Positions 1 to 64,000 of a DNA stretch of 64,000 nucleotides are shown here, piece by piece. Made by a program: the position numbers and the translations under genes. This DNA is from an uncultured Vicinamibacterales bacterium (lineage in GTDB: Bacteria; Acidobacteriota; Vicinamibacteria; Vicinamibacterales; UBA8438): positions 5,876,367 to 5,940,366 of the forward strand of contig OY282382.1 in the NCBI GenBank assembly GCA_958295905.1. Reading direction: 5' to 3'. Position 1 is the first letter of the stretch. Every line of letters starts with the position of its first letter. The notes below the pieces were generated by a model that worked only from the letters and a program-made list of their open reading frames with translations, searched no databases and was not told the origin of the DNA.

Positions 1-637
1 GCTGATCGATGGGGATGATGCGGGCGTTGTGGATCATCTCGCTGTGAATCACGACGTAGCCCGGCGACTGCAGGATGAGGGTGCCGTTGTTGTACTCGGT
101 CGGCATCATCATGCCGAGCACGCCGCGGGAGATGCACCGGTCCCCCGACTCCATGTTCTCGGCCGCGGCGTGCAGCTCGGCCATGTTCATGGCGATCGAC
201 TCGCGCGCGTTCGCGGTGCGCTCGGGAACGCGGCCGGTCGGCGGATCCACGATGATCGAGGCTTGGCCGATGTCGACCGGCGTCTCCCAGTACCAGTCGA
301 ACCAGTAGGTGCCGTACCCGCCGACCCCGCGGGAGTTCTCGTGGCCGCGCCATTCCGACCCCGCCTTGCGGCCGGCGGCGCGCGCTTCGGCGCGGGCCTG
401 CAACTCGTCGGTCGACAGCGCCCGGCCGACCAGCTCCTCCGGCAGCTCGAGCGGCGTGAACATGGCGTTCGAGTTGTTCCACGTGCCGGTGATGTTCGGC
501 TGGCCGTCGGCCAGGATCTCCGGCGTCCACCCGTCCGGCGCGCCCTGCGCAAACGCCGGCGTCCCCGATGCGGCGACGACCACGACACACACGGTTCCCG
601 CGGCGATTCCGATGTACGATCCTCTGGAACGGTTCAT
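1..637 (-). CDS. Secreted conserved paralog family protein, copy 1 (3' end beyond window)
   Basis: Reading leftward from the ATG at 637, the frame stays open to the window edge, giving about 212 residues without a stop. The product starts with MNRSRGSYIGIAAG, a typical signal peptide ending near PAFAQ, then reads PDGWTPEILADGQPNITGTW. It shares the family blocks IIVDPPTGRVP, DRCISRGVLG, VIHSEMIHNARIIP with the genes at 26917-27927 and 63110-64000. The C-terminal half is missing only because the window ends. An upstream GGGAGAG lies close to the ATG. The promoter must lie in the 129-bp gap shared with the divergent glycosyltransferase. I know no biochemical function for this family. It is secreted and recurs in Acidobacteriota-type gene neighbourhoods, so an envelope or periplasmic role is inferred. 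Confidence 0.8.
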   Translation of the reverse strand, partial: MNRSRGSYIGIAAGTVCVVVVAASGTPAFAQGAPDGWTPEILADGQPNITGTWNNSNAMFTPLELPEELVGRALSTDELQARAEARAAGRKAGSEWRGHENSRGVGGYGTYWFDWYWETPVDIGQASIIVDPPTGRVPERTANARESIAMNMAELHAAAENMESGDRCISRGVLGMMMPTEYNNGTLILQSPGYVVIHSEMIHNARIIPIDQ

Positions 638-766
638 GGACTCTCCCTCCCGGCCATCTCTGCTTCCCGGTCTTCAGAAAACGGGTCCCGTCCGGCGCCG
701 CAACGGCCCCACCGGCCGCAGAATAGCACGCATGGGGGCCGGCCCCGCCCGGATCCAACCCATCCG

Positions 767-2020
767 ATGCGCATCATCATGACCCCGGTCGGGAGCGGCG
801 GCGACGTGCATCCCTACGTCGGCGTCGCGCTCGCGCTGCAGCGGCGCGGCCACGACGTCTCGATGATCGTCAACCCGCACTTCGGGCCGCTGCTCGATCG
901 GGTGGGCCTGCCTTTCGTCCCCATCGGCACGGTCGACGCCTACGACGCGATCATCTCCCACCCGGACCTCTGGCACGACCGCCGGGGGCTCGGCGTGCTC
1001 GGCGGCGCGTTGCGGCGCTGGGGCCGGGAGGGGTTCGAGCTGATACGGACCGCGGCAGCCGGCGGCGCGCCGGTCCTCGTGGCGCCGGGCCTCGCGTTCA
1101 GCGCACGGGTCGCCCACGAGGTGCTCGGCCTGCCCCTGGTGACCATGCACCTGCAACCGGCCTGCCTCGTCAGCGCCCACGAGACGCCGGTGCTGCACGC
1201 GCGCCTGCGGTCGATCAACCGCTGGCCGCCGCTGCTGAAGCGGCTCGTGCTGGCCCTCGGCGACCGCTTGGCCGACCGGGCGCTGGCACCGGCCGCCAAC
1301 GCGTTGCGCGCCGAGCTCCACCTGCCGCCGGTACGGCGCATCACGAGCGAGTGGTGGCACTCGCCGCAGCGCGTCATCGGCATCTTCCCCGACTGGTACG
1401 CTCCGGCGCAGCCCGACTGGCCGCGGCAGACGATTCTGACCGGCTTCCCCCTGTACGACGGTGCGGACGCCGCCCCCCTGGCGCCGGCCCTCGACGACTG
1501 GCTGTCCGAGTCGGACGCGGCCGGCCGCCGGCCGATGGTCTTCGTCGCCGGCACCGGCAACCGCCGGGGGGCGCGGTTCTTCCAAGCCGGGGCGGACGCC
1601 TGCCGCCGCCTCGGCCGGCCCGGGCTGCTTCTCACCCGGTTTCCGGAGCAGCTTCCCGACCCGCTGCCCGCCGGGGTCCGCCACGCCGGGTACGCCCCGC
1701 TCAGCCGGGTGCTGCCGCGGGCCGCGGCCATCGCCCACCACGGCGGCATCGGCACCGCGGCCGAGGCCCTGCGGGCCGGCTGCCCGCAACTGGTGGCGCC
1801 GATGACGTTCGATCAGCCCGACAACGCCGTCCGCCTGGAGCGCCTGGGCGTGGCCCGCACCCTGTGGCCCGGCGCCGTCGACGGCCGCGGCGCCGCCCAC
1901 GCCCTCGACGCCCTCCTCGGCTCGGACCACACCCGCACCGCCTGCCGCGACGCCGCGGGGCGCTTCGAGGGGACCGACCCGGTGACGCGGACCTGCGAGC
2001 TGATCGAAGCGGCCGGCTGA
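767..2020 (+). CDS. GT1-type glycosyltransferase (UGT/rhamnosyltransferase-like)
   Basis: 417-residue cytosolic protein of the GT1 (GT-B fold) family, which transfers a sugar from a nucleotide-sugar donor to a lipid, natural product or similar acceptor. The N-terminus MRIIMTPVGSGGDVHPYVG carries the glycine-rich loop and GGDVHP signature of the acceptor domain. The C-terminal half has the donor-binding stretch around residues 320-350: AHHGGIGTAAEALRAGCPQL, followed by FDQPDNAVRLERLG. The frame is open far upstream, but homology begins at this ATG; a second ATG four codons later is possible. No other sugar gene is adjacent, so the acceptor cannot be guessed. A 122-bp dispersed repeat starts 46 bp after the stop. 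Confidence 0.88.
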   Translation: MRIIMTPVGSGGDVHPYVGVALALQRRGHDVSMIVNPHFGPLLDRVGLPFVPIGTVDAYDAIISHPDLWHDRRGLGVLGGALRRWGREGFELIRTAAAGGAPVLVAPGLAFSARVAHEVLGLPLVTMHLQPACLVSAHETPVLHARLRSINRWPPLLKRLVLALGDRLADRALAPAANALRAELHLPPVRRITSEWWHSPQRVIGIFPDWYAPAQPDWPRQTILTGFPLYDGADAAPLAPALDDWLSESDAAGRRPMVFVAGTGNRRGARFFQAGADACRRLGRPGLLLTRFPEQLPDPLPAGVRHAGYAPLSRVLPRAAAIAHHGGIGTAAEALRAGCPQLVAPMTFDQPDNAVRLERLGVARTLWPGAVDGRGAAHALDALLGSDHTRTACRDAAGRFEGTDPVTRTCELIEAAG

Positions 2021-2066
2021 CGACGGGGGCGGGAACCGCCGGATCGCGGCGACGACCCAGGAGTCC

Positions 2067-2189
2067 AGTGCATGGCCATGATTAAAAATGGGGTCGCCGA
2101 GGAACTCACTTCGGACCGAAGAGTTCCCATGCAGAGGAAAATACATCGTTTGGCTCAAGCCCGTCTGTCTGAAGATAATGACGTGACGG
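2067..2189 (-). repeat. 122-bp dispersed repeat, copy A
   Basis: Read on the minus strand this matches 17669-17790 almost end to end, from CCGTCACGTCAT to GATGCACT or CATGCACT. A partial copy lies at 44587-44634. In this copy a hairpin can form between GGAACTC and GAGTTCC. It lies 46 bp beyond the glycosyltransferase stop codon. There is no convincing reading frame. Confidence 0.8.
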
Positions 2190-2356
2190 ACCACTGAGTC
2201 TGCGCCGCAGGAAATCAGTCCTGCATCTAGTAGAGTTGAAGTCTACGACTACTATATACAGGGGGTCTAATCGTGCCCGAATCGTTCCACGGCGCAGTCC
2301 GCGCCGTTCCACGGCGCAAACTCCTGGGCAGGGTAACCGACGAACAACGCCGTCAG

Positions 2357-2514
2357 CAGTCCGTGGCAGAAGTTGTGCTGAATCCAGCCGGGGCCGTACT
2401 CGGCCCAAGAACGTGTCGTACAGCGGTCGAAAATCGCCGAAATCCGGCCGATCCGAGCCGTTTCCGCGCACCGCCGGCCAGTGCTGACGCGCTGCGGAGT
2501 TTTGCCACGGGCTG
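2357..2514 (+). mobile_element. 158-bp MITE-like element, copy 1 (TSD TCAG)
   Basis: Begins CAGTCCGTGGCAGAA and ends TTTTGCCACGGGCTG, which are imperfect terminal inverted repeats. The 4 bp on each side are identical (TCAG), as expected for a target-site duplication. It is about 85-90% identical by eye to copies at 49377, 51868 and 58858. It has no coding capacity, so it would need a transposase from elsewhere. It occupies part of an 829-bp gene-free gap (2021-2849) that also holds the 122-bp repeat and a 41-bp tandem repeat. Confidence 0.85.
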
Positions 2515-2690
2515 TCAGGCGGATGCATCGCCGCTCGAAGGCAACGGGAGCTGCCGCCGCGGACCGTTACGCGCTGGGCGGGGACGACCGGTGAACCGTT
2601 GTTGTTCAAGGGCGGCGGTTTCACCGGCATCAAGGCGGCGCGACTCGACACGGGCTCGGGGCGCGAAGGCGGCGTCGGGGCGTGCGACGA

Positions 2691-2772
2691 GCGCTCCGAG
2701 CGTCCCCCGGGCAACCGCGCGCGAGTTGGAAGCGCTTCAGAGCGTCCCCCGGGCGACCGCGCGCGAGTTGGA
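2691..2772 (+). repeat. Two tandem 41-bp units
   Basis: Two adjacent copies (2691-2731 and 2732-2772), each containing GCGTCCCCCGGGC and CGCGCGCGAGTTGGA, differ at a few bases. They end about 78 bp before the DUF5916 gene, so they lie in its likely promoter or leader region. Confidence 0.75.
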
Positions 2773-2849
2773 TATGGTCTAATGAAGCTGGTTTCCTTGT
2801 CGTTGGCGGGCGGCGGTGCGCCCTCAACCCTGTCCGGAGCGAGATCAAG

Positions 2850-5165
2850 ATGCGATTGAGCGCCCGACTCGTGCTCGCTGCCTGCGTGGTTCTCGCCGGC
2901 CCGCCCCCGGTGCGCGGCCAGTCACAGGGTCCGCCGGTGGGTGGCGGGGAGCCCGCGGCGATTCAGATCGCCGCCCCCGCCCCCGCCGCCGGCAAACGCG
3001 CCGTGGCGCTGTGGCGCGAGCAGGCGCCGCGGGTAGACGGCAACGTGCTCGACGACCCGGCGTGGGCGGCGGCGGCGCCGGTCAGCGGGTTCCGCCAGAG
3101 CGCGCCCGACGCGGGACGGCCGGCGACGGAGCGAACCGAGGTGCGGGTGGTGTTCACCGACGACACCATCTACTTCGGGGTCGTCTGCTACGACGAGAAT
3201 CCCGCCGGTATCATCATGAGCGACAGCCGGCGCGACTCGTCGATGAACGACGCCGACAGCTTCCAGATGGTGCTCGACACCTTCCACGATCAGCAGAACG
3301 GCTTCGTCTTCGGCACCACACCGGCCGGCCAGGAGTACGACGGTCAGGTGACCGACGAGGGCGGCGGCCGGCGCGGCGGCCGGGGGGGCGGGGGCGGCTT
3401 CTCGCGGGGCAGCGGCAACGGCTTCAACCTCAACTGGGACGGCGCCTGGCAGGTGCAGACCGCGATTTCCGACATCGGCTGGAGCGCCGAGTTCGCCATC
3501 CCGTTCCGGACCATCCGCTATCCGGACCGCGAGGACCAAGTGTGGGGGATGAACTTCCAGCGGAACATCCGCCGGCGCAACGAGACCGCGTACTGGGCGC
3601 CCCTGCCCCGGCAGTACAACCTGTACCGGGTCTCGATGGCCGGGCAGTTGGCGGGCGTGCGCGCGCCGGTCGGCTTCACCGGGAACCTGCAGGTCACGCC
3701 CTACATGGTCGGCGAGATGGCCACCCGTGACATCGAGCCCGGCCGCGGTCCGCAGTCGGCCGGCGACTTCGGCGCCGACCTCAAGTACAGCGTGACGTCG
3801 GGGCTGACCCTCGACGCCACCTACAACACCGACTTCGCGCAGGTCGAGGTGGATCAGCAGCAGATCAACCTCGACCGGTTCAACCTCTTCTTCCCCGAGA
3901 AGCGCCCGTTCTTTCTGGAGAACGCCGGGGCCTTCTCGGTGGCGAACCAGTCCAGCGGCCGGAACCTCGGCCAGACCGAGCTGTTCTTCAGCCGGCGCAT
4001 CGGCATTAGCGACTTCGGCACCCCGATCCCGATCGTCGGCGGCGCCCGGATGTCGGGCAAGGTGACCGATTCGACGACGGTGGGGTTCCTGAACATGCAG
4101 ACCGAACAGGTCGGGGCCGGAGCCAACACCGCCAACAACTTCTCGGTGGCCCGGCTGCGCCGCGACCTGCCGAACCGATCGAGCGTCGGCGGGCTGTTCG
4201 TCAACCGCCAGGGCACCAGCGTCTACGCCCCGACGGAAGACTACAACCGCACCTACGCTTTCGACGGCCGGTGGGGCATCGGCGAGAACGGGATGGTGCA
4301 GGGCTTCGTGGGCCGCACCCGGACGCCCGGACGCGACGGGCGCGACCACGCCCTGAGCGTGTCGAGCCAGTACAGCTCCGAGGCTTGGCGCCTGGGCGCC
4401 GGGTATCAGGAGAACGGGGAGGACTTCAATCCGGAGGTCGGCTACCTGAGCCGCTGGGGGGGATTCCGGAAGGTGGACTTCTCGGTCTACAACACCACCC
4501 GGCCCGACGGCTTCCTCAAGTACCAGGAGCTGACGCCGCACATGAGCTACACCCGGTTCTGGAACCTGGAAGGCGTCATGGAGACGACCTACGTCCATTT
4601 GCACTACACCGGCGAGTTCGAGGACAGCTCGTCGGCCGGGTTGTCCTACGACATCCGCCAGGAGTACGTCTTCGACGACTTCACGGTGTCGGGCCTGACG
4701 GTGCCGGCCGGCCGCTGGGACTTCAACGAGCTCACCTACCAGTACAACTCGGACCGGTCGGCCCCGTTCAGCGCCGGCATCCGGGCCACCACCGCGGGGT
4801 TCTTCAACGGCAACATCGTCACGCTCCGGCCGTCGATCAACGCCCGCTACGGCGAGACCTTCAACCTGTCGCTGAGCTACAGCCGGAACGACATCGAACT
4901 GCCCAGCGGCAGCACCGTCACCAACCTGAGCAGCGTCGACATCGGCTACAACTTCTCGCCGCGCCTCTACGCCCAGACCCTGCTGCAGCACAACGACAGC
5001 GCCGATCTCTGGTCGGTGAACTTCCGGGTCGGCTGGCTGCAGGACGCCAACACCGGGCTCTTCTTCGTCTACAACGAGACCGACGGGCTGGGCGACTTCA
5101 TCCCCTCCTACGCCGGCCGCAGCGTCATCCTGAAGTACAGCTACCTGTTCGACGTGCTCGACTGA
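2850..5165 (+). CDS. DUF5916 outer-membrane beta-barrel protein with CBM9-like N-terminal domain
   Basis: 771 residues. A signal peptide (MRLSARLVLAACVVL...) is cleaved near VRGQ. Residues about 60-260 form a carbohydrate-binding family 9-like domain containing RVDGNVLDDPAWAAA. The remainder is the DUF5916 region, with FFPEKRPFFLENAGAF and many alternating-residue strands, ending LKYSYLFDVLD with a C-terminal aromatic pattern typical of outer-membrane barrels. A glycine/arginine-rich loop lies around residue 175. The frame is open upstream, but this ATG directly precedes the signal peptide. The AbgT transporter starts 51 bp downstream on the same strand, so the two are probably co-transcribed. 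The ligand is unknown; a substrate-uptake or surface role is inferred. Confidence 0.87.
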   Translation: MRLSARLVLAACVVLAGPPPVRGQSQGPPVGGGEPAAIQIAAPAPAAGKRAVALWREQAPRVDGNVLDDPAWAAAAPVSGFRQSAPDAGRPATERTEVRVVFTDDTIYFGVVCYDENPAGIIMSDSRRDSSMNDADSFQMVLDTFHDQQNGFVFGTTPAGQEYDGQVTDEGGGRRGGRGGGGGFSRGSGNGFNLNWDGAWQVQTAISDIGWSAEFAIPFRTIRYPDREDQVWGMNFQRNIRRRNETAYWAPLPRQYNLYRVSMAGQLAGVRAPVGFTGNLQVTPYMVGEMATRDIEPGRGPQSAGDFGADLKYSVTSGLTLDATYNTDFAQVEVDQQQINLDRFNLFFPEKRPFFLENAGAFSVANQSSGRNLGQTELFFSRRIGISDFGTPIPIVGGARMSGKVTDSTTVGFLNMQTEQVGAGANTANNFSVARLRRDLPNRSSVGGLFVNRQGTSVYAPTEDYNRTYAFDGRWGIGENGMVQGFVGRTRTPGRDGRDHALSVSSQYSSEAWRLGAGYQENGEDFNPEVGYLSRWGGFRKVDFSVYNTTRPDGFLKYQELTPHMSYTRFWNLEGVMETTYVHLHYTGEFEDSSSAGLSYDIRQEYVFDDFTVSGLTVPAGRWDFNELTYQYNSDRSAPFSAGIRATTAGFFNGNIVTLRPSINARYGETFNLSLSYSRNDIELPSGSTVTNLSSVDIGYNFSPRLYAQTLLQHNDSADLWSVNFRVGWLQDANTGLFFVYNETDGLGDFIPSYAGRSVILKYSYLFDVLD

Positions 5166-5216
5166 CGGCAGCCCCCCGAAGAGCACGGCAGACAGAACGG
5201 CGAGTTGAGGTGCACC

Positions 5217-6785
5217 ATGGCCAAGGCACGACCTGACCGACCGCGGACCCCGGACGCCGCCGCGCGCGGGACCTTCGTCGACCAGGCGCTGAACGGCATC
5301 GAGACGATCGGCAACCGCCTGCCGGACCCCGCGATCCTGTTCCTGCTGCTGCTCGTGCTGACCTGGATCGCCTCGGCGATCCTGTCCCCCATCGAGTTCG
5401 CCGAGATCCACCCGCGCACCGGCGAGCCGGTGCGCATCGCGAACCAGTTGACGGGCGCCGCCCTCGCCACCTTCATGGTGCAGATGGTTCCCACGTTCAC
5501 GGGGTTCGCGCCCCTGGGGGTGGTGCTGGTGGCGCTGCTCGGCGTCGGGGTGGCCGAGAAGACCGGCTTCATCAACGCCGGCATCAAGCTGATTCTGGGC
5601 CGCACGTCGCCGCGCCTGCTGACCCCGATGCTGATTCTGGCCGCGATCGTCAGCCACACCGCCGCCGACGCCGGCTACGTGCTGGTCATCCCCCTCGGCG
5701 GGGTCATCTTCTACGCGGCGGGCCGGCACCCCCTGGCCGGCATCTCGGCCGCCTTCGCCGGGGTGTCGGGCGGGTTCTCGGCCAACTTCATCCCCTCCGG
5801 CATCGACCCTCTTCTGCAGGGCTTCACCCAGCAGGCGGCCCAGATCCTGGACGCCGAACGGCTCGTCAACCCCCTGAGCAACCTGGGGTTCACGGCCGTC
5901 TCGTCGCTGCTCGTCATCGGCGTCGGCTGGTACCTGACCGACCGCGTGATCGAGCCCCGCCTGAAGGACACGCCGGTCGACGGCGACCCCGAGGCGATGC
6001 CGAAGATGGAAGAGCCGACCGGCCGCGACCGCCGCGGCTTCCTGGCCGGGACGGGGGCGCTCGTCGCCGGGCTCCTGCTGCTGACCCTGGCGGCGCTCCC
6101 GGCGGGTTCGCCCCTGCGCGGGACGGACGGCTCGCTGACCAGCTTCAGCGCCCCCCTGATGGGCATGATGGTGCCCCTCATCTTCCTCCTGTTCCTGGTG
6201 CCGGGGGTGGTGCACGGCTACGTCGCGGGCACCGTCAAGACCCACCGCGACGTCGTCGCCGGAATGACGGCGGCGATGGGCACGATGTCCTACTACTTGG
6301 TGATGGCCTTCTTCGCGGCCCAGTTCATCGCTGCGTTCAACAACTCGAACGTCGGCCTGCTGATCGCCCTCAAGGGCGCCAACTTCCTGCGCGACCTGGC
6401 GCTCCCCCCGCAGGTGACCATCGTCGGCATCATCCTGCTGACCTCGGTCGTCAACGTCTTCGTCGGCTCGGCCTCCGCCAAGTGGGCGCTGCTCTCGAGC
6501 ATCTTCGTGCCGATGCTGATGGGACTCGGCATCGCTCCCGAGCTCACCCAGGCCGCCTACCGCGTCGGCGACAGCGTGACCAACATCGTCACCCCCCTGA
6601 TGCCGTACTTCCCGCTGGTCGTCGTCTTCTGCCAGCGCTACGTCAAGTCGACCGGCATCGGCACCGTGGCGTCGCTGATGCTGCCCTACTGCGTCGTGCT
6701 GCTGGTCACCTGGACCCTGTTCCTGATTGTTTACTGGATGATCGGCCTGCCCCTCGGTATCCAGAGCGCCTACACCTATCCATGA
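5217..6785 (+). CDS. abgT: AbgT-family transporter (p-aminobenzoyl-glutamate type)
   Basis: 522-residue inner-membrane protein with about a dozen hydrophobic segments. Family landmarks include VSHTAADAGYVLVIPLGG, GGFSANFIPSGIDPLL and GDSVTNIVTPLMPYFP. AbgT proteins import p-aminobenzoyl-glutamate or export sulfonamides, by proton- or sodium-coupled transport. The ATG at 5217 has GAGGTG upstream; an in-frame TTG at 5205 is less likely. It follows the DUF5916 gene by 51 bp. No amidohydrolase partner (AbgA/AbgB) is present, so the substrate should not be assumed. A strong hairpin about 200 bp downstream serves the convergent gene better. Confidence 0.92.
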   Translation: MAKARPDRPRTPDAAARGTFVDQALNGIETIGNRLPDPAILFLLLLVLTWIASAILSPIEFAEIHPRTGEPVRIANQLTGAALATFMVQMVPTFTGFAPLGVVLVALLGVGVAEKTGFINAGIKLILGRTSPRLLTPMLILAAIVSHTAADAGYVLVIPLGGVIFYAAGRHPLAGISAAFAGVSGGFSANFIPSGIDPLLQGFTQQAAQILDAERLVNPLSNLGFTAVSSLLVIGVGWYLTDRVIEPRLKDTPVDGDPEAMPKMEEPTGRDRRGFLAGTGALVAGLLLLTLAALPAGSPLRGTDGSLTSFSAPLMGMMVPLIFLLFLVPGVVHGYVAGTVKTHRDVVAGMTAAMGTMSYYLVMAFFAAQFIAAFNNSNVGLLIALKGANFLRDLALPPQVTIVGIILLTSVVNVFVGSASAKWALLSSIFVPMLMGLGIAPELTQAAYRVGDSVTNIVTPLMPYFPLVVVFCQRYVKSTGIGTVASLMLPYCVVLLVTWTLFLIVYWMIGLPLGIQSAYTYP

Positions 6786-6988
6786 GCAGCCGCCGGATGT
6801 GAGCGGCGTTGTCGATATCACCCGTCGTGTCAAGATTGTCCCGCAGGGAATCCCGGCGAGACTCCTGGGCCGTCAGGCAGGAACTCACCAGAAGCCTCGG
6901 ACGGCGTCAAGCAGGACCTCGCCGACGGGTGCGCGTCGCCAGCGCCCACGACGAGACCGGTTGAGATTCGTACGGGGAGGGTGTGCGG

Positions 6989-7019
6989 GGGGGCTGCGCC
7001 GTCATGCGCCGCAGCCCCC
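6989..7019. terminator. GC-rich hairpin between convergent genes
   Basis: A perfect 10-bp stem (GGGGGCTGCG / CGCAGCCCCC) with an 11-nt loop lies 9 bp beyond the stop of the minus-strand DUF1552 gene and 200 bp beyond abgT. There is no T-run on either strand, so it may be a weak terminator or an mRNA-end stabiliser. Confidence 0.55.
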
Positions 7020-7027
7020 TGAACCTG

Positions 7028-8389
7028 CTACACGCCGGCGAGCGGCTCGATGGGCTCGAGCGGGAGCCGGCCGGTGGCGTCGCCGAACTTCTCGGCCGGG
7101 ACCCCCACGCGATCGAGCATCGCGACGAGGAGGTTGTTCATCGGGGTGTCCTTCGAGTGGCGCAGCACCCGGCCGCCCTTCACGCCGCCGGCGCCGCCGA
7201 CCATGACCAGGGGCAGGTCGATGTGCGAATGCTCGTTGGCGTCGCTGATGCCGCCGCCGTGCAGGACGAGCGAGTGGTCCAGCAGGTTGCCGTCACCGTC
7301 CGGGGTCGACTTCAGCTTGTCGAGGAAGTGCGCGGTCAGCCCGATGTGGTACTGGTTGACCTTGGCCCCCTGCTCGAACTTGAGGGGGTCGTGCTGGTGG
7401 TGCGACACGGCGTGGTGCGCGGCGTTCACGCCGAGCTCGGGATAGGCGCGGTTGGTCTGCTCCTTGCCGAGCGTGAACACGAAGACACGGGTGATGTCGG
7501 CCTTGAAGGCGACGGCCACGAGGTCGAACATCAGCCGGGCGTGCTCGTCGTAGGACTCGGGCACGCCGATGGGCCGGTCGGGCAGCTCAAGGGTCGACTC
7601 GCCGTGCTGGCGCTCGGCCACATGGATGCGGCGCTCGATCTCACGCACCGAGTCGAGATACTCGCTGACGCTGTTGCGGTCGGCCGCGCCCAGCTTCTGC
7701 TGGAGGTGCGAGATGTCCTTCGTCACCCAGTCGAGGATGCTGCGGTCCTCCTGCAACTGCGCGAGCCTCTGCTCGGGGGTGCCGCCGTCGCCGAACATGC
7801 GCTGGAAGACGATGCGCGGGTTCGTCTCGTGCGGGTTCGGGGTGGTCGGCGAGCGCCACGAGATGCTGTTCGTGTAGACGCAACTGTATCCGTTGTCGCA
7901 GTTGCCGATGAGATAGGTCTGCTCCATCGCCAGCTCGAGCGACGTCAGCGGCGTGTCGCCGCCGATGTGCTGCGCGGCGATCTGGTCCGCAGTGGTGCCG
8001 TTGCGGACGTCGGCGCCCTCGGTCTCCTTCGGGTGCACCCCGCTGAGCCAGACGGTGCCGGCCCTCGAGTGCTCGCCGTTGCCGTCGCCGAGCGCCTCGG
8101 CCTGCTTCTGGCTGAGCCCGATGGGGACGATCATCTGGTCTTGGAACGGCGCGAGCGGACTCAACGTCCGCGACAGCTCGGTGAGCCGCCCGTCGCCGGC
8201 CGGCTGCCACGACTTCATCACCGCCCCGTTGGGAATGTAGACGAAGCCGAGACGGCGCACCGGCTTCGCGGCGGTGCCGGCGAGGGCGGTGGCGGCGGGA
8301 ACCATCGCGTCGAGCAGCGGCAGCGCAAGGCTGACCCCCATGCCGCGGAGGAACGTCCGACGGGGCAACGCCATCTTACTGATGAACAT
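7028..8389 (-). CDS. DUF1552 secreted protein (Tat-type signal)
   Basis: 453 residues. The N-terminus carries a twin-arginine motif (PRRTFLRGMG) and a hydrophobic stretch, so Tat export is likely. The rest matches DUF1552, a family of unknown function that almost always sits beside DUF1592/DUF1588 haem proteins in Planctomycetes, Acidobacteria and Myxobacteria. Visible blocks include VYIPNGAVMKSWQP, HSRAGTVWLSGVHP and HQHDPLKFEQGAKVNQYH. The frame extends 45 codons further upstream, but the chosen ATG has GGAGA before it and places the Tat motif at the N-terminus. It is downstream of the DUF1592 gene with a 192-bp gap containing inverted-repeat sequences, so the two probably act together in the periplasm. 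Confidence 0.87.
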   Translation of the reverse strand: MFISKMALPRRTFLRGMGVSLALPLLDAMVPAATALAGTAAKPVRRLGFVYIPNGAVMKSWQPAGDGRLTELSRTLSPLAPFQDQMIVPIGLSQKQAEALGDGNGEHSRAGTVWLSGVHPKETEGADVRNGTTADQIAAQHIGGDTPLTSLELAMEQTYLIGNCDNGYSCVYTNSISWRSPTTPNPHETNPRIVFQRMFGDGGTPEQRLAQLQEDRSILDWVTKDISHLQQKLGAADRNSVSEYLDSVREIERRIHVAERQHGESTLELPDRPIGVPESYDEHARLMFDLVAVAFKADITRVFVFTLGKEQTNRAYPELGVNAAHHAVSHHQHDPLKFEQGAKVNQYHIGLTAHFLDKLKSTPDGDGNLLDHSLVLHGGGISDANEHSHIDLPLVMVGGAGGVKGGRVLRHSKDTPMNNLLVAMLDRVGVPAEKFGDATGRLPLEPIEPLAGV

Positions 8390-8581
8390 GACAGTCAGTC
8401 TCCTTCCACCCGAACTCAACGCCGTGGCCCGGAAGCGACAGCCCCGCTTCCCACCCGGCCAATCCTGCACGAGTCCGCGCCGTTCGACGGCGCGCACTAT
8501 TCGGTTCAGCCCGTCAGCCGGCAATCCCGGCCTGCCACTCCGCCCACAGGAGTCCGCGCGGTTCTTTACCCGCGCAAGCCC

Positions 8582-11047
8582 CTACTCGACCTCCGCCGCG
8601 ACGCCGGCCACCCGCATCTGGAACGGCGCGCTCCGGACCACCCCGGCCACCAGGGAGGCGAGACCGTAGTCGTCCGACGCGGATCCGCGAACGATCTGCC
8701 GCACCGCCGGCGCATCGTAATGCTCGATGCCGCGGCCGAGGGCATAGGTCAGCAGCTTCTCGGTCACCACGGTGGCGAACTGCTCCCGGTTGCGCACCAG
8801 CAGCCCGCGCAGCTCGGCCGGTCCGTCGAACCCGGCGCCGTCGGGCATCGTGCCCGAGGCGTCTATCGCGCCGCCCCCGGGCATGTGCGAACGCCACCGG
8901 CCGATCGCGTCGAAGTTCTCGAGGGCCAAGCCCAGCGGGTCCATCACCCGATGACAGCTCGCGCACACCGGGTTCGCCCGGTGCTGCTCCATCCGCTCGC
9001 GCATCGCCAGGACCCGGCCCGAGTCCTCGGCCGGCTCGAGCTCGGGCACGTTCGGCGGCGGCGGGGGCGGCGGTGTCCCCAGCACGTTCTCGAGCACCCA
9101 CTTGCCGCGTCCCACCGGCGACGTGCGATCCGGATACGACGTGACGGTCAGGATGCTGCCCTGGCCCAGCAGCCCCCGGCGGTTGCCGCCGCCGAGCGAC
9201 ACCCGGCGGAAGTCGCTGCCGTAGACGCCCGGAATCCCGTAGTGCCGGGCCAGCCGCTCGTTCAGGAACGTGTGGTCGGCCGTCAGCAGGTCGGACACGC
9301 TGCGGTCCTCGCGCAGGATGCTGTCGAAGAACAGCTCCGTCTCGCGCACGAAGTCCCGGCGCAGGCTCTCGCCGAAGTCGGGGAACAGCACGTCGGAGGG
9401 CAGCGCCCCCGAGATGTTGCGCAGGCGCAGCCACTGCCCCGCGAAGTTCCTCGCCAGGGCCTCGGAACGAGGGTCGGCGAGCATCCGCCGCACCTGCTCC
9501 TCGACCACCGACGGGTCTTGCAGACCGCGCCGCTCGGCCACCTCCAGCAACTCGTCGTCGGGCAGGCTGCTCCACAGGAAGAACGAGATGCGGGACGCCA
9601 ACTCGAGGTCGTTCAGCCGATAGGGGGTGCCCGGCTCGGCTCCGGCGGGGTCGGAGACGACCCTGAACAGGAAGTCGGGGCTCACGAGCAGCGCCCGGAG
9701 CGCGCGCTCGATGCCCGCCTCGAACCCGCCGGCGAGCCGCCCTTCCTCGTAGAAGGCCACCAACGGCGCCAAGTCCCGCCCGCCGACGGGGCGGCGGTAG
9801 GCGCGGCGGGCGAGCGACGACAGGATCTGCCGGGCGCAGGGCGCCTCCTCGGCCGCGTTCGCGGGCCGGCAGACGAAGATGCGGCGGCGGGCCGGGGTGT
9901 CCTCGACGCCCGTCGCGTCGAACGGCCCGGTGATGGTGAGGGTGCCCAGATGCGGCTGATACAGCAGGTAGTCGCCCTCGCCGTGGGGGCGGTCGAACGG
10001 CTGGCGCAGGCTCTCGGCCAGCGCGTCGGTCTTCTTGATGAACGCGGCGGTCACCGTGCGCGGGCCCGCCGCGACGGGCACGCGCAGCCGCAGGTCGTCG
10101 GGCCCGGTGTTGTAGGCGGCGCCCTGGTCGCTGTCGGGGTCGACCGGGGCCAGCCGGAACACCCGCACCCGCTCGCCGTCCACGCTGACCTCGAGCTGGT
10201 GGGGCTCGCGAATCGGAGCGCCCGCGAACAGGTCGAGCAGGGCGAGCTCGATCTCGTACTCGCCGTCCCGCGGGAAGTTGTATTCCACCGACAGGCCGCC
10301 GCGGGTGCCGAACGGCAGGCCGTTCTGGTGCTGGTACTGGGAGAGGTCGGAGACGATGCGGAAGGTCTCGCCGGCCGGGGCCATCGGCGAGGCCCCCACC
10401 GCGAGCCGGCTGACGCGCCGCGCCGCGTTCATGTAGCGCTCGAGGAGGGTGGGCGACACCTTGAGCACGCCGGCGATGTTGTCGAACCCGTAGCTCTGGT
10501 CGTCGGCCGGCACGAGCGCGGCCGCGTCCACGTCGAGGGCGAGGAGGTCGCGGATGGCGTTCTGGTACTCGGTGCGGTTCAGCCGGTGCAGGGGAACCGT
10601 GCGCCCGGGGTTCGGCCGCGCCGCCGCGGCCCGGTCTATCTCGGTTTCGAGCCAAGCCGCGAGGCGGTCGGCCGCCGCCGCCGCCGGGCGCGGGCGCCCC
10701 AAAGGAGGCATGGTTCCGGTGCGGACCTTCCGGATGACCTTCTCCCAGATGTCCGCCTGCGCCGGCACGTTCTCGAGGTCGGCGCTCTCGAGCTCGACCG
10801 GGACCGTGCCGCGCTCGAGCAGGCGCTGGTTGTGGCACGTCAGGCAGTACCGTTGGAGCAGCGCCCCATGAGCGGCGATCTCGCCGGCGCGTTCTTCGAG
10901 CGGGAGCTCGGCCTCACGCGCCGCCGCCGGCTCCGGCACCTGGGCCGAACCGGTCTCGGCCAGCCCGCCCCCGGCCAACCCGACGACCATCGCGATGCCC
11001 GCGAGCCTCCGTACACGCCGTCCCGACGCCTGCTCCATGGCCTTCAT
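8582..11047 (-). CDS. DUF1592/DUF1588-type large secreted cytochrome c-like protein
   Basis: 821 residues with a signal peptide. The family domains appear in order: an N-terminal haem c site (CLTCH, residues 68-72), DUF1587 (LHRLNRTEYQNAIRDLL), DUF1595/DUF1592 (RAYRRPV, SRISFFLWSSLPDDELL), DUF1588 (RRGLLGQGSILT...RTSPVGRGKWV) and DUF1585 at the C-terminus with a second haem site (CASCH, 695-699). These proteins are common in Planctomycetes and Acidobacteria, usually beside DUF1552. Their role is not established; electron transfer coupled to polymer degradation has been proposed. Start chosen for the AGGAAGG six bases upstream. A proline run (TPPPPPPPN) lies in the DUF1588 region. Confidence 0.88.
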   Translation of the reverse strand: MKAMEQASGRRVRRLAGIAMVVGLAGGGLAETGSAQVPEPAAAREAELPLEERAGEIAAHGALLQRYCLTCHNQRLLERGTVPVELESADLENVPAQADIWEKVIRKVRTGTMPPLGRPRPAAAAADRLAAWLETEIDRAAAARPNPGRTVPLHRLNRTEYQNAIRDLLALDVDAAALVPADDQSYGFDNIAGVLKVSPTLLERYMNAARRVSRLAVGASPMAPAGETFRIVSDLSQYQHQNGLPFGTRGGLSVEYNFPRDGEYEIELALLDLFAGAPIREPHQLEVSVDGERVRVFRLAPVDPDSDQGAAYNTGPDDLRLRVPVAAGPRTVTAAFIKKTDALAESLRQPFDRPHGEGDYLLYQPHLGTLTITGPFDATGVEDTPARRRIFVCRPANAAEEAPCARQILSSLARRAYRRPVGGRDLAPLVAFYEEGRLAGGFEAGIERALRALLVSPDFLFRVVSDPAGAEPGTPYRLNDLELASRISFFLWSSLPDDELLEVAERRGLQDPSVVEEQVRRMLADPRSEALARNFAGQWLRLRNISGALPSDVLFPDFGESLRRDFVRETELFFDSILREDRSVSDLLTADHTFLNERLARHYGIPGVYGSDFRRVSLGGGNRRGLLGQGSILTVTSYPDRTSPVGRGKWVLENVLGTPPPPPPPNVPELEPAEDSGRVLAMRERMEQHRANPVCASCHRVMDPLGLALENFDAIGRWRSHMPGGGAIDASGTMPDGAGFDGPAELRGLLVRNREQFATVVTEKLLTYALGRGIEHYDAPAVRQIVRGSASDDYGLASLVAGVVRSAPFQMRVAGVAAEVE

Positions 11048-11129
11048 ACTGCGCCTTCCTGGAACACGGAAACCGATCTTGCGATCCTACAGCTTCCGCC
11101 CGTCGTGTCAACCGGCGGTCACTCCGCCC

Positions 11130-11301
11130 CAGGACCATCCCACGCGCCGCCACCGCCGGCACAGGCAGCATCGTGGCGGGTCCTGAGCTCCGGACGGGCG
11201 GAATCGCGGGTCTCACGCGGCGCCGGCCGGCCGGCAAGACGGTGGCGACCCCTCGAATCGGGGGGCGGGCCGTCACCCGCAGTCAGCGTGGGATGCCCCT
11301 G
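11130..11301 (+). mobile_element. 172-bp inverted-repeat element, copy 1
   Basis: Begins CAGGACCATCCCACGC and ends GCGTGGGATGCCCCTG, giving imperfect 16-bp terminal inverted repeats. The interior matches 45954-46125 in reverse orientation, including GCAGCATCGTGGCGGGTCCT and AAGACGGTGGCGACCCCTCG. Both copies are 172 bp. ACTCCG occurs just after the right end and 3 bp before the left end, so a target duplication is possible but not clean. No coding capacity. Confidence 0.78.
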
Positions 11302-11335
11302 ACTCCGATACTACGAGGAATGATATGCTGGCGGC

Positions 11336-11545
11336 ATGGATCCCGACTGGCTGACACTCGGCGCGGTCGTGGCCGTCGGCGGCCTGTTGCGGCGCGCGCT
11401 GGGTACGCGCATCGATGACGTCGGCCGCCGCCTCGACACCTTGGCCGCCGACGTGAAGAGTCTGGACCGCCGAGTGGCGCGACTCGCGGGTTGGCTCGAG
11501 CGAGACCGCCTGGGTGCGGCAACGGGCGACGGAGCCATGCCGTGA
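11336..11545 (+). CDS. Small putative membrane-anchored coiled-coil protein
   Basis: 69 residues. A short hydrophobic N-terminus (WLTLGAVVAVGGLL) is followed by an amphipathic helix with regular leucine/valine spacing (DDVGRRLDTLAADVKSLDRR), as in short bacterial coiled-coil proteins. No family recognised. TATGCT lies 6 nt before the ATG, so the mRNA could be leaderless; a GAGGAA further upstream is badly spaced for a ribosome site. It lies just right of the 172-bp element and 130 bp before the ankyrin gene. It could also be a chance frame. Confidence 0.45.
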   Translation: MDPDWLTLGAVVAVGGLLRRALGTRIDDVGRRLDTLAADVKSLDRRVARLAGWLERDRLGAATGDGAMP

Positions 11546-11675
11546 TGGGACCCCCCTGCTGCCGTGAGGAGCGCCCGCCGGTGGAGCCTGGAGACACCAC
11601 CGGCATCGGCCGCGGCGGGAAGATGATTTAAGTACGTCGTGATGAAGCGCCCGGCGGTGGCGCCTGGAGACACAG

Positions 11676-13220
11676 ATGCGCACCATCCCTCGATCGGAGT
11701 CGCGGTCATTCGGCGTCCGGTTGTTGTCGTTCGCCGCCCTGGCGCTGTTTGCCGCCGCCGCCAGCGGTGACGCCGCCCCGGCGATACCGATTGTCGACGC
11801 CGCCAGGGCGGAGGACACCTCGACCGTCCGCACGCTGCTCGAGCAGCAGGTCGACGTGAACGCGGCCGAGGCGGACGGCACGACCGCGCTGCACTGGGCG
11901 GCCTACCAGGGCGACGTCGAGACGGCCCGCCTGCTGCTGGCGGCGGGGGCCCGCACCGGCGTCGCGAACCGGTACGGCGTGACCCCGCTGGCCCTTGCCG
12001 CAGGACGGGGGGACGCCCGCATCGTCGGGGCCCTGCTCGACGCCGGCGCCGACCCCAACGCCACGCTGCCCGAGGGCGAGACGGTGGTGATGGCTGCGGC
12101 CCGCGCCGGCAACGTCGACGCGTTGCGGCTGCTGCTGGCCCACGGCGCCGACGTGGCGGCGCGCGAGAGCTGGCGCGGCCAGACGGCGCTCATGTGGGCC
12201 GCCGCGCAGAACCATGCGCGGGCCATCCATACCCTGATCGAGCTCGGGGCAAGCGTCCGCGAGCGCTCGAACGCCGGCTGGTCGGCGTTGCTGTTCGCGG
12301 TGCGGGCCGGGCAGGCCGAGGCGGTCGACGCGCTGCTCGCGGCCGGGGCCGACGTGAACGACACCATCCGTCCGCCGTCGGCAGGGGCGGCGCCGGCGGG
12401 ACGTACGGGCGGCCCCGCGGGCACCAGCGCACTCGTCATCGCGGTGACCAACGGGCACTTCTCGCTCGCGAAGCGCCTCGTCGAGCGGGGCGCCGACCCC
12501 AACGCGGCCGAGCAGGGCTGGACCGCCCTCCACCAGTTGTCTTACACCCGCCGCCCGAACTCCGGCAAGGGCATGCCCCCGGTGCCGCTCGTCGACGGCC
12601 TCGACACCCTCGAGTTCGCCCGGTTCCTGCTCGAGAACGGCGCCGACCCGAACCTGCGCCAGAACCGGCGGTTCAACAACCGCGAGCGGAACAACCTGAA
12701 CCGCGTGGGCGCCACCCCCTACCTGCTCGCGGCCAAGCACGCCGACGCTCCGCTGATGCAGTTGCTGGCCGACCACGGGGCGGACACCCGCCTGTCGACC
12801 GAGGGCAACGCCTCGCCGCTGATGGTCGCGGCGGGGGTCGGCATCTTCAACCTGGGCGAGAGCGCCGGCACCAACGAGGAGGCGTTCGACGCGGTGCAGC
12901 TCGCCTGGGAACTCGGCGACCGCAGCGTGCGGCAGGCGGACGACCGGGGATACACCGCCCTGCACGGGGCGGCGCTGCGGGGGGCGAACCCCATCGTCGA
13001 GTTTCTCGTCGACCGCGGGGCGGACCTGCTGGCCGAATCCAACGAGGGCTGGATGCCCCTGCGCATCGCCGACGGTGTGCACTACACCGGAACCGTCAAG
13101 CGCGCCGACCACACGGCCGAGCTGCTGCGCCAAGTCATGCGGGAGCAGGGCGTCTACCGTCCCGAGCACGAACGCGACGTCAACAGCGTGGCGGTGGTGA
13201 AGCCGGCGGGCGGGCGGTAG
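11676..13220 (+). CDS. Secreted ankyrin-repeat protein (514 aa)
   Basis: A signal peptide (hydrophobic VRLLSFAALALFAAAAS, cleavage near GDAAP) is followed by about ten ankyrin repeats. Clear repeat cores include DGTTALHWAAYQGDVETARL, GQTALMWAAAQNHARAI, RGADPNAAEQGWTALHQLS and DRGYTALHGAALRGANPI. Ankyrin repeats mediate protein binding; the partner is unknown and there is no enzymatic domain. GGAGA lies 6 nt before the ATG. A related sequence, GGTGGAGCCTGGAGACAC, sits about 100 bp upstream, so the leader appears partly duplicated. The last 17 codons and following sequence are repeated 138 bp further on. Related secreted ankyrin genes lie at 29567 and 31517, with a broken one at 42732. Confidence 0.9.
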   Translation: MRTIPRSESRSFGVRLLSFAALALFAAAASGDAAPAIPIVDAARAEDTSTVRTLLEQQVDVNAAEADGTTALHWAAYQGDVETARLLLAAGARTGVANRYGVTPLALAAGRGDARIVGALLDAGADPNATLPEGETVVMAAARAGNVDALRLLLAHGADVAARESWRGQTALMWAAAQNHARAIHTLIELGASVRERSNAGWSALLFAVRAGQAEAVDALLAAGADVNDTIRPPSAGAAPAGRTGGPAGTSALVIAVTNGHFSLAKRLVERGADPNAAEQGWTALHQLSYTRRPNSGKGMPPVPLVDGLDTLEFARFLLENGADPNLRQNRRFNNRERNNLNRVGATPYLLAAKHADAPLMQLLADHGADTRLSTEGNASPLMVAAGVGIFNLGESAGTNEEAFDAVQLAWELGDRSVRQADDRGYTALHGAALRGANPIVEFLVDRGADLLAESNEGWMPLRIADGVHYTGTVKRADHTAELLRQVMREQGVYRPEHERDVNSVAVVKPAGGR

Positions 13221-13460
13221 ATCCGTCGCAGGACGCCGCGGCGCCAGCATGCCGGGGCGCTCGCCGGTTCCGGAGAATCGCGCGCCAATTCTCGATTCGA
13301 AGACGGGGAACGCGACGTCAACAGCGCGGCGGTCGTGGAGCCGGCGGGCGGGCGGTAGATCCGTCGCAGGACGCCGCGGCGCCAGCCTACCGGGGCGCTA
13401 CTTTGATGCCGCCGGCGGGGATTCGCGCGCCAATTCTCAATTCGAAGACGGGGAATGCTC
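13171..13460 (+). repeat. Tandem duplication of the ankyrin gene 3' end
   Basis: The 91 bp at 13171-13261, which include the gene's last codons and stop, recur at 13309-13399 with few changes. A second block, CGCGCGCCAATTCTC then ATTCGAAGACGGGGAA, occurs at 13278 and 13423. Together they form roughly two units of 138-145 bp. Confidence 0.85.
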
Positions 13461-13595
13461 GGGCATGCGCTTGACGTTGCCGCTGGCCAGCGTCGCGTCG
13501 AGCGCCGGCGCGTGGGCGGCGAGCACGGCATCGAAGCCCTCAATCCGAATTCCCCCGGCGCTCGCGTTCGGCGTTGGCCACGCCGATCGCGACAT
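13437..13595 (-). pseudogene. Remnant of a PIN-domain (VapC-like) toxin C-terminus
   Basis: On the minus strand the reading IRIEGFDAVLAAHAPALDATL matches the conserved C-terminal part of VapC-type PIN nucleases (xDxLIAAHAxxLxATLVTxN). It is followed by sequence from the adjacent repeat (EHSPSSN) instead of the usual end. The residues expected before it (NAERERRGNS) appear in another frame, so a frameshift is present. No antitoxin is visible. This is a short fragment call based on motif recall and should be treated as tentative. Confidence 0.4.
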
Positions 13596-13765
13596 CTGAC
13601 CGCGTCGGTCCGGGGCGCTCTCGGCATTCGTCGGGGAACGCCCGAAACGGCTGAGCCGGTCCCGCTTCTTTGGTTCTACGCAGAGAAACCCACCGCCCCA
13701 CCGGGTGGGAGCCGTCGCGGACGGCGCGCCGCCGCAAGGCGGCACCGCTTCCCGCCGAGCCGGCT

Positions 13766-14515
13766 TCAGGGACCGCAGGCGTCCGAGACCATCCCGAGGG
13801 TGCTGACGTTGATGCGGTCTCCGTCGGGAGACCGGATCAGGAACCCTTTCGCTTCGATCGTGTGGCCGGCATGGGCGGCGGGGTCGGGATAGACCGCCAT
13901 CAGCTCGAACGTCCGGGTTCCGGGGGGCTGACCGGCGCGGGCCGCCAGCGCCTCGGGGCTCGATTCGGATGGATCGTCGGTGCGGACGGCGCGGGTCGCC
14001 CGGGTCAGCACCCAGGTCGCGTCGTCCCCCCGCGCCAGACAGCCGACCACGCTCACCAGGGCGAAGCTCGGCACGTCGCCCGGACCGTCCTCGGCCTCGA
14101 TGCGGGTGTCGGCCGCCCCCGCCGCGGTGAGCTCGCGGGGACCCGCCGGGAACCCGTTGACCTGCAGGAGATAAGCCACGCTGTCGAGGTAGGCGGCGTC
14201 GCTCAGGGTGGCCGGCTCGTCGAACGGCATCAGGTTCCGGATGCGCGTGTAGAGGTTGCCGACGGTGTCCTCGCGCCACGCCTGCATGAACGCGCCACCC
14301 GCCAGCGGGCTGGCTTCCTCGGTGCCGCTGAAGTCGGCTTGGTGACAGCCGAGGCAGTGGCGGTTGTACACCGCTTGGCCGCGGGCGGCCTGCTCGGCGG
14401 TGTAGACGCCGTCCCACACGGTCGTCCGGTTCTCCTGGACGACGCCCGCCCCCGCGCCCGCCGCGCCGGCGGCACCCGCGAGGAACAGCGCCGCGACGGC
14501 CGACGTCAATCGCAT
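13766..14515 (-). CDS. Secreted cytochrome c-domain protein
   Basis: 249 residues. The signal peptide (MRLTSAVAALFLAGAAGAAG) leads to a class I-like haem c domain with CLGCH at residues 54-58 and a distal Met in NLMPFDEPATLSD, consistent with axial ligation. The C-terminal part (about residues 130-249) has no recognised fold. GGAG lies 9 nt before the ATG at 14515; a GTG two codons earlier is too close to it. A periplasmic electron carrier or dehydrogenase subunit is inferred. It precedes no obvious partner; the next gene downstream on this strand is 545 bp away, past repeats. Confidence 0.85.
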   Translation of the reverse strand: MRLTSAVAALFLAGAAGAAGAGAGVVQENRTTVWDGVYTAEQAARGQAVYNRHCLGCHQADFSGTEEASPLAGGAFMQAWREDTVGNLYTRIRNLMPFDEPATLSDAAYLDSVAYLLQVNGFPAGPRELTAAGAADTRIEAEDGPGDVPSFALVSVVGCLARGDDATWVLTRATRAVRTDDPSESSPEALAARAGQPPGTRTFELMAVYPDPAAHAGHTIEAKGFLIRSPDGDRINVSTLGMVSDACGP

Positions 14516-14562
14516 GCGCACGGTCTCCAGCCCTCTTCAACTTCCGCGTTCGAGCGCGAACG

Positions 14563-15567
14563 CTACTTCGGCGCCCCCTGGATGCGGACGCCCTCGTCCT
14601 GAATCGTCCGGTTCAGCAGGCTGACGCAGGCGTGCAGGGCCCGCAGGGTGGGCACCTCGACTCCCGTCATCCCGGCGAGCTCGACGACCACGCCGAGCAT
14701 GCCGTCCACTTCGAGCGGCTTGCCCGCCTCCACGTCCTGCAGCATCGACGTCTTGTGCTTGCCGACGCTCTCGGCCCCCGCGATGCGGCGCTCCATCGGC
14801 ACCCGGAAATGCGCGCCCAGCCGCTCGGCGACCTGCTGCGCCTCGGTCATCATGGTGGCGGCGAGACCGCGGGTCAGGGGGAACCGGCAGATGTCGACGA
14901 GGGTCGCGTGGGTCAGCGCGCTGATGGGGTTGAAGGTCAGGTTGCCCCACAGCTTCAGCCAGATCTCCGAACGGATGTCATCCAGCACCCGGGACTTGAA
15001 GCCGGCCTCCTCGAACAGCCCCGAGACCATCCGGACCCGGTCGGAGTCGCGGCCGTCGAGCTCGCCCACCGGGAAACGGTTGCCTTCGATATGCTTGATG
15101 ACCCCCGGCTCGGCGATCGTCGCCGCCGGATAGGCGATGCACCCGATGACCCACTTCGGGTCGATGGCCCTGAGCAGCACGCCGCCCGGGTCCACCGTCT
15201 CGACGACCCGGCCGGCATGGTCCCCGTCGAACTGCTGAAAGTACCACCAGGGGATGCCGTTCTGCAGGGTGACAATGACGGTCTCGGGACCGAGCAGGGC
15301 CGGTAGATCGTCGATCACGGGGACTATCTGATGCGCCTTCAGGGCCAGGAGCACCACGTCCTGCGGCCCCGGGTCGCGGACCCGGTCGGTGGCCGTCAGA
15401 TCCGACGCCACCCGCTCGCGGCCGGCTTCGATCAGCTTCAGCCCGTTGGCCCTGATGGCGGCCAGATGCGGACCCCGGGCAATCGCCGACACCGTATGCC
15501 CCGCGTGCGCCAGACGCACCGCCATGTAGCCGCCGATGGCTCCCGCCCCCACTACGCAGACCTTCAT
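14563..15567 (-). CDS. Ketopantoate reductase-family protein (2-dehydropantoate 2-reductase-like)
   Basis: 334 residues, normal family length. The N-terminal Rossmann loop MKVCVVGAGAIGGY binds NADP(H). The C-terminal helical domain has the catalytic-lysine region EIWLKLWGNLTFNPISALTH. The reaction in PanE is reduction of 2-dehydropantoate to pantoate in coenzyme A synthesis. Many bacteria carry paralogs acting on other 2-keto acids, and no pan genes are nearby, so the exact substrate is open. AAGGAG lies 6 nt before the ATG. It lies upstream of the cytochrome c gene by 47 bp on the same strand, so co-transcription is possible. Confidence 0.85.
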   Translation of the reverse strand: MKVCVVGAGAIGGYMAVRLAHAGHTVSAIARGPHLAAIRANGLKLIEAGRERVASDLTATDRVRDPGPQDVVLLALKAHQIVPVIDDLPALLGPETVIVTLQNGIPWWYFQQFDGDHAGRVVETVDPGGVLLRAIDPKWVIGCIAYPAATIAEPGVIKHIEGNRFPVGELDGRDSDRVRMVSGLFEEAGFKSRVLDDIRSEIWLKLWGNLTFNPISALTHATLVDICRFPLTRGLAATMMTEAQQVAERLGAHFRVPMERRIAGAESVGKHKTSMLQDVEAGKPLEVDGMLGVVVELAGMTGVEVPTLRALHACVSLLNRTIQDEGVRIQGAPK

Positions 15568-15890
15568 GTCACTCCTTGTCTCCGACGGCGTTCCGGGGGC
15601 CGGTTTCCCGGGAGCGGCGGCGAAAGCCCCGCTCCAACCGACCGGCGATGCATCACGCGTGAAGCGCTCCCCGGTTGCCCCCCTCGTCGCGCCTGCCACG
15701 CAGGCGCCTCGATCGGATGTCTCCCGTGTTCCGCCCCCTGCGGCCGCGGCGGCCGCGGCGGCTCCAAGCCTTATCCGCGGTCAGTGCACCGCCGTCAGGC
15801 AGTGTACGGCGAAGCCGATAATCACCACCGTCAAGCCGATGATCTCGACCGTCTGCGTTCCTTGCTAAATCGCCCCGCCCGCCCCCGGCT
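15568..15890. other. Intergenic region with no supported gene
   Basis: 323 bp between two minus-strand genes. It contains a GATGCATC-type palindromic repeat related to sequences near 57540 and 58610. A short hydrophobic frame near 15785-15865 lacks a start codon. Nothing else is supported. Confidence 0.5.
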
Positions 15891-16868
15891 TCAGTGCCGG
15901 GTTCCGGCGGTACGCCAGTGCCCGCACCGCCGGCTCAGCCGTGCGCCCGGTCGTTGACCGCAGTCGACGCGGTCTCCGCCTTTCAGCCGATCCATGCCGT
16001 CCGCTTCGGCGGCGTTGCGCAGGTACGGCGTTACGCTCATCCGCTCCGCGGCCAGTTCGACCTCTCCGGGGGTCCGCGCGGACATCGCTGCGCTCCGCCT
16101 TGTTCCATCGCTCCGCACCGCTTCCATTTCCACGCTTGTTCCGTCCCACTGCACGGTTATTCCGCGGTACTGGGCCGCGAGCAGCGCGCCGACGCCCCGT
16201 GCCGCCGGGTCGGCCGCCAGCGCTTGGAACTCCGGCGCGACGTCCTCCAGCGTTGTTCGCGCGAGGTCGGCGTGCCCCGCCGCGTCGTTGAGGGCGTACC
16301 CGGCTTGAAGCGCGACTGCGCGCGGGTGCTCCCGGTTCACCGCTTTTTCCAGCGCCCAGGGGTCGATCTCGCCGGCGACTGCGAAGTCGAAGAGATCGCG
16401 CGTCGGCGCTCTCGCCAGTCTCCCGGCGATTTTGCCGTGCAGGATCTGCTCTGCGGTCTGAATCCGGGTCGGCCGCCCGTGGACGGCGGCGGTGTATTCG
16501 GCTCCTTCCGGCATCGGTGCGCTTTCGAAGATGTCGATCTTCCCTTGGGGGAACCGGATCGATGCCCCGATCCCGGAGGTCCGTATTTCGACCGCCCCCG
16601 CTTTCTCCCACGCCCGCTTGATTTGCGGCGGCGGTTCGATCCATGTCCGCCGTTCACCGATCCCGGGCGGTACGGCGATGTCGATGTCGCTGCTCCGTCG
16701 GTGGCGCCATCGGGCCGCGAGGATCGTCCCGCCGCCGATGCTCCACGACCCGGGGCTCCCCCCGGTCATCCACTCGACGGTTTCCGGTGCGAGGATCGCG
16801 CTGCCGGCGTGGCTCCACAGCGTGTCGGCGGGTTCGGGCAGCTGGATACCCGGCGCTTGGGCGGTCAC
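15891..16868 (-). CDS. AbiEii/AbiGii-like nucleotidyltransferase (putative toxin)
   Basis: 325 residues. Residues about 43-65 read SIGGGTILAARWRHRRSSDI then DIAV, the glycine-rich and Sx(D)xD catalytic signature of DNA polymerase beta-type nucleotidyltransferases of the AbiEii type. A later KIAGRLARAPTRDLFDFAVA matches the second conserved helix (K...R..RDlyD). AbiEii-family toxins transfer nucleotides to RNA or other substrates and act in phage abortive infection. The GTG start overlaps the stop of the upstream gene by 4 nt (GTGA), so translation is coupled. The usual AbiEi winged-helix antitoxin is absent; an unfamiliar 151-residue protein is in its place. The GC at third positions looks lower than in neighbouring housekeeping genes, suggesting transfer. 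Confidence 0.68.
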   Translation of the reverse strand: MTAQAPGIQLPEPADTLWSHAGSAILAPETVEWMTGGSPGSWSIGGGTILAARWRHRRSSDIDIAVPPGIGERRTWIEPPPQIKRAWEKAGAVEIRTSGIGASIRFPQGKIDIFESAPMPEGAEYTAAVHGRPTRIQTAEQILHGKIAGRLARAPTRDLFDFAVAGEIDPWALEKAVNREHPRAVALQAGYALNDAAGHADLARTTLEDVAPEFQALAADPAARGVGALLAAQYRGITVQWDGTSVEMEAVRSDGTRRSAAMSARTPGEVELAAERMSVTPYLRNAAEADGMDRLKGGDRVDCGQRPGARLSRRCGHWRTAGTRH

Positions 16869-17320
16869 GGTTTCCACCGTATCGGGTAGCTGTCGGGGGG
16901 TACCAGCGCCGGTTTCTCGGCGTAGGTGTTGAGCAGGCGGTATTGCCGGTACCCGGAGAGTCCGAAGCGTCCCATCGCGGCGGCCAGCATCCGCCAGCTG
17001 TACGCTTGTTGCGCCCACGCTTCGAGTTTCTCCTCGAAGCTCGACTCCATCAGCCAAGCCGTTACCGCGAGCCGGCGGCGGCCCGCGGGTTCGGCCTCCC
17101 GCAGCCCGTCGTAGATCTCCTTCGCGGTCGGCGGGTCGCTGTACCCGCACATGCGCCTTCCGATGACGAAGTCGAGCGCGGCGGCCCGTTCGCCGATCCA
17201 TGCGGGGTCCGCGCCGGGGTTGACGAGCGCCGCGAGTCCGTCCGGGGCGAGCCGCGGGCTGAACGCCTCGGGCGGGGCGAGGGCGCACGCCGTGTCGTCG
17301 TAGCAGTAGATGACCTGCAT
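16865..17320 (-). CDS. Unknown protein in AbiEii-like operon
   Basis: 151 residues; I do not recognise the family. It begins MQVIYCYDDTACALAPPEAF, has a middle helix-rich part (WIGERAAALDFVIGRR, ESSFEEKLEAWAQQAYSW) and ends SYPIRWKP. It has no signal peptide or membrane segment. The 4-nt overlap with the nucleotidyltransferase and the 15-nt gap to the small upstream gene indicate one operon. By position it is the candidate antitoxin or regulator. It does not look like the winged-helix AbiEi. No good ribosome site is visible (ACAACA before ATG), so translation may depend on the upstream frame. Confidence 0.6.
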   Translation of the reverse strand: MQVIYCYDDTACALAPPEAFSPRLAPDGLAALVNPGADPAWIGERAAALDFVIGRRMCGYSDPPTAKEIYDGLREAEPAGRRRLAVTAWLMESSFEEKLEAWAQQAYSWRMLAAAMGRFGLSGYRQYRLLNTYAEKPALVPPDSYPIRWKP

Positions 17321-17335
17321 TGTTGTTTTGCGCGC

Positions 17336-17488
17336 TTAGCCCGCCAACGGCAGTGACTCTTGCGGGAACTTGATCGCTTTCAGCGTTTCAGGATCGCTGT
17401 CGCCGAGGATTGCGTGGTTGGCGGCGACCGCCCCCGACAGATCGTCGCAGCACGCCGTTTCGCCGCGGGCTCCCGCCCAAACCGTCAT
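17336..17488 (-). CDS. Small unknown protein, first gene of AbiEii-like operon
   Basis: 50 residues, MTVWAGARGETACCDDLSGA at the start and LKAIKFPQESLPLAG at the end. The family is not recognised. It ends 15 nt before the next gene and runs the same way. The start is uncertain: the frame stays open to 17647, but that extra part runs through repeat-like sequence. It may be a small regulator, or the remnant 3' end of a longer gene cut by repeat insertion. Confidence 0.4.
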   Translation of the reverse strand: MTVWAGARGETACCDDLSGAVAANHAILGDSDPETLKAIKFPQESLPLAG

Positions 17489-17668
17489 GATCGGCCGACG
17501 CCGATCACCCCGACGCCGCGAAACGTCGGGAACATGCATCCCAGCAATAGGCGGCTGGGAGTCTGCGCCGCAGGAAATTCTGACCACCATATGTCGCGCA
17601 AACGCCGGCGACTGACCGCCACAATGATGGTGGCAGATCGGACCCAAACTGTTCTGCGGCGCCGACGC

Positions 17669-17790
17669 CCGTCACGTCATAAGTTTCGGACAGACAGTCT
17701 TGGGTCGAACGACGTATTGCTTCCGCATAGGACTCTTGCGGTTCGAGGTGAGTGCCCCGGCGACCCTATTTTTAGTCGTGGCGATGCACT
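17669..17790 (+). repeat. 122-bp dispersed repeat, copy B
   Basis: Matches copy A (2067-2189, opposite strand) over its whole length. Its right end overlaps the last bases of the frc stop codon, so it sits directly at the 3' end of that gene. A GGACTC/GAGTGCC pairing is only partly conserved relative to copy A. Confidence 0.8.
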
Positions 17791-19033
17791 AGACCGCTCC
17801 CTCGGCCCGGGCCTGCGCGATCGCCGCGTCGTCCATGCCGAGCACCTCGCGCAGCACCTCGTCGGTATGCTCGCCCAGCAGCGGCGACCGCCTGACGTCG
17901 GCCGGCGAGTCCGACAGCTTGATGGGGTTGCCCACGGAAAGGTACGGCCCGCGGGTCGGGTGGTCGACCTCCACCACCGTCCCCGTCGCCCGCAGCGACG
18001 GCTCCTCCGAGAGCTCCTTCATCGACAGCACCGGCCCGCACGGCACGTTCAGCGGATTGAGGACCGCCATGACTTCGAACTTGGTCCGGGTCTGCGTCCA
18101 CTTCTCGATCTCGTCGAACATCTCGTCGATCTTGGGCAGCCGGGCCTCGGCGGTGTTCCACTCGGGGTCCGTCAGCCAGTCCTCGCGCCCGATCACCCGC
18201 GCCAGCCCGTCGAAGGCCGCCGCCTGCGCGATGATGTAAATGTACGAGTCGGGGTCGGTCTCCCACCCCTTGCACTTGACGATCCATCCGGGCTGACCGC
18301 CGCCGGAGGCGTTGCCGGCCCGCGGGGCCGCGGCGCCGAACGTGCCGTGGGGATACTGCGGATACTCCTTCAGCGGCCCGTGGGTCAGACGCTGCTGGTC
18401 GCGCAGCTTCACGCGGCAGAGATTGAGAACCCCGTCCTGCATGGCGCACTCGACCCGCTGGCCGCGCCCGGTCTTCCCGCGCTGGAAAAGAGCGGCCACG
18501 ATGCCGAGGGCCAGGTGCAACCCGGTGCCCGAGTCGCCGATCTGCGCCCCCGCGACGACCGGCGGCCCGTCGGGAAATCCGGTGGTGCTGGCCCCGCCCC
18601 CCGCGCACTGGGCGACGTTCTCGTAGACCTTGCAGTCCTCATACGGTCCCGGCCCGAAACCCTTGACCGACGCATAGATGATGCGCGGGTTGATCTCCTG
18701 GATGCGCTCCCAGGAGAACCCCATCCGGTCCAGCGCGCCGGGCGCGAAGTTCTCGGCGAGGACGTCGCAGCTCTGCAGCAGGCGCGTGAAGAGGGCCTTG
18801 CCGCTCCCGCTCTTGGTGTTGAGCGTGACGCTGCGCTTGTTGTGGTTCAGCATCGTGAAGTACAGGCTGTCGACGTCGGGAATGTCGCGCAGTTGACCGC
18901 GCGTCGCATCCCCCCTGCCCGGACGCTCGACCTTGATCACGTCGGCGCCGAACCAAGCGAGCAGTTGGGTGCAGGTCGGTCCCGACTGGACATGCGTCAT
19001 GTCCAGAACTCGTATTCCCTCGAGGGCTTTCAT
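17789..19033 (-). CDS. frc: Formyl-CoA:oxalate CoA-transferase (class III)
   Basis: 414 residues, close to the 416 of E. coli Frc. FRC-specific blocks are [49 protein letters not shown] (catalytic Asp at about residue 167) and the glycine loop [20 protein letters not shown]. The enzyme moves CoA from formyl-CoA to oxalate, giving oxalyl-CoA for decarboxylation. GGAGAATCC precedes the ATG. The partner oxalyl-CoA decarboxylase gene (oxc) is not in this window, so the gene stands alone here; it could use another acyl donor. Repeat copy B abuts its stop codon. Confidence 0.88.
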
Positions 19034-19477
19034 GGATTCTCCGTGGACTTGACGGCCGGCGGCACTCGCCGGCGGCATGCCGACTCGACGTTCTCAAGCA
19101 CCCGGCCGGTACCGCCGCCCCCCAACCCGCCGGTGGAGGGCGGCCAACCGCCGCAAACTGTACATTATCGCATCTGTGACGCGCTCGCGTCCGGCCATCC
19201 GGAGCCCGAGGGCGGACGGCGGGAACGTCGACACCGATGCCCTCCCCGGCCCCCGCCCATGCAGGCCGGCAGCGGCGCCGGACCGGGCAGGCGCCCGGCA
19301 CGAGACCGGCGCCGGCAGGGTCGCCCGCGGAGGCCGGCGGGGCAACGCCGGGGACGCTGTCGACGCTGTCGACAGCGGGTTGCGGAGCCGGCGGTCGACA
19401 GCGTGACGAGACCGGCTCAGCCCATCGCCCGACACGGCGCACGGGTTGCCCGCCGCGCGTCTTCGTTCACCGAGCGT
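19034..19477. other. Gene-free region with GTCGAC palindromes
   Basis: 444 bp with no supported gene. Around 19355-19410 there are clustered palindromes (CTGTCGAC, GCTGTCGACAGC, GGTCGACAGCG) that could be protein-binding sites or just local duplication. Confidence 0.4.
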
Positions 19478-20620
19478 TCACGGGTCGTTGCCGTCCATCA
19501 CCGTCAGATCGCGTGGATTCGACAAGTGCCAGCGTTGCCCTTCACGGCGCAGGTCGCCTTCGAGCGACACGCTCCACCGGTGGTCGTGCGCTCTGGTGAT
19601 CTCGCTGTATTCGGAGGGGCTGAAGTCCGCCTTGACCGACGTCAATGCGCCGTCGATTACCGCCTTGATGGTCGCCCGACCTTCAGGTTCGGATTGGTCA
19701 CGGACAAGGGAGGACACGTACCCTTCAATGCGCTCATCGACCCGTTCATCCCGGCCGCCCAGAATCCGCGCCGCCTCGCTGAGCACCTGGGCGTCCGGCA
19801 GATGGAAGATCACGGTCGAGCGCTGCTCGTCGTGTTCCTCGCTCGGGGGTCGCGTCAGCGCCCAACTGACGGAGACTTCCAGGCCGCCGCCGATGGCGAT
19901 CAGCTCGGCGGCGGCCGTGCAGAGATTCGCACTCACGCCATTCTGGACCCGCGCGTCGAAGGCCCAGATATCCCCCTCCCCGCGATTGACCAAGTCCGTG
20001 GCCTCGCGCACCGCCCGAAGCCCGGCAACCAGCGTGCGGTTGGCGCGTCGCTCGAAGGGGGGCTCGAACAGGTGGGTCTGATCCGGCTCCGCCAAGGCTG
20101 GAGAAACGGGGACCCGGAGGTTGACGATGAAGCTGCCCGGCTCGGTCTGTCCCAACCGGACGCTGGAGATGTAAGCGGACGCCCGTTCGTTACGCCCGGC
20201 ACGGAACTGGCGTCGCGGGCGCACCGTTGAGCAGGCTGCGGCGAGTAGCAGCCTGCGAGAGCCGGCAAGCAGGTCGACGCCGGCATCGAGCGCGAGCGAG
20301 TGGTCGTCGTGCGCTCTGGGCAGGCGGACGCGTATCAGGTCCACGGCGGCCAGCGACAGGTCGGCGAGAACCGCGGAGGGGCGGCGGTCCTCCGTCCGTC
20401 CGACGACTTCCGCAAGCTGGAGGATGCGGACCGGGTAGTCCGCGAACCGGGTGGATGCGGGAACGAGGACCGTCCCGCGGTCATCGGGCCGCCGGTATAC
20501 ATCGCCCCGGTCGACACGGTAGGGGCCCGTCCTCGTCCACCCATGCGCAGCCAGATAGGCATGCACGCCGAGCGGGGTAACGGTCTCCGCCACTGCGCTC
20601 CCGGTGGAATCGTCATTCAT
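19478..20620 (-). CDS. Unknown protein coupled to DUF4365 nuclease-like gene
   Basis: 380 residues, soluble, no signal peptide. I cannot name a domain, but the protein has well-formed blocks seen in a recurring uncharacterised family: LPRAHDDHSLALDAGVDLL, VRLGQTEPGSFIVNLRVPV, ARVQNGVSANLCTAAAELI, and a C-terminal SEITRAHDHRWSVSLEGDLR. The ATG lies 4 nt after the stop of the DUF4365 gene, and GCGAGGATAG, overlapping that stop codon, supplies the ribosome site, so the two are translated together. Position beside a nuclease-like gene and accessory DNA suggests a defence or DNA-processing role; this is inference. Confidence 0.72.
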   Translation of the reverse strand: MNDDSTGSAVAETVTPLGVHAYLAAHGWTRTGPYRVDRGDVYRRPDDRGTVLVPASTRFADYPVRILQLAEVVGRTEDRRPSAVLADLSLAAVDLIRVRLPRAHDDHSLALDAGVDLLAGSRRLLLAAACSTVRPRRQFRAGRNERASAYISSVRLGQTEPGSFIVNLRVPVSPALAEPDQTHLFEPPFERRANRTLVAGLRAVREATDLVNRGEGDIWAFDARVQNGVSANLCTAAAELIAIGGGLEVSVSWALTRPPSEEHDEQRSTVIFHLPDAQVLSEAARILGGRDERVDERIEGYVSSLVRDQSEPEGRATIKAVIDGALTSVKADFSPSEYSEITRAHDHRWSVSLEGDLRREGQRWHLSNPRDLTVMDGNDP

Positions 20621-20624
20621 GCGT

Positions 20625-21110
20625 CTATCCTCGCGCTACCGTCATCAGCGGCGCCAAACCAGACGTCCCGATGCGCTGCTCCTCCGGAATGACAATCGTC
20701 TTCGACTCCCCTTCCGTCGGGTCGCGCCCCGACAACGATATCCACCAGCCGCGGCGCCGCACCACCGTGTGTTCGAGCGTGCACTCCAGCCAGTCGGCAT
20801 CCGCCGGCGGCAGTTCGAGCACGATCAGCATGAGCGGCGTCATGCGGTCGGCGACGAGGTCGTTATGGTTCTTCCTCGACAGCCTGAAGCGCAGACCCTC
20901 CGTCCCCCGGCTGGGCACCGACGTCGCCTTGAGCTGGACGTCGAACTGCGTGCCGCTTGCATCACCCGATCGGATCGTGGCATCGACGCTCGCGAGATCG
21001 GGCTGTGGGCCCCGTTGACAGGTGTATCCCGCGTAGGCGGCGAGCGCGGCGAGGTAAGCGAACGACAGCTCGGCCTTACGATCGTTGTCGGTCAGGATGG
21101 CGTCATCCAT
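20625..21110 (-). CDS. DUF4365 domain protein (PD-(D/E)xK nuclease-like fold)
   Basis: 161 residues from the chosen ATG. The whole protein is one DUF4365 domain: KAELSFAYLAALAAYAGYTC (conserved Glu), PQPDLASVDATI (conserved Asp) and FDVQLKATS (the QxK element), followed by PLMLIVLELP. This spacing is that of restriction-endonuclease-like folds. Nuclease activity is predicted from fold, not shown. An in-frame ATG at 21161 and a TTG at 21182 could lengthen the N-terminus; the domain starts at 21110. It lies 73 bp after the phosphotriesterase-like gene and is coupled to the 380-residue partner. Confidence 0.78.
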   Translation of the reverse strand: MDDAILTDNDRKAELSFAYLAALAAYAGYTCQRGPQPDLASVDATIRSGDASGTQFDVQLKATSVPSRGTEGLRFRLSRKNHNDLVADRMTPLMLIVLELPPADADWLECTLEHTVVRRRGWWISLSGRDPTEGESKTIVIPEEQRIGTSGLAPLMTVARG

Positions 21111-21183
21111 CGGCGGCGAATTCCCGGCTTCAGCCTCCGCAACGTGCCAGTCTCCTGGCATTTCGTAAGCGGCTCTCGGCAAC

Positions 21184-22317
21184 TCAGGCGACCGGCCGAT
21201 GGGCCAGCCACCGGCGCGGGTTGTCGACCAGTATCTTCCGGATGGTCTCGTCCGGCACCCCGCGGTAGCGCAGCTTCGGGACGAACTGCACGAGCACCGT
21301 CGAGAACCCGTTGCCCCAGTTGGCCTTGAGCTGAGTGGTGTCGGCGAAGTCGGATGAAAGCAGGATGTTGTCCTCGAACCCCGCGTCGATCGCGCTCAGC
21401 ACCATGTCCACCTTCTCGCGCTCCGGGATGAACGACGCGCTCATGCGGTGGCCGACGGTGTCGAACCCGATGAACGCCCCCCGGCGGGCGATCTCCCGGT
21501 GCGTCTCCCACCCCGGATCGTCCGAGCCCTTGATCGTCGACTGGTGTCCGATGCACAGGTGGGCGGGGTCGACCCCCTGCGCTTCGTAGATGTCGAGCTG
21601 GCCGATCGCGCACGACGGGCAGCTCTCGTGCGGCACGTGGGTGAAGATCGGCAGTCCGGTCCCGCGGTGGGCCCGGCTGACGGCGCGCAGCATCTTGCGC
21701 TCTTCGTCGTGCATCTCCGGGAACGAGGTGCCGACCTCGCCCAGCGCCCCCCAGCGCTCGCGCCGGGCCTGGTCGACGAGCCGCGCCGCGATCTCCTCCT
21801 CGGACAGGGGGACGATCTCCTCGGGATAGGACCGCAGCAGGAAATAGCTGCCGCCGAGCACGACGTGCACCCCCGACCGCGACGCCATCGCGGTGAGGTT
21901 CGCGAGCTGCTGCCCGGTGCGGGGGCCGATGGACGAGTCGACGATGCATCCCACCCCGTCGAACGCGGCCATCCGCAGCTCTTCCACCACGAGGTCGACC
22001 ATCTCGTCGTTGCCGGGCAGCGGCGGCGGCGTGCCCGGCGCCCGCGGCTCGGGCGAGGGGCTGCTGTAGTCGAACGACAGATGCTCATGGAAGAGGGTCG
22101 CGCCGTCCGCGAGGTCCTCGGGGGACACGTCCCCCAGCCGCGTCCGCACCACCGCCCCGCCGGGAAAGTCCACCGCGGAGGCCGGCTGGAGCGCCGCCCC
22201 CGCCGGGGACGAACCGGAGGCGGACGCCGGGACGCGGACCTCGCCGAGCCCCAGTCCGACCGCACCGGCCCCCAACGCCTGCATCGCCTCGCGGCGACCG
22301 ATTGCTCTGGCTCGCAT
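21184..22317 (-). CDS. Phosphotriesterase-family metal-dependent hydrolase, Tat-exported
   Basis: 377 residues. The start (MRARAIGRREAMQALGAGAV) is a Tat-like signal (GRRE plus hydrophobic core). Metal ligands of the amidohydrolase-superfamily phosphotriesterases are present in order: HEH in ATLFHEHLSFD, a His in PIFTHVPHES, a His in LCIGHQSTI and an Asp in LLSSDFAD. The expected bridging lysine (usually after 'lGE.G') is not obvious; GALGEVGTSF has Glu and Gly at that place, with no Lys. Known members hydrolyse lactones or phosphotriesters, so a periplasmic lactonase or esterase is inferred. The ATG at 22317 has GGAG at good spacing; one at 22323 is too close. Confidence 0.82.
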   Translation of the reverse strand: MRARAIGRREAMQALGAGAVGLGLGEVRVPASASGSSPAGAALQPASAVDFPGGAVVRTRLGDVSPEDLADGATLFHEHLSFDYSSPSPEPRAPGTPPPLPGNDEMVDLVVEELRMAAFDGVGCIVDSSIGPRTGQQLANLTAMASRSGVHVVLGGSYFLLRSYPEEIVPLSEEEIAARLVDQARRERWGALGEVGTSFPEMHDEERKMLRAVSRAHRGTGLPIFTHVPHESCPSCAIGQLDIYEAQGVDPAHLCIGHQSTIKGSDDPGWETHREIARRGAFIGFDTVGHRMSASFIPEREKVDMVLSAIDAGFEDNILLSSDFADTTQLKANWGNGFSTVLVQFVPKLRYRGVPDETIRKILVDNPRRWLAHRPVA

Positions 22318-22639
22318 CGTCATCACTCCGTCCCGTGGTCCCGTCACCCCGAGCCCGCGCCGCCACCGCGGACCTGCCCCCGTCTGCCGGCGCCGGGTCC
22401 CGTGCCGACCCCGAAACCGTGCCGACCCCGAGACCCGCGCACGCCATCACCGCGCCCGCCGGCGATCAGCAGCGAGTCTCGTGCGGACCCCGAAACCCGC
22501 GCCACCTTCGTAGTATCGCAGGTTCCCGCCCGGCTCCGCCGGCCCCGGGCTGCCGCAGAAGCGACGGCAAGCCGTCTCATCGAGGATTCCCGGCGTTCGC
22601 GGGGGCATTCCGGCCCTCAAGCCGCATATAATCGTCTGC
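22318..22639. other. Intergenic region with short tandem repeats and promoter
   Basis: 322 bp between divergent genes. CGTGCCGACCCCGAAAC is followed immediately by a near copy (22401-22434), and a third near copy lies at 22480-22496. The right end holds a perfect TATAAT for the next gene. Confidence 0.5.
22627..22632 (+). promoter_or_regulatory. TATAAT -10 element, likely leaderless mRNA
   Basis: Perfect TATAAT ending 7 nt before the ATG at 22640. Transcription should start at or next to that ATG, and no Shine-Dalgarno sequence is present between them. No good TTGACA is seen 17 bp upstream. Confidence 0.6.
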
Positions 22640-24127
22640 ATGCTGTTACTACGACGACTTCTCACGCTGCATGACCGGCCGACCCGACGCGTCGGCAGAA
22701 CCTTCCCGGCGGCGTTGCTCGCGGCGGCGCTGGCGGCAACCGCGGCCCCCGCGGCCGGCAACGAGAACTGGCCCGCGTTCCGCGGCGCCGACGCCCTGGC
22801 GACGGCCGACGACGACCCGCGCCTGCCCCTCACTTGGAGCACGACGGAGAACGTCGTGTGGAAGACCCCGATCGACGGCCTCGGCTGGTCGTCGCCGGTC
22901 ATCTGGGGCGATCGCATCTTCCTGACCAGCGTGGTCAGCGACGGAGAGACCCAGGAGCCGCGCATGGGGCTCTACTTCCCCTACGGGTCGCCCCAGGAGA
23001 TGCCCGGCGGCCCGTTCCCCGCCGCCCGGCCGGGGGATCTGATGGAGCGGGAGCGGGACGCGCACCACTGGCTCGTCTACGCCTTCGACGTCGAAACCGG
23101 CGCGGTCCTCTGGACCTCCGAGGTCAACACCGGCGCGCCGCAGTTCGACCGGCACCTCAAGAACACCTTCGCCTCGTCGACCCCGGTGACCGACGGCGAG
23201 CGCGTCTACGCCTACTTCGGCAACGTCGGCGTCTTCGCCCTCGACATGAACGGCGCCCTGGTCTGGGAGCGGCGGTTCGACCCGGCCGAGACGCGCCTCG
23301 GCTGGGGTCCCGCCGCCTCGCCGGCGCTCCACGGCGACACCCTGTTCATCGTCAACGACAACGACGAGCAGTCGTTCGTCGTCGCCCTCGACGCCGCCAC
23401 CGGGGCCGAGCGCTGGCGGGTCGACCGCGACGAGGGCACGAACTGGTCGACACCGTTCGTGTGGCGGCACGATGCGCGCACCGAGCTGATCACCGCCGGC
23501 AGCGACCTCGTGCGGGCCTACGACCTCGACGGCAACGAGCTCTGGTCGTTCCGCGGGCTGAACTCCATCGCCATCCCCCAGCCGTTCAGCGCCCACGGCC
23601 TGCTCTACGTCATGTCGGGCTACGTCGGCGACGCGGTGCGGCCGGTCTTCGCCATCCGCCCCGGCGCCCAGGGCGACGTCACCCTCGAGCCGGGACAGAC
23701 CGCCAACGACCACGTGGTCTGGTACGCCGAGACGGCCGGCCCCTACCACCCGACGCCGCTCGTCTACGGCGACCACTACTTCACGCTGCTCGACCGGGGC
23801 TTCTACACCGTGCACGACGCCCGCACCGGCGAAGAGCAGTACTACACCGAGCGCCAAGTCCTCGACCGCGAGGTGCGGCGGCGGGTGGCGCGCGGCACCG
23901 GCGGGTTCACCGCCTCGCCGTGGGCCTACAACGGCAAGGTCTTCGTGCTGAGCGAGGAGGGGGTCACCTACGTCATCGACACCGAGGACGACTTCAACGT
24001 CGTCGGCACGAACGAACTCGAGGAGGTCGCGATGTCGACCCCGGCCATCTCCCGCGGCAGCCTGTTCATCCGCACCCGCTCGCACCTGTGGCGCCTGACC
24101 GATCTCAGCGGGGGCGGGGGCCGGTAA
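22640..24127 (+). CDS. Secreted PQQ-type beta-propeller repeat protein
   Basis: 495 residues with a signal peptide (ALLAAALAATAAPAAG). Propeller repeats recur along the protein: NENWPAFRGADAL at the start (typical 'WP.fRG' opening), YAFDVETGAVLWTSEV, VALDAATGAERWRVDRDEG, RAYDLDGNELWSFRGL and YVIDTEDDFNVVGTNEL. Such proteins form eight-bladed propellers. Many Acidobacteria and Planctomycetes members lack the PQQ-ligand residues and dehydrogenase function, so an enzymatic call is not justified. The ATG sits 7 nt after TATAAT. It lies alone and divergent from the hydrolase. Confidence 0.86.
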   Translation: MLLLRRLLTLHDRPTRRVGRTFPAALLAAALAATAAPAAGNENWPAFRGADALATADDDPRLPLTWSTTENVVWKTPIDGLGWSSPVIWGDRIFLTSVVSDGETQEPRMGLYFPYGSPQEMPGGPFPAARPGDLMERERDAHHWLVYAFDVETGAVLWTSEVNTGAPQFDRHLKNTFASSTPVTDGERVYAYFGNVGVFALDMNGALVWERRFDPAETRLGWGPAASPALHGDTLFIVNDNDEQSFVVALDAATGAERWRVDRDEGTNWSTPFVWRHDARTELITAGSDLVRAYDLDGNELWSFRGLNSIAIPQPFSAHGLLYVMSGYVGDAVRPVFAIRPGAQGDVTLEPGQTANDHVVWYAETAGPYHPTPLVYGDHYFTLLDRGFYTVHDARTGEEQYYTERQVLDREVRRRVARGTGGFTASPWAYNGKVFVLSEEGVTYVIDTEDDFNVVGTNELEEVAMSTPAISRGSLFIRTRSHLWRLTDLSGGGGR

Positions 24128-24332
24128 CCCCCCGAAGTTCCCCGCCCTGCGCGCTCCGCTTCGCGCCATCCCGAGGGGTGCGCGCCGTCCCCACGGCGCG
24201 CACTCCCGGGCAGCCGCGTCCGCGGCACCCGCATCGCCCGCCGGTTCGGAGCGCCCGAACTCTTACGGACAAGCCGGCGCGGAGAGCGTCCAGGACGCAC
24301 GGCATCCTGGCCAGAGCGGTGGTCGACGGCGT

Positions 24333-24536
24333 TCACTCGGAGACGCGTGGGACGGCGGCGTTCCGGTGCTGCTGGACATGATCGCGCAGCGCGCGGTTGA
24401 TCGCGGTCTGATAGCCGCGTCCACCGGGCGCGCGTTGCTTGAACCAAGCGAGCACATCGGCGTCCAACCGCAGCGTGATCTGCCGCTTCACCGGCCGGTA
24501 GAACACCCCTCTTCCGGCGTCCGACCAATCGAGCAT
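24333..24536 (-). CDS. BrnA-like antitoxin without its toxin
   Basis: 67 residues. The core KRQITLRLDADVLAWFKQR then GYQTAINRALRDHV is the BrnA/ribbon-helix-helix signature, which binds DNA and neutralises BrnT ribonuclease. The only in-frame start is the ATG at 24536. BrnT genes normally lie immediately upstream, but nothing resembling BrnT is in 24537-24787. It is therefore an orphan antitoxin, a possible anti-addiction or regulatory remnant. The N-terminal part is shorter than in usual BrnA proteins. Confidence 0.7.
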   Translation of the reverse strand: MLDWSDAGRGVFYRPVKRQITLRLDADVLAWFKQRAPGGRGYQTAINRALRDHVQQHRNAAVPRVSE

Positions 24537-24787
24537 CTCGGGGCTCGAGGCAAGCTTCCGGACCGGGCGCCGGACGCGTCTCCGAACCGGTTCCCCGGGG
24601 CGTGGTGACCTTCACGGACACAGGACCCCGACTCATCCGGACGGCGGGACCCGAGACCCGCCGGCACAGCGCAGCCGGCCCGCAGAATGGCCGCCCGCGG
24701 GTCGGATTACCGCCCAGCCAACCCTCCAGCGGTCCGCGCCGCTTCCACGCTGCAGCGGCGCAGGCTTCCGACCTGCGTCGGACTCCC

Positions 24788-26785
24788 CTACCGGTCGAGC
24801 GGGCTGGGCCGCATTTGGAACTTCACGATCTTGGGCCCGGCCCCGCCCTCGATGAAGTGCGGCGTGTAGGTCGAGTAGTTGGACCAGAGCCCCCGGCCCT
24901 TCCAGCCGGCGTCCGGGTCGTCGATCCGGCCCTGGGCCGACCGAGAGAAGAAACCCTTCGGATACGGCACGACCATGTCCAGGAACTCGCCGGTGGCCGG
25001 GATCAGGACCTGCAGAGAGTAGCTGTTGACGGGACCGGTGATCACCGACTCGCCGCCGAGGCCGAGCACGTCGGCGTGGTCGATCTGGGTCAGGTACATC
25101 ATCTCGGCGTGGATCGGCGACCCCGTGCCCCGCAGGGTGGGGCGCTCCATCTGGTGCACGGACCAGCCCTCGGGGCAGTGCCGGCCGGTGGCGGTGGGCC
25201 CGCCGGTGACGTCGCAGCGGCTGCGGTCGAAGCGGGTGACCTGGTCCGACCCCCGCCAGTTGAGCCAGACGATGCCGTCGCCGTCCACCGCCACGCCGCC
25301 GCTCTTGAAGATGGGGGTGTCGAGCTCGGGCACCTCGAACACCTCCGCCCGGCAGCTCCGGGGCGGGTCGCCGCCCCGCTCGAACCGCACCAGCTTGTTG
25401 TCCTGCTCGCCGATGCCGGCGCACCACAGGGCACCGTCGTTGGCGTCCACCCCGATGGAGTAGCAGCCGAACTCGATGCGGTGGTCGAGGGCGGGGCTGA
25501 TGGGCTCGTCGGGCTCCGTCCACTCGGTGATGACCCCGTCCCCGTTGATGTCCAGCACGGCGGGACACCAGCCCTGGGACGCCTCCGGATCGTGGGTCTC
25601 GTCCCACACCTCGGTGCTGATCCACCCGACGGCATCGTTCACGCCGAAGTAGAGGGGCTGGTCGTCCTCGTCGGTGAAGTGGTTGTGGTCGACGGCGAGA
25701 CAGGACGGAATCTTCTCGACCGAGCCGTCCCGCGGGTCGTAGACGACCGCCTGCTTGGGGGTCCCGCCCGGACGGAAGTTCGCGACGAACGGATTGTCCG
25801 ACCCCGGACGGCAGAAGTCCGGCGGCGCGTCCCCGGGATCGAGCCGGGCGGTGGCCCAGACCCGCCCCTGACCATCCATGGCGATGCTGCGCAGCCCCCC
25901 GGCGTCCAGCTCGATGCGGCCGACCTCGTGGGTCGCCGGATCGAGCCACGACAGACTGGTGTCTTCCTGGTGGACGCCGTAGACGCGCCCGCCCGCGTTC
26001 AGGGTCGGGTTCCACGCGTAGGTGCCCTGCGAGTCGCTGCGCGATCCCTGGGGAGTGGCCCAGTCCCAGACCGAGATCACGACGTTGCGCTCGAGCCCGG
26101 ACGGCCGCGGCGGGGCCTCGGGATAGGCGCCGGCCGCGATCGCGTCGGTCCAGCGGCCGAACATGCGGGCCTGCGCCCCCAGCCCGCGGTACATGGCGGT
26201 CATCATGCTGCCGCCGAACAGCTCGCTGCCCAGCCGCTGTTCCCACGCCTGGTCGGCGGGCAGCGCCGCGAGGCGCTCGGGCAACCGCCGGGTGCCCTCG
26301 TTGCCGAGGGGGTGGCACTGCAGGCACGACTTGACGGTCGACGCGACCTGCAACGGGGGGATGTCGCCGTCCGGGATCTCCAGCAGGCTGAGCCACGAGA
26401 CGGGGGGATAGACGGCGGCGGCCGACCGGCCGTCGGGGGCCACGGTTGCCGCGAGGTCCAGGCGCCGGCCCCGCACCCCCGCCACCCGCTCGGAGTCGAG
26501 CAGGCCGTAGCCGCGCACGAAGACCTCGTAGCCGGCCTCCGGAAGGTCGGGGACCACGTAGCGCCCCGCGTCGTCGGTGACCACGACGCGCGCGAAGGGC
26601 GTGGGCAGGTCGCGGGTCTCGGCAATCACCCAGACGCCGGCCTCGGGGCCCTGCGCGCTCGTGACCACGCCCCCGATGTCGTCAGCGTCGAGCGCGACGC
26701 CGGCCGGCTCCTGCGCGCGCGTCCCGCCCACGGCGGTCGCCAACGCCGCCAACCCGCATGCAACACCGGCTGCCGAGAGCCTCAT
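24788..26785 (-). CDS. Secreted haem c/beta-propeller protein with carboxypeptidase-like N-terminal domain
   Basis: 665 residues. Signal peptide (CGLAALATAVGG), then a carboxypeptidase regulatory-like fold at about 36-115 (IGGVVTSAQGPEAGVWVIAE, DDAGRYVVPDLPEAGYEVFV), a haem c site CLQCH at 154-158, then a long region with Vgb/NHL-like propeller repeats (RSIAMDGQGRVWATARL, GGVAVDGDGIVWLNWRGSDQ, IGVDANDGALWCAGIGEQDN). GGAGGAG lies just before the ATG. The domain set fits secreted dehydrogenase or lactonase-like proteins of Acidobacteria, but the reaction is unknown. The secreted paralog gene lies 131 bp upstream on the same strand. Confidence 0.82.
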   Translation of the reverse strand: MRLSAAGVACGLAALATAVGGTRAQEPAGVALDADDIGGVVTSAQGPEAGVWVIAETRDLPTPFARVVVTDDAGRYVVPDLPEAGYEVFVRGYGLLDSERVAGVRGRRLDLAATVAPDGRSAAAVYPPVSWLSLLEIPDGDIPPLQVASTVKSCLQCHPLGNEGTRRLPERLAALPADQAWEQRLGSELFGGSMMTAMYRGLGAQARMFGRWTDAIAAGAYPEAPPRPSGLERNVVISVWDWATPQGSRSDSQGTYAWNPTLNAGGRVYGVHQEDTSLSWLDPATHEVGRIELDAGGLRSIAMDGQGRVWATARLDPGDAPPDFCRPGSDNPFVANFRPGGTPKQAVVYDPRDGSVEKIPSCLAVDHNHFTDEDDQPLYFGVNDAVGWISTEVWDETHDPEASQGWCPAVLDINGDGVITEWTEPDEPISPALDHRIEFGCYSIGVDANDGALWCAGIGEQDNKLVRFERGGDPPRSCRAEVFEVPELDTPIFKSGGVAVDGDGIVWLNWRGSDQVTRFDRSRCDVTGGPTATGRHCPEGWSVHQMERPTLRGTGSPIHAEMMYLTQIDHADVLGLGGESVITGPVNSYSLQVLIPATGEFLDMVVPYPKGFFSRSAQGRIDDPDAGWKGRGLWSNYSTYTPHFIEGGAGPKIVKFQMRPSPLDR

Positions 26786-26916
26786 CGGTCTCCTCCGTGC
26801 CTGTACGCGAGCCAAACGGGAGCGGTGCGCCACCGTGCGCGCCCGCGCCGGGGGTCACCATCGACTCGGGCAGCACCGACCGGGTAGATGGCGGCGCCGT
26901 CCTGCGACCCGAACGC

Positions 26917-27927
26917 CTACTGACCGCCGCCCGCGGCCGTCGCCCGCTCCTCGGCGCGGGCGCCGGCGAGAATGCCCGGCATGGCGTAGTTGCCCTCGTG
27001 GCAGGCGTACTCGAAGATGGGGTCCTCGGTGCCGTCCAGCAGCAGCTCCACCGTCCACGGCCGCGTCCAGGTGTCGGGGTCGTTCAGCGTGATCTCGTGC
27101 CGGAGCACATCGGGGGCGATGCGCTCGAACCGCTCCACCAGGATCAGCCCGGCGGAGGCGCCGCTGTAGCGGCTGCGCGGGTCGTAGTTGCGGGTCTCGA
27201 CCACGAGGGTGTCCCCCTCCCAGCGCCCGCGCGAATTCCCCGCCCACTGCTGGATCTTCCCGTCGAGATGGGGGCGCCCGTCGAGCGGGATCGTCCGGGT
27301 GTGGTGCCCCATCTCCTGGATGATCGTGACCTGATCCTTCGTCTGGAAGATCTGGGAGTAGCTGTTGTAGCCGGATCCCATGTTGGGCACGCCCCAGAAC
27401 AGGCAGCGGTCGCCCAGGGTGCGGTCTTCCGGCCCGGCGGACCCCGTCGCCCCGAGGCCGCCGGCCTGCGCGGCGCGCCGCCGGGCCTCGGCCGCCCCGG
27501 TCAGCGGCGGGCGACGGCCGTTCGGGGGATCGATGATCAGCGAGGTGCGGTTGTCCAGCGTCCGCTCGACCAGCCAGAACGCGTTGTAATTGCCGGTGAC
27601 GACGTCGAAGTCCTGGAACTCGGCATTGCCCAGCGCCTGCTGAATCAGCCGATCGCCCAGCAGATCGCCGGCCTGCTCGGCGTCCCGGAACGCCTGGATG
27701 CGGGCGGTCAGATCGGCCAACTCTTCGTCAGTCAACGTCGCCTTCCCGCCGAACTGCTCGGGCCGCTCCATCGGCGTGGCGCTGTTGTTGGCCCAAATGC
27801 CCTGCAGATCGGGATGCCCGTCCGCGGTCCGGGGCGCCGTCCATCCCTCGGGAGCCTGCCCCGCCGCCGCGAGCGGCAGGGCCGCCAGCCCCATCACCAT
27901 CACCGCCGTGAGACTCTGCCTGCTCAT
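26917..27927 (-). CDS. Secreted conserved paralog family protein, copy 2 (complete)
   Basis: 336 residues; the only complete member in the window. Signal peptide (MSRQSLTAVMVMGLAALPLA) then GWTAPRTADGHPDLQGIWAN. Family blocks: LIIDPPNGRRPPL, DRCLFWGVPNM, VTIIQEMGHHTRTIPLDGRP, GRWEGDTLVVETRNYDPRS and the C-terminal EYACHEGNYAMPGILAGARA. Function unknown. The invariant Cys-His-Glu-Gly-Asn-Tyr segment and a repeated His-containing block could form a binding site; this is inference. AGGAG lies 9 nt before the ATG. It may be co-transcribed with the haem/propeller gene 131 bp downstream. Confidence 0.85.
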   Translation of the reverse strand: MSRQSLTAVMVMGLAALPLAAAGQAPEGWTAPRTADGHPDLQGIWANNSATPMERPEQFGGKATLTDEELADLTARIQAFRDAEQAGDLLGDRLIQQALGNAEFQDFDVVTGNYNAFWLVERTLDNRTSLIIDPPNGRRPPLTGAAEARRRAAQAGGLGATGSAGPEDRTLGDRCLFWGVPNMGSGYNSYSQIFQTKDQVTIIQEMGHHTRTIPLDGRPHLDGKIQQWAGNSRGRWEGDTLVVETRNYDPRSRYSGASAGLILVERFERIAPDVLRHEITLNDPDTWTRPWTVELLLDGTEDPIFEYACHEGNYAMPGILAGARAEERATAAGGGQ

Positions 27928-28093
27928 CACCGCTGCTCCTTGATACTTCCGTGTTTCTTCGATTTCGACTCCAACTGAACCCAGGCGCTGACGGCGTTCA
28001 CCTGCCGTGCGCCAAGTGCGCGACACCGTGGAAACGGACTGCGCCCGGGCGCAGTTGGCAACGCCATGTCGATCACCGTCCCCAGCCGCGACG

Positions 28094-28114
28094 CCCGGCG
28101 CCTCGGGCGCCGGG
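28094..28114 (-). terminator. Hairpin after ammonium transporter gene
   Basis: A perfect 9-bp stem (CCCGGCGCC / GGCGCCGGG) with a 3-nt loop, 34 bp beyond the amt stop codon. There is no T-run, so it may be a Rho-assisted or stabilising structure. Confidence 0.5.
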
Positions 28115-28147
28115 ACGGAGGCTTCTGCGACGCCTCACGACGCGGCG

Positions 28148-29422
<1,275 letters not shown>

Positions 29423-29566
29423 GTCTCCTCGTCCGTTCCTCCCCCGCCGCCGCGCCGGTGACTCGACACCGGAGGGGCGCGGGGATGCGGCGGCGGCGCC
29501 ACCCCCGCAGTGTCAGCGTGCTTCCGGCCCACCCCCGGCGGCGGCGCCGTTCGTCGGTGCGGACGC

Positions 29567-31150
29567 CTACTGTTCCGCCGTACGCGGCACGTCGCGCAGG
29601 CGCTCCTGCACGGTGCCGGGAATGCCGAGCCGCGTGTCCGCCCCGAGCCGCGCGAGGAGGGCGGCGGTCTCCGGCCAGCTCTGGAACTGGAACGACTGCT
29701 TCGACCCCTCGGCCATCCGGTAGGCGGTGCGGCCTCGGAAGTCGCGCGCGTCGATGTCGGCGCCCTGCGCCACCAGATACTCGACGACCTCGTTCAGCCC
29801 GCGGAACGCGGCCCCGTGCAGGGCCGTGAAGTCCGCCTCGTTGACGGCGTCGAGGTCCGCCCCCGCCTCGAGCAGAATTCGGACCGCCGCCTCCGCGCCG
29901 GGCGACCGGACCCCCCGCGGCTCCCGCGGCGTGTACGTCGACCGGCCGAGCCCGGCCGCGGCCATGAACGGCGTCGTCCCGTCGACGGTCGTCAGGTGCT
30001 GGTCGGCGCCCGCCGCGAGCAGCGCCTCGAGAATCGCGCCGCCGCGGGGGGTGTAGCTGTTTCCGCCGGACGGCAGGCGCGCGGGACGGTTCAGGTCGAA
30101 CGCCGCGACCCACAACGGGGTGGCGCCGCGCAGGTCGCCGGTGCCGCAGGCGAACGGCTCGAACGCGCCCTTCCGGGGGTAGCCGATGTAGTTCATGACC
30201 ATGGCCGACGTGGTGATGCGCCCGTTCGGGTCCGCCCCGCGGGCGAGCAACGCCTCGACGAGCCGCAGCCGGCGGTCCGAGTCGATGCCGGTCCGGCCGA
30301 ACCGGGCGTAGCGGTCGATGTCGTTGTGCCGGCGGTTCCAGTCGGTCAGCCAGGTGAAGATGCTGCCGGCGGCCGCGTGCAGCGCCGGCACGCCCGCCAT
30401 CGACCCGTTCGGATCGGCGCCGCGTTCGAGCAGGAACAGCGCGAACGCATCGTGGCCGGTGACGATGGCATAGGGCAGCGCGTGGGTGCCGTCGGTCCCC
30501 GTCTCGTCCGGGTGGACACCGGCCGCCAGGAGCATCTCGGCCATCGCGACGTCGCCGTTGCGGGCCGCGTAGAGCAATGGCGTGAACCCCTTGGCGGTCG
30601 ACGGGTGGGGGTCGGCGCCGGCGTCGAGCAGCGCCCGCGCCACCGCCGGATGCGCCCCGGCCACCGCCCACATCAGGGCCGTGCTCCGGGTCTCGCGGGT
30701 AACCGCATTGACGTTCGCGCCGCGCGCCAGCAGCGCGTCGACGACGGCCGCGCTGCCCGTCCGCGCCGCCGTCATCAACGGCGTCAGCCCGCTGACGCGG
30801 GCGGCGTCCGCGCCGGCGCCCGCCGCCAGCAGGCGTTCGACCATCGGCAGGCTGGCGTTCTCGGCCGCCCGATCGAGGGGGGTGACGCCGTGGTCGTCCG
30901 CCGCGTTCACGTCGGCGCCGGCCCGGATCAGCCGGCCGGCCATGTCCGGATCGTCCCAGTGGGCGGCCCACAACAGCGCCGTGGCCCCGTCGGCGCGCGA
31001 CGCGTTGACGTCGGCGCCAGCGTCGAGCAGAGCGCGCACCGCCTGCGCATCCTGGCCGGCGGCCGCATCGACGAGTCGGAGATCCTGGCCGGCGGCCACT
31101 CCCGCCGCCAGCAGCATCCACACGACGACGGTGACGGGCACTCGCTGCAT
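29567..31150 (-). CDS. Secreted ankyrin-repeat protein (527 aa), divergent paralog
   Basis: Signal peptide (TVVVWMLLAAGVAAG) then about eleven ankyrin repeats (DGATALLWAAHWDDPDMAGR, LTPLMTAARTGSAAVVDALL, FTPLLYAARNGDVAMAEMLL). Between the repeats lie longer conserved inserts such as NYIGYPRKGAFEPFACGTGD and a C-terminal DFRGRTAYRMAEGSKQSFQF. It is about 70% identical by eye to the gene at 31517, with which it is arranged head to head. GGAGAAGG sits directly before the ATG. A fair promoter lies at 31169-31197. Function unknown; protein-binding in the periplasm or outside the cell is inferred. Confidence 0.9.
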   Translation of the reverse strand: MQRVPVTVVVWMLLAAGVAAGQDLRLVDAAAGQDAQAVRALLDAGADVNASRADGATALLWAAHWDDPDMAGRLIRAGADVNAADDHGVTPLDRAAENASLPMVERLLAAGAGADAARVSGLTPLMTAARTGSAAVVDALLARGANVNAVTRETRSTALMWAVAGAHPAVARALLDAGADPHPSTAKGFTPLLYAARNGDVAMAEMLLAAGVHPDETGTDGTHALPYAIVTGHDAFALFLLERGADPNGSMAGVPALHAAAGSIFTWLTDWNRRHNDIDRYARFGRTGIDSDRRLRLVEALLARGADPNGRITTSAMVMNYIGYPRKGAFEPFACGTGDLRGATPLWVAAFDLNRPARLPSGGNSYTPRGGAILEALLAAGADQHLTTVDGTTPFMAAAGLGRSTYTPREPRGVRSPGAEAAVRILLEAGADLDAVNEADFTALHGAAFRGLNEVVEYLVAQGADIDARDFRGRTAYRMAEGSKQSFQFQSWPETAALLARLGADTRLGIPGTVQERLRDVPRTAEQ

Positions 31151-31168
31151 CGTCCTTCTCCAAGCGGC

Positions 31169-31197
31169 AGAATACGCCACGCGTTTCCCGTTGTCGA
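31169..31197 (-). promoter_or_regulatory. Sigma70-like promoter for the 29567-31150 ankyrin gene
   Basis: TCGACA and TATTCT spaced by exactly 17 bp on the minus strand, with the -10 about 19 nt before the ATG. The leader would be short and would just contain the GGAGAAGG ribosome site. Confidence 0.45.
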
Positions 31198-31405
31198 GTC
31201 GATACCGGCGAAAAATCGGGGCAGTATAGCAGTGAGGCTGCACCGCCGGTCGAATGCAGGGCCCCGGGGGGTGCACGTCAAATTCGTGACGTGACTGCCC
31301 GGGTGCCGTCAGGTTGGCGATTTCCGTACCGTTCTCGGCACCGAAGCCCTCCCGAACGGGCTTTTCTTGGGGCTTTGGCGCTTGGTGATCCATCGGGGAC
31401 CGGTT

Positions 31406-31439
31406 CCAGCGGCGGCGCCTCACTTTCTTGACGTGCACC
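31406..31439 (+). repeat. 34-bp dispersed repeat
   Basis: CCAGCGGCGGCGCCTCAC then TTTCTTGACGTGCACC recurs at 55884-55917 with three changes. A partial inverted copy (GGTGCACGTCAA) lies at 31270-31281. The 366-bp divergent gap 31151-31516 otherwise holds only promoters. Confidence 0.7.
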
Positions 31440-31516
31440 CGGTGCCGGGCCGCGGGTTGCACGGCATAATAGGATGCATGGTTCCCACGGACCGGCACGA
31501 ATCGAAGGAGAGAGAC

Positions 31517-33118
31517 ATGCGCGCCATCGTCGTCTGCCTGGTATCCCTGACCATCGCCGCCGGCGCCGCGCCCGCCGGCGCCGCGCCCGCCGGCGCCGGG
31601 CGGGCCGGGCAGGACCTGGGTCTGGTCGACGCGGTGGCGGCGCAGGATGCGGGCGCGGTCGAGGCGCTGCTGGACGGCGGCGCCGACGTGAACGCGCGGC
31701 GCTCCGACGGCGCGACCCCCCTGATCTGGGCCGCGCACTGGGACGACCTCGCCCTCGCCGAGCGGCTGCTGGAGGCGGGGGCGGACCCCAACGCGGCCGA
31801 CGACCACGGGGTGACGCCGCTGGAGCGGGCGGCCGAGAACGCCAGCCCCGCGATGGTCGAGCGGCTGCTGGACGGCGGCGCCGACGCCGGAGCGGCCCGG
31901 ACGAGCGGGCTCACGCCGTTGATGACGGCCGCGCGCACCGGCGCCGCCGCGATCGCGGAAGCGCTCATCGACCACGGCGCGGACGTGAACGCGGTCACCG
32001 CCGAGACCCGGAGCACCGCGCTGATGTGGGGACTCGCCGCGCCCCATCCCGAGGTCGTCCGCCTGCTGCTGGAACGCGGCGCGGACCCGACCATCGAGAC
32101 GACTGCCGGCTTCACGCCGCTGATGTTCGCGGCGCGCAACGGTGACGTCGCCATGGCCCGGGCCCTGATCGCGGCCGGGGTCGACGTCAACGCGCCCGGC
32201 GCCGACGGCACCCACGTGCTGCCGCTCGCGATCATCGCCGGTCAGGCCGAGTTCGCCCGGTTTCTGCTCGATCAGGGAGCCGATCCCAACCATCGGGCGG
32301 GCGGGGTCACCGCCCTGCACGCCGCCGCCGGCGGCGTATCCACCTGGCTGGCCGACTGGTACCGCCGGCACGGCCGGATCGGCGGTCGGCTCCGGGCGGA
32401 TGAACGGCTGGGGCTGGTCGAGGCCCTGCTCGCCCGCGGCGCCGACCCGAACGCCCGGATCACCGCCTGGGCGATGCTGATGTCCTATATCGGCTATCCC
32501 CGGAAAGGCGCGTTCGAGCCGTTCGCCCCCGGCACCGGAGATCTTCGCGGCGCCACCCCGTTGTGGGTGGCCGCGTTCGACCTGAACGGCGCCCCCAGCC
32601 AAGTCTTCAGCATCATGCCGAGCTTCACCGGCAGCAGCCCCGAGATTCTGACGCGGCTGCTCGACGCCGGCGCCGACCTGACCCTGACCACCGTCGACGG
32701 GACCACGCCGCTGATGGCGGCGGCCGGACTGGGCCGCGCCACCTATACGCCCCGCCAGCCCCGCGGCATCCGGTCACCGACGGCCGAGGCGGCGGTCCGC
32801 CGGCTGGTGAGCGCCGGCGCCGCCGTCAACGCGGTCAACGAGGCGGACTTCTCCGCGCTGCACGGCGCGACCTTCCGGGGCCTGAACGAGGTCATCGAGT
32901 ATCTGGTGGCCGAGGGCGCGGACATCGACGCGCGCGACTTCCGCGGCCGCACCGCCTACCGCATGGCGGAGGGCGCGAAGCAGTCGTTCCAGTTCCAGAG
33001 CTGGCCCGAGACCGCCGCGCTGCTCGCCCGCCTCGGCGCCGACACCAGCCTCGGGATTCCCGGCACGGTCCAGGAGCGCCTGCGCGACGTGCCGGTCGAG
33101 GGGGCCCCCGTTCCGTAA
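31517..33118 (+). CDS. Secreted ankyrin-repeat protein (533 aa), divergent paralog
   Basis: Signal peptide, with a duplicated GAAPAGAAPAGA stretch at its cleavage region, then ankyrin repeats parallel to those of the 29567 gene: DGATPLIWAAHWDDLALAER, TSGLTPLMTAARTGAAAIAE, FTPLMFAARNGDVAMARALI. The insert SYIGYPRKGAFEPFAPGTGD and the C-terminal AYRMAEGAKQSFQFQSWPET are shared almost exactly. AAGGAG lies just upstream of the ATG. The pair looks like an inverted gene duplication that has diverged. The 18-bp-unit repeat element begins 22 bp after its stop. Confidence 0.9.
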   Translation: MRAIVVCLVSLTIAAGAAPAGAAPAGAGRAGQDLGLVDAVAAQDAGAVEALLDGGADVNARRSDGATPLIWAAHWDDLALAERLLEAGADPNAADDHGVTPLERAAENASPAMVERLLDGGADAGAARTSGLTPLMTAARTGAAAIAEALIDHGADVNAVTAETRSTALMWGLAAPHPEVVRLLLERGADPTIETTAGFTPLMFAARNGDVAMARALIAAGVDVNAPGADGTHVLPLAIIAGQAEFARFLLDQGADPNHRAGGVTALHAAAGGVSTWLADWYRRHGRIGGRLRADERLGLVEALLARGADPNARITAWAMLMSYIGYPRKGAFEPFAPGTGDLRGATPLWVAAFDLNGAPSQVFSIMPSFTGSSPEILTRLLDAGADLTLTTVDGTTPLMAAAGLGRATYTPRQPRGIRSPTAEAAVRRLVSAGAAVNAVNEADFSALHGATFRGLNEVIEYLVAEGADIDARDFRGRTAYRMAEGAKQSFQFQSWPETAALLARLGADTSLGIPGTVQERLRDVPVEGAPVP

Positions 33119-33140
33119 CCCGGCGCTGCCCGCCCGCGGC

Positions 33141-33230
33141 GAACCCGCGCCCGCACCGGGAGCGGCGGGGGCGCCGGCGGGCTGAAGAGCGCCCGCGGGC
33201 AAAGAACGCCCGTGCCCGACCAGGCGTGAG
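33141..33230 (+). repeat. Dispersed element with one 18-bp unit
   Basis: Carries CGCACCGGGAGCGGCG, one GCGCCGGCGGGCTGAAGA unit, then AACGCCCGTGC and ACCAGGCGTGAG. The same order is found at 57395-57470 and, on the other strand, at 49622-50125, where the 18-bp unit is present 24 times. Confidence 0.75.
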
Positions 33231-33271
33231 GGACCCGTGAGGGCCTCCCTCAGTGTGGCAGGGAGGACGCA

Positions 33272-34126
33272 GTGACCGGCGCCGCCGATAGTCGCGTCCT
33301 GATCGTGGAGCGTCTCGTCCGCGCGTTGCTCGCGTGTGTCCTGTTCTTGACCGTGCTGTTCCTGTGGCGCCGGTGGCGCATACATGCCTGTCTGGCCCTG
33401 GTCCTCCCCCTGACGATGTACGCCGCCGTCTTCCACGGCCTGCTTGAGCACCGGCTGGAACGCCGGCGATTCGCCGTGGAGTACTATCTCGACGCCGATT
33501 CCACGCTCCGCGGATGGATTCGCGGCGGGTTCTGGCCGGTCGTCACCAGTCTGATCCTGGCCGCTCCGCTGACGGCGTTTCTGGCCGTCTTCGCAGCCCT
33601 CTCCCGCCCCAGCGACTGGTACTTCTTCGGCCTCGCCGCCCTGGTCTCACCATTGGTGTTCACCATGCTGGCGCGCTGGCCCGGCCGACACTTCCGACAG
33701 GACGTCGGGGAAGGTGCGCGACGCCTGGCGCCGGCGGACGTCCTCGCCGTGCGAATCGCGGGAATCCTGGTGTTCGCCGGCATCGCCGTCTCGTACTGGT
33801 ACGCCAACTACCACCTGATCGCGGTGCCCGACGGCATATTCCCCGGTTCGCTCGAACAGACGCTGGACGCGTTCGCGACACCCGCCGGATCGCAGTGCCG
33901 CCACGTGGAAAGTATCCTGTTGGTGGCGGCCCAGCTCGACGGTCTGGCCTGGTACTCGGCGGCGGCGGCAGCCTCGTCGGACTTGATGACCGAGGGCATG
34001 AAGGTCCTGTTGTGGGCCGGTTTCTTCGGGAAATCCGCCGCCGCCTTCGGAGGGTTCATCCAGGGACTGAACGGCTCGATCCTCCTCGCCTGCAAGACGG
34101 TGGGGCCCCTTCGGAAGGCTGGCTGA
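33272..34126 (+). CDS. Unknown polytopic membrane protein
   Basis: 284 residues. Five hydrophobic segments are visible: LVRALLACVLFLTVLFLW, ACLALVLPLTMYAAVFHGLL, VVTSLILAAPLTAFLAVFAA, FFGLAALVSPLVFTMLA and AGILVFAGIAVSYWYA. The C-terminal third (VAAQLDGLAWYSAAAAASSD and after) is less hydrophobic. I recognise no family. The GTG start has GGGAGGA at good spacing. Its stop overlaps the ATG of the next gene by one base (TGATG), so the two are coupled. Role unknown; it could be the membrane partner of the glycine-zipper protein. Confidence 0.72.
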   Translation: MTGAADSRVLIVERLVRALLACVLFLTVLFLWRRWRIHACLALVLPLTMYAAVFHGLLEHRLERRRFAVEYYLDADSTLRGWIRGGFWPVVTSLILAAPLTAFLAVFAALSRPSDWYFFGLAALVSPLVFTMLARWPGRHFRQDVGEGARRLAPADVLAVRIAGILVFAGIAVSYWYANYHLIAVPDGIFPGSLEQTLDAFATPAGSQCRHVESILLVAAQLDGLAWYSAAAAASSDLMTEGMKVLLWAGFFGKSAAAFGGFIQGLNGSILLACKTVGPLRKAG

Positions 34127-35286
34127 TGACCGGGAACCCGATGACCAACGCGGCGGCTTCGGAAACACGCCGGCCGAAGACCGGCATTCCCCGCGATCCG
34201 GCTGGCGGCCGGGACGGCGGCGCTCGGGCGAACTCGAAACCGATCGGCGCCGTGAGGTGCTTCTGGTGGACGATCGTCACGCTGATCTGCGTCACTCTCG
34301 TGTTGTCGATCATGGCGGCGGTCAATCAGTCTCGGGCATCCGACGCCCCGTTCCTCCTTCTTCCCGACCCGCCGGTCACGGACGGAGACGGCGAACCCGC
34401 GGATCCGCCGGCCGGATGCCTGACCGCCGAGGACCTGCGGCGGCGGGCCGAGCGCAGGGCGGGCCCCCTCCTGGAGCATCTTCTCCGCAGGCCGTTTCCG
34501 GCGACCGAAGAGGCCATCCGCAACCACATCGACTCGGCTTTTGAACCGGTGTATGAACAGATCCCCGCGTTTCTCGATTGGCACTATTCGATCGTCGGAC
34601 AATACACGCAGCTCGGCATGGCGGCGGTCGGACGACTGCAGCAGGAGATGGAGTCGCGGCTGTTCACGGGCATGCCGGACCGGATGCGACAGGCAGCCGC
34701 AGCCATCAACCTCGTGATGGAGACCGAGCTGCGCGACTCGATTGCGCAATGGCTGCGCAACGAAGGCCAGACCGTGAACCCCGAGTGCGAGGCGGGAATC
34801 GCGTACGCCGACATGTTGAACGAAGTGGTCCCGGATTCGATCCAACGCTTCCGCGCCTCCGTCGCGCCGTCGGGTGCCGCGGCGCTCGGCGCCGCAGCCG
34901 GCGGCAAGGCGGCGGTCACGGCCGTCGCCAAGGGCATGGGCAAGAAACTGGCGGCTTCCGCCTCGATCAAGACGGCCGGCAAGACGGTCACCAAGGTGCT
35001 CGGCACGGGGGGCGCGGCAGCGGTCGGAACCGCCGCGGGGGCTGTCCTCGGGCCGTTCGGCGCCATGATCGGCGCCGGGGTGGGAATCGCGGCGGGCGTG
35101 GCCGGGTGGTTGACGATAGACGGTGTCGTGGTGGGCGCCGACGAGTACCTCAACCGGGATGACCTCGAACGGGAGCTGACGGAGCTCGTGGACACCCAGA
35201 AGGCCGAAGTCGCGGAGTCGATATCGACGCGCTTCGAAGAGGCCAAGTCGGAGGCCCTCGAGAACGCAACCCCGTCGCAACTGTAG
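34126..35286 (+). CDS. Unknown membrane-anchored protein with glycine-zipper C-terminal region
   Basis: 386 residues. One transmembrane helix at about 45-66 (CFWWTIVTLICVTLVLSIMA), a soluble helical middle part (residues 95-240), then an alanine/glycine-rich stretch at about 290-330 with repeated small-residue spacing (GPFGAMIGAGVGIAAGVAGW), as in glycine zippers of pore-forming proteins. It ends in a charged helix (DDLERELTELVDTQKAEVAE). No family recognised. Starts on the last base of the upstream gene's stop. The zipper suggests membrane insertion or oligomerisation; toxin, effector or envelope-scaffold roles are all possible. Confidence 0.72.
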   Translation: MTGNPMTNAAASETRRPKTGIPRDPAGGRDGGARANSKPIGAVRCFWWTIVTLICVTLVLSIMAAVNQSRASDAPFLLLPDPPVTDGDGEPADPPAGCLTAEDLRRRAERRAGPLLEHLLRRPFPATEEAIRNHIDSAFEPVYEQIPAFLDWHYSIVGQYTQLGMAAVGRLQQEMESRLFTGMPDRMRQAAAAINLVMETELRDSIAQWLRNEGQTVNPECEAGIAYADMLNEVVPDSIQRFRASVAPSGAAALGAAAGGKAAVTAVAKGMGKKLAASASIKTAGKTVTKVLGTGGAAAVGTAAGAVLGPFGAMIGAGVGIAAGVAGWLTIDGVVVGADEYLNRDDLERELTELVDTQKAEVAESISTRFEEAKSEALENATPSQL

Positions 35287-35377
35287 ACTGTCCGAGGAAT
35301 CGGGTCATCGTCGCGCGCACATCTCGTCGATACCTCTCCCGCACGCGCGCCGGCGGGGGAAGGCTGGAGGAATCGTC

Positions 35378-36244
35378 TTGGGCCTTGTCGAAACCGCCGC
35401 CGACCCGTGGGGACGCTCGGTGCTGACCCATGTCGCGTGGAACGTCCTGTGGGTGTCGATCTTCGTCTTCATCACCTTTCTGGTCGCGCACGCGTCCTAC
35501 GTCATCCTGTCGGCGCACCGGGTTCGCGCCAAGCGGGAGACGGACGCCCTCGAAGCGAAACACACCGGCCTGCCGAAGCGGATCAAGCGGCATTCGTTCA
35601 TGGCGCGGCTCTTCCACTGGGTCATGGCCGGGTCGGTCTTCACGTTGCTCGGGACCGCATTCTTCCCGATCATGGGGTGGCAGTTCGATTGGGTCGGCAT
35701 TCACTACACGGCCGGCCTGGTGCTGACCGGGGCCATCGTCTTCCACATCTTCCACACGACGTTCTTCCTCGACTTCTGGTCGATCTGGGTGGGCCCGAAG
35801 GACATCCCGGAGTTCAAGGCCGAGGTCATGCGCGAGGCGGGTCACGATGTGGCGGGGCCGCATCCGGCCAAGTACCCGATCGGCAACCGCCTGTATCACC
35901 TGGTGCTGACGTTCGTCGGGTGCACGGTGAGCCTGACCGGCATGGTGATGCTGTGGCGCATGGGCACGCCGTTCATCACCCCCAACCCCTACATCCTCGG
36001 CGAGGGCGCCTGGGGCTGGATCTACGTCTTCCACGGCATGACCGGCCTCTCCCTGGCCGGGCTGAGCCTTGCCCACATCATCTTCGGCGCGCGCCCGAAG
36101 AACTGGTGGCTGACCCGATCGATGATCGTCGGCTCGGTCTCGCGGCGCGAGTACCTGGAGCACCACGAGCCGGCGCGGTGGCCGATCCGGGTCCGAGCGG
36201 CGGCCGCGTCGGACAGCGCAGCGCCGGAGACCGGCGACGCCTAG
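35378..36244 (+). CDS. Di-haem cytochrome b (formate dehydrogenase gamma/cytochrome b561-like)
   Basis: 288 residues with four transmembrane helices. Candidate haem-ligand histidines fall in helices: RLFHWVMAGSVFTLLG, IHYTAGLVLTGAIVFHIFH, YHLVLTFVGCTVSLTG and FHGMTGLSLAGLSLAHIIFG, the pattern of FdoI/FdnI-type membrane anchors that pass electrons to or from quinone. The TTG start has GGAGG 7 nt upstream; no ATG fits the N-terminal helix. No formate dehydrogenase or other catalytic subunit is adjacent, so the partner is elsewhere or different. Confidence 0.8.
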   Translation: MGLVETAADPWGRSVLTHVAWNVLWVSIFVFITFLVAHASYVILSAHRVRAKRETDALEAKHTGLPKRIKRHSFMARLFHWVMAGSVFTLLGTAFFPIMGWQFDWVGIHYTAGLVLTGAIVFHIFHTTFFLDFWSIWVGPKDIPEFKAEVMREAGHDVAGPHPAKYPIGNRLYHLVLTFVGCTVSLTGMVMLWRMGTPFITPNPYILGEGAWGWIYVFHGMTGLSLAGLSLAHIIFGARPKNWWLTRSMIVGSVSRREYLEHHEPARWPIRVRAAAASDSAAPETGDA

Positions 36245-36449
36245 CAGCTAAGCTAACGGCCTGTCAGATTCATAATTCCAGAATAGACGGACTTGTGTTC
36301 ACAGCGCGCATCGTCGATCTTCATCTGCCGGTCGACACCGCGCTGCGTGCCGTCGGTGTCGGTGGACACGCCGGCACTTCGTCGTGCAGCGTCCCGAGGT
36401 CGCCGACGTCGGCGGTTCTTCTCAAGAATCGTCGCAGGAGGTGTCGGAG

Positions 36450-39400
36450 ATGATTGGTTGCGCGTCGCGGAGAATCGCAACGGTGATCGTTCTCGCCGCG
36501 GCGCTGGGAACGACCGTCGCCGGCCGGGCGCAGAACGCCACCACCGGGACGCTCGGGGGCGTCGTGCGCGACGCGCAGATGGGGGTGCTGCCCGGCGCGG
36601 GCGTCGTCGCGGTCCATGCCCCGACCGGGACCCGGTACGAGGCGTTCACCCGAGCCGACGGGCGGTTCGACCTGCTGAACGCACAGGTCGGCCCCTACGA
36701 GCTCGAGATAACCCTGAGCGGCTTCAGCGCCCGGGCGCTGTCCGGCCTCGTCGTCACTCTCGGCGAGGCCACCGAGGTCCCCGTTGTCCTGCAGCTCGCC
36801 ACCGTCACCGAAACGGTGGAGGTGCTCGCGGAGGCGAGCAGCGTGTTCTCGCCGGCGCGGTCCGGCACGACGGCCGGCGTCGAGTCCGGCGTCATCGAGA
36901 CCCTGCCGACCCTCGATCGCAGCCTCCAGGACTTCGCCCGCACCAACCCCTTCTTCGTCAAGACCAGCCGCAACGCCGACTCCGAGAGCTTCCTGAGCGT
37001 CGCCGGGCGGAGCGGCCGCTACAACAACATCCAGATCGACGGCGCCGTCAACAACGACCTGTTCGGACTTGCCCGGCAGGGAACGCCGGGAGGCCAGGCC
37101 AACACCCAGCCGATCAGCCTCGACGCGGTCAGCGAGCTGCAGCTCGTGGTCGCACCCTACGACGTGCGCCAGAGCGGCTTCTCGGGGGGCGGCATCAACG
37201 TCATCACCCGCAGCGGCTCGAACCGCTTCAGCGGCACCGCCTACGTCTACAGCCGCAACCAGGGCCTGGTCGGGCGCGGCGTCGACGACGCGCCCATTGC
37301 GACCTTCTTCGACCGGCAGCACGGGGCGAGTGCGGGCGGCCCTCTCGTCCGGAACCGCGCCTTCTTCTTCGCCAACATCGACGTCCAGCGGCGGGAGACG
37401 CCGGCCGGCTACTCGCTCGACGGGGCGTCGGGCGTCGACTTCGGGCGGCTCGCCGAGGGACGGCGCATCGTCGACGTCGCGCGCAACCGGTACGGCTACG
37501 ACATCCCGGGCGGCTTCGGCGAGATCATCCGCGGGAACCCCAACGACAAGATCTTCGTGCGGTCCGACCTCAACCTCCCGCCCTCCCACCGGCTTTCGGT
37601 TCGGCACAACCATGTCGGCGCCACCGCCGACGTCGGCTCGCAGTCGAACGTCCGCTACCGCTTCAGCGACAACTTCTACCGGTTCGAGAACCGGACCGAC
37701 TCGACGGTCGCCCAGCTCAACAGCACGTTCGGCGCCGCCTTCAACCTCGCCCGCGTCAGCTTCCAGCGGATTCGCGACCGCCGCGGACCGCGGACCGCCC
37801 CCTTTCCGCAGGTCACCATCGACCTCGAGGGCGGACAGGAGATACGGTTCGGCACCGAGCAGTTCTCGACCGCGAACGCCCTCGACCAAGACATCATCGA
37901 GATCCACAACGACCTCACCTGGGTAAGGGGACGGCACCAGCTCACGATCGGCACCCACAACGAGCTCTTCCGGTTCCGCAACCTGTTCATCCGCGACAGC
38001 TTCGGCGTCTACGAGTTCACGAGCCCGGCGCTCTTCGCGCAGGGGCTGGCCCAGTCGTACAGCTACAGCTTCCCGCGCACGGCCGACCCGCGGCAGGCGG
38101 CCGAGTTCCGGGTCCACCAGCTCGGGTTCTACGCCGGCGACCAATGGCGGGTCCGCGACAACCTCACGGTCACCTACGGCATCCGCCTCGACGCACCCGT
38201 CTTCCCCGACACCCCGGCGGCGAACCCGCTGGTCGAAACGCTGTACGGGCGGGCCACGGACGTGGCGCCGGCGACCCGGAACTGGTCGCCGCGCATCGGC
38301 TTCAACTACGACCCGAGCCCGCAGTCGCGGAACCGTCGACAGGTGCGGGGCGGCTTCGGCCTGTTCCACGGCCGCACGCCGTACGTCTGGCTGTCGAACC
38401 AATACTCGAACACCGGGAACGAGTTTCAGCGGATCCGGGTGTTCTTCGACCCCGACAACCGGATTCCGTTCTCTGCCGACCCCGACGCCCAGCCGACCGG
38501 CGTCGGCTCGGCGTCGACCAACGAGATCAACCTCATCGACCCCGCCTACCGCTTCCCGCAGCTCCTGCGCGGCAATCTCGGGTACGACCGCGACCTCGGC
38601 TTCTTCGGCTTGGTGGGGAGCGTCGAGCTGCTTTTCTCGAAGACCGTCCGCGACATCGACTACCGCGATCTCAACCTCGCCGCGAGCGGCGCCGCGCCCG
38701 ACGGGCGGCCGAAGCACGCCCGCCTACGCAGCGACTTCAGCAACGTCATCCTGCTCACGAACACCGGGCAGGGCGGCAGCTGGAGCTTGGCGGCGAAGCT
38801 CGACAAGCGGTTCGGCAACAACTGGTTCCTGAGCGGATCGTATCTCTACGGCGAGTCGCGGTCCGTCAACGACGGCGGGTCGAGCCAAGCGACCTCCAAC
38901 TGGCGTAACAACTACCACGACGGCGACCCGAACGCGGCGCCCCCGGCCGTGTCGAACTTCTCACCGGGCCATCGGTTCAGCCTGTCGGGCTCGTACCGGA
39001 TCCCCGCGGGGCCGGCCGGCGTCACCCTCGCCGCCTACTACGACGCCCAGCAGGGCCGCCCCTACAGCTACCTGGACGGAAGCGACAGCAACCGCGACGG
39101 CACGCGGGGGAACGACCTCCTCTACGTCCCACGCGACGCCGCCGACGTCATCGTCACCAACGGGACCCTCGACGACCTGATGCGCTTCCTGTCGGCCGGC
39201 TGCGACGTCATGCCCGGAACGATCGTGCCGCGGAACGCCTGCCGCGGCCCGTGGATCTACACGCTCGACCTCCACCTCGGCGTCGACTTTCCGCGGGGAC
39301 CGAACGAGGTCGAGGTCTTCCTCGACGTCCGCAACCTGCTCAACGCGTTCGACGCGGGGAACGGCCTCGTCGAGTTCGCCTTCTCCCAGAACCTCCAACC

Positions 39401-39554
39401 CGTCCGGTCGAGCGTCGACCCCGAGAGCGGCCGCTACGTCTACAGCCTCAACACGCCGGCCCGGCCCGGATTCACCGGCGACCGCTTCGCCCGCGACGAT
39501 CTCCGAAGCCGGTGGCAGGCGCAACTGGGAGTGCGCTACTCGTTCGGGCGGTAG
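36450..39554 (+). CDS. Oar-like TonB-dependent outer-membrane receptor
   Basis: 1034 residues. Signal peptide (TVIVLAAALGTTVAGRAQ), a carboxypeptidase regulatory-like domain at about 32-115 (TGTLGGVVRDAQMGVLPGAG), a plug with NIQIDGAVNNDLFGLARQGT and GFSGGGINVITRSGSNRFSG, then a long beta-barrel with Oar-type blocks (GGPLVRNRAFFFANIDVQRR, FYAGDQWRVRDNLTVTYGIR) ending VRYSFGR. These receptors import large substrates using TonB energy. GGAGGTGTCGGAG directly precedes the ATG. No TonB or substrate gene is nearby. The sequence GTGCGCTACTCGTTCGGG, which encodes the end of the protein, recurs 140 bp further on. Confidence 0.9.
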   Translation: MIGCASRRIATVIVLAAALGTTVAGRAQNATTGTLGGVVRDAQMGVLPGAGVVAVHAPTGTRYEAFTRADGRFDLLNAQVGPYELEITLSGFSARALSGLVVTLGEATEVPVVLQLATVTETVEVLAEASSVFSPARSGTTAGVESGVIETLPTLDRSLQDFARTNPFFVKTSRNADSESFLSVAGRSGRYNNIQIDGAVNNDLFGLARQGTPGGQANTQPISLDAVSELQLVVAPYDVRQSGFSGGGINVITRSGSNRFSGTAYVYSRNQGLVGRGVDDAPIATFFDRQHGASAGGPLVRNRAFFFANIDVQRRETPAGYSLDGASGVDFGRLAEGRRIVDVARNRYGYDIPGGFGEIIRGNPNDKIFVRSDLNLPPSHRLSVRHNHVGATADVGSQSNVRYRFSDNFYRFENRTDSTVAQLNSTFGAAFNLARVSFQRIRDRRGPRTAPFPQVTIDLEGGQEIRFGTEQFSTANALDQDIIEIHNDLTWVRGRHQLTIGTHNELFRFRNLFIRDSFGVYEFTSPALFAQGLAQSYSYSFPRTADPRQAAEFRVHQLGFYAGDQWRVRDNLTVTYGIRLDAPVFPDTPAANPLVETLYGRATDVAPATRNWSPRIGFNYDPSPQSRNRRQVRGGFGLFHGRTPYVWLSNQYSNTGNEFQRIRVFFDPDNRIPFSADPDAQPTGVGSASTNEINLIDPAYRFPQLLRGNLGYDRDLGFFGLVGSVELLFSKTVRDIDYRDLNLAASGAAPDGRPKHARLRSDFSNVILLTNTGQGGSWSLAAKLDKRFGNNWFLSGSYLYGESRSVNDGGSSQATSNWRNNYHDGDPNAAPPAVSNFSPGHRFSLSGSYRIPAGPAGVTLAAYYDAQQGRPYSYLDGSDSNRDGTRGNDLLYVPRDAADVIVTNGTLDDLMRFLSAGCDVMPGTIVPRNACRGPWIYTLDLHLGVDFPRGPNEVEVFLDVRNLLNAFDAGNGLVEFAFSQNLQPVRSSVDPESGRYVYSLNTPARPGFTGDRFARDDLRSRWQAQLGVRYSFGR

Positions 39555-39688
39555 ATAGTACCGGTCGGCGGGTCGCAGGAGCATCCTGCGGGCGCATCTC
39601 TGGGCCGTCGACCGGCGGTAGACAGGTCTGCGGGTGAGTACGCGCGCAGGGCTCCGCGGCGTAACCGGGGGTGCGCTACTCGTTCGGG
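39531..39688 (+). repeat. Duplicated 3' end of the Oar gene
   Basis: GTGCGCTACTCGTTCGGG at 39531-39548 (codons for VRYSFG, with the R codon and stop following) is repeated exactly at 39671-39688. The 122 bp between do not repeat. Confidence 0.7.
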
Positions 39689-39714
39689 CTGACGGAGTTC
39701 CCGGCGCGTCAACG

Positions 39715-39905
39715 CAGGCGCCGAAGGGGCGTCGACTGGACGATCTGATCGCCGCCAACCGCCGGGCGGTCTACGACATCGCCGCCCGGACGGGGTCCGA
39801 CGAGGCGGACCGGACCGGGCGGCGAAAGCCGCGTTCGGAAAGCTCTCGGCGGGGGCGAAGACAGAGCGGATCGACCCCGAAGCCGGCCCCGGGAAGCGGG
39901 GAAGC
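39715..39905 (+). pseudogene. Frameshifted remnant of a YdbL/DUF1318-like gene
   Basis: RRLDDLIAANRRAVYDIAAR reads in one frame and AAKAAFGKLSAGAKTERIDP in another, joined near 39815. Together they match the order of the DUF1318 (YdbL) C-terminal half (VxxINAxRRxxYxxxA, then LAxxKLxxxAxPGExV). No start codon or signal peptide is left. The 603-bp region 39555-40157 contains no intact gene. Confidence 0.4.
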
Positions 39906-40019
39906 CGCGAAGTCGAGATTCTCATCCGGACGTCGCCCACTTGGTGACTGTTCCCGGAACCGGAAAACGGGGACGAACCCGCCCGGCGGCTCGCCGAGCT
40001 CGCCGCCGACACCGGCGTT

Positions 40020-40074
40020 GCCGGGTACGAATGTCGAGGTCGTCGAGCAGCGCCTCGGGCGCCGCCCGACCGCT
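40020..40074 (+). repeat. 55-bp dispersed repeat, copy 1
   Basis: GCCGGGTACGAATGTCGAGG onward matches 43521-43575 in the same orientation with about five differences. Both copies lie in gene remnants on either side of the GT-C gene. Confidence 0.7.
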
Positions 40075-40157
40075 GACCCAAGTCTGCCACCCCGTTCGCC
40101 GGGTTCGCCAGCCACCGATCTGACGCCGATCGCCGGCACCGTTTTCGAACACCCCGT

Positions 40158-42560
40158 TCACCGTGCGGCGTTCCCGTCATCCGCCGGCCCGACAACCTCG
40201 AAGCTGCCCTCCCAGATCGTCTCGCCCTCGCCGATGAACTGGCCGGTGCGGATCGCGGCGATGGTGTAATCACGCACGGGCAGCTCCCGCCTGGCTACGC
40301 AGACCCGCCCATCGAGAAGGTCGTTCCTCAAATCAAAGTTGAAGCCGTCGAAGCCGTACTGCTTGCGATGGCTGGGGAGGTCGTTCATGTCAACCGGGTC
40401 CAGATGCACGAAGAACGTTGGTTCAGCATCCTCCAAGCTGCACGGGTCCTTGGCATAGATGAGGCTGTCCTCAACGAGATACACGTCCCAGTCGGAGCGG
40501 ATGACCGGCGGGCTGTTTCCGATCAGTCTTGCCACGTAATCGCCCATCGGCGCTGTTTCGATCCTGACCGTCGGGAGCGCATTGCGGGGCAGCACGAACG
40601 CGGCCACGCACAACCCCGTTTGCGTTCGCGTCCAGACTTTGGCGACCGTTTCCTCTCCTGGGCCAACCCACGACAACACTATCAACTCGTTCGGCGCGCA
40701 ATTCCTGACGAACGCCTGCGTCAACCGGCCGTTCACGATCAGCCCGATGCCATCCGACTGGTGGTCGAAGTGGGGTTCAATCCTCTCCCAAGTCATGGCG
40801 ACGGTATTTTCATCTGCCGGCAGCCCGCTGGGCTGTAGTTGGAGTTCCACTCCATTAAGGACACTTGAGCGCCCGATGACGGCAAAATGAGTTATTCCGA
40901 ATTCTCGATAGAGAGGAGTGAGTTTGTCATGTCCGTCTCTGTCCGCTCTGTCCGCTCTGTCCGCGTTTGCCGCGTGGAAATAGTCATAGGAGTTGACCAA
41001 GCCGTCCAGGTTCACCACTGGAGAGCGCGAGAAGTACCCGATGGTGCCGCCCATGTCCCACGCCCCGAGCACGCTGTCCTCGGGAAGCACGCGATTCATG
41101 AGCTGCGTACCTCCATAAACAGCTTCAGTCCATTCGTTGTTGGAAACGGCCTTGATCCGTTTGTCGTCAGTTCTGGTTGAGTCACTAATCGCTTCAGCAC
41201 GCTGAAATGGCTCGGTGAAATCGGCCTTGGCAAACAGGAAGACCGCGGCGGCAATTACAATGCCCACGCTCAGAACGTTTGCCGCCCAAGGCGACCTCGG
41301 TCCGATGAAACGGCGGATGAAGTAAACGGCGACGTAACCTCGTACGGGAACGATCAGCGTCATCAGCAGGTACGCCGGGACAAAATACCAAGGCCAAGGC
41401 CCCAAGGAAGGGTGAATTGTGAGAACAGTCTGCGCGAATTTAGCCAGATGGCCGGCCGCCAAACTGAACACGCCCACCAGAAATGCCAGCTGCAGCCAGT
41501 CCTCCCGACTCCGGGAGCGGCGGGCGAACCACCAAACGAGCAGGACATAGAAGCAGACCTCCAGCGCGACCAGCAGCTCGTAGTCGAAGGCGGGAAGATG
41601 AAGGATGTCCCGGAAGTTCTGAACGAAGCTGTACCCGCCTTCCCGCCCCCACCGGGCTTGCGACCACATCTGCTTGGTCGCGCCGCTCACGGGCGTCACG
41701 CCCCCGAAGACGGTACCGTTATATGCGAAGTACACGAGGATGCCGGCGACCGCGCCCAGTAGTGGTGCGACGTGTTCATCGCGGGCACGGAATGGCCAAC
41801 CCCTCCCGGGGGTGCCGAGGCCCTCTCCATCTCCCTCGACAGGGGGGGGTGATTCACGCCTCGACCACTCGACGAAGCACAGCGCCGCGGTCGCCGCCAG
41901 CGATATGGCGATGTACTCCAGGCGCACCCAGGGCAGGGCAAAGGCGACCGCGGCCAGCGGCCACTTCCACCGCGCCGGGTTTCGCGCAAAGAGACAGACG
42001 GCCAGAATGAACAGGCCCAGCATGAACAGCGCCGCCGCCGCTTCCATTCCTGCAATCATGAAGGGGATGTGGTAGAGCATCGGCAGCGCGGCGAACATCA
42101 GATACCACGGCATGCGCGCCAGCCGGGCGGCCGCGGCGGCGAGGGCCACGCCGCCGGCAACCAGCATGATTTCGAACGCCTTGATGGCGAACAGCGCGGC
42201 TTCCTTGTCGAATACCCAGTAGAACGGCGTGGTCAGAAGCAGCCAGATCGGGTGGTATCCGTTGGTGCGCGTGATGCCGCCGTCGAAGGTGGAGAACTTC
42301 CCCTCGGCCAAGTTGCGGGCGATCTGGAAGTAGTAGAAGGCGTCGTCGTGCGTGTTGGAGATAAGGTTGATGAGGTCGAAACGGTCGAGCATGTACCAGG
42401 CGAACCCGGCCCCGTAGGCCAGGACGCCCCCGATGAACAGGACGAACAGCGCGTTGCGCGGCCGGGAGAAAGCGTTAACCCCCCGATTCAGACAGCGGGC
42501 GGCCAGAGCGCGCCAGCGACCCATCGGCGCGGCGAAATCCGGCGCGGTCAGCGTATTCAT
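40158..42560 (-). CDS. Large GT-C type membrane glycosyltransferase-like protein
   Basis: About 800 residues with some 11-12 transmembrane helices in the first 500. A periplasmic-loop acidic motif after the first helix (ISNTHDDAFYYFQIARNLAE) is the DD/DxD signature of GT-C enzymes, which use lipid-linked sugars. The C-terminal 300 residues form a soluble periplasmic part (VNLDGLVNSYDYFHAANADR, then LPSHRKQYGFDGFNFDLRND). Base composition is visibly less GC-rich than the neighbours, and both flanks hold gene remnants and repeats, suggesting acquisition. The start is the ATG at 42560; an in-frame TTG at 42581 would add seven residues. The sugar and acceptor are unknown. Confidence 0.8.
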   Translation of the reverse strand: MNTLTAPDFAAPMGRWRALAARCLNRGVNAFSRPRNALFVLFIGGVLAYGAGFAWYMLDRFDLINLISNTHDDAFYYFQIARNLAEGKFSTFDGGITRTNGYHPIWLLLTTPFYWVFDKEAALFAIKAFEIMLVAGGVALAAAAARLARMPWYLMFAALPMLYHIPFMIAGMEAAAALFMLGLFILAVCLFARNPARWKWPLAAVAFALPWVRLEYIAISLAATAALCFVEWSRRESPPPVEGDGEGLGTPGRGWPFRARDEHVAPLLGAVAGILVYFAYNGTVFGGVTPVSGATKQMWSQARWGREGGYSFVQNFRDILHLPAFDYELLVALEVCFYVLLVWWFARRSRSREDWLQLAFLVGVFSLAAGHLAKFAQTVLTIHPSLGPWPWYFVPAYLLMTLIVPVRGYVAVYFIRRFIGPRSPWAANVLSVGIVIAAAVFLFAKADFTEPFQRAEAISDSTRTDDKRIKAVSNNEWTEAVYGGTQLMNRVLPEDSVLGAWDMGGTIGYFSRSPVVNLDGLVNSYDYFHAANADRADRADRDGHDKLTPLYREFGITHFAVIGRSSVLNGVELQLQPSGLPADENTVAMTWERIEPHFDHQSDGIGLIVNGRLTQAFVRNCAPNELIVLSWVGPGEETVAKVWTRTQTGLCVAAFVLPRNALPTVRIETAPMGDYVARLIGNSPPVIRSDWDVYLVEDSLIYAKDPCSLEDAEPTFFVHLDPVDMNDLPSHRKQYGFDGFNFDLRNDLLDGRVCVARRELPVRDYTIAAIRTGQFIGEGETIWEGSFEVVGPADDGNAAR

Positions 42561-42731
42561 GTCGTTCAATGGATACTCCAAGCGCGCGCAGATGGTCGGG
42601 GGTTACCGCCGTTCGTAGATCCGCCCGAGGCCGCTCTTCGCTCTCCGTCGCCGGATTCGGCCGTCCTTCGACCATAACAGCTCGAGGTGGAAGTCCTCGG
42701 TGTTCAGATGGCTGGCTGAAGGGGCCGGGTC

Positions 42732-43399
42732 TCACCAGACACGAGCGCGCATTGTCGACTCATCGAAGATCCGCCCCATGATCCGGCCGGCACCGTCACC
42801 ACGCCGGCATGCCCCCCCGCCGCCGCCCACATCAGGGCCGTCTGCCCCCCGCCGGCCGCGGCGTCGACGTCGGCGCCTGCGGCAATCAGCCGCCGGACCA
42901 CCGCGACGCTCCCCGAACGCGAGGCGGTCATGAGGGCGGTGCCGCCGGCGGGCCGGACGAGGTTCGGGTCGGCCCCCGCCCGCAGCAGCCGCCCGACCAT
43001 CGGGGGCGCTGCCGTTCTCGCCCGCGAGCATCAACGGGGTGACGCCGAGATCGTTGGCGGCGTTCGGGTCGGCGCCCGCCTCGAGCAGCAGGTCGGCCAT
43101 CGCCGCGTCGTCGCGGTGCGCCGCCCACGCGAGGGCGGTCGCGCCGTCGGCCTGCGGCGCATCGACGTCGTGCCCCTCGGCGAGCAGGGCGCGGACGGCG
43201 TCCCGGTCGCGGCCTTGGGCGGCCTCGGCGAGCCGCGGATCGCCAGGGGCCGGCCGTTCGGCGTTCTGCGCGGCGACGGCGCGGCGGTCGGGGGCCGGAG
43301 CGCGGCCGGACCGGCCGCCCGGGAGACCGAAGCGGACGAGACCGCCACGGCGACGATCACGCCAAGCGCCGACGGCAGTGCGCAGGGCCGCATGAGCAT
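42732..43399 (-). pseudogene. Broken ankyrin-repeat gene
   Basis: A start with signal peptide is present (MLMRPCALPSALGVIVAVAV). Ankyrin repeats then appear in a second frame (LAEAAQGRDRDAVRALLAEG, ADGATALAWAAHRDDAAMAD) and, after an extra C in a C-run near 43005-43010, in a third (MVGRLLRAGADPNLVRPAGG, QTALMWAAAGGHAGVV). Two frameshifts and a lost C-terminus mark it as a pseudogene, a fourth member of the secreted ankyrin family. Assembly errors could explain one homopolymer shift, but not the truncation. Confidence 0.75.
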
Positions 43400-43520
43400 G
43401 GAATCTCGTGAATGCTACTGCACCCTCGGCGCATGTGCCAGCCGGGAGAGAGCATCCCACGCTGACTGCGCGGCTAGTGCGCCGTCCCTCAAAATCCATT
43501 CAAGAAGTCCCTGGGCGGGT

Positions 43521-43575
43521 GCCGGGTACGGATGTCGAGGTCGTCGAGTAGCGCCTCGAGCGCCGCCCAACCGCT
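43521..43575 (+). repeat. 55-bp dispersed repeat, copy 2
   Basis: Matches 40020-40074. The 304-bp region 43400-43703 otherwise contains no intact gene; a 15-bp piece of the 172-bp element end (GCATCCCACGCTGAC) lies near 43454. Confidence 0.65.
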
Positions 43576-43703
43576 CGGGGTCGCACGAGCGGCCCGCGGA
43601 TCGCGACGCATCCGTTTCTCCGGGTCCATTCGACGACCACGCCGAGCGTATAGGATCAGAAGCGGATGTCGCTGACGCACGCCATGGCGGAGACTCGCAA
43701 TCC

Positions 43704-44549
43704 ATGAGCTCGCCCGGACCGCCGTCCCGCGCGGACGGCCGGCTCGCGGCCGGGGCGCGCCGGGTGGTCGAGACCGCGTGGTTCCGGCACGGCGTCACCG
43801 CCGTGATCGTGACCAACGCCGTCGTCATCGGCCTCGACACGTCGGTCGTGCTGGCCGCGCATTTCGGCGACGCCTTCGCGTGGGCCAGCCAGGCGTTCCT
43901 CGCCGTTTTCGTGATCGAGGCGCTGTTCAAGATGGCCGCGGTGTGGCCGCGGCTCCGGGACTACTTCGCCGACGGCTGGAACGTCTTCGACTTCACGGTC
44001 ATCGCGGTCAGCCTGCTGCCGAGCACCGGCGAGCTGGCGACCCTCGCCCGGCTCGCGCGCCTGTTCCGCGTATTGCGGCTCGTGTCGGTGCTGCCCGAGC
44101 TGCGGCTCATCGTCGCCACGCTGATCCGCTCGGTGCCCGGGATGTTCAACGTGCTCGCGCTGATGTCGATCGTGTTCTACGTCTACGGCGTGGCCGGCTA
44201 CCACCTGTTCCGCGACGTCGACCCGACGCACTGGCGCACCCTCGGCATCTCGCTCCTGTCGCTCTTCCGCATCGTCACCCTGGAGGACTGGACCGACATC
44301 ATGTACGCGGCGCTCGACCACCACTGGTGGGCCTGGGCGTACTTCGTGAGCTTCGTCGTGGTGGGGACGTTCGTGGTCATCAACCTGTTCATCGCGGTGG
44401 TGATCAACAGCCTCGACGAGGCGAAGCAGGATCGGCTGCAGGAACTCGCGGCCCCCCCGACCCATGCCGAGCTGCTGGCGGAGCTGTCCCGGACGCGGGA
44501 CGCGCTCGCCCGGCTGCAGGACCGGCTGGAGCGCGGGGGGCGCGGCTAA
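43704..44549 (+). CDS. Single-domain voltage-gated cation channel (BacNav/CavAb-like)
   Basis: 281 residues with six transmembrane segments. S4 (111-135) has arginines every third residue: R116, R119, R122, R125. The pore helix and filter (LLSLFRIVTLEDWTD) place TLEDWTD at 192-198. NaChBac has TLESWAS at this place; the two extra acidic residues here resemble the calcium-selective engineered CavAb filter TLDDWSD. S6 ends VVINLFIAVVINSLDEAKQ. The C-terminus (AELLAELSRTRDALARLQDR) is a four-helix-bundle coiled coil as in BacNav proteins. Homotetramer in the inner membrane. The ATG at 43704 follows GCGGAG at 12 nt. It stands alone, with repeat copy C 37 bp after the stop. Confidence 0.88.
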   Translation: MSSPGPPSRADGRLAAGARRVVETAWFRHGVTAVIVTNAVVIGLDTSVVLAAHFGDAFAWASQAFLAVFVIEALFKMAAVWPRLRDYFADGWNVFDFTVIAVSLLPSTGELATLARLARLFRVLRLVSVLPELRLIVATLIRSVPGMFNVLALMSIVFYVYGVAGYHLFRDVDPTHWRTLGISLLSLFRIVTLEDWTDIMYAALDHHWWAWAYFVSFVVVGTFVVINLFIAVVINSLDEAKQDRLQELAAPPTHAELLAELSRTRDALARLQDRLERGGRG

Positions 44550-44586
44550 ATGGACGGCGGGAACGCAAGACGCGCTCCCCAGCGGC

Positions 44587-44634
44587 CCGTCACGTCATAA
44601 GTTTCGGACAGACGGACTTGGGTCGAACGATGTA
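44587..44634 (+). repeat. 122-bp dispersed repeat, copy C (5' part only)
   Basis: Starts CCGTCACGTCATAAGTTTCG and follows copies A and B to GATGTAT, then diverges. It lies 37 bp downstream of the channel gene. Confidence 0.7.
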
Positions 44635-44680
44635 TAAACACCTCCGGGAGGCGGCGCCTCCCGCACGAGGCGGCGCCGCT

Positions 44681-45787
44681 CTACGGCGCGGGCTCCTGCT
44701 CCCGCGGCCCGTAGTCCCGGCTGAACCCGTTGCGGCTGTTGGTGACCGTGAACGACCCGTCCCGCCGGGCCGAAATGCGGATCCAGTGCGCCTGACCGCT
44801 GTGGACGGTCCGGCCGTCGGGCAGTTCGACGCCCTCGTCCAGGTTGGCGATGAACGCCTCGGGCGCGTTGCCGCCGCCGGCGGGGATGGCGTAGTGGTTC
44901 TGCCAGATGTCCGGCGGCGCCGGGGCGGCCCGCAGGATGTCGAACGTCTGGGCGGCGCCGCCCTTGCGGGGGCCGTTGTTCATGACCGCGGCCCGCGGGG
45001 CGATGGCGTGGACCAGCGCCTCCGAGCCGGACGTCTCCGAGCCGTGGTGCGACACCAGATAGAGGTCGACGACGCCGACCCGGTTGTCCGGGCACATCAA
45101 CGCGTGCTCGCGGTTCCAGTTCAGGTCGCCCATGATGACGGTGCGGAACCGGCCGAAGCCGATGAACGTGCTGACCGACTGGTCGTCCTCGGCGTTGCCG
45201 TAGCGGCTCGTGATGTCCTCGCCGTGAAAGGTGAACCCGTCGCAGAACGGATTGGCGCCCCCCGCGCCCGGCAGCGGCGCATCGAGCTGGGCCCCGCCCG
45301 ACGCGATGATGCGGACGTCGAGGCCCTCGACCGGCACCCGGTCGCCCGGCGCCGCCACCACGTGCCCGCCGCCCCGCCGCAGGTCGGCGTACTGCGCGAA
45401 GGCGGCGAGCGGGCGCCCGCCCTCGTCGACGGTCGTCCCGTGGTCGATGAAGGCGCCGATGGGCAGCCGTTCCGCGAGCTGGTGGGCGCCGCCCATGTGG
45501 TCGCCGTGGAAGTGGGTGACGATCAGGTGGTCGATCCCGGTCACGCCGGCATCCGCCGCGGCGGCCGCGATACGGTCGGCGTCGCGCCCGTCGAAGCCGG
45601 GCCACCCGGTGTCGACGAGCAGCGACTCGCCCGACGGGGCGACGAACAGCGTCGCCTCGCCCCCCTCCACGTCGACGACGTAGATCTCCAGCGTGTCGTC
45701 CGCCCGCTCCTGGGCTGCCGGCGCGGCCGGAAGAACCGCGAGGCTGAAACCGAGCGCAAGACCCGACAGCATGCCGGCAAGTCGCAT
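44681..45787 (-). CDS. Secreted metallo-beta-lactamase-fold hydrolase (ComEC/Rec2-like)
   Basis: 368 residues with signal peptide (MLSGLALGFSLAVLPAAPAA). The MBL signature THFHGDHMGG (H92, H94, D96, H97) is followed by a second metal-site Asp in RTVIMGDLN and a His pair in VSHHGSETSGS, the arrangement of ComEC/Rec2 C-terminal domains. Free-standing secreted members are thought to be nucleases or phosphodiesterases. GAGGAG lies 8 nt before the ATG. No competence gene is adjacent. The 172-bp element lies upstream of it. Confidence 0.86.
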   Translation of the reverse strand: MRLAGMLSGLALGFSLAVLPAAPAAQERADDTLEIYVVDVEGGEATLFVAPSGESLLVDTGWPGFDGRDADRIAAAAADAGVTGIDHLIVTHFHGDHMGGAHQLAERLPIGAFIDHGTTVDEGGRPLAAFAQYADLRRGGGHVVAAPGDRVPVEGLDVRIIASGGAQLDAPLPGAGGANPFCDGFTFHGEDITSRYGNAEDDQSVSTFIGFGRFRTVIMGDLNWNREHALMCPDNRVGVVDLYLVSHHGSETSGSEALVHAIAPRAAVMNNGPRKGGAAQTFDILRAAPAPPDIWQNHYAIPAGGGNAPEAFIANLDEGVELPDGRTVHSGQAHWIRISARRDGSFTVTNSRNGFSRDYGPREQEPAP

Positions 45788-45953
45788 CGCGTTCACTCCT
45801 CTGGTGCAAAGTAAGGCGTAATCAACCCTGAACCGCCTCCCGCCCGACGACGGCCCGCCGCCGAACCTCTCTCCCGCGGGCCGGATCGGACGCGCGGAGT
45901 CCGAAGCCTGATTATCCTCCATCTCCCGCGCCACTCCTGCGCCACCTGGCACC

Positions 45954-46125
45954 CAGGGGCATCCCACGCTGACGGCGCGTGACGGCTTGCCCCCGATTCG
46001 AGGGGTCGCCACCGTCTTGCCGACCGGCGGCGCCGCGTGAGACCCACGATTCCGCACGTCGGGAGCCCCAGGACCCGCCACGATGCTGCCTGCGCACGGC
46101 GGTGGCGGGGCATGGGATGATCCTG
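45954..46125 (-). mobile_element. 172-bp inverted-repeat element, copy 2
   Basis: Reverse-oriented match to 11130-11301 along its full length. Its ends on the + strand are CAGGGGCATCCCACGC and GCATGGGATGATCCTG. No clean target duplication is seen. Confidence 0.78.
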
Positions 46126-46400
46126 CCCGGCGCTACTCTGCGCCACGGACGGGTACGCGACGTGTCAGAATGAGAGCTTGGCGATCACGCTTGACCTGCA
46201 CGTCTCGTTCGTCTGAGGCGCAGTGTCGCTGGATTCCTTGAGCGGCCGGGATCTTCACAGTTGAGCCCAGTTTCGATCGTGTTGTGGCCAGCCCGGCGGT
46301 CGAGGATGCGATCGTGGTCCAGAAGTTACCGGGCGCTCACGCCCACGTGCCGCGACCCCGAACCCCTCCGACCCGTCCCTCCGCGGCGGAGCGCGACGCC
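46126..46400. other. Region between element and mntA, no gene seen
   Basis: 275 bp less GC-rich than the surroundings. Short open frames are present without start codons or recognisable motifs. It should contain the mntA-hepT promoter. Confidence 0.4.
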
Positions 46401-46859
46401 ATGACCCGCGGGCACCGATCCGCCGAGGCCGACGACCGATCCGCCGAGGCCGACGACCGCATCAATCGCCTCGTCCTCGACGCCCATCCCGACGCCCAGG
46501 CGGTCTATCGCTACGGCACCTGGGGAACCGTCTCCGAGCGCCCGGACAGCGACGTCGACGTCGCCGTGCTGTTGCCGCACGGCGCGGCGATGCGGGTGAA
46601 CCGCTGGCAGTGGCACCTCCTTGCGGTCGAAATCGCGGGCGCGGTGCGCGCGGAGCACGCGGACCTGATCAATCTGCGGCGCGCCGACACGTCGTTCCAG
46701 GCCGAGATTCTGCGCACCGCACGCCTGACCTACAGCGCTGAGGACGACGAGCGCCTGAGCTTCGAGTCGCTGGTGCTGTCGATGCACCAGAAGCTGAACG
46801 CGGAGCGCGCCGGCATCCGGGCCGCCATCGTCGGCGACGTGCAGCCGCCAGCCCGATGA
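46401..46859 (+). CDS. mntA: MntA-type nucleotidyltransferase antitoxin
   Basis: 152 residues. The minimal nucleotidyltransferase motif YGTWGTVSERPDSDVDVAVL has G39-T40, ten residues, then D51-x-D53, matching GSx10DxD with Thr for Ser. MntA-type antitoxins adenylylate a tyrosine of the HepT toxin to silence it. Its last 4 bases overlap the hepT start (ATGA). The N-terminus contains a perfect 21-bp tandem duplication (46417-46458) giving SAEADDRSAEADDR. The frame is open upstream but the domain and context fit this ATG. Confidence 0.83.
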   Translation: MTRGHRSAEADDRSAEADDRINRLVLDAHPDAQAVYRYGTWGTVSERPDSDVDVAVLLPHGAAMRVNRWQWHLLAVEIAGAVRAEHADLINLRRADTSFQAEILRTARLTYSAEDDERLSFESLVLSMHQKLNAERAGIRAAIVGDVQPPAR

Positions 46860-47278
46860 CCGACGTCCTGATCGCGAAGCAGCAGAGCCTCGAACGCTGC
46901 CTGGCGCGCGTGCGGCACGCCTGGGAGCGGCCATCGACGCTGCCGTTCGAGCAGGACTACGACCGGCAGGACATCATCGTCCTCAATCTTCAAAGGGCCT
47001 GCGAGCAGGCCCTCGACATGGCCAACCACGCGATCGCCGCGAAGAGGCTTGGTTGGCCTCGAACCAGCGCGGAGAGCTTCGAGCTGCTGGAACGGGCGGG
47101 CATCGTCACCGCCGAGACGACCCGAAGGATGAAAGCGATGGTCGGCCTGCGCAACGTGGTCGTTCACCAATACCAGAATCTGGATCTCGAGATCATCGCG
47201 TCGGTGGTTCGAGAGCATCTGACCGACCTGTCCGACTTCGCCCGGACGATGGTCGGCCTGGACGACAGCCGGCGGTAA
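46856..47278 (+). CDS. hepT: HepT-type HEPN ribonuclease toxin
   Basis: 140-residue all-helical HEPN protein. The catalytic/target motif RNVVVHQY (R99, H104, Y106) is the Rx4-6H motif with the tyrosine that MntA modifies. Members cleave RNA and stop growth until adenylylated. The 4-nt overlap with mntA indicates coupled translation and the antitoxin-first order usual for type VII pairs. About 55 bp after its stop begins a GC-rich minisatellite. Confidence 0.86.
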   Translation: MTDVLIAKQQSLERCLARVRHAWERPSTLPFEQDYDRQDIIVLNLQRACEQALDMANHAIAAKRLGWPRTSAESFELLERAGIVTAETTRRMKAMVGLRNVVVHQYQNLDLEIIASVVREHLTDLSDFARTMVGLDDSRR

Positions 47279-47334
47279 CGAAGCCGCGCGGGCGCCCGCC
47301 CCGCAGATGCGGCGGCACGCTGCTGCGTCTCCCG

Positions 47335-47838
47335 GATGGGCCGCGGGGGGAACACGCCGCGGCCCGGCAAGCTCGACGGCACCGCCGGACACGCCCTTGT
47401 TCCCTTGGCCGACCCCCGCGGCCGGGGCCCGGCTACCGACGGCACCGGATGGCCGCGGGGGGAACACGCCGCGGCCCGGCAGCCTCGACGGCGCCGCCGG
47501 ACACCCTTGTCCCCCGGGCCGACCCCCACGGCCGGGGGCCCGGCTGCCGCCGGCGCTGGACGGCCGCGGGGGAACACGCCGCGGCCCGGCAAGCTCGACG
47601 GCGCCGCCGGTCCCCCCTGGCCGGCCCCCGCGACCGGGGCCCGGCTACCGACGGTGCCGGACCCACAGGGGGGCGGGTATCTCGCACGCCTCGTCCACCA
47701 CCCCGCGACCGGGGCCCGGCTACCGACGGCACCGGACCGCCTCGGGGGACACGCCGCGGCCCGGCAGCCTCGACGGCGCGCCGGACACGCCCTTGTCCCC
47801 CTGGCCGGCCCCCACGGCCGGGCCCGGCTACCGCCGCC
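47335..47838 (+). repeat. GC-rich minisatellite, about 110-bp units
   Basis: Four imperfect units of roughly 95-115 bp, each with ACGCCGCGGCCCGGCA, CTCGACGGC(G/A)CC and GGGGCCCGGCTACCGACGG-like stretches, plus a partial unit near 47660-47735. It fills the gap between hepT and the MBOAT gene and its last unit runs into the MBOAT stop codon. Confidence 0.8.
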
Positions 47839-49288
47839 GGCGGCCGGCGACGAAGAGGACCGCATTTGCCAGGCGGCGCCAGACGAACAGGACGCTGGTC
47901 GAGACCAGGAACAGGATGGACGTGGTCAGGGCGTCGACGGTCACGAGCCACCGGCCGAACCCGGGCCACAGGGGGACGGCCGACAGCCCCCCGAGGGCGA
48001 ACGCGGTCCACTCGATGCCGGAAACCGCCAGCGGGGCGGGATCGGCCGCCGCGCCCAGCCCGAACATGGCCCCGAGCACGAGGCCGGCATCGGCCAGCGT
48101 GTCCGCGCGGAACACGACCCACAGGCACAGCACCGTCAGCAGCACGTAGCCGTGCCGCAACGGGCGCGGCCAGCGCGCGAGGCGGGCGCCCAGGCCGGCC
48201 TGCTCCAGCCCCACCACCGCGCCGTGCAGCAGCGCCCAGGCAAGAACGGTCCAGCCGGGGCCGTGCCAGAGGCCGATGCCCAGGAACAGCAGCAGGATGC
48301 GCGCGGCCCGCACGGGCGGCCGTCCGCCGGGCGGATCGAGCGACAGGCCGAGATAGTCGCGGAACCAGTCGAACAGGGTGACGAACCAGCGGCGCCAGAA
48401 CCCGGTCACCGAGTCCGCCCCGTACGGCGAGCGGAAGTTCTCGGCCAGCCGGAACCCGAACATCCGCGCGAACCCGATGGCCATGTCGGCGTAGCCGGAC
48501 AGGCTGAAGTAGACCTGAAGCCCGAAGCACGCGGCGCCGAACCAAGCCTGCAAGGCACCGGGAGGGCCGGCCGACAGCGCGAACGCGGCGTCCGCCGGCC
48601 CGGCCAGCGTCGCGGCGAGGAACCCCGCCTTCCAGAAGCCCACCAGCCACCGCCTCACCCCGTAGGCGAACGCGGCCATCGTGGCCCGCCGCTCGATGAG
48701 CTGCGCGGCGAGGTCGCGGTACCGGGCCAGCGGGCCCGCGCACAGCAGGGGGAAGCAGAGCAGGTACGTCGCGGCGGTGATGGGATTGCCCTGGGCCGGC
48801 GCCTCGTCCCGGTACGCGTCGACCGCGTAGGACACGGCGTGACAGACGAGGAACGACAACCCCAGGGGAACCAGCAACTGGGGGACGGCGAACGACCGGT
48901 CGCCCACGATCGGCGGCAGCGGCGCTACGTACTTGAAGACGCCGAACAGCACCGCCGCCCCGGCCACCGCCACGCCGGTCACCGCCACCGTGATCGGGAC
49001 CTCGGGAAACCGGTTGCGGCGGCCGGATGCGGCCCCCGCACGCCGCGCCCACACCATCGCCAGCCCCATCAGCCACGTGAACAGGGTCAAGCCGGCCATC
49101 CATGGCGCGAACGGCCCGGCCCCGCAGGCGATGAACGCCAGGTTCCCGGCGAGCAGGACGGGATTGGCGAGGACAAAGCGCCGGCCGTCCTGCCTCCAGC
49201 GCCGAGGGGTGAGGGCCAACGCGAGAAAGAACAGCGCCAGCAGCGACGGGAGGAACCGGAGCAGGAAGACCGAATCGGTGAACAGCAC
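47828..49288 (-). CDS. MBOAT-family O-acyltransferase (AlgI/DltB-like)
   Basis: 486-residue polytopic inner-membrane protein. Family landmarks: GLSFLVCHAVSYAVDAYR, LLCAGPLARYRDL, YFSLSGYADMAIGFARMFGF, ENFRSPY and the catalytic LGIGLWHGPGW (His342). MBOATs move acyl groups from donors to extracytoplasmic polymers such as alginate or teichoic acid. The usually conserved His in 'FWRRWHxxLxxWFRDY' is Phe here (RRWFVTLFDWFRDY, residue 302). No SGNH/AlgJ partner is adjacent. Start is a GTG with no clear ribosome site. The C-terminal GRRRR is encoded at the edge of the minisatellite. Confidence 0.85.
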   Translation of the reverse strand: MLFTDSVFLLRFLPSLLALFFLALALTPRRWRQDGRRFVLANPVLLAGNLAFIACGAGPFAPWMAGLTLFTWLMGLAMVWARRAGAASGRRNRFPEVPITVAVTGVAVAGAAVLFGVFKYVAPLPPIVGDRSFAVPQLLVPLGLSFLVCHAVSYAVDAYRDEAPAQGNPITAATYLLCFPLLCAGPLARYRDLAAQLIERRATMAAFAYGVRRWLVGFWKAGFLAATLAGPADAAFALSAGPPGALQAWFGAACFGLQVYFSLSGYADMAIGFARMFGFRLAENFRSPYGADSVTGFWRRWFVTLFDWFRDYLGLSLDPPGGRPPVRAARILLLFLGIGLWHGPGWTVLAWALLHGAVVGLEQAGLGARLARWPRPLRHGYVLLTVLCLWVVFRADTLADAGLVLGAMFGLGAAADPAPLAVSGIEWTAFALGGLSAVPLWPGFGRWLVTVDALTTSILFLVSTSVLFVWRRLANAVLFVAGRRRR

Positions 49289-49376
49289 GGAGCGGCAGCC
49301 GGTGGTGACGATCGCCGCCGGTCCGCGGGCGGCTGGACGAACGTGGACGACGCATCCTATATCAGCCCGTGGCTAA

Positions 49377-49534
49377 CAGCCCGTGGCAGAAGTTGCGCCG
49401 CAGCCGGCCGGTGCCGTATTCGGCCCGAGAACGTGCCGCGCAGCGGTCGAAGTGCCGAAATCTGGACCGATCCGAGCCGTTCCCGCACCACCGCCGGCCA
49501 GTTCCGGCACGCTGCGAAGTTTTGCCACGGGCTG
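49377..49534 (+). mobile_element. 158-bp MITE-like element, copy 2 (TSD CTAA)
   Basis: Same ends as copy 1 (CAGCCCGTGGCAGAA / TTTTGCCACGGGCTG) flanked on both sides by CTAA. The 14 bp just left of it repeat its terminus (CAGCCCGTGGCTAA). This copy is the most diverged of the four. Confidence 0.85.
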
Positions 49535-49621
49535 CTAAAGTCGCCGCTGCCTTCGAGCGGCGATGCCTCCCGCCCGACTGCGTTGTTCGTCGGTTGCCTT
49601 ATGCCCCATACTGCGCCCTCC

Positions 49622-50125
49622 TTCACGCCTGGTCAGGCAGGGGCCCTCTTCAGCCGGCGCTCTTCAGCCCGCTGGCGCTCTTCAGCCCGCTGGCGCTCTT
49701 CAGCCCGCTGGCGCTCTTCAGCCCGCTGGCGCTCTTCAGCCCGCTGGCGCTCTTCAGCCCGCTGGCGCTCTTCAGCCCGCTGGCGCTCTTCAGCCCGCTG
49801 GCGCTCTTCAGCCCGCTGGCGCTCTTCAGCCCGCTGGCGCTCTTCAGCCCGCTGGCGCTCTTCAGCCCGCTGGCGCTCTTCAGCCCGCTGGCGCTCTTCA
49901 GCCCGCTGGCGCTCTTCAGCCCGCTGGCGCTCTTCAGCCCGCTGGCGCTCTTCAGCCCGCTGGCGCTCTTCAGCCCGCTGGCGCTCTTCAGCCCGCTGGC
50001 GCTCTTCAGCCCGCTGGCGCTCTTCAGCCCGCTGGCGCTCTTCAGCCCGCTGGCGCTCTTCAGCCCGCTGGCGCTCTTCAGCCCGCTGGCGCCCGCGCCG
50101 CTCTCGGTGCGACGCGGGGTTCACC
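49622..50125 (-). repeat. Expanded dispersed element: 24 perfect 18-bp units
   Basis: From 49660 to 50091 the unit CTCTTCAGCCCGCTGGCG is repeated 24 times without an error (432 bp). The flanks, read on the minus strand, are the same as the single-unit elements at 33141 and 57395: a CGCACCGAGAGCGGCG-like left side and a GACCAGGCGTGA right side. Every frame is open: minus-strand QRAEER repeats and plus-strand ALFSPL or SSARWR repeats. One minus frame has an ATG at 50127 and would give 164 residues of highly charged helix, but expression is unsupported. Confidence 0.92.
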
Positions 50126-50233
50126 ACGGGCGGGCATCAGCTATCGGCCCGACACAGGCGGTGGAACGTGCGCCGGCGGCCCGGCTCGTGGTAGGGTCCG
50201 GTTCACGAGGCTTCGAGCGCCGAGGGAGACAGG

Positions 50234-51757
<1,524 letters not shown>

Positions 51758-51867
51758 AGCAGAGCGGCGCCGACTCGCGTGAGAAGGCGCCGACTTCCTC
51801 ACCGGCCGCTCGGGGCGGCGATGACGTCGGCGACGATTCCGAGCTGGTCAGGGGATGTCCGGCGCAA

Positions 51868-52026
51868 CAGTCCGTGGCAGAAGTTGCGCTGCATCCGGCC
51901 GGGACCGTACTCGGCCCAAGAACGTGTCGCACAGCGGTCGAAATCGCCGAAATCCGGCCGATCCGAGCCGTTTCCGCGCCATTGCCGGCCAGTCCCGGCG
52001 CGCCGCGGAGTTTTGCCACGGGGCTG
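51868..52026 (+). mobile_element. 158-bp MITE-like element, copy 3 (TSD GCAA/GTAA)
   Basis: Same termini as the other copies with one extra G near the right end (159 bp). Flanking 4-mers are GCAA and GTAA, a duplication with one change. It lies 74 bp before the DUF262 operon, in a 342-bp gap. Confidence 0.83.
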
Positions 52027-52099
52027 GTAAGCGGATGTCGGCCGCCGGGAAGGTGCCTATCGGCATCCGGAGCTTCATCCTGATCAGTGTCTGGAACTC

Positions 52100-53509
52100 A
52101 TGGTGAACGTCCAGTCCGACGCCGCATCGGAACGCGCCGACACGGCCCCGCCGGAGGCCGTCGAGGTTGAGCCGTATACAAGACCAAAGTCCGGGGCTAC
52201 CGCCAGAGTGTGGGATGTTGCCGATGAAATTACTGCTCAGCAGGGCCGATTGGCCCAGCGACGAGAGGTTATAGCTCGTATAGTCTCTGAGGGCGGCAAT
52301 AAGAATACGGCAAGCACTCAATATCAGAAGTGGAAGAAGTTTGCTCAACAGGAAACCCCGACACCGGAACCCGCGGAATCCGCCCCCCGACCCGCGCCCC
52401 GTGGCGGGGCCGGCCCGGAAACCGGCGTCGAAGCCGAAAGGGACGATCCGGAAGCCGGGGCCGTCGAACGTCCGTTCGACCCCGCCAGGATCAAGATCCA
52501 CACCGTTCAGATCGTCGTCGGTCAGCTCATGTCGCGCATCAAGCACGGCGAGATCGATCTGGCGCCGGACTTTCAGCGGTTGTCCGGCATCTGGAACCCC
52601 GAACGCCAGAGCCGCCTGATCGAATCCCTCCTGCTGCGTATCCCGATCCCGGTCTTCTACGTCGCGGCGGACGAAGAGGAGAACTGGGCGGTGGTCGACG
52701 GCGTGCAGCGGCTCTCGACGATACGGGACTACGTGACCGGCAAGTTTCCCCTGACGCGACTCGAGTACCGCGGCGAACTCGACGGCCAGCGGCACGACGG
52801 TCTGCCGCGGGCGATGCAGCGGCGGATCGGCGAGACCCAGTTCGTCGTGAACGTCATCGAGCCGGGCACGCCGCCGGAAGTGATGTTCAACATCTTCCGC
52901 CGCATCAATACCGGCGGAATGCCGCTCAACGGGCAGGAGATTCGCCACGCCCTCAACCCGGGTCCCGTACGTCGGTACCTGAAGTCATTGGCCGGATCGA
53001 CCGAGTTCATCTTCGCCACGAACGGATCGATCAAGCCCGACCGCATGTCAGACCGCGAATGCGTCCTCCGGTTCCTCGCCTTCCACCTGGAGCCGTGGGA
53101 GCGATACGCGGCCGATTCCCTCGACAGCCATCTCGAAACCACCATGAAGGCGCTCAACGCCATGGCCCCCGGCCGCCGGGATGCGCTCGCGGTCGACTTC
53201 CGGAAGGCGATGGTGGCCGCGGCGCGCATCTTCGGAGACGACGCGTTCCGTAAACGTTTCCGACCGGACGCCGGCCGCAATCAGATCAGCATTGCCCTGT
53301 TCGAAACGTGGGCGGTGCAATTCGCGCGCTGCTCGCCCGACCAGATCGAGCGGCTGGTGGCCCAGCGGGAAGCGGTGCGGAACCGCTTCATGGCGCGACT
53401 GAACGAGGACACCGAGTTCGAAAAGGCGATCTCGATGTCGACCGGCACTTCGCGGCGCATACTCAAGCGCTTCGCCGCCGTTCGGGACTTGGTCCAGGAA
53501 TTCCTCTGA
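52100..53509 (+). CDS. DUF262 (GmrSD-type N-terminal) protein, first gene of candidate defence operon
   Basis: 469 residues. DUF262 core at about 130-330: IVVGQLMSRIKHGEIDLAPD, FQRLSGIWNPERQSRLIESL, and the ParB-like DGVQRLSTIRDY, the NTP-binding or hydrolysis motif of GmrS/DndB-type proteins; then NIFRRINTGGMPLNGQEIRH. The first 85 residues are a separate helical, DNA-binding-like domain (RVWDVADEITAQQGRLAQRR, NKNTASTQYQKWKKFA) with much lower GC than the rest. DUF262 proteins occur in modification-dependent restriction and other anti-phage systems. The DUF1524 HNH half of GmrSD is absent. Its stop overlaps the ATG of the ATPase gene. Confidence 0.85.
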   Translation: MVNVQSDAASERADTAPPEAVEVEPYTRPKSGATARVWDVADEITAQQGRLAQRREVIARIVSEGGNKNTASTQYQKWKKFAQQETPTPEPAESAPRPAPRGGAGPETGVEAERDDPEAGAVERPFDPARIKIHTVQIVVGQLMSRIKHGEIDLAPDFQRLSGIWNPERQSRLIESLLLRIPIPVFYVAADEEENWAVVDGVQRLSTIRDYVTGKFPLTRLEYRGELDGQRHDGLPRAMQRRIGETQFVVNVIEPGTPPEVMFNIFRRINTGGMPLNGQEIRHALNPGPVRRYLKSLAGSTEFIFATNGSIKPDRMSDRECVLRFLAFHLEPWERYAADSLDSHLETTMKALNAMAPGRRDALAVDFRKAMVAAARIFGDDAFRKRFRPDAGRNQISIALFETWAVQFARCSPDQIERLVAQREAVRNRFMARLNEDTEFEKAISMSTGTSRRILKRFAAVRDLVQEFL

Positions 53510-54921
53510 TGCTGCGGCGAATCGGATTGAAGAACTTCAAGTGCTTCGCGGCGCTGGATCTGCCGTGCGCGCCGCTGAACCTGCTGTGCGGCCTGAACGG
53601 CATGGGCAAGAGCAGCGTGATTCAGGCGCTGCTGGTCCTGCGGCAATCGTTCGACACGCGGGACCTGCTGGAAGGGCGGCTGGTGCTCGGCGGCGCGTTG
53701 ACCGACCTCGGCGCCGGCTCGGACGTGCTGTTCGAGGACGCCGAGGAAGAAGTCGTCGGGTTCGAACTGCGGCGCGACGAGACGCCCGAGCCGTGGGCGC
53801 AGGCGTTCGGCTACTCGCCCACCGGCGATCAACTGTCGGTGATCGGCCCCGCCACCGAGGCCGGGGTTCCGCCGGTCTGGCGCGCCTTTCCCCCGTTCGG
53901 CGGACCGTTCCACTATGTGCAGGCGGAACGCATCGGCCCCCGCAAGTCCTATCCGTTGTCGGAAATGCTGGCGCGCCGCCGTGACCTCGGCGCGGGCGGC
54001 GAGTACGCGTGGAACTTTCTGAACGATCGCCAAAACGAACTCCTCCCGGCCGACGATCCCCGTTGCGGCGACCGACCGGGTCACCGGCTGCTCGACGTCG
54101 TCGATCATTGGCTGCAAGACGTCAGCCCCGGCGCGCATCTCCAGCTCGAGTCGGTGCTGGCCGCCGATACCGTTATCGCCGGCTTTGTTTTCGATCGCCC
54201 GGGCGACGTAGCGACGCGCCGCCACCGCGCCACGAACGTCGGCTTCGGGCTGTCGTACGTCCTGCCCGTCGTGTTGGCGCTGTTGTCGCCGGGCGGCTCG
54301 CTCTGCCTCATCGAAAACCCGGAGGCGCATCTCCACCCCCGCGGGCAGACCCGGCTTGCGGAGCTCGCGGTTCGCGCGGCGGGCGCCGGGGTTCAGGTGT
54401 TCGTGGAGACCCACAGCGACCACTTCGTGGACGGCGTGCGCATTGCCGTGCGCGATGGGCTGATCGCACCCGCGGACACCGCCATCCACTATTTCGAACG
54501 CGATGGCGGGCGCACGGTCGTCTCTTCACCGGCTGTCGACGCGGACGGGCGCCTGTCGCGCTGGCCGTCCGGCTTCTTCGATCAACACGACGAGAACCTC
54601 GCGAGGCTGCTCGCCCCGCGGAGCCGCCCCGGCGGACCGGATGCCGTTGCGGCGCGAGACACCGCGACCCCGCCACCGCCCCCGAACGCCGACCGGCGGT
54701 GCCCGGTCACCGGGCAGGTGGTGCGAAGCGGACGGACGTTTGCAGACCTCGGATCAGACGCCAAAGCGAAGTCCGCCATCAACGCCCTGTTGAAGGGAAA
54801 CCAGCGCGACGCCGACGAGAAACTCGCAGGCATGGCGGACCCGGAGCGGCTGAGAGCGGCCGCCGACAAAGCCCGCCGGGCGGGCCGGGACGAGATCACG
54901 AAGCCGAGTGACTGGCTCTAG
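53509..54921 (+). CDS. AAA/ABC-type ATPase (DUF3696-like), second gene of candidate defence operon
   Basis: 470 residues. Walker A GLNGMGKSS at 28-36 in an SMC/RecF-like opening (MLRRIGLKNFKCFAALDLP). Signature region TNVGFGLSYVLPVVLALLSP, Walker B SLCLIENPEAHLHP and a D-loop/H-loop VFVETHSDHFVDGVRIAV are all present, as in OLD-like and DUF3696 ATPases of defence loci. The C-terminal 80 residues (after about 390) form an extra domain ending AGRDEITKPSDWL. The TGATG overlap with the DUF262 gene means coupled translation and probably a shared complex. Confidence 0.86.
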   Translation: MLRRIGLKNFKCFAALDLPCAPLNLLCGLNGMGKSSVIQALLVLRQSFDTRDLLEGRLVLGGALTDLGAGSDVLFEDAEEEVVGFELRRDETPEPWAQAFGYSPTGDQLSVIGPATEAGVPPVWRAFPPFGGPFHYVQAERIGPRKSYPLSEMLARRRDLGAGGEYAWNFLNDRQNELLPADDPRCGDRPGHRLLDVVDHWLQDVSPGAHLQLESVLAADTVIAGFVFDRPGDVATRRHRATNVGFGLSYVLPVVLALLSPGGSLCLIENPEAHLHPRGQTRLAELAVRAAGAGVQVFVETHSDHFVDGVRIAVRDGLIAPADTAIHYFERDGGRTVVSSPAVDADGRLSRWPSGFFDQHDENLARLLAPRSRPGGPDAVAARDTATPPPPPNADRRCPVTGQVVRSGRTFADLGSDAKAKSAINALLKGNQRDADEKLAGMADPERLRAAADKARRAGRDEITKPSDWL

Positions 54922-54945
54922 CGAAACCCGGGCGGGGGATCCGAC

Positions 54946-55878
54946 GTGCGCGAGATGATCCTGAACCATGCCAGTCTCGTCCCCTGTGGGCGCGGCGAGG
55001 CGATAGCGTGGCTGACCGACACCGTGTCCGGGATGGCGGCGCTCGTCGAGCACCGCGCCGCGCCGCCGACTCTTCGGATGTGCCGGTCGGTCCACGAAAT
55101 CCGCTGTTCGCACGATCGGTCGCTGTTCGAGACGTACCAGGAACTACGGCAGCGAGGGGCGCGGGAGGAGTATCTGTTCCTCATGCGTTTGACCGCGAAG
55201 TCTCCGCTCCTGAGCGATGTCGGGGAAGACTTCGCGGATCGATTCCTGAGATGCGAAGAGAAGACACTGCCGCAGGACGACGGAGCGCCGCTCCTCCTGT
55301 GCGCCATCACGGACGCGATCGCTGTCAGCCTCCCGTCCGAACCGGTGTGGGACCGCGACCGGGTCACGGTCGACTTCCACGAACTGCTGCCGGACGGCTC
55401 TCTCGGGGAGGGAGCGGAAACCGTTGACAACCTGGCCCGGTCGCACCACGGCGGAGCCATCGTTCAACGCCACCGCGAACGCCTGCCGACGCCGCGCGAC
55501 GCCGCCGGGTTCTGGAAGCGGCGGGAGCAGATGTTCCCGCATCTGACCTTCGGCCCCGACGTGGAGAACCAGTGCGCGGCGTTGAACGCGGGGATGCTGT
55601 CGACGATCGTCAACCGGTTGAAGGATCTCGACAAGGCGGCCGGCGCGTGGCGGGATGGCGCGGCTCCTCCGTGGACGTGCAAGGTCACGCCGGAGAGCGA
55701 CCGGGTGATGAACCGCCCCGGCCTCCGTGAGGCTCGGCGGTTCCGCTCGGGCGATGGTGCACGGGTGCTGTTCGAGTGGCACGCCCGCTTCGGGAGCGGC
55801 GGGCGCATCCATCTGCGCTTCGATGCGAGCGTACGAGAAGTCGAGATCGGCTACATCGGCGGCCATCTCCCGCTGTAG
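54946..55878 (+). CDS. Unknown protein, third gene of candidate defence operon
   Basis: 310 residues, soluble, family not recognised. Visible features: HASLVPCGRGEAIAWLTDTV at the start, LRMCRSVHEIRCSHDRSLFE, a central VDFHELLPDGSLGEGAETVD, then RREQMFPHLTFGPDVENQ and a C-terminal beta-rich part with FEWHARFGSGGRIHLRFDAS. It starts at a GTG, 24 nt after the ATPase stop, with GGGGGA upstream; an ATG three codons later is possible. As the last gene of a DUF262/ATPase operon it is the likely effector or specificity factor; this is inference from position. No nuclease motif is certain. Confidence 0.75.
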   Translation: MREMILNHASLVPCGRGEAIAWLTDTVSGMAALVEHRAAPPTLRMCRSVHEIRCSHDRSLFETYQELRQRGAREEYLFLMRLTAKSPLLSDVGEDFADRFLRCEEKTLPQDDGAPLLLCAITDAIAVSLPSEPVWDRDRVTVDFHELLPDGSLGEGAETVDNLARSHHGGAIVQRHRERLPTPRDAAGFWKRREQMFPHLTFGPDVENQCAALNAGMLSTIVNRLKDLDKAAGAWRDGAAPPWTCKVTPESDRVMNRPGLREARRFRSGDGARVLFEWHARFGSGGRIHLRFDASVREVEIGYIGGHLPL

Positions 55879-55883
55879 CGACT

Positions 55884-55917
55884 CCAGCGGCGGCGTCTCA
55901 CTGTCTTGACGTGCGCC
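55884..55917 (+). repeat. 34-bp dispersed repeat, copy 2
   Basis: Near-identical to 31406-31439. It begins 5 bp after the stop codon of the operon's third gene. Confidence 0.65.
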
Positions 55918-55971
55918 CCCTGGACGGCGAAGGTTGGCACTGGGCTCACCGAGTGTAGTATTTTGCAGCGC

Positions 55972-56091
55972 ATGGCGACGTTGACCATTCGCGTCGATGA
56001 TCGGCTGGATGCGGAGCTGCGCGACGCGGCGGCGCGGACAGGCACGGTTGCGGCGGGGCGGTTCTCGAAGAGCTGGATCGCGGAGACCTGA
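55972..56091 (+). pseudogene. Truncated ribbon-helix-helix antitoxin
   Basis: MATLTIRVDDRLDAELRDAA then ARTG is a clear RHH (CopG/MetJ-like) N-terminal half. The second helix is lost and the frame ends after 39 residues (KSWIAET). TAGTAT lies 10 nt before the ATG. It is a likely remnant; no toxin gene is present. Its stop lies one base before the enolase-superfamily ATG. Confidence 0.5.
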
Positions 56092-56092
56092 G

Positions 56093-57361
56093 ATGAGACA
56101 AGACCTGCCGCTGCCGAGTCGGCGACGTTTCCTGCAGACCGCCGGGTTCACGGCGATGGCCGCGGCCCTGGGGCGCCGACCGGCGGCGGCGGCCGGCGCG
56201 CAGCCGCCCGCCCTGCGCATCCGCGCCGTCGACGCCTACCCGATCTACATCAACCAGCGCTCGGACGGGCTGCTCGATGCGCCGACCTTCTCGTCCGACG
56301 ACGATCCCCGGCGCTGGCGCTGGGGCGGCCCGTTCGAGCAACTGCCGTCCGCGATCATCGCGATCATCAAGACCGATCAGGGGGTGACGGGCTTCGGCAT
56401 GGGGGCCGGGGGCAGCGCCGCCGTCGAGATCATCGACGGGCACCTGAAGCACCTGCTGATGGACGCCAACCCCCTCAACGTCGAGCAGCTCTGGGACCAG
56501 ATGTACCAGTCGGCGATCTTCTACGGGCGGCGCGGCCTGTTCGCCATGGCCTTGAGCGCCGTCGACAACGCGCTCTGGGACATCGCGGGCAAGCACGCCG
56601 GACAGCCGGTGCACGCACTGCTCGGCGGCGCCCCCCGCGACCGCATCGCCCTCTACCAGACCGGCGGCGACGTCGCGGCGGGTGCCGCCGCCGGGGTCCG
56701 CAACTTCAAGCGCAGCCTGCCCGTGAACCCCGCCACCCCGCCGGCGGCCCTCGACCGGGCGGTCGCCTCGGTGCTCGAAGCCCGCGACGTCCTGGGACCG
56801 GACGGCAACCTGATGACCGACTGCGTCTCGCGCAACGGCACCGTGGACTGGGCGGTGGACCTGGCCGAGCGGCTGCGGCCGGCCGGGCTGTACTTCATGG
56901 AGGAGCTGCTCTCGCCCGACGACGTCTTCGGCTACGCCGAGCTGGTGCGCCGCATCGGAGGCGGCGGCCCGGGCTGGACCCGGGTGGCGTGCGGCGAGCA
57001 CGAGTACACCGAGCACGGGTTCGAGGTGCTGGTGCGGATCGGGTCGGCCGAAATCCTCCAGCCGGACATCACGTGGTGCGGCGGCACCACCGCGGGGCGG
57101 CGCATCGCGCGGCTCGTCGAGGCGGCGGGGCTCGAGATCATCCCCCACCGCGGCGGCAGCTCGTGGGGGCTCCCCATCGCGCTGATCTCGCCGAGCTGCA
57201 CCATGGCCGAGAGCTTCCCGGCCGGATCGGCGATTCTCGACGCGATGTCGCCGCCGGTCGAGAACGGCGACGTCGTGGCGCCCACCGCCCCGGGCTTCGG
57301 GACGACCCTGACCGAGGAGATGGTGCTCGATCACCGGCTGGCGGGGCGGACCGTTGTATAG
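56093..57361 (+). CDS. Mandelate racemase/enolase-superfamily dehydratase, Tat-exported
   Basis: 422 residues. The N-terminus has a twin-arginine signal (SRRRFLQTAGFTAMAAALG). The barrel carries metal ligands LMTDCVSRNG (Asp), YFMEELLSPDD (Glu) and VACGEHEYT (Glu), and the general base region EIIPHRGGSSWG (His). LFAMALSAVDNALWDIAGKH is the N-terminal capping signature. It resembles L-rhamnonate dehydratase-like members, but the usual KxK or KxR base motif is replaced by NFKRSLPV, so substrate assignment is open. Periplasmic location is unusual for this superfamily but common in Acidobacteria. Confidence 0.82.
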   Translation: MRQDLPLPSRRRFLQTAGFTAMAAALGRRPAAAAGAQPPALRIRAVDAYPIYINQRSDGLLDAPTFSSDDDPRRWRWGGPFEQLPSAIIAIIKTDQGVTGFGMGAGGSAAVEIIDGHLKHLLMDANPLNVEQLWDQMYQSAIFYGRRGLFAMALSAVDNALWDIAGKHAGQPVHALLGGAPRDRIALYQTGGDVAAGAAAGVRNFKRSLPVNPATPPAALDRAVASVLEARDVLGPDGNLMTDCVSRNGTVDWAVDLAERLRPAGLYFMEELLSPDDVFGYAELVRRIGGGGPGWTRVACGEHEYTEHGFEVLVRIGSAEILQPDITWCGGTTAGRRIARLVEAAGLEIIPHRGGSSWGLPIALISPSCTMAESFPAGSAILDAMSPPVENGDVVAPTAPGFGTTLTEEMVLDHRLAGRTVV

Positions 57362-57394
57362 TTGGGACTTCCAGTCGGCGGCAGACCTCGAGTG

Positions 57395-57470
57395 GTGCCG
57401 AGACCGGCGGGGGCGCCGGCGGGCCGAAGGGCGCCCGCAGGTTGAAGAACGCCCGTGCGGCGGGCGTGAC
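57395..57470 (+). repeat. Dispersed element with one 18-bp-like unit
   Basis: GAGACCGGCGGGGGCGCCGG, one diverged unit (GCGCCGGCGGGCCGAAGG), then GTTGAAGAACGCCCGTGCGG and CGGGCGTGA. Homologous to 33141-33230. It begins 34 bp after the dehydratase gene. Confidence 0.7.
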
Positions 57471-57623
57471 GACGGAGCCTATCGAGCCTGTCGCGACCGC
57501 GGAGCAAGGGACCGGCTCCGCGGAACAACGCAATCGGGCGGGATGCATCGCCGGTCGAATGCAAGCGGAGCGTTCCGCCGCGGGCCGGCAGTTCTCAACC
57601 GCGGAAATGGACGGAGGCATGTC

Positions 57624-58502
57624 ATGAAACGAATCACGGTTCTGGCCGCGCTGGCCGCGATCGGCCTCGCGGCGGCGATGAGCCGCCCCGCGGCGCAGGG
57701 GAACGTCGCCGAGATCGAGCACGTCAAGGACAACCTGTACGTGATCACGGGCGGCGGCGGCAACACCGCGGCGCTCGTCACCGGCGAGGGCGTGGTGGTG
57801 GTGGACACGAAGAATCCCGGGTGGGGCGGGGCGATACTCGACCAGATCCGCACGGTGACCGACGAGCCGGTCACGATGATCATCAACACCCACACCCACG
57901 GCGACCACGTGGGGAGCAACATCGACTTCGCCCAGCCCGTCGAAGTGGTGGCCCACGTCAACACCCGGACGAACATGGAGCGCATGCCGGCGTTCCAGTC
58001 CGCCGGCGGCCGGCAGTACCTGCCGGGCCAAACCTACGAGGATCGCCTGACCCTGCTCGACGGGGCCAACCAGATCGACCTCTACCACTTCGGCGCCGGC
58101 CACACCAGCGGCGACTCCATCGTGGTCTTCACGGGCCTCGGCGTCGCCCACACCGGCGACCTGTTCGCCTGGAAGGGCGTGCCCTACATCGACGTCAACA
58201 ACGGCGGCAGCGGGGTCAACTACGGGAAGACGGTGCTCGCCGCGGCCGACGGCATACAGGGCGTCGACACGGTGATTCCCGGACACAGTCCGGTGATGGG
58301 CTGGGCCGACTTCCGCGAGTTCGGCGAGTTCAACCGCGACTTCCTCGCGGCCGTCGAGGCAGGCCGGGCGGCCGGCCGGTCGGCGGCGGAGACCGCGGCC
58401 TCGCTCGACCTCCCGGAGCGCTACGCGGGCTACGCGATGAGCCGGGGCGCCCTGACCAGCGCCGAGGACAACGCGGAGAAGATCTACGCCGAGCTCGACT
58501 GA
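57624..58502 (+). CDS. Secreted metallo-beta-lactamase-fold hydrolase
   Basis: 292 residues with signal peptide (TVLAALAAIGLAAAMSRPAA). Metal motif INTHTHGDHVGS (H90, H92, D94, H95), then GAGHTSGDSIVVF (His), VAHTGDLFAWKG (bridging Asp) and VIPGHSPVMGW (His), a complete two-zinc MBL site. Such proteins include quinoprotein-relay and lactonase-like hydrolases; the substrate is unknown. GGAGG lies just upstream of the ATG. Two repeat elements separate it from the dehydratase upstream. Confidence 0.87.
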   Translation: MKRITVLAALAAIGLAAAMSRPAAQGNVAEIEHVKDNLYVITGGGGNTAALVTGEGVVVVDTKNPGWGGAILDQIRTVTDEPVTMIINTHTHGDHVGSNIDFAQPVEVVAHVNTRTNMERMPAFQSAGGRQYLPGQTYEDRLTLLDGANQIDLYHFGAGHTSGDSIVVFTGLGVAHTGDLFAWKGVPYIDVNNGGSGVNYGKTVLAAADGIQGVDTVIPGHSPVMGWADFREFGEFNRDFLAAVEAGRAAGRSAAETAASLDLPERYAGYAMSRGALTSAEDNAEKIYAELD

Positions 58503-58695
58503 CCCGCGCGGCGGCCCCCACCGCCGGACGGAGCCGCGCCGGGGACGCGTTCCCCGACGGGCTCCCGGCCCCGTCCGGCGCGCCGGCGATGCCGTCAGGC
58601 GGCGGCATCGCCGATCGAATGCGGCGGGGCCTTCCGCCACGGGCTCCCTGACGAACGGCCGGCGGCGGTCGGCGCGCCGATGTTCGTCGATTTCC

Positions 58696-59313
58696 ATGGG
58701 CATTCAGGTCGCCATCAACCATCGGACAAGCTACGAGTACGACCGGCGGGTCATCCTGTCGCCGCAGTCCATCCGGCTGCGGCCGGCGCCGCACCGCCGC
58801 CCCGGGGTCATCGAGGTCGATCCCCACCCCGCCCACGCCTGGCAGGCGCTGGTCTGGCAGTCCGTGGCAAAAGTTGCGCTGCATCCGGCCGGGACCGTAC
58901 TCGGCCCAAGAACGTGTCGTACAGCGGTCGAAATCGCCGAAATCTGGCCGATCCGAGCCGTTTCCGCGCCATTGCCGGCCAGTTCCGGCGCGCCGCGGAG
59001 TTTTGCCACGGGCTGCTGGACCCCGACGGCCCTCTACAACGCGGCGCGCGCCACCCGGCTCGGAACCGAGACCTTCATTTCGGACGGACGGCACCGCGGC
59101 GCCGGGGGCGGCAACCCCGTGGCGCCGGGGGGACCGACGGCGGCCGACTCCCCGTTCCCGCGCCGTCCGGATCCGCTGCGCAGCCCCGCAGCCTACGGGA
59201 TCGACCATCCGTCCCTCTCGTATCGGTTCTCGGGGCTGTTCATCGGACCGACGAGTCAGGCGCCGCGGGTCGACGCCGCGCCGGCCGGACCGCCACCGGA
59301 GCCGGGGCCTTGA
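58696..59313 (+). pseudogene. Internally deleted DUF2126/transglutaminase-like gene carrying a MITE in frame
   Basis: Only 205 codons remain of a family normally above 1000 residues. Residues 1-35 are the transglutaminase N-terminal start (MGIQVAINHRTSYEYDRRVI). They jump to DUF2126 sequence (GVIEVDPHPAHAWQALVW), then a MITE-encoded stretch (residues 56-107), then DUF2126 again (ALYNAARATRLGTETFISDG, LSYRFSGLFIGPTSQAPRVD). The C-terminal part is lost. Removing the MITE plus one CTGG restores an uninterrupted ALVWTPTALYNAAR. The stop overlaps the TTG start of the next gene (TTGA). An active enzyme is not expected. Confidence 0.75.
58858..59015 (+). mobile_element. 158-bp MITE-like element, copy 4 (TSD CTGG), inside DUF2126 relic
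   Basis: CAGTCCGTGGCAAAA / TTTTGCCACGGGCTG ends with CTGG on both sides. Element plus duplication is 162 bp, exactly 54 codons, and it has no in-frame stop, so the host frame is preserved. About 96% identical by eye to copy 3, so probably recent. Confidence 0.88.
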
Positions 59314-61988
59314 CGAAACCACCCGCCTATACCCCGCTCGCCGGCCACTACGACGAGATGGTGGACGCGGACGGCGCGCTCCGATCGCATTGGCAGGCGA
59401 TGACGAACGCCCTCGCCGCGGCCGGCCGTCACGAGATGAACCGGCGGACGCAGGAAACCCGGCGGCTCATCCGCGACAACGGCATGACGTTCCACGTCCA
59501 GAAGCGCGGGGGCGCCCGGGAACGCCCCTGGCCGCTCGACGTGATTCCCTGCGTCATCGACGGCGCCGAGTGGGCGCACCTGAAACGGGCGGTCGTCCAG
59601 CGCGCCGAGCTGTACGAAGCGGTGCTCGGCGACCTCTACGGCCCGCGGCAACTCATACGCACGGGCGCACTGCCCGCGGACTGGCTGCACGCGAACCCGG
59701 CCTTTCTGCGGCCATGCGACGGCTTGCGGCCTCCCGGCGGACGCTGGCTGCCCCTCTATGCCGCCGATCTGGTGCGGGCGCCCGACGGGGGCTGGCGGGT
59801 GCTGGGCGACCGCACCGAAGCGCCGGCCGGGCTCGCGTTCGCGCTCGAGAACCGCATCGTCGTCAACACGGTGCTGCCGGACGTGCTGGTCGCCTCGAAG
59901 GTCCGGCGCCTCGCCGGCACCTTCGAGACCCGCCGGACGTCGCTCGCCGCGAGCGCGCCGGGGCACCGGCAGAACCCCCGCATCGTCGTCCTGACCCCGG
60001 GACCGGCGTCGGAGAACTACTTCGAGCACGCGTTTCTCGCCCGCTACATGGGCTATACCCTCGTCGAGGGCACGGACCTGACCGTCCGCGACTACCGCGT
60101 CTACATCAAGACGCTGGGCGGCCTGCAGCCGGTCGATCTGATCCTCCGCAGCCAGCCGTCGGAGGCCTGCGACCCCCTCGAGTTCGGGGGGGCGTCGCAG
60201 AGCGGCGTGTCCGGACTCGTCGAAGCGGTGCGGCGCGGCAACGTGGCCGTCATCAACCCGCCGGGCGCCGGCGTCGCCGAGTCGCCGGCGGTGATGGCGT
60301 TCCTGCCGGCGCTGTGCCGCCGGCTGCTGGATGCGGAGCTGCTGCTGCCCTCGGTGGCCACCTGGTGGTGCGGCGACGAGGCGGCGCGCGCGCACGTGCT
60401 CGACCACCTCGACAAGCTGGTGATCAAGCCGGCCTATCCCAGCGCGCGGCGGGAACGGACGTTCGGACGGCGCCTGCCCGAGGGGCGGCGCGCCCGGCTC
60501 GCGGACCGCATCGCCCGCCAGCCCCACCGCTACGTGGCGCAGGAGCAGATCGCCCTCTCGACGACCCCGGTTCGGGTGGCCGGCGGCCTCTCGCCGCGCT
60601 TCCTCGTCATCCGCGTCTACGCGCTGTCCGCCGGCGACGGCTACGACGTGCTGCCGGGCGGGCTGGGGCGGGTGTCGTCGTCGACCGGCTCCCTCGACGT
60701 GACCCTGCTCGGCGGCGGCAGCAGCAAGGACGTCTGGGTGGCGGGCGAGGCGGCTGAGCCCCACCGCCCGCTGATTCCCGCCGGCGTATCCCCCATCGCC
60801 GTCAGCCGGGCCACGTTCGACCTGCCGAGCCGGGTCGCCGACAACCTGTACTGGCTGGGCCGATACGCCGAACGGGTCGACGCCGCGGTGCGGCTGCTGC
60901 GCGCGGCAATGCCGCTGCTGTCCGAGGAATCGTCGCGCCGCTCGACGGCGGCGTTGACCGGCGCCCTGAGCTTCCTCACGGACCTCGGCTACGTGCCGCA
61001 CGGAGCGGGCGCCGCCAATCCACCGCCCGCCCGAGCCCTGCAGGCGGCGATCTCCTCGATGCTGTCCGAGTCGGAGCAGCGCGGCAGCCTCCGGTGGCAC
61101 GTGGAACGCCTCCGGAACGCCGCCTGGCTGCTGCGCGACCGCCTGTCGGCGGACTCGTGGCGCATCATCAGCCGCCTCGAATCGGACCTGCGGTCGGGCC
61201 GGTTCAGGCGGCGGGAGCGCGGCGGCCTGCGCCGCACGCTCGACCAGATGGTCATGATGCTCGCGAGCTTCAGCGGCGCCGTCAGCGAGGGCATGACCCG
61301 GGGCCACGGGTGGCGGCTGCTCGACTTCGGGCGCCGGCTCGAACGCGCGCTGCAGGTGATCCGGTTGCTGCGGCACGGATTGACGACGGTCACCGGCGAC
61401 GAACGCGCCCGCATCGAGCTCCTGCTCGACGCCACCGACAGCGTGATCACCTATCGGTCGCGCTATCTCATCTCGATGCGCGTCAACCTCGTCGTCGATC
61501 TGCTGCTGCTCGACGACGCGAACCCGCGGGGCGTGGCCCTTCAGCTCGACCACCTGAAGCAGCACGTCGCGCACCTGCCCGAACCGCCGACGCCGGGGCG
61601 GACGTCGCCCGAATCGAAGCGGATCACCGCGGCGGTGGCGGCGATTCAGCTCGTCGATTTCGACGAGCTGTGCGACGTGCGCGACGGCCGGCGTCACCAC
61701 CTGACGGCGCTGCTGGACCGGGTGCAGACCGACCTCCGCGGCCTCTCGGATGCGCTGACCCGCGACTATCTCACGCACGCCGCCCCGGTCCGGCATCTAG
61801 CCCGGAGAGCGTCGCCTGCGGCTCCGCTCACCGCCCAACCAACCCTCCAGGAGTCCGCGCCGTTCTGCGGCGCAGACTCCTGGCCCCGGAGAGCGTCGCC
61901 TGCGGCTCCGCCCGCCGCCCAACCAACCCTCCAGGGAGTCGGGCGCCTCCGGGGGGAGGCGGCGCCGTTCTACGGCGCAGACTCCTAG
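59310..61988 (+). CDS. Circularly permuted ATP-grasp protein fused to alpha-E domain (DUF404/DUF407-DUF403)
   Basis: 892 residues. The N-terminal half (to about 490) is the type 2 circularly permuted ATP-grasp family: DNGMTFHVQKRGGARERPWP, WLPLYAADLVRAPDGGW, NPRIVVLTPGPASENYFEHA, YPSARRERTFGRRL. The second half is the alpha-E domain (FDLPSRVADNLYWLGRYAER, WRLLDFGRRLERALQVIRLL, YRSRYLISMRVNLVVDLLLL). These are separate genes in many bacteria. The set with DUF2126 and a transglutaminase suggests peptide ligation and processing. TTG start overlaps the upstream stop (TTGA). The last 64 residues are encoded by dispersed repeats; the ancestral end was probably near DYLTHAAPVRHL. Confidence 0.86.
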   Translation: MTKPPAYTPLAGHYDEMVDADGALRSHWQAMTNALAAAGRHEMNRRTQETRRLIRDNGMTFHVQKRGGARERPWPLDVIPCVIDGAEWAHLKRAVVQRAELYEAVLGDLYGPRQLIRTGALPADWLHANPAFLRPCDGLRPPGGRWLPLYAADLVRAPDGGWRVLGDRTEAPAGLAFALENRIVVNTVLPDVLVASKVRRLAGTFETRRTSLAASAPGHRQNPRIVVLTPGPASENYFEHAFLARYMGYTLVEGTDLTVRDYRVYIKTLGGLQPVDLILRSQPSEACDPLEFGGASQSGVSGLVEAVRRGNVAVINPPGAGVAESPAVMAFLPALCRRLLDAELLLPSVATWWCGDEAARAHVLDHLDKLVIKPAYPSARRERTFGRRLPEGRRARLADRIARQPHRYVAQEQIALSTTPVRVAGGLSPRFLVIRVYALSAGDGYDVLPGGLGRVSSSTGSLDVTLLGGGSSKDVWVAGEAAEPHRPLIPAGVSPIAVSRATFDLPSRVADNLYWLGRYAERVDAAVRLLRAAMPLLSEESSRRSTAALTGALSFLTDLGYVPHGAGAANPPPARALQAAISSMLSESEQRGSLRWHVERLRNAAWLLRDRLSADSWRIISRLESDLRSGRFRRRERGGLRRTLDQMVMMLASFSGAVSEGMTRGHGWRLLDFGRRLERALQVIRLLRHGLTTVTGDERARIELLLDATDSVITYRSRYLISMRVNLVVDLLLLDDANPRGVALQLDHLKQHVAHLPEPPTPGRTSPESKRITAAVAAIQLVDFDELCDVRDGRRHHLTALLDRVQTDLRGLSDALTRDYLTHAAPVRHLARRASPAAPLTAQPTLQESAPFCGADSWPRRASPAAPPAAQPTLQGVGRLRGEAAPFYGADS
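61801..61985 (+). repeat. Two tandem repeat units forming the C-terminal tail
   Basis: CCCGGAGAGCGTCGCCTGCG begins units at 61801 and 61885, each running through CCAACCAACCCTCCAG. Each is followed by a GGAGTC...GTTCT(G/A)CGGCGCAGACTCC palindrome. The same palindrome type occurs near 2300, 8475, 44690 and 51750. Confidence 0.8.
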
Positions 61989-61995
61989 CGAGCCG

Positions 61996-62877
61996 ATGGA
62001 CGCCGCACGGCCCCGGGCCCTCGACTACCGCGTCAGGCACACGAGCCGGTACGCGTACGCCGAGACGGTGTCGTTCTCGATGCACCAGGTGCGGCTGACG
62101 CCGCGGGCGGGCGATACGCAGACCGTACGGGAGACGCGGCTCGCGATCGATCCGCCGGCGACCAGCTCGATCACCCGCGCCGACTACTTCGGCAACGCGA
62201 CCACGACCTTCGCGATCCAGGATGCCCACCGCCACCTGCGGGTGACGGCCGAGAGCCTGGTGTCGGCGTCGGGGAGCGACCGCGCCGGAATCGACTCTCC
62301 CTCGGTGGCCGACACCGCCGGCCGGCTGCGGGCGCGCGAGACCCCGGAAGAGCGGGCCGCGGTCGAGTTCCAGGTGGAATCGCCGCTCGCCCCGCGGGGC
62401 GGCAGCTTCGCCCGCTATGCGGCGCCGGCCCTGCCGCCCCACCGGCCGCTCCTCGAAGGCGTGGGCGCGCTGATGGAGACCATCCACCGCGAGTTCACCT
62501 ACGATCAGATCGCGACCACCGTCTCGACCCCGGTCTCCGAGATCCTGGCCGGCCGGCACGGCGTGTGCCAGGACTTCGCCCACCTGATGATCGCCTGCCT
62601 GCGATCCCACGACATCCCCGCCCGCTACGTCAGCGGCTATCTGGTCCCCGACCCCGGGGTGGTCGGCGCGCAGGCGTCGCACGCCTGGGTGTCGGTCTAC
62701 TGTCCGGGCGTCGGGTGGGTGGACTTCGACCCCACGAACAACGTCAGGCCGGCGGGGGGCCACATCACCCTGGGCTGGGGGCGGGATTTCGAGGACGTCA
62801 GCCCCCTGAAAGGGGTGACGGTCGGCGGGGGCCGCCACACCGTGGCGGTCGAGGTGCTGGTCACGCGGGAGGCGTGA
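61996..62877 (+). CDS. Transglutaminase-like cysteine peptidase-family protein
   Basis: 293 residues. N-terminal bacterial transglutaminase domain (YRVRHTSRYAYAETVSFSMH), then the catalytic core: Cys191 in RHGVCQDFAHL, His229 in ASHAWVSVY and Asp in WVDFDPTNN. Family members act as peptidases or amidases and are normally found with alpha-E and ATP-grasp partners, as here. It starts 7 bp after the ATP-grasp gene. No signal peptide, so the set is probably cytosolic. Unlike the eroded DUF2126 gene it is intact. Confidence 0.88.
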   Translation: MDAARPRALDYRVRHTSRYAYAETVSFSMHQVRLTPRAGDTQTVRETRLAIDPPATSSITRADYFGNATTTFAIQDAHRHLRVTAESLVSASGSDRAGIDSPSVADTAGRLRARETPEERAAVEFQVESPLAPRGGSFARYAAPALPPHRPLLEGVGALMETIHREFTYDQIATTVSTPVSEILAGRHGVCQDFAHLMIACLRSHDIPARYVSGYLVPDPGVVGAQASHAWVSVYCPGVGWVDFDPTNNVRPAGGHITLGWGRDFEDVSPLKGVTVGGGRHTVAVEVLVTREA

Positions 62878-62978
62878 TGGGCGGCGTCCCGCGGTTTCCG
62901 CGCGGGACGCCGCCAAGCGCAACGGGCCTGATCGAGCCGGCGTCCGCGCCACGGGACGACGCGGACGCCCGGCGGCTC

Positions 62979-63160
62979 GGTCCGGCGGCAACGGGCCGCC
63001 GGGCGGCGGTTGCCGGGCTACCGGTCCTGCCCGGCAGAGTCGAGATCGGCGGTTCGCGCGCCGGCCAGCCGGTCCGGCGGCAACGGGCCGCCGGGCGGCG
63101 GTTGCCGGACTACTGGTCCTGCCCGGCCGAGTCGAGATCGGCGGTTCGCGCGCCGGCCAG
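62979..63160 (+). repeat. 90-bp tandem duplication at the paralog copy 3 end
   Basis: 62979-63068 and 63071-63160 are near-identical 90-bp blocks with period 92. The right block includes the last 17 codons and stop of the minus-strand gene; the left block is a non-functional copy (...ARTADLDSAGQDR). Confidence 0.88.
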
Positions 63161-64000
63161 GATGTTGAACAGGCCGTAGTTCCCCTCGTGGCACGCGTAC
63201 TCGTACATCCCGTTGCCGCGCTTCATCGGCAGCGCGACGGTGAACGGCGCGGTGAACGAGCTCGAATCGTCCACGGTGTACTCGTAGAGCAGGGTGTCGT
63301 CGCCCACCCGGCTGAAGCGCTCGGTCAGATGCAGGGTGGTCCCGGACCCGACGGCGGTGGCCACCGAGGGATTGAAGCTGGCCGTCTTGTCGCTGAAGTT
63401 CGTCGTCTCGATGACGAGGGTGTCCCCGTCCCAGTAGCCGCGCGAGTCGCCCATCCACTGGTGGAGGCCCTGGGGCAGATGCTCCCGCCCGTCGAGGGGC
63501 ACGATGCGGGCGTCGTGCACCATCTCGTGCAGCACCACCACATGGTCGGGGGTCTGGAACAACTGGATGTTCTGATTGTAGCCGGCGGGCACGATCGGCG
63601 GACCCGAGTTGAACCCGAGCAGGCACCGCTCGGCGAGGCCGCGGTCCTCGAAGCTGTCGGCGCCGATGCCGGCCGCCCGCACCCGCACCGGACGCGTGCC
63701 GGGCCGGTCCTCGCCCAGCGACAGTTCGATCAGATCGACGCCGGGCTGGCGCGCCGGCAGGCGGCCCGTCGGCGGATCGACGATGAGCGACGTCCGTCCG
63801 TCTTCGACCACCGAGGCGTCCTGGTCGACCCAGTAGCGGTTGTAGCCGCCGACGTTGCCGCCGACCGGCAGCGGCTCGTCGCGCAGCTCGCTGGGGGCGT
63901 TGGCCGCGGCGTTGTTCTCGGCCGCCGCGGCTTCGACGGCCGCGATCTCCTCCGCCGTCAGAACCGCCTTGTCCTGGTCCTCGGGCCGCTGCAGCGGCGT
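63110..64000 (-). CDS. Secreted conserved paralog family protein, copy 3 (5' end beyond window)
   Basis: The frame enters at the right edge (TPLQRPEDQDKAVLTAEEIA) and ends at 63110. Family blocks: LIVDPPTGRLPAR, ERCLLGFNSGPPIVPAGYNQ, VVLHEMVHDARIVPLDGR, GYWDGDTLVIETTNFSD, MYEYACHEGNYGLFNILAGA. About 296 residues are visible; roughly 40 N-terminal residues with the signal peptide lie outside. Closer to copy 1 in the HSEMIHNARI / HEMVHDARI block than to copy 2. Function unknown. Its 3' end is tandemly duplicated just downstream. Confidence 0.85.
   Translation of the reverse strand, partial: TPLQRPEDQDKAVLTAEEIAAVEAAAAENNAAANAPSELRDEPLPVGGNVGGYNRYWVDQDASVVEDGRTSLIVDPPTGRLPARQPGVDLIELSLGEDRPGTRPVRVRAAGIGADSFEDRGLAERCLLGFNSGPPIVPAGYNQNIQLFQTPDHVVVLHEMVHDARIVPLDGREHLPQGLHQWMGDSRGYWDGDTLVIETTNFSDKTASFNPSVATAVGSGTTLHLTERFSRVGDDTLLYEYTVDDSSSFTAPFTVALPMKRGNGMYEYACHEGNYGLFNILAGARTADLDSAGQDQ

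Follow-up and report, generated by a model that had tools for sequence, protein, structure and literature searches.

What does a small nuclease-like protein do when its gene runs almost directly into that of a larger partner? We analysed such a pair, here called M02A and M02B, in a 64,000-nucleotide stretch of DNA from an uncultured Vicinamibacterales bacterium (the window; Table 1). Both open reading frames described by an earlier sequence-only reading, of 161 and 380 amino acids with the partner starting 4 nt after the M02A stop, were recovered on the minus strand, and a run resembling a ribosome site (GCGCGAGGATAGACGCATG on the reverse strand) touches the M02A stop codon, as had been proposed. 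Measured against the nearest homologous locus, L010, dN/dS was 0.26 for M02A and 0.21 for M02B; because both genes are under purifying selection in this comparison, we do not regard either as a chance reading frame. Searches around the pair yielded neither a sigma-70-like promoter nor an Rfam RNA, and the terminator-like matches there fall inside a gene.

Table 1. Features of the M02A–M02B locus (positions are those of the window).
Feature	Position	Strand	Evidence
M02A, 161-aa DUF4365 (DREN-type PD-(D/E)xK) predicted nuclease gene	20625..21110	-	ATG at 21110; Pfam PF14280 2e-15; PADLOC PDC-M02A 6.9e-40; model pLDDT 83.8; PDB matches to SPARDA DREN domain
M02B, 380-aa partner, PDC-M02B	19478..20620	-	PADLOC PDC-M02B 5.2e-112; model pLDDT 84.9, pTM 0.71
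Junction of the coupled genes: TAG stop of M02A and 4-nt gap, with an AGGA resembling a ribosome site just upstream	20621..20627	-	Direct reading
Catalytic-motif codons D38, D43, Q59, K61 of M02A	20928..20999	-	Invariant in 27/27 pairs; counterparts catalytic in SPARDA and needed for EAT16 toxicity
GQTEPGSF block codons of M02B (residues 157-164)	20129..20152	-	Conserved in alignments A1 and A3
Predicted C-terminal OB-fold domain of M02B (residues 291-380)	19481..19750	-	Foldseek and VIA matches; PDC-M02B profile versus DnaE OB region
Segment missing at the same place in same-genus genome G208	19176..21182		Synteny stops at 19175 and restarts at 21183

The pair is not new: judged by its profile matches, it is an additional member of PDC-M02, a candidate family already catalogued in PADLOC. 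The matches extend over essentially the full length of both proteins (residues 6-159 of M02A and 1-376 of M02B), the gene order is identical, and nothing was found that sets the window pair apart from the family. PDC candidates reportedly stem from work by the PADLOC group on defences nested within other defence loci, a preprint that PMC12255303 cites. Only PDC-M02 models were among the PADLOC matches listed for the two window proteins, so under this library the pair belongs to no other named system. PDC stands for ‘phage defence candidate’ (PMC11514479). Our literature search found no paper naming PDC-M02 and no functional study or measured activity, and an NCBIfam search of the pair gave no match. 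The partner was earlier described as having no known function, and that remains true; the pair was nonetheless already in PADLOC, and the C-terminal quarter of the partner is predicted to be an OB fold.

We strongly expect M02A to be an active nuclease, given its predicted fold and its invariant residues, which have counterparts in SPARDA, TmuRE and EAT16. Pfam DUF4365 scored 57.5 bits against a cut-off of 24.3 bits over residues 14-158, and the structure model (pTM 0.80) had the DREN domain of SPARDA as its best match in both Foldseek (PDB 9qcc, 1.4e-6) and VIA (9vx6_P, Z 14.0, 134 aligned residues, 2.7 Å), followed by Hjc resolvases (Z 11.0) and with RecU also among the structural matches. 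A PDB sequence search with either family profile, M02A or M02B, returned nothing meaningful. The previous assignment of the DUF4365 protein to the PD-(D/E)xK nucleases is thus supported by Pfam, by the predicted fold and by the invariant catalytic residues; a fold lacking a nuclease site, which had been named as the outcome that would speak against it, did not occur, as the model fits SPARDA DREN with the catalytic residues present.

D38, D43, Q59 and K61, all invariant in an alignment of 27 pairs, align with catalytic D41, Q60 and K62 of NbaSPARDA, in which D41 and Q60 hold the metal and activity is abolished by D41A and Q60A and impaired by K62A (PMC12205087). In TmuRE the counterparts of the catalytic Q and K are Q62 and K64 (PMC10810196), and in EAT16, whose motif is D42, D46, Q66 and K68, killing is lost on mutating three of the four (PMC11297309). 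The E...D...QxK pattern first read from the window stands at D43, Q59 and K61, but its E varies (Glu occupies column 13 in 20 of the 27 pairs; the window protein has Ala there and Glu at position 14), and it did not include the invariant D38. The isolated DREN domain of NbaSPARDA showed no detectable activity until tetramerised (PMC12205087).

M02B is predicted to carry, at residues 291-380, an OB fold like those of SSB, PriB, RPA and DnaE. Foldseek placed the OB region of PolC first for this segment (9.4e-4), then SSB, RPA and PriB, and VIA gave Z scores of about 8 to SSB, PriB and RPA, with some OB proteins that do not bind DNA also in the match list. Independent support comes from sequence: positions 287-361 of the PDC-M02B profile matched a long open reading frame in several genomes, read as DnaE, at its OB domain. 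The OB domain of M02B has a pI of 5.0, an acidity not typical of surfaces that bind DNA, which counts against the defence module favoured below. For residues 1-290 there was no Foldseek or VIA match in the whole-protein searches, whose lists were filled by OB-domain matches. One structural match spanning the whole of M02B was a Leptospira phage LE1 protein (2.1e-22), which is the M02B member of that phage's own DUF4365 pair. Pfam found nothing credible in M02B, a CbbQ_C match (E 0.14) being taken as chance. Two patterned blocks had been singled out in the partner. GQTEPGSF proved to be conserved (G157 in at least 90%, with T159, G162 and S163 invariant, in both alignments), lies within residues 1-290 and takes the general form GQTxxGSF, whereas GVSANLC (residues 228-234) is conserved in only part of the family.

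The coupling of the two genes, proposed from the window, extends to relatives of the pair, where an obligate association is supported. Across a 199-genome sample of the phylum, every M02A locus (7/7) lay directly upstream of M02B and seven of nine M02B loci had an M02A, most of the exceptions found carrying a broken one; a partner occurring mostly without DUF4365 was therefore not what we observed. The remaining DUF4365 loci of the phylum sample fall into different DUF4365 groups, and none had an M02B match close by. The M02A–M02B order is unchanged on plasmids and viral contigs, and the spacing in 27 complete pairs ranges from -8 to +5 nt, most commonly a -4 ATGA overlap. Distance matrices of the two proteins were correlated across these 27 pairs (r 0.82, 0/5000 permutations as high, shared ancestry of the hosts being uncontrolled). 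Distribution is patchy: the pair occurs in 7 of 396 genomes of the phylum and, more widely, in Acidobacteria-like genomes, Alphaproteobacteria, Actinomycetota, Spirochaetota, Bdellovibrionota and temperate phages.

M02B also outlasts its neighbour, persisting with M02A broken or gone in four independent cases, two of them with IS-like or transposase insertions. Upstream of the orphan M02B genes of G184 and G367 only the C-terminus of M02A is left, and dN/dS between these two species’ orphans is 0.24, from only 10 changes. Plasmid AP029160 (L031 4300-5004) has a transposase gene and a C-terminal stub of M02A, and at L039 3000-5000 M02A is split by an IS-like insert, M02B being otherwise intact in both. 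Losing the nuclease while keeping the partner is consistent with a costly effector and also leaves a toxin–antitoxin reading available.

M02A–M02B is a mobile cassette, since homology to L010 is limited to the two genes and the site is empty in G208. The L010 locus, from an Acidobacteria MAG, encodes proteins 79-80% identical to those of the window pair, and its alignment with the window is confined to 19463-21113, covering the two genes but none of the sequence beside them. In G208 the CoA-transferase and phosphotriesterase-like genes that flank the cassette in the window are direct neighbours, separated by about 350 bp in which there is no cassette. GC3 of the pair is 0.81-0.83, against 0.89-0.95 for most neighbours.

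As separate observations on the same region, a second segment (window 15597-17788) is missing from the same place in G208, where its flanks lie about 250 bp apart. It holds open reading frames at 15891-17288 and 16865-17320 (-); part of it resembles an AbiEii-type nucleotidyltransferase by eye, with no Pfam match for either frame and no PADLOC match for the two frames tested there. Upstream of the CoA-transferase gene, 21 nt (window 19155-19175) are identical in G208 amid diverged intergenic DNA and are perhaps the promoter of that gene or an operator.

The flanks of the window site are metabolic and do not form a defence island, which counts against a defence module. Elsewhere, defence genes stand near individual loci, tallied without a random-gene control: the paired copy in G184 directly adjoins a DISARM cluster of DrmB, DrmA and DrmMI (L052 10531-17988), and single relatives lie near cas3, near three DUF262 genes and an Abi gene, and near a type IIG restriction gene and PDC-S02. 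A second M02B in the window genome (374 aa; L050, G000:C1:1895000-1914000, at 10543-11667) is an orphan without any trace of DUF4365; its cluster also contains type I restriction genes, an E1-E2 protein, a ClpP-like SDH-type proteinase domain and a HEC-01A-like ATPase. Searching a phage collection with the window M02B gave no match; a spirochaete homologue used as the query reached Leptospira phage LE1 and Mycobacterium abscessus prophages. LE1 carries the pair (L065 3432-5110) beside a type IIG restriction-methylation gene, and M. abscessus prophage prophi102-2 carries it at the very start of its record (L066 398-2160).

Given the PDC-M02 matches, the SPARDA-like fold, the invariant catalytic residues, the OB fold, the correlated distances (r 0.82), the defence neighbours, the carriage by temperate phages, the empty site and the cassette-sized homology, we favour, with a probability of roughly 0.6, the view that the two genes form a mobile module directed against phages or plasmids, with the OB-fold protein M02B restraining and then activating the DREN-type nuclease M02A. 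M02A would be the effector, a metal-dependent nuclease of DNA and perhaps also of RNA. Through its OB fold M02B would detect a nucleic-acid sign of infection, in the simplest case single-stranded or branched DNA, and the remainder of M02B would keep M02A switched off until this trigger binds. That event would then assemble M02A into an active oligomer, and degradation of nucleic acid by that oligomer would clear the invader or stop the cell. We infer the defence activity, the trigger, the restraint by M02B and the assembly of M02A; for the control of assembly by M02B we favour an analogy with DREN activation in SPARDA. Because the residues are named and the two-gene unit is coupled, the defence claim is directly testable.

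The likeness to SPARDA consists in the same nuclease fold and catalytic residues and in the pairing of an effector nuclease with a partner that handles nucleic acid. However, the window pair encodes a separate 161-aa nuclease and an OB-fold partner, with no Argonaute and no APAZ fusion, and we therefore rejected membership in SPARDA: DUF4365 fills M02A, M02B had no Argonaute-family match in Pfam, PADLOC or a further search, and the neighbours are the CoA-transferase and phosphotriesterase-like genes. A more specific proposal, possible but doubtful, is that the pair is a guide-free relative of SPARDA, a collateral DREN switched on through active DREN tetramers by an OB-fold sensor of a phage DNA structure or of a phage single-strand-binding product, in place of a sequence matched by a guide. 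DREN/DUF4365 has been proven to act as a collateral nuclease and is at present understood only under the control of an Argonaute and its guide; the widespread M02 pair would offer a second, guide-free control. EAT16, an eCIS-associated toxin, likewise has a DUF4365 domain with a D...D...QxK motif needed for killing (PMC11297309), but it is a single two-domain injected protein, whereas the window pair looks like an intracellular two-gene unit.

The asymmetric loss of the two genes bears on an addiction pair resembling a toxin–antitoxin system, with M02A as toxic nuclease and M02B as neutraliser, kept on mobile DNA by addiction and not by phage sensing. M02A always has M02B beside it (7/7) while M02B survives M02A decay in the four cases described, orphan M02B appears constrained between two species (on its 10 changes), a DUF4365 protein, EAT16, is toxic by itself in bacteria (PMC11297309), and M02 is found on plasmids and phages, all of which would suit addiction. 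We nevertheless consider it unlikely: the counts behind it are small, antitoxins are not usually large partners encoded after the toxin, the predicted OB fold of M02B is of nucleic-acid type, and, as the NbaSPARDA DREN domain is inactive when isolated (PMC12205087), restraint of M02A may not be needed.

Restriction of a Type IV-like kind, with M02B as the reader of foreign DNA that is modified or structured and M02A as the enzyme cutting this DNA directly and without cell death, appears distinctly improbable. The fold of M02A is related to restriction and Hjc-type endonucleases, the pair has no methyltransferase and M02 often adjoins restriction systems; yet neither Pfam nor the further search found a known modified-base reader domain in M02B, and the DREN relatives studied to date cut nonspecifically (PMC10810196, PMC12205087). 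Very improbable, in our judgement, is a pair that serves everyday DNA recombination, for instance a resolvase and its OB-fold helper, and has no part in defence. The Hjc and RecU matches of M02A (the former sharing its nuclease fold) and the resemblance of M02B to PriB and SSB OB folds would agree with it. Set against these are a partner other than that of Hjc-type Holliday junction resolvases, a patchy and mobile distribution in 7 of 396 genomes, the company of defence genes, and a structural match of M02A to Hjc that is weaker than its best match, to SPARDA.
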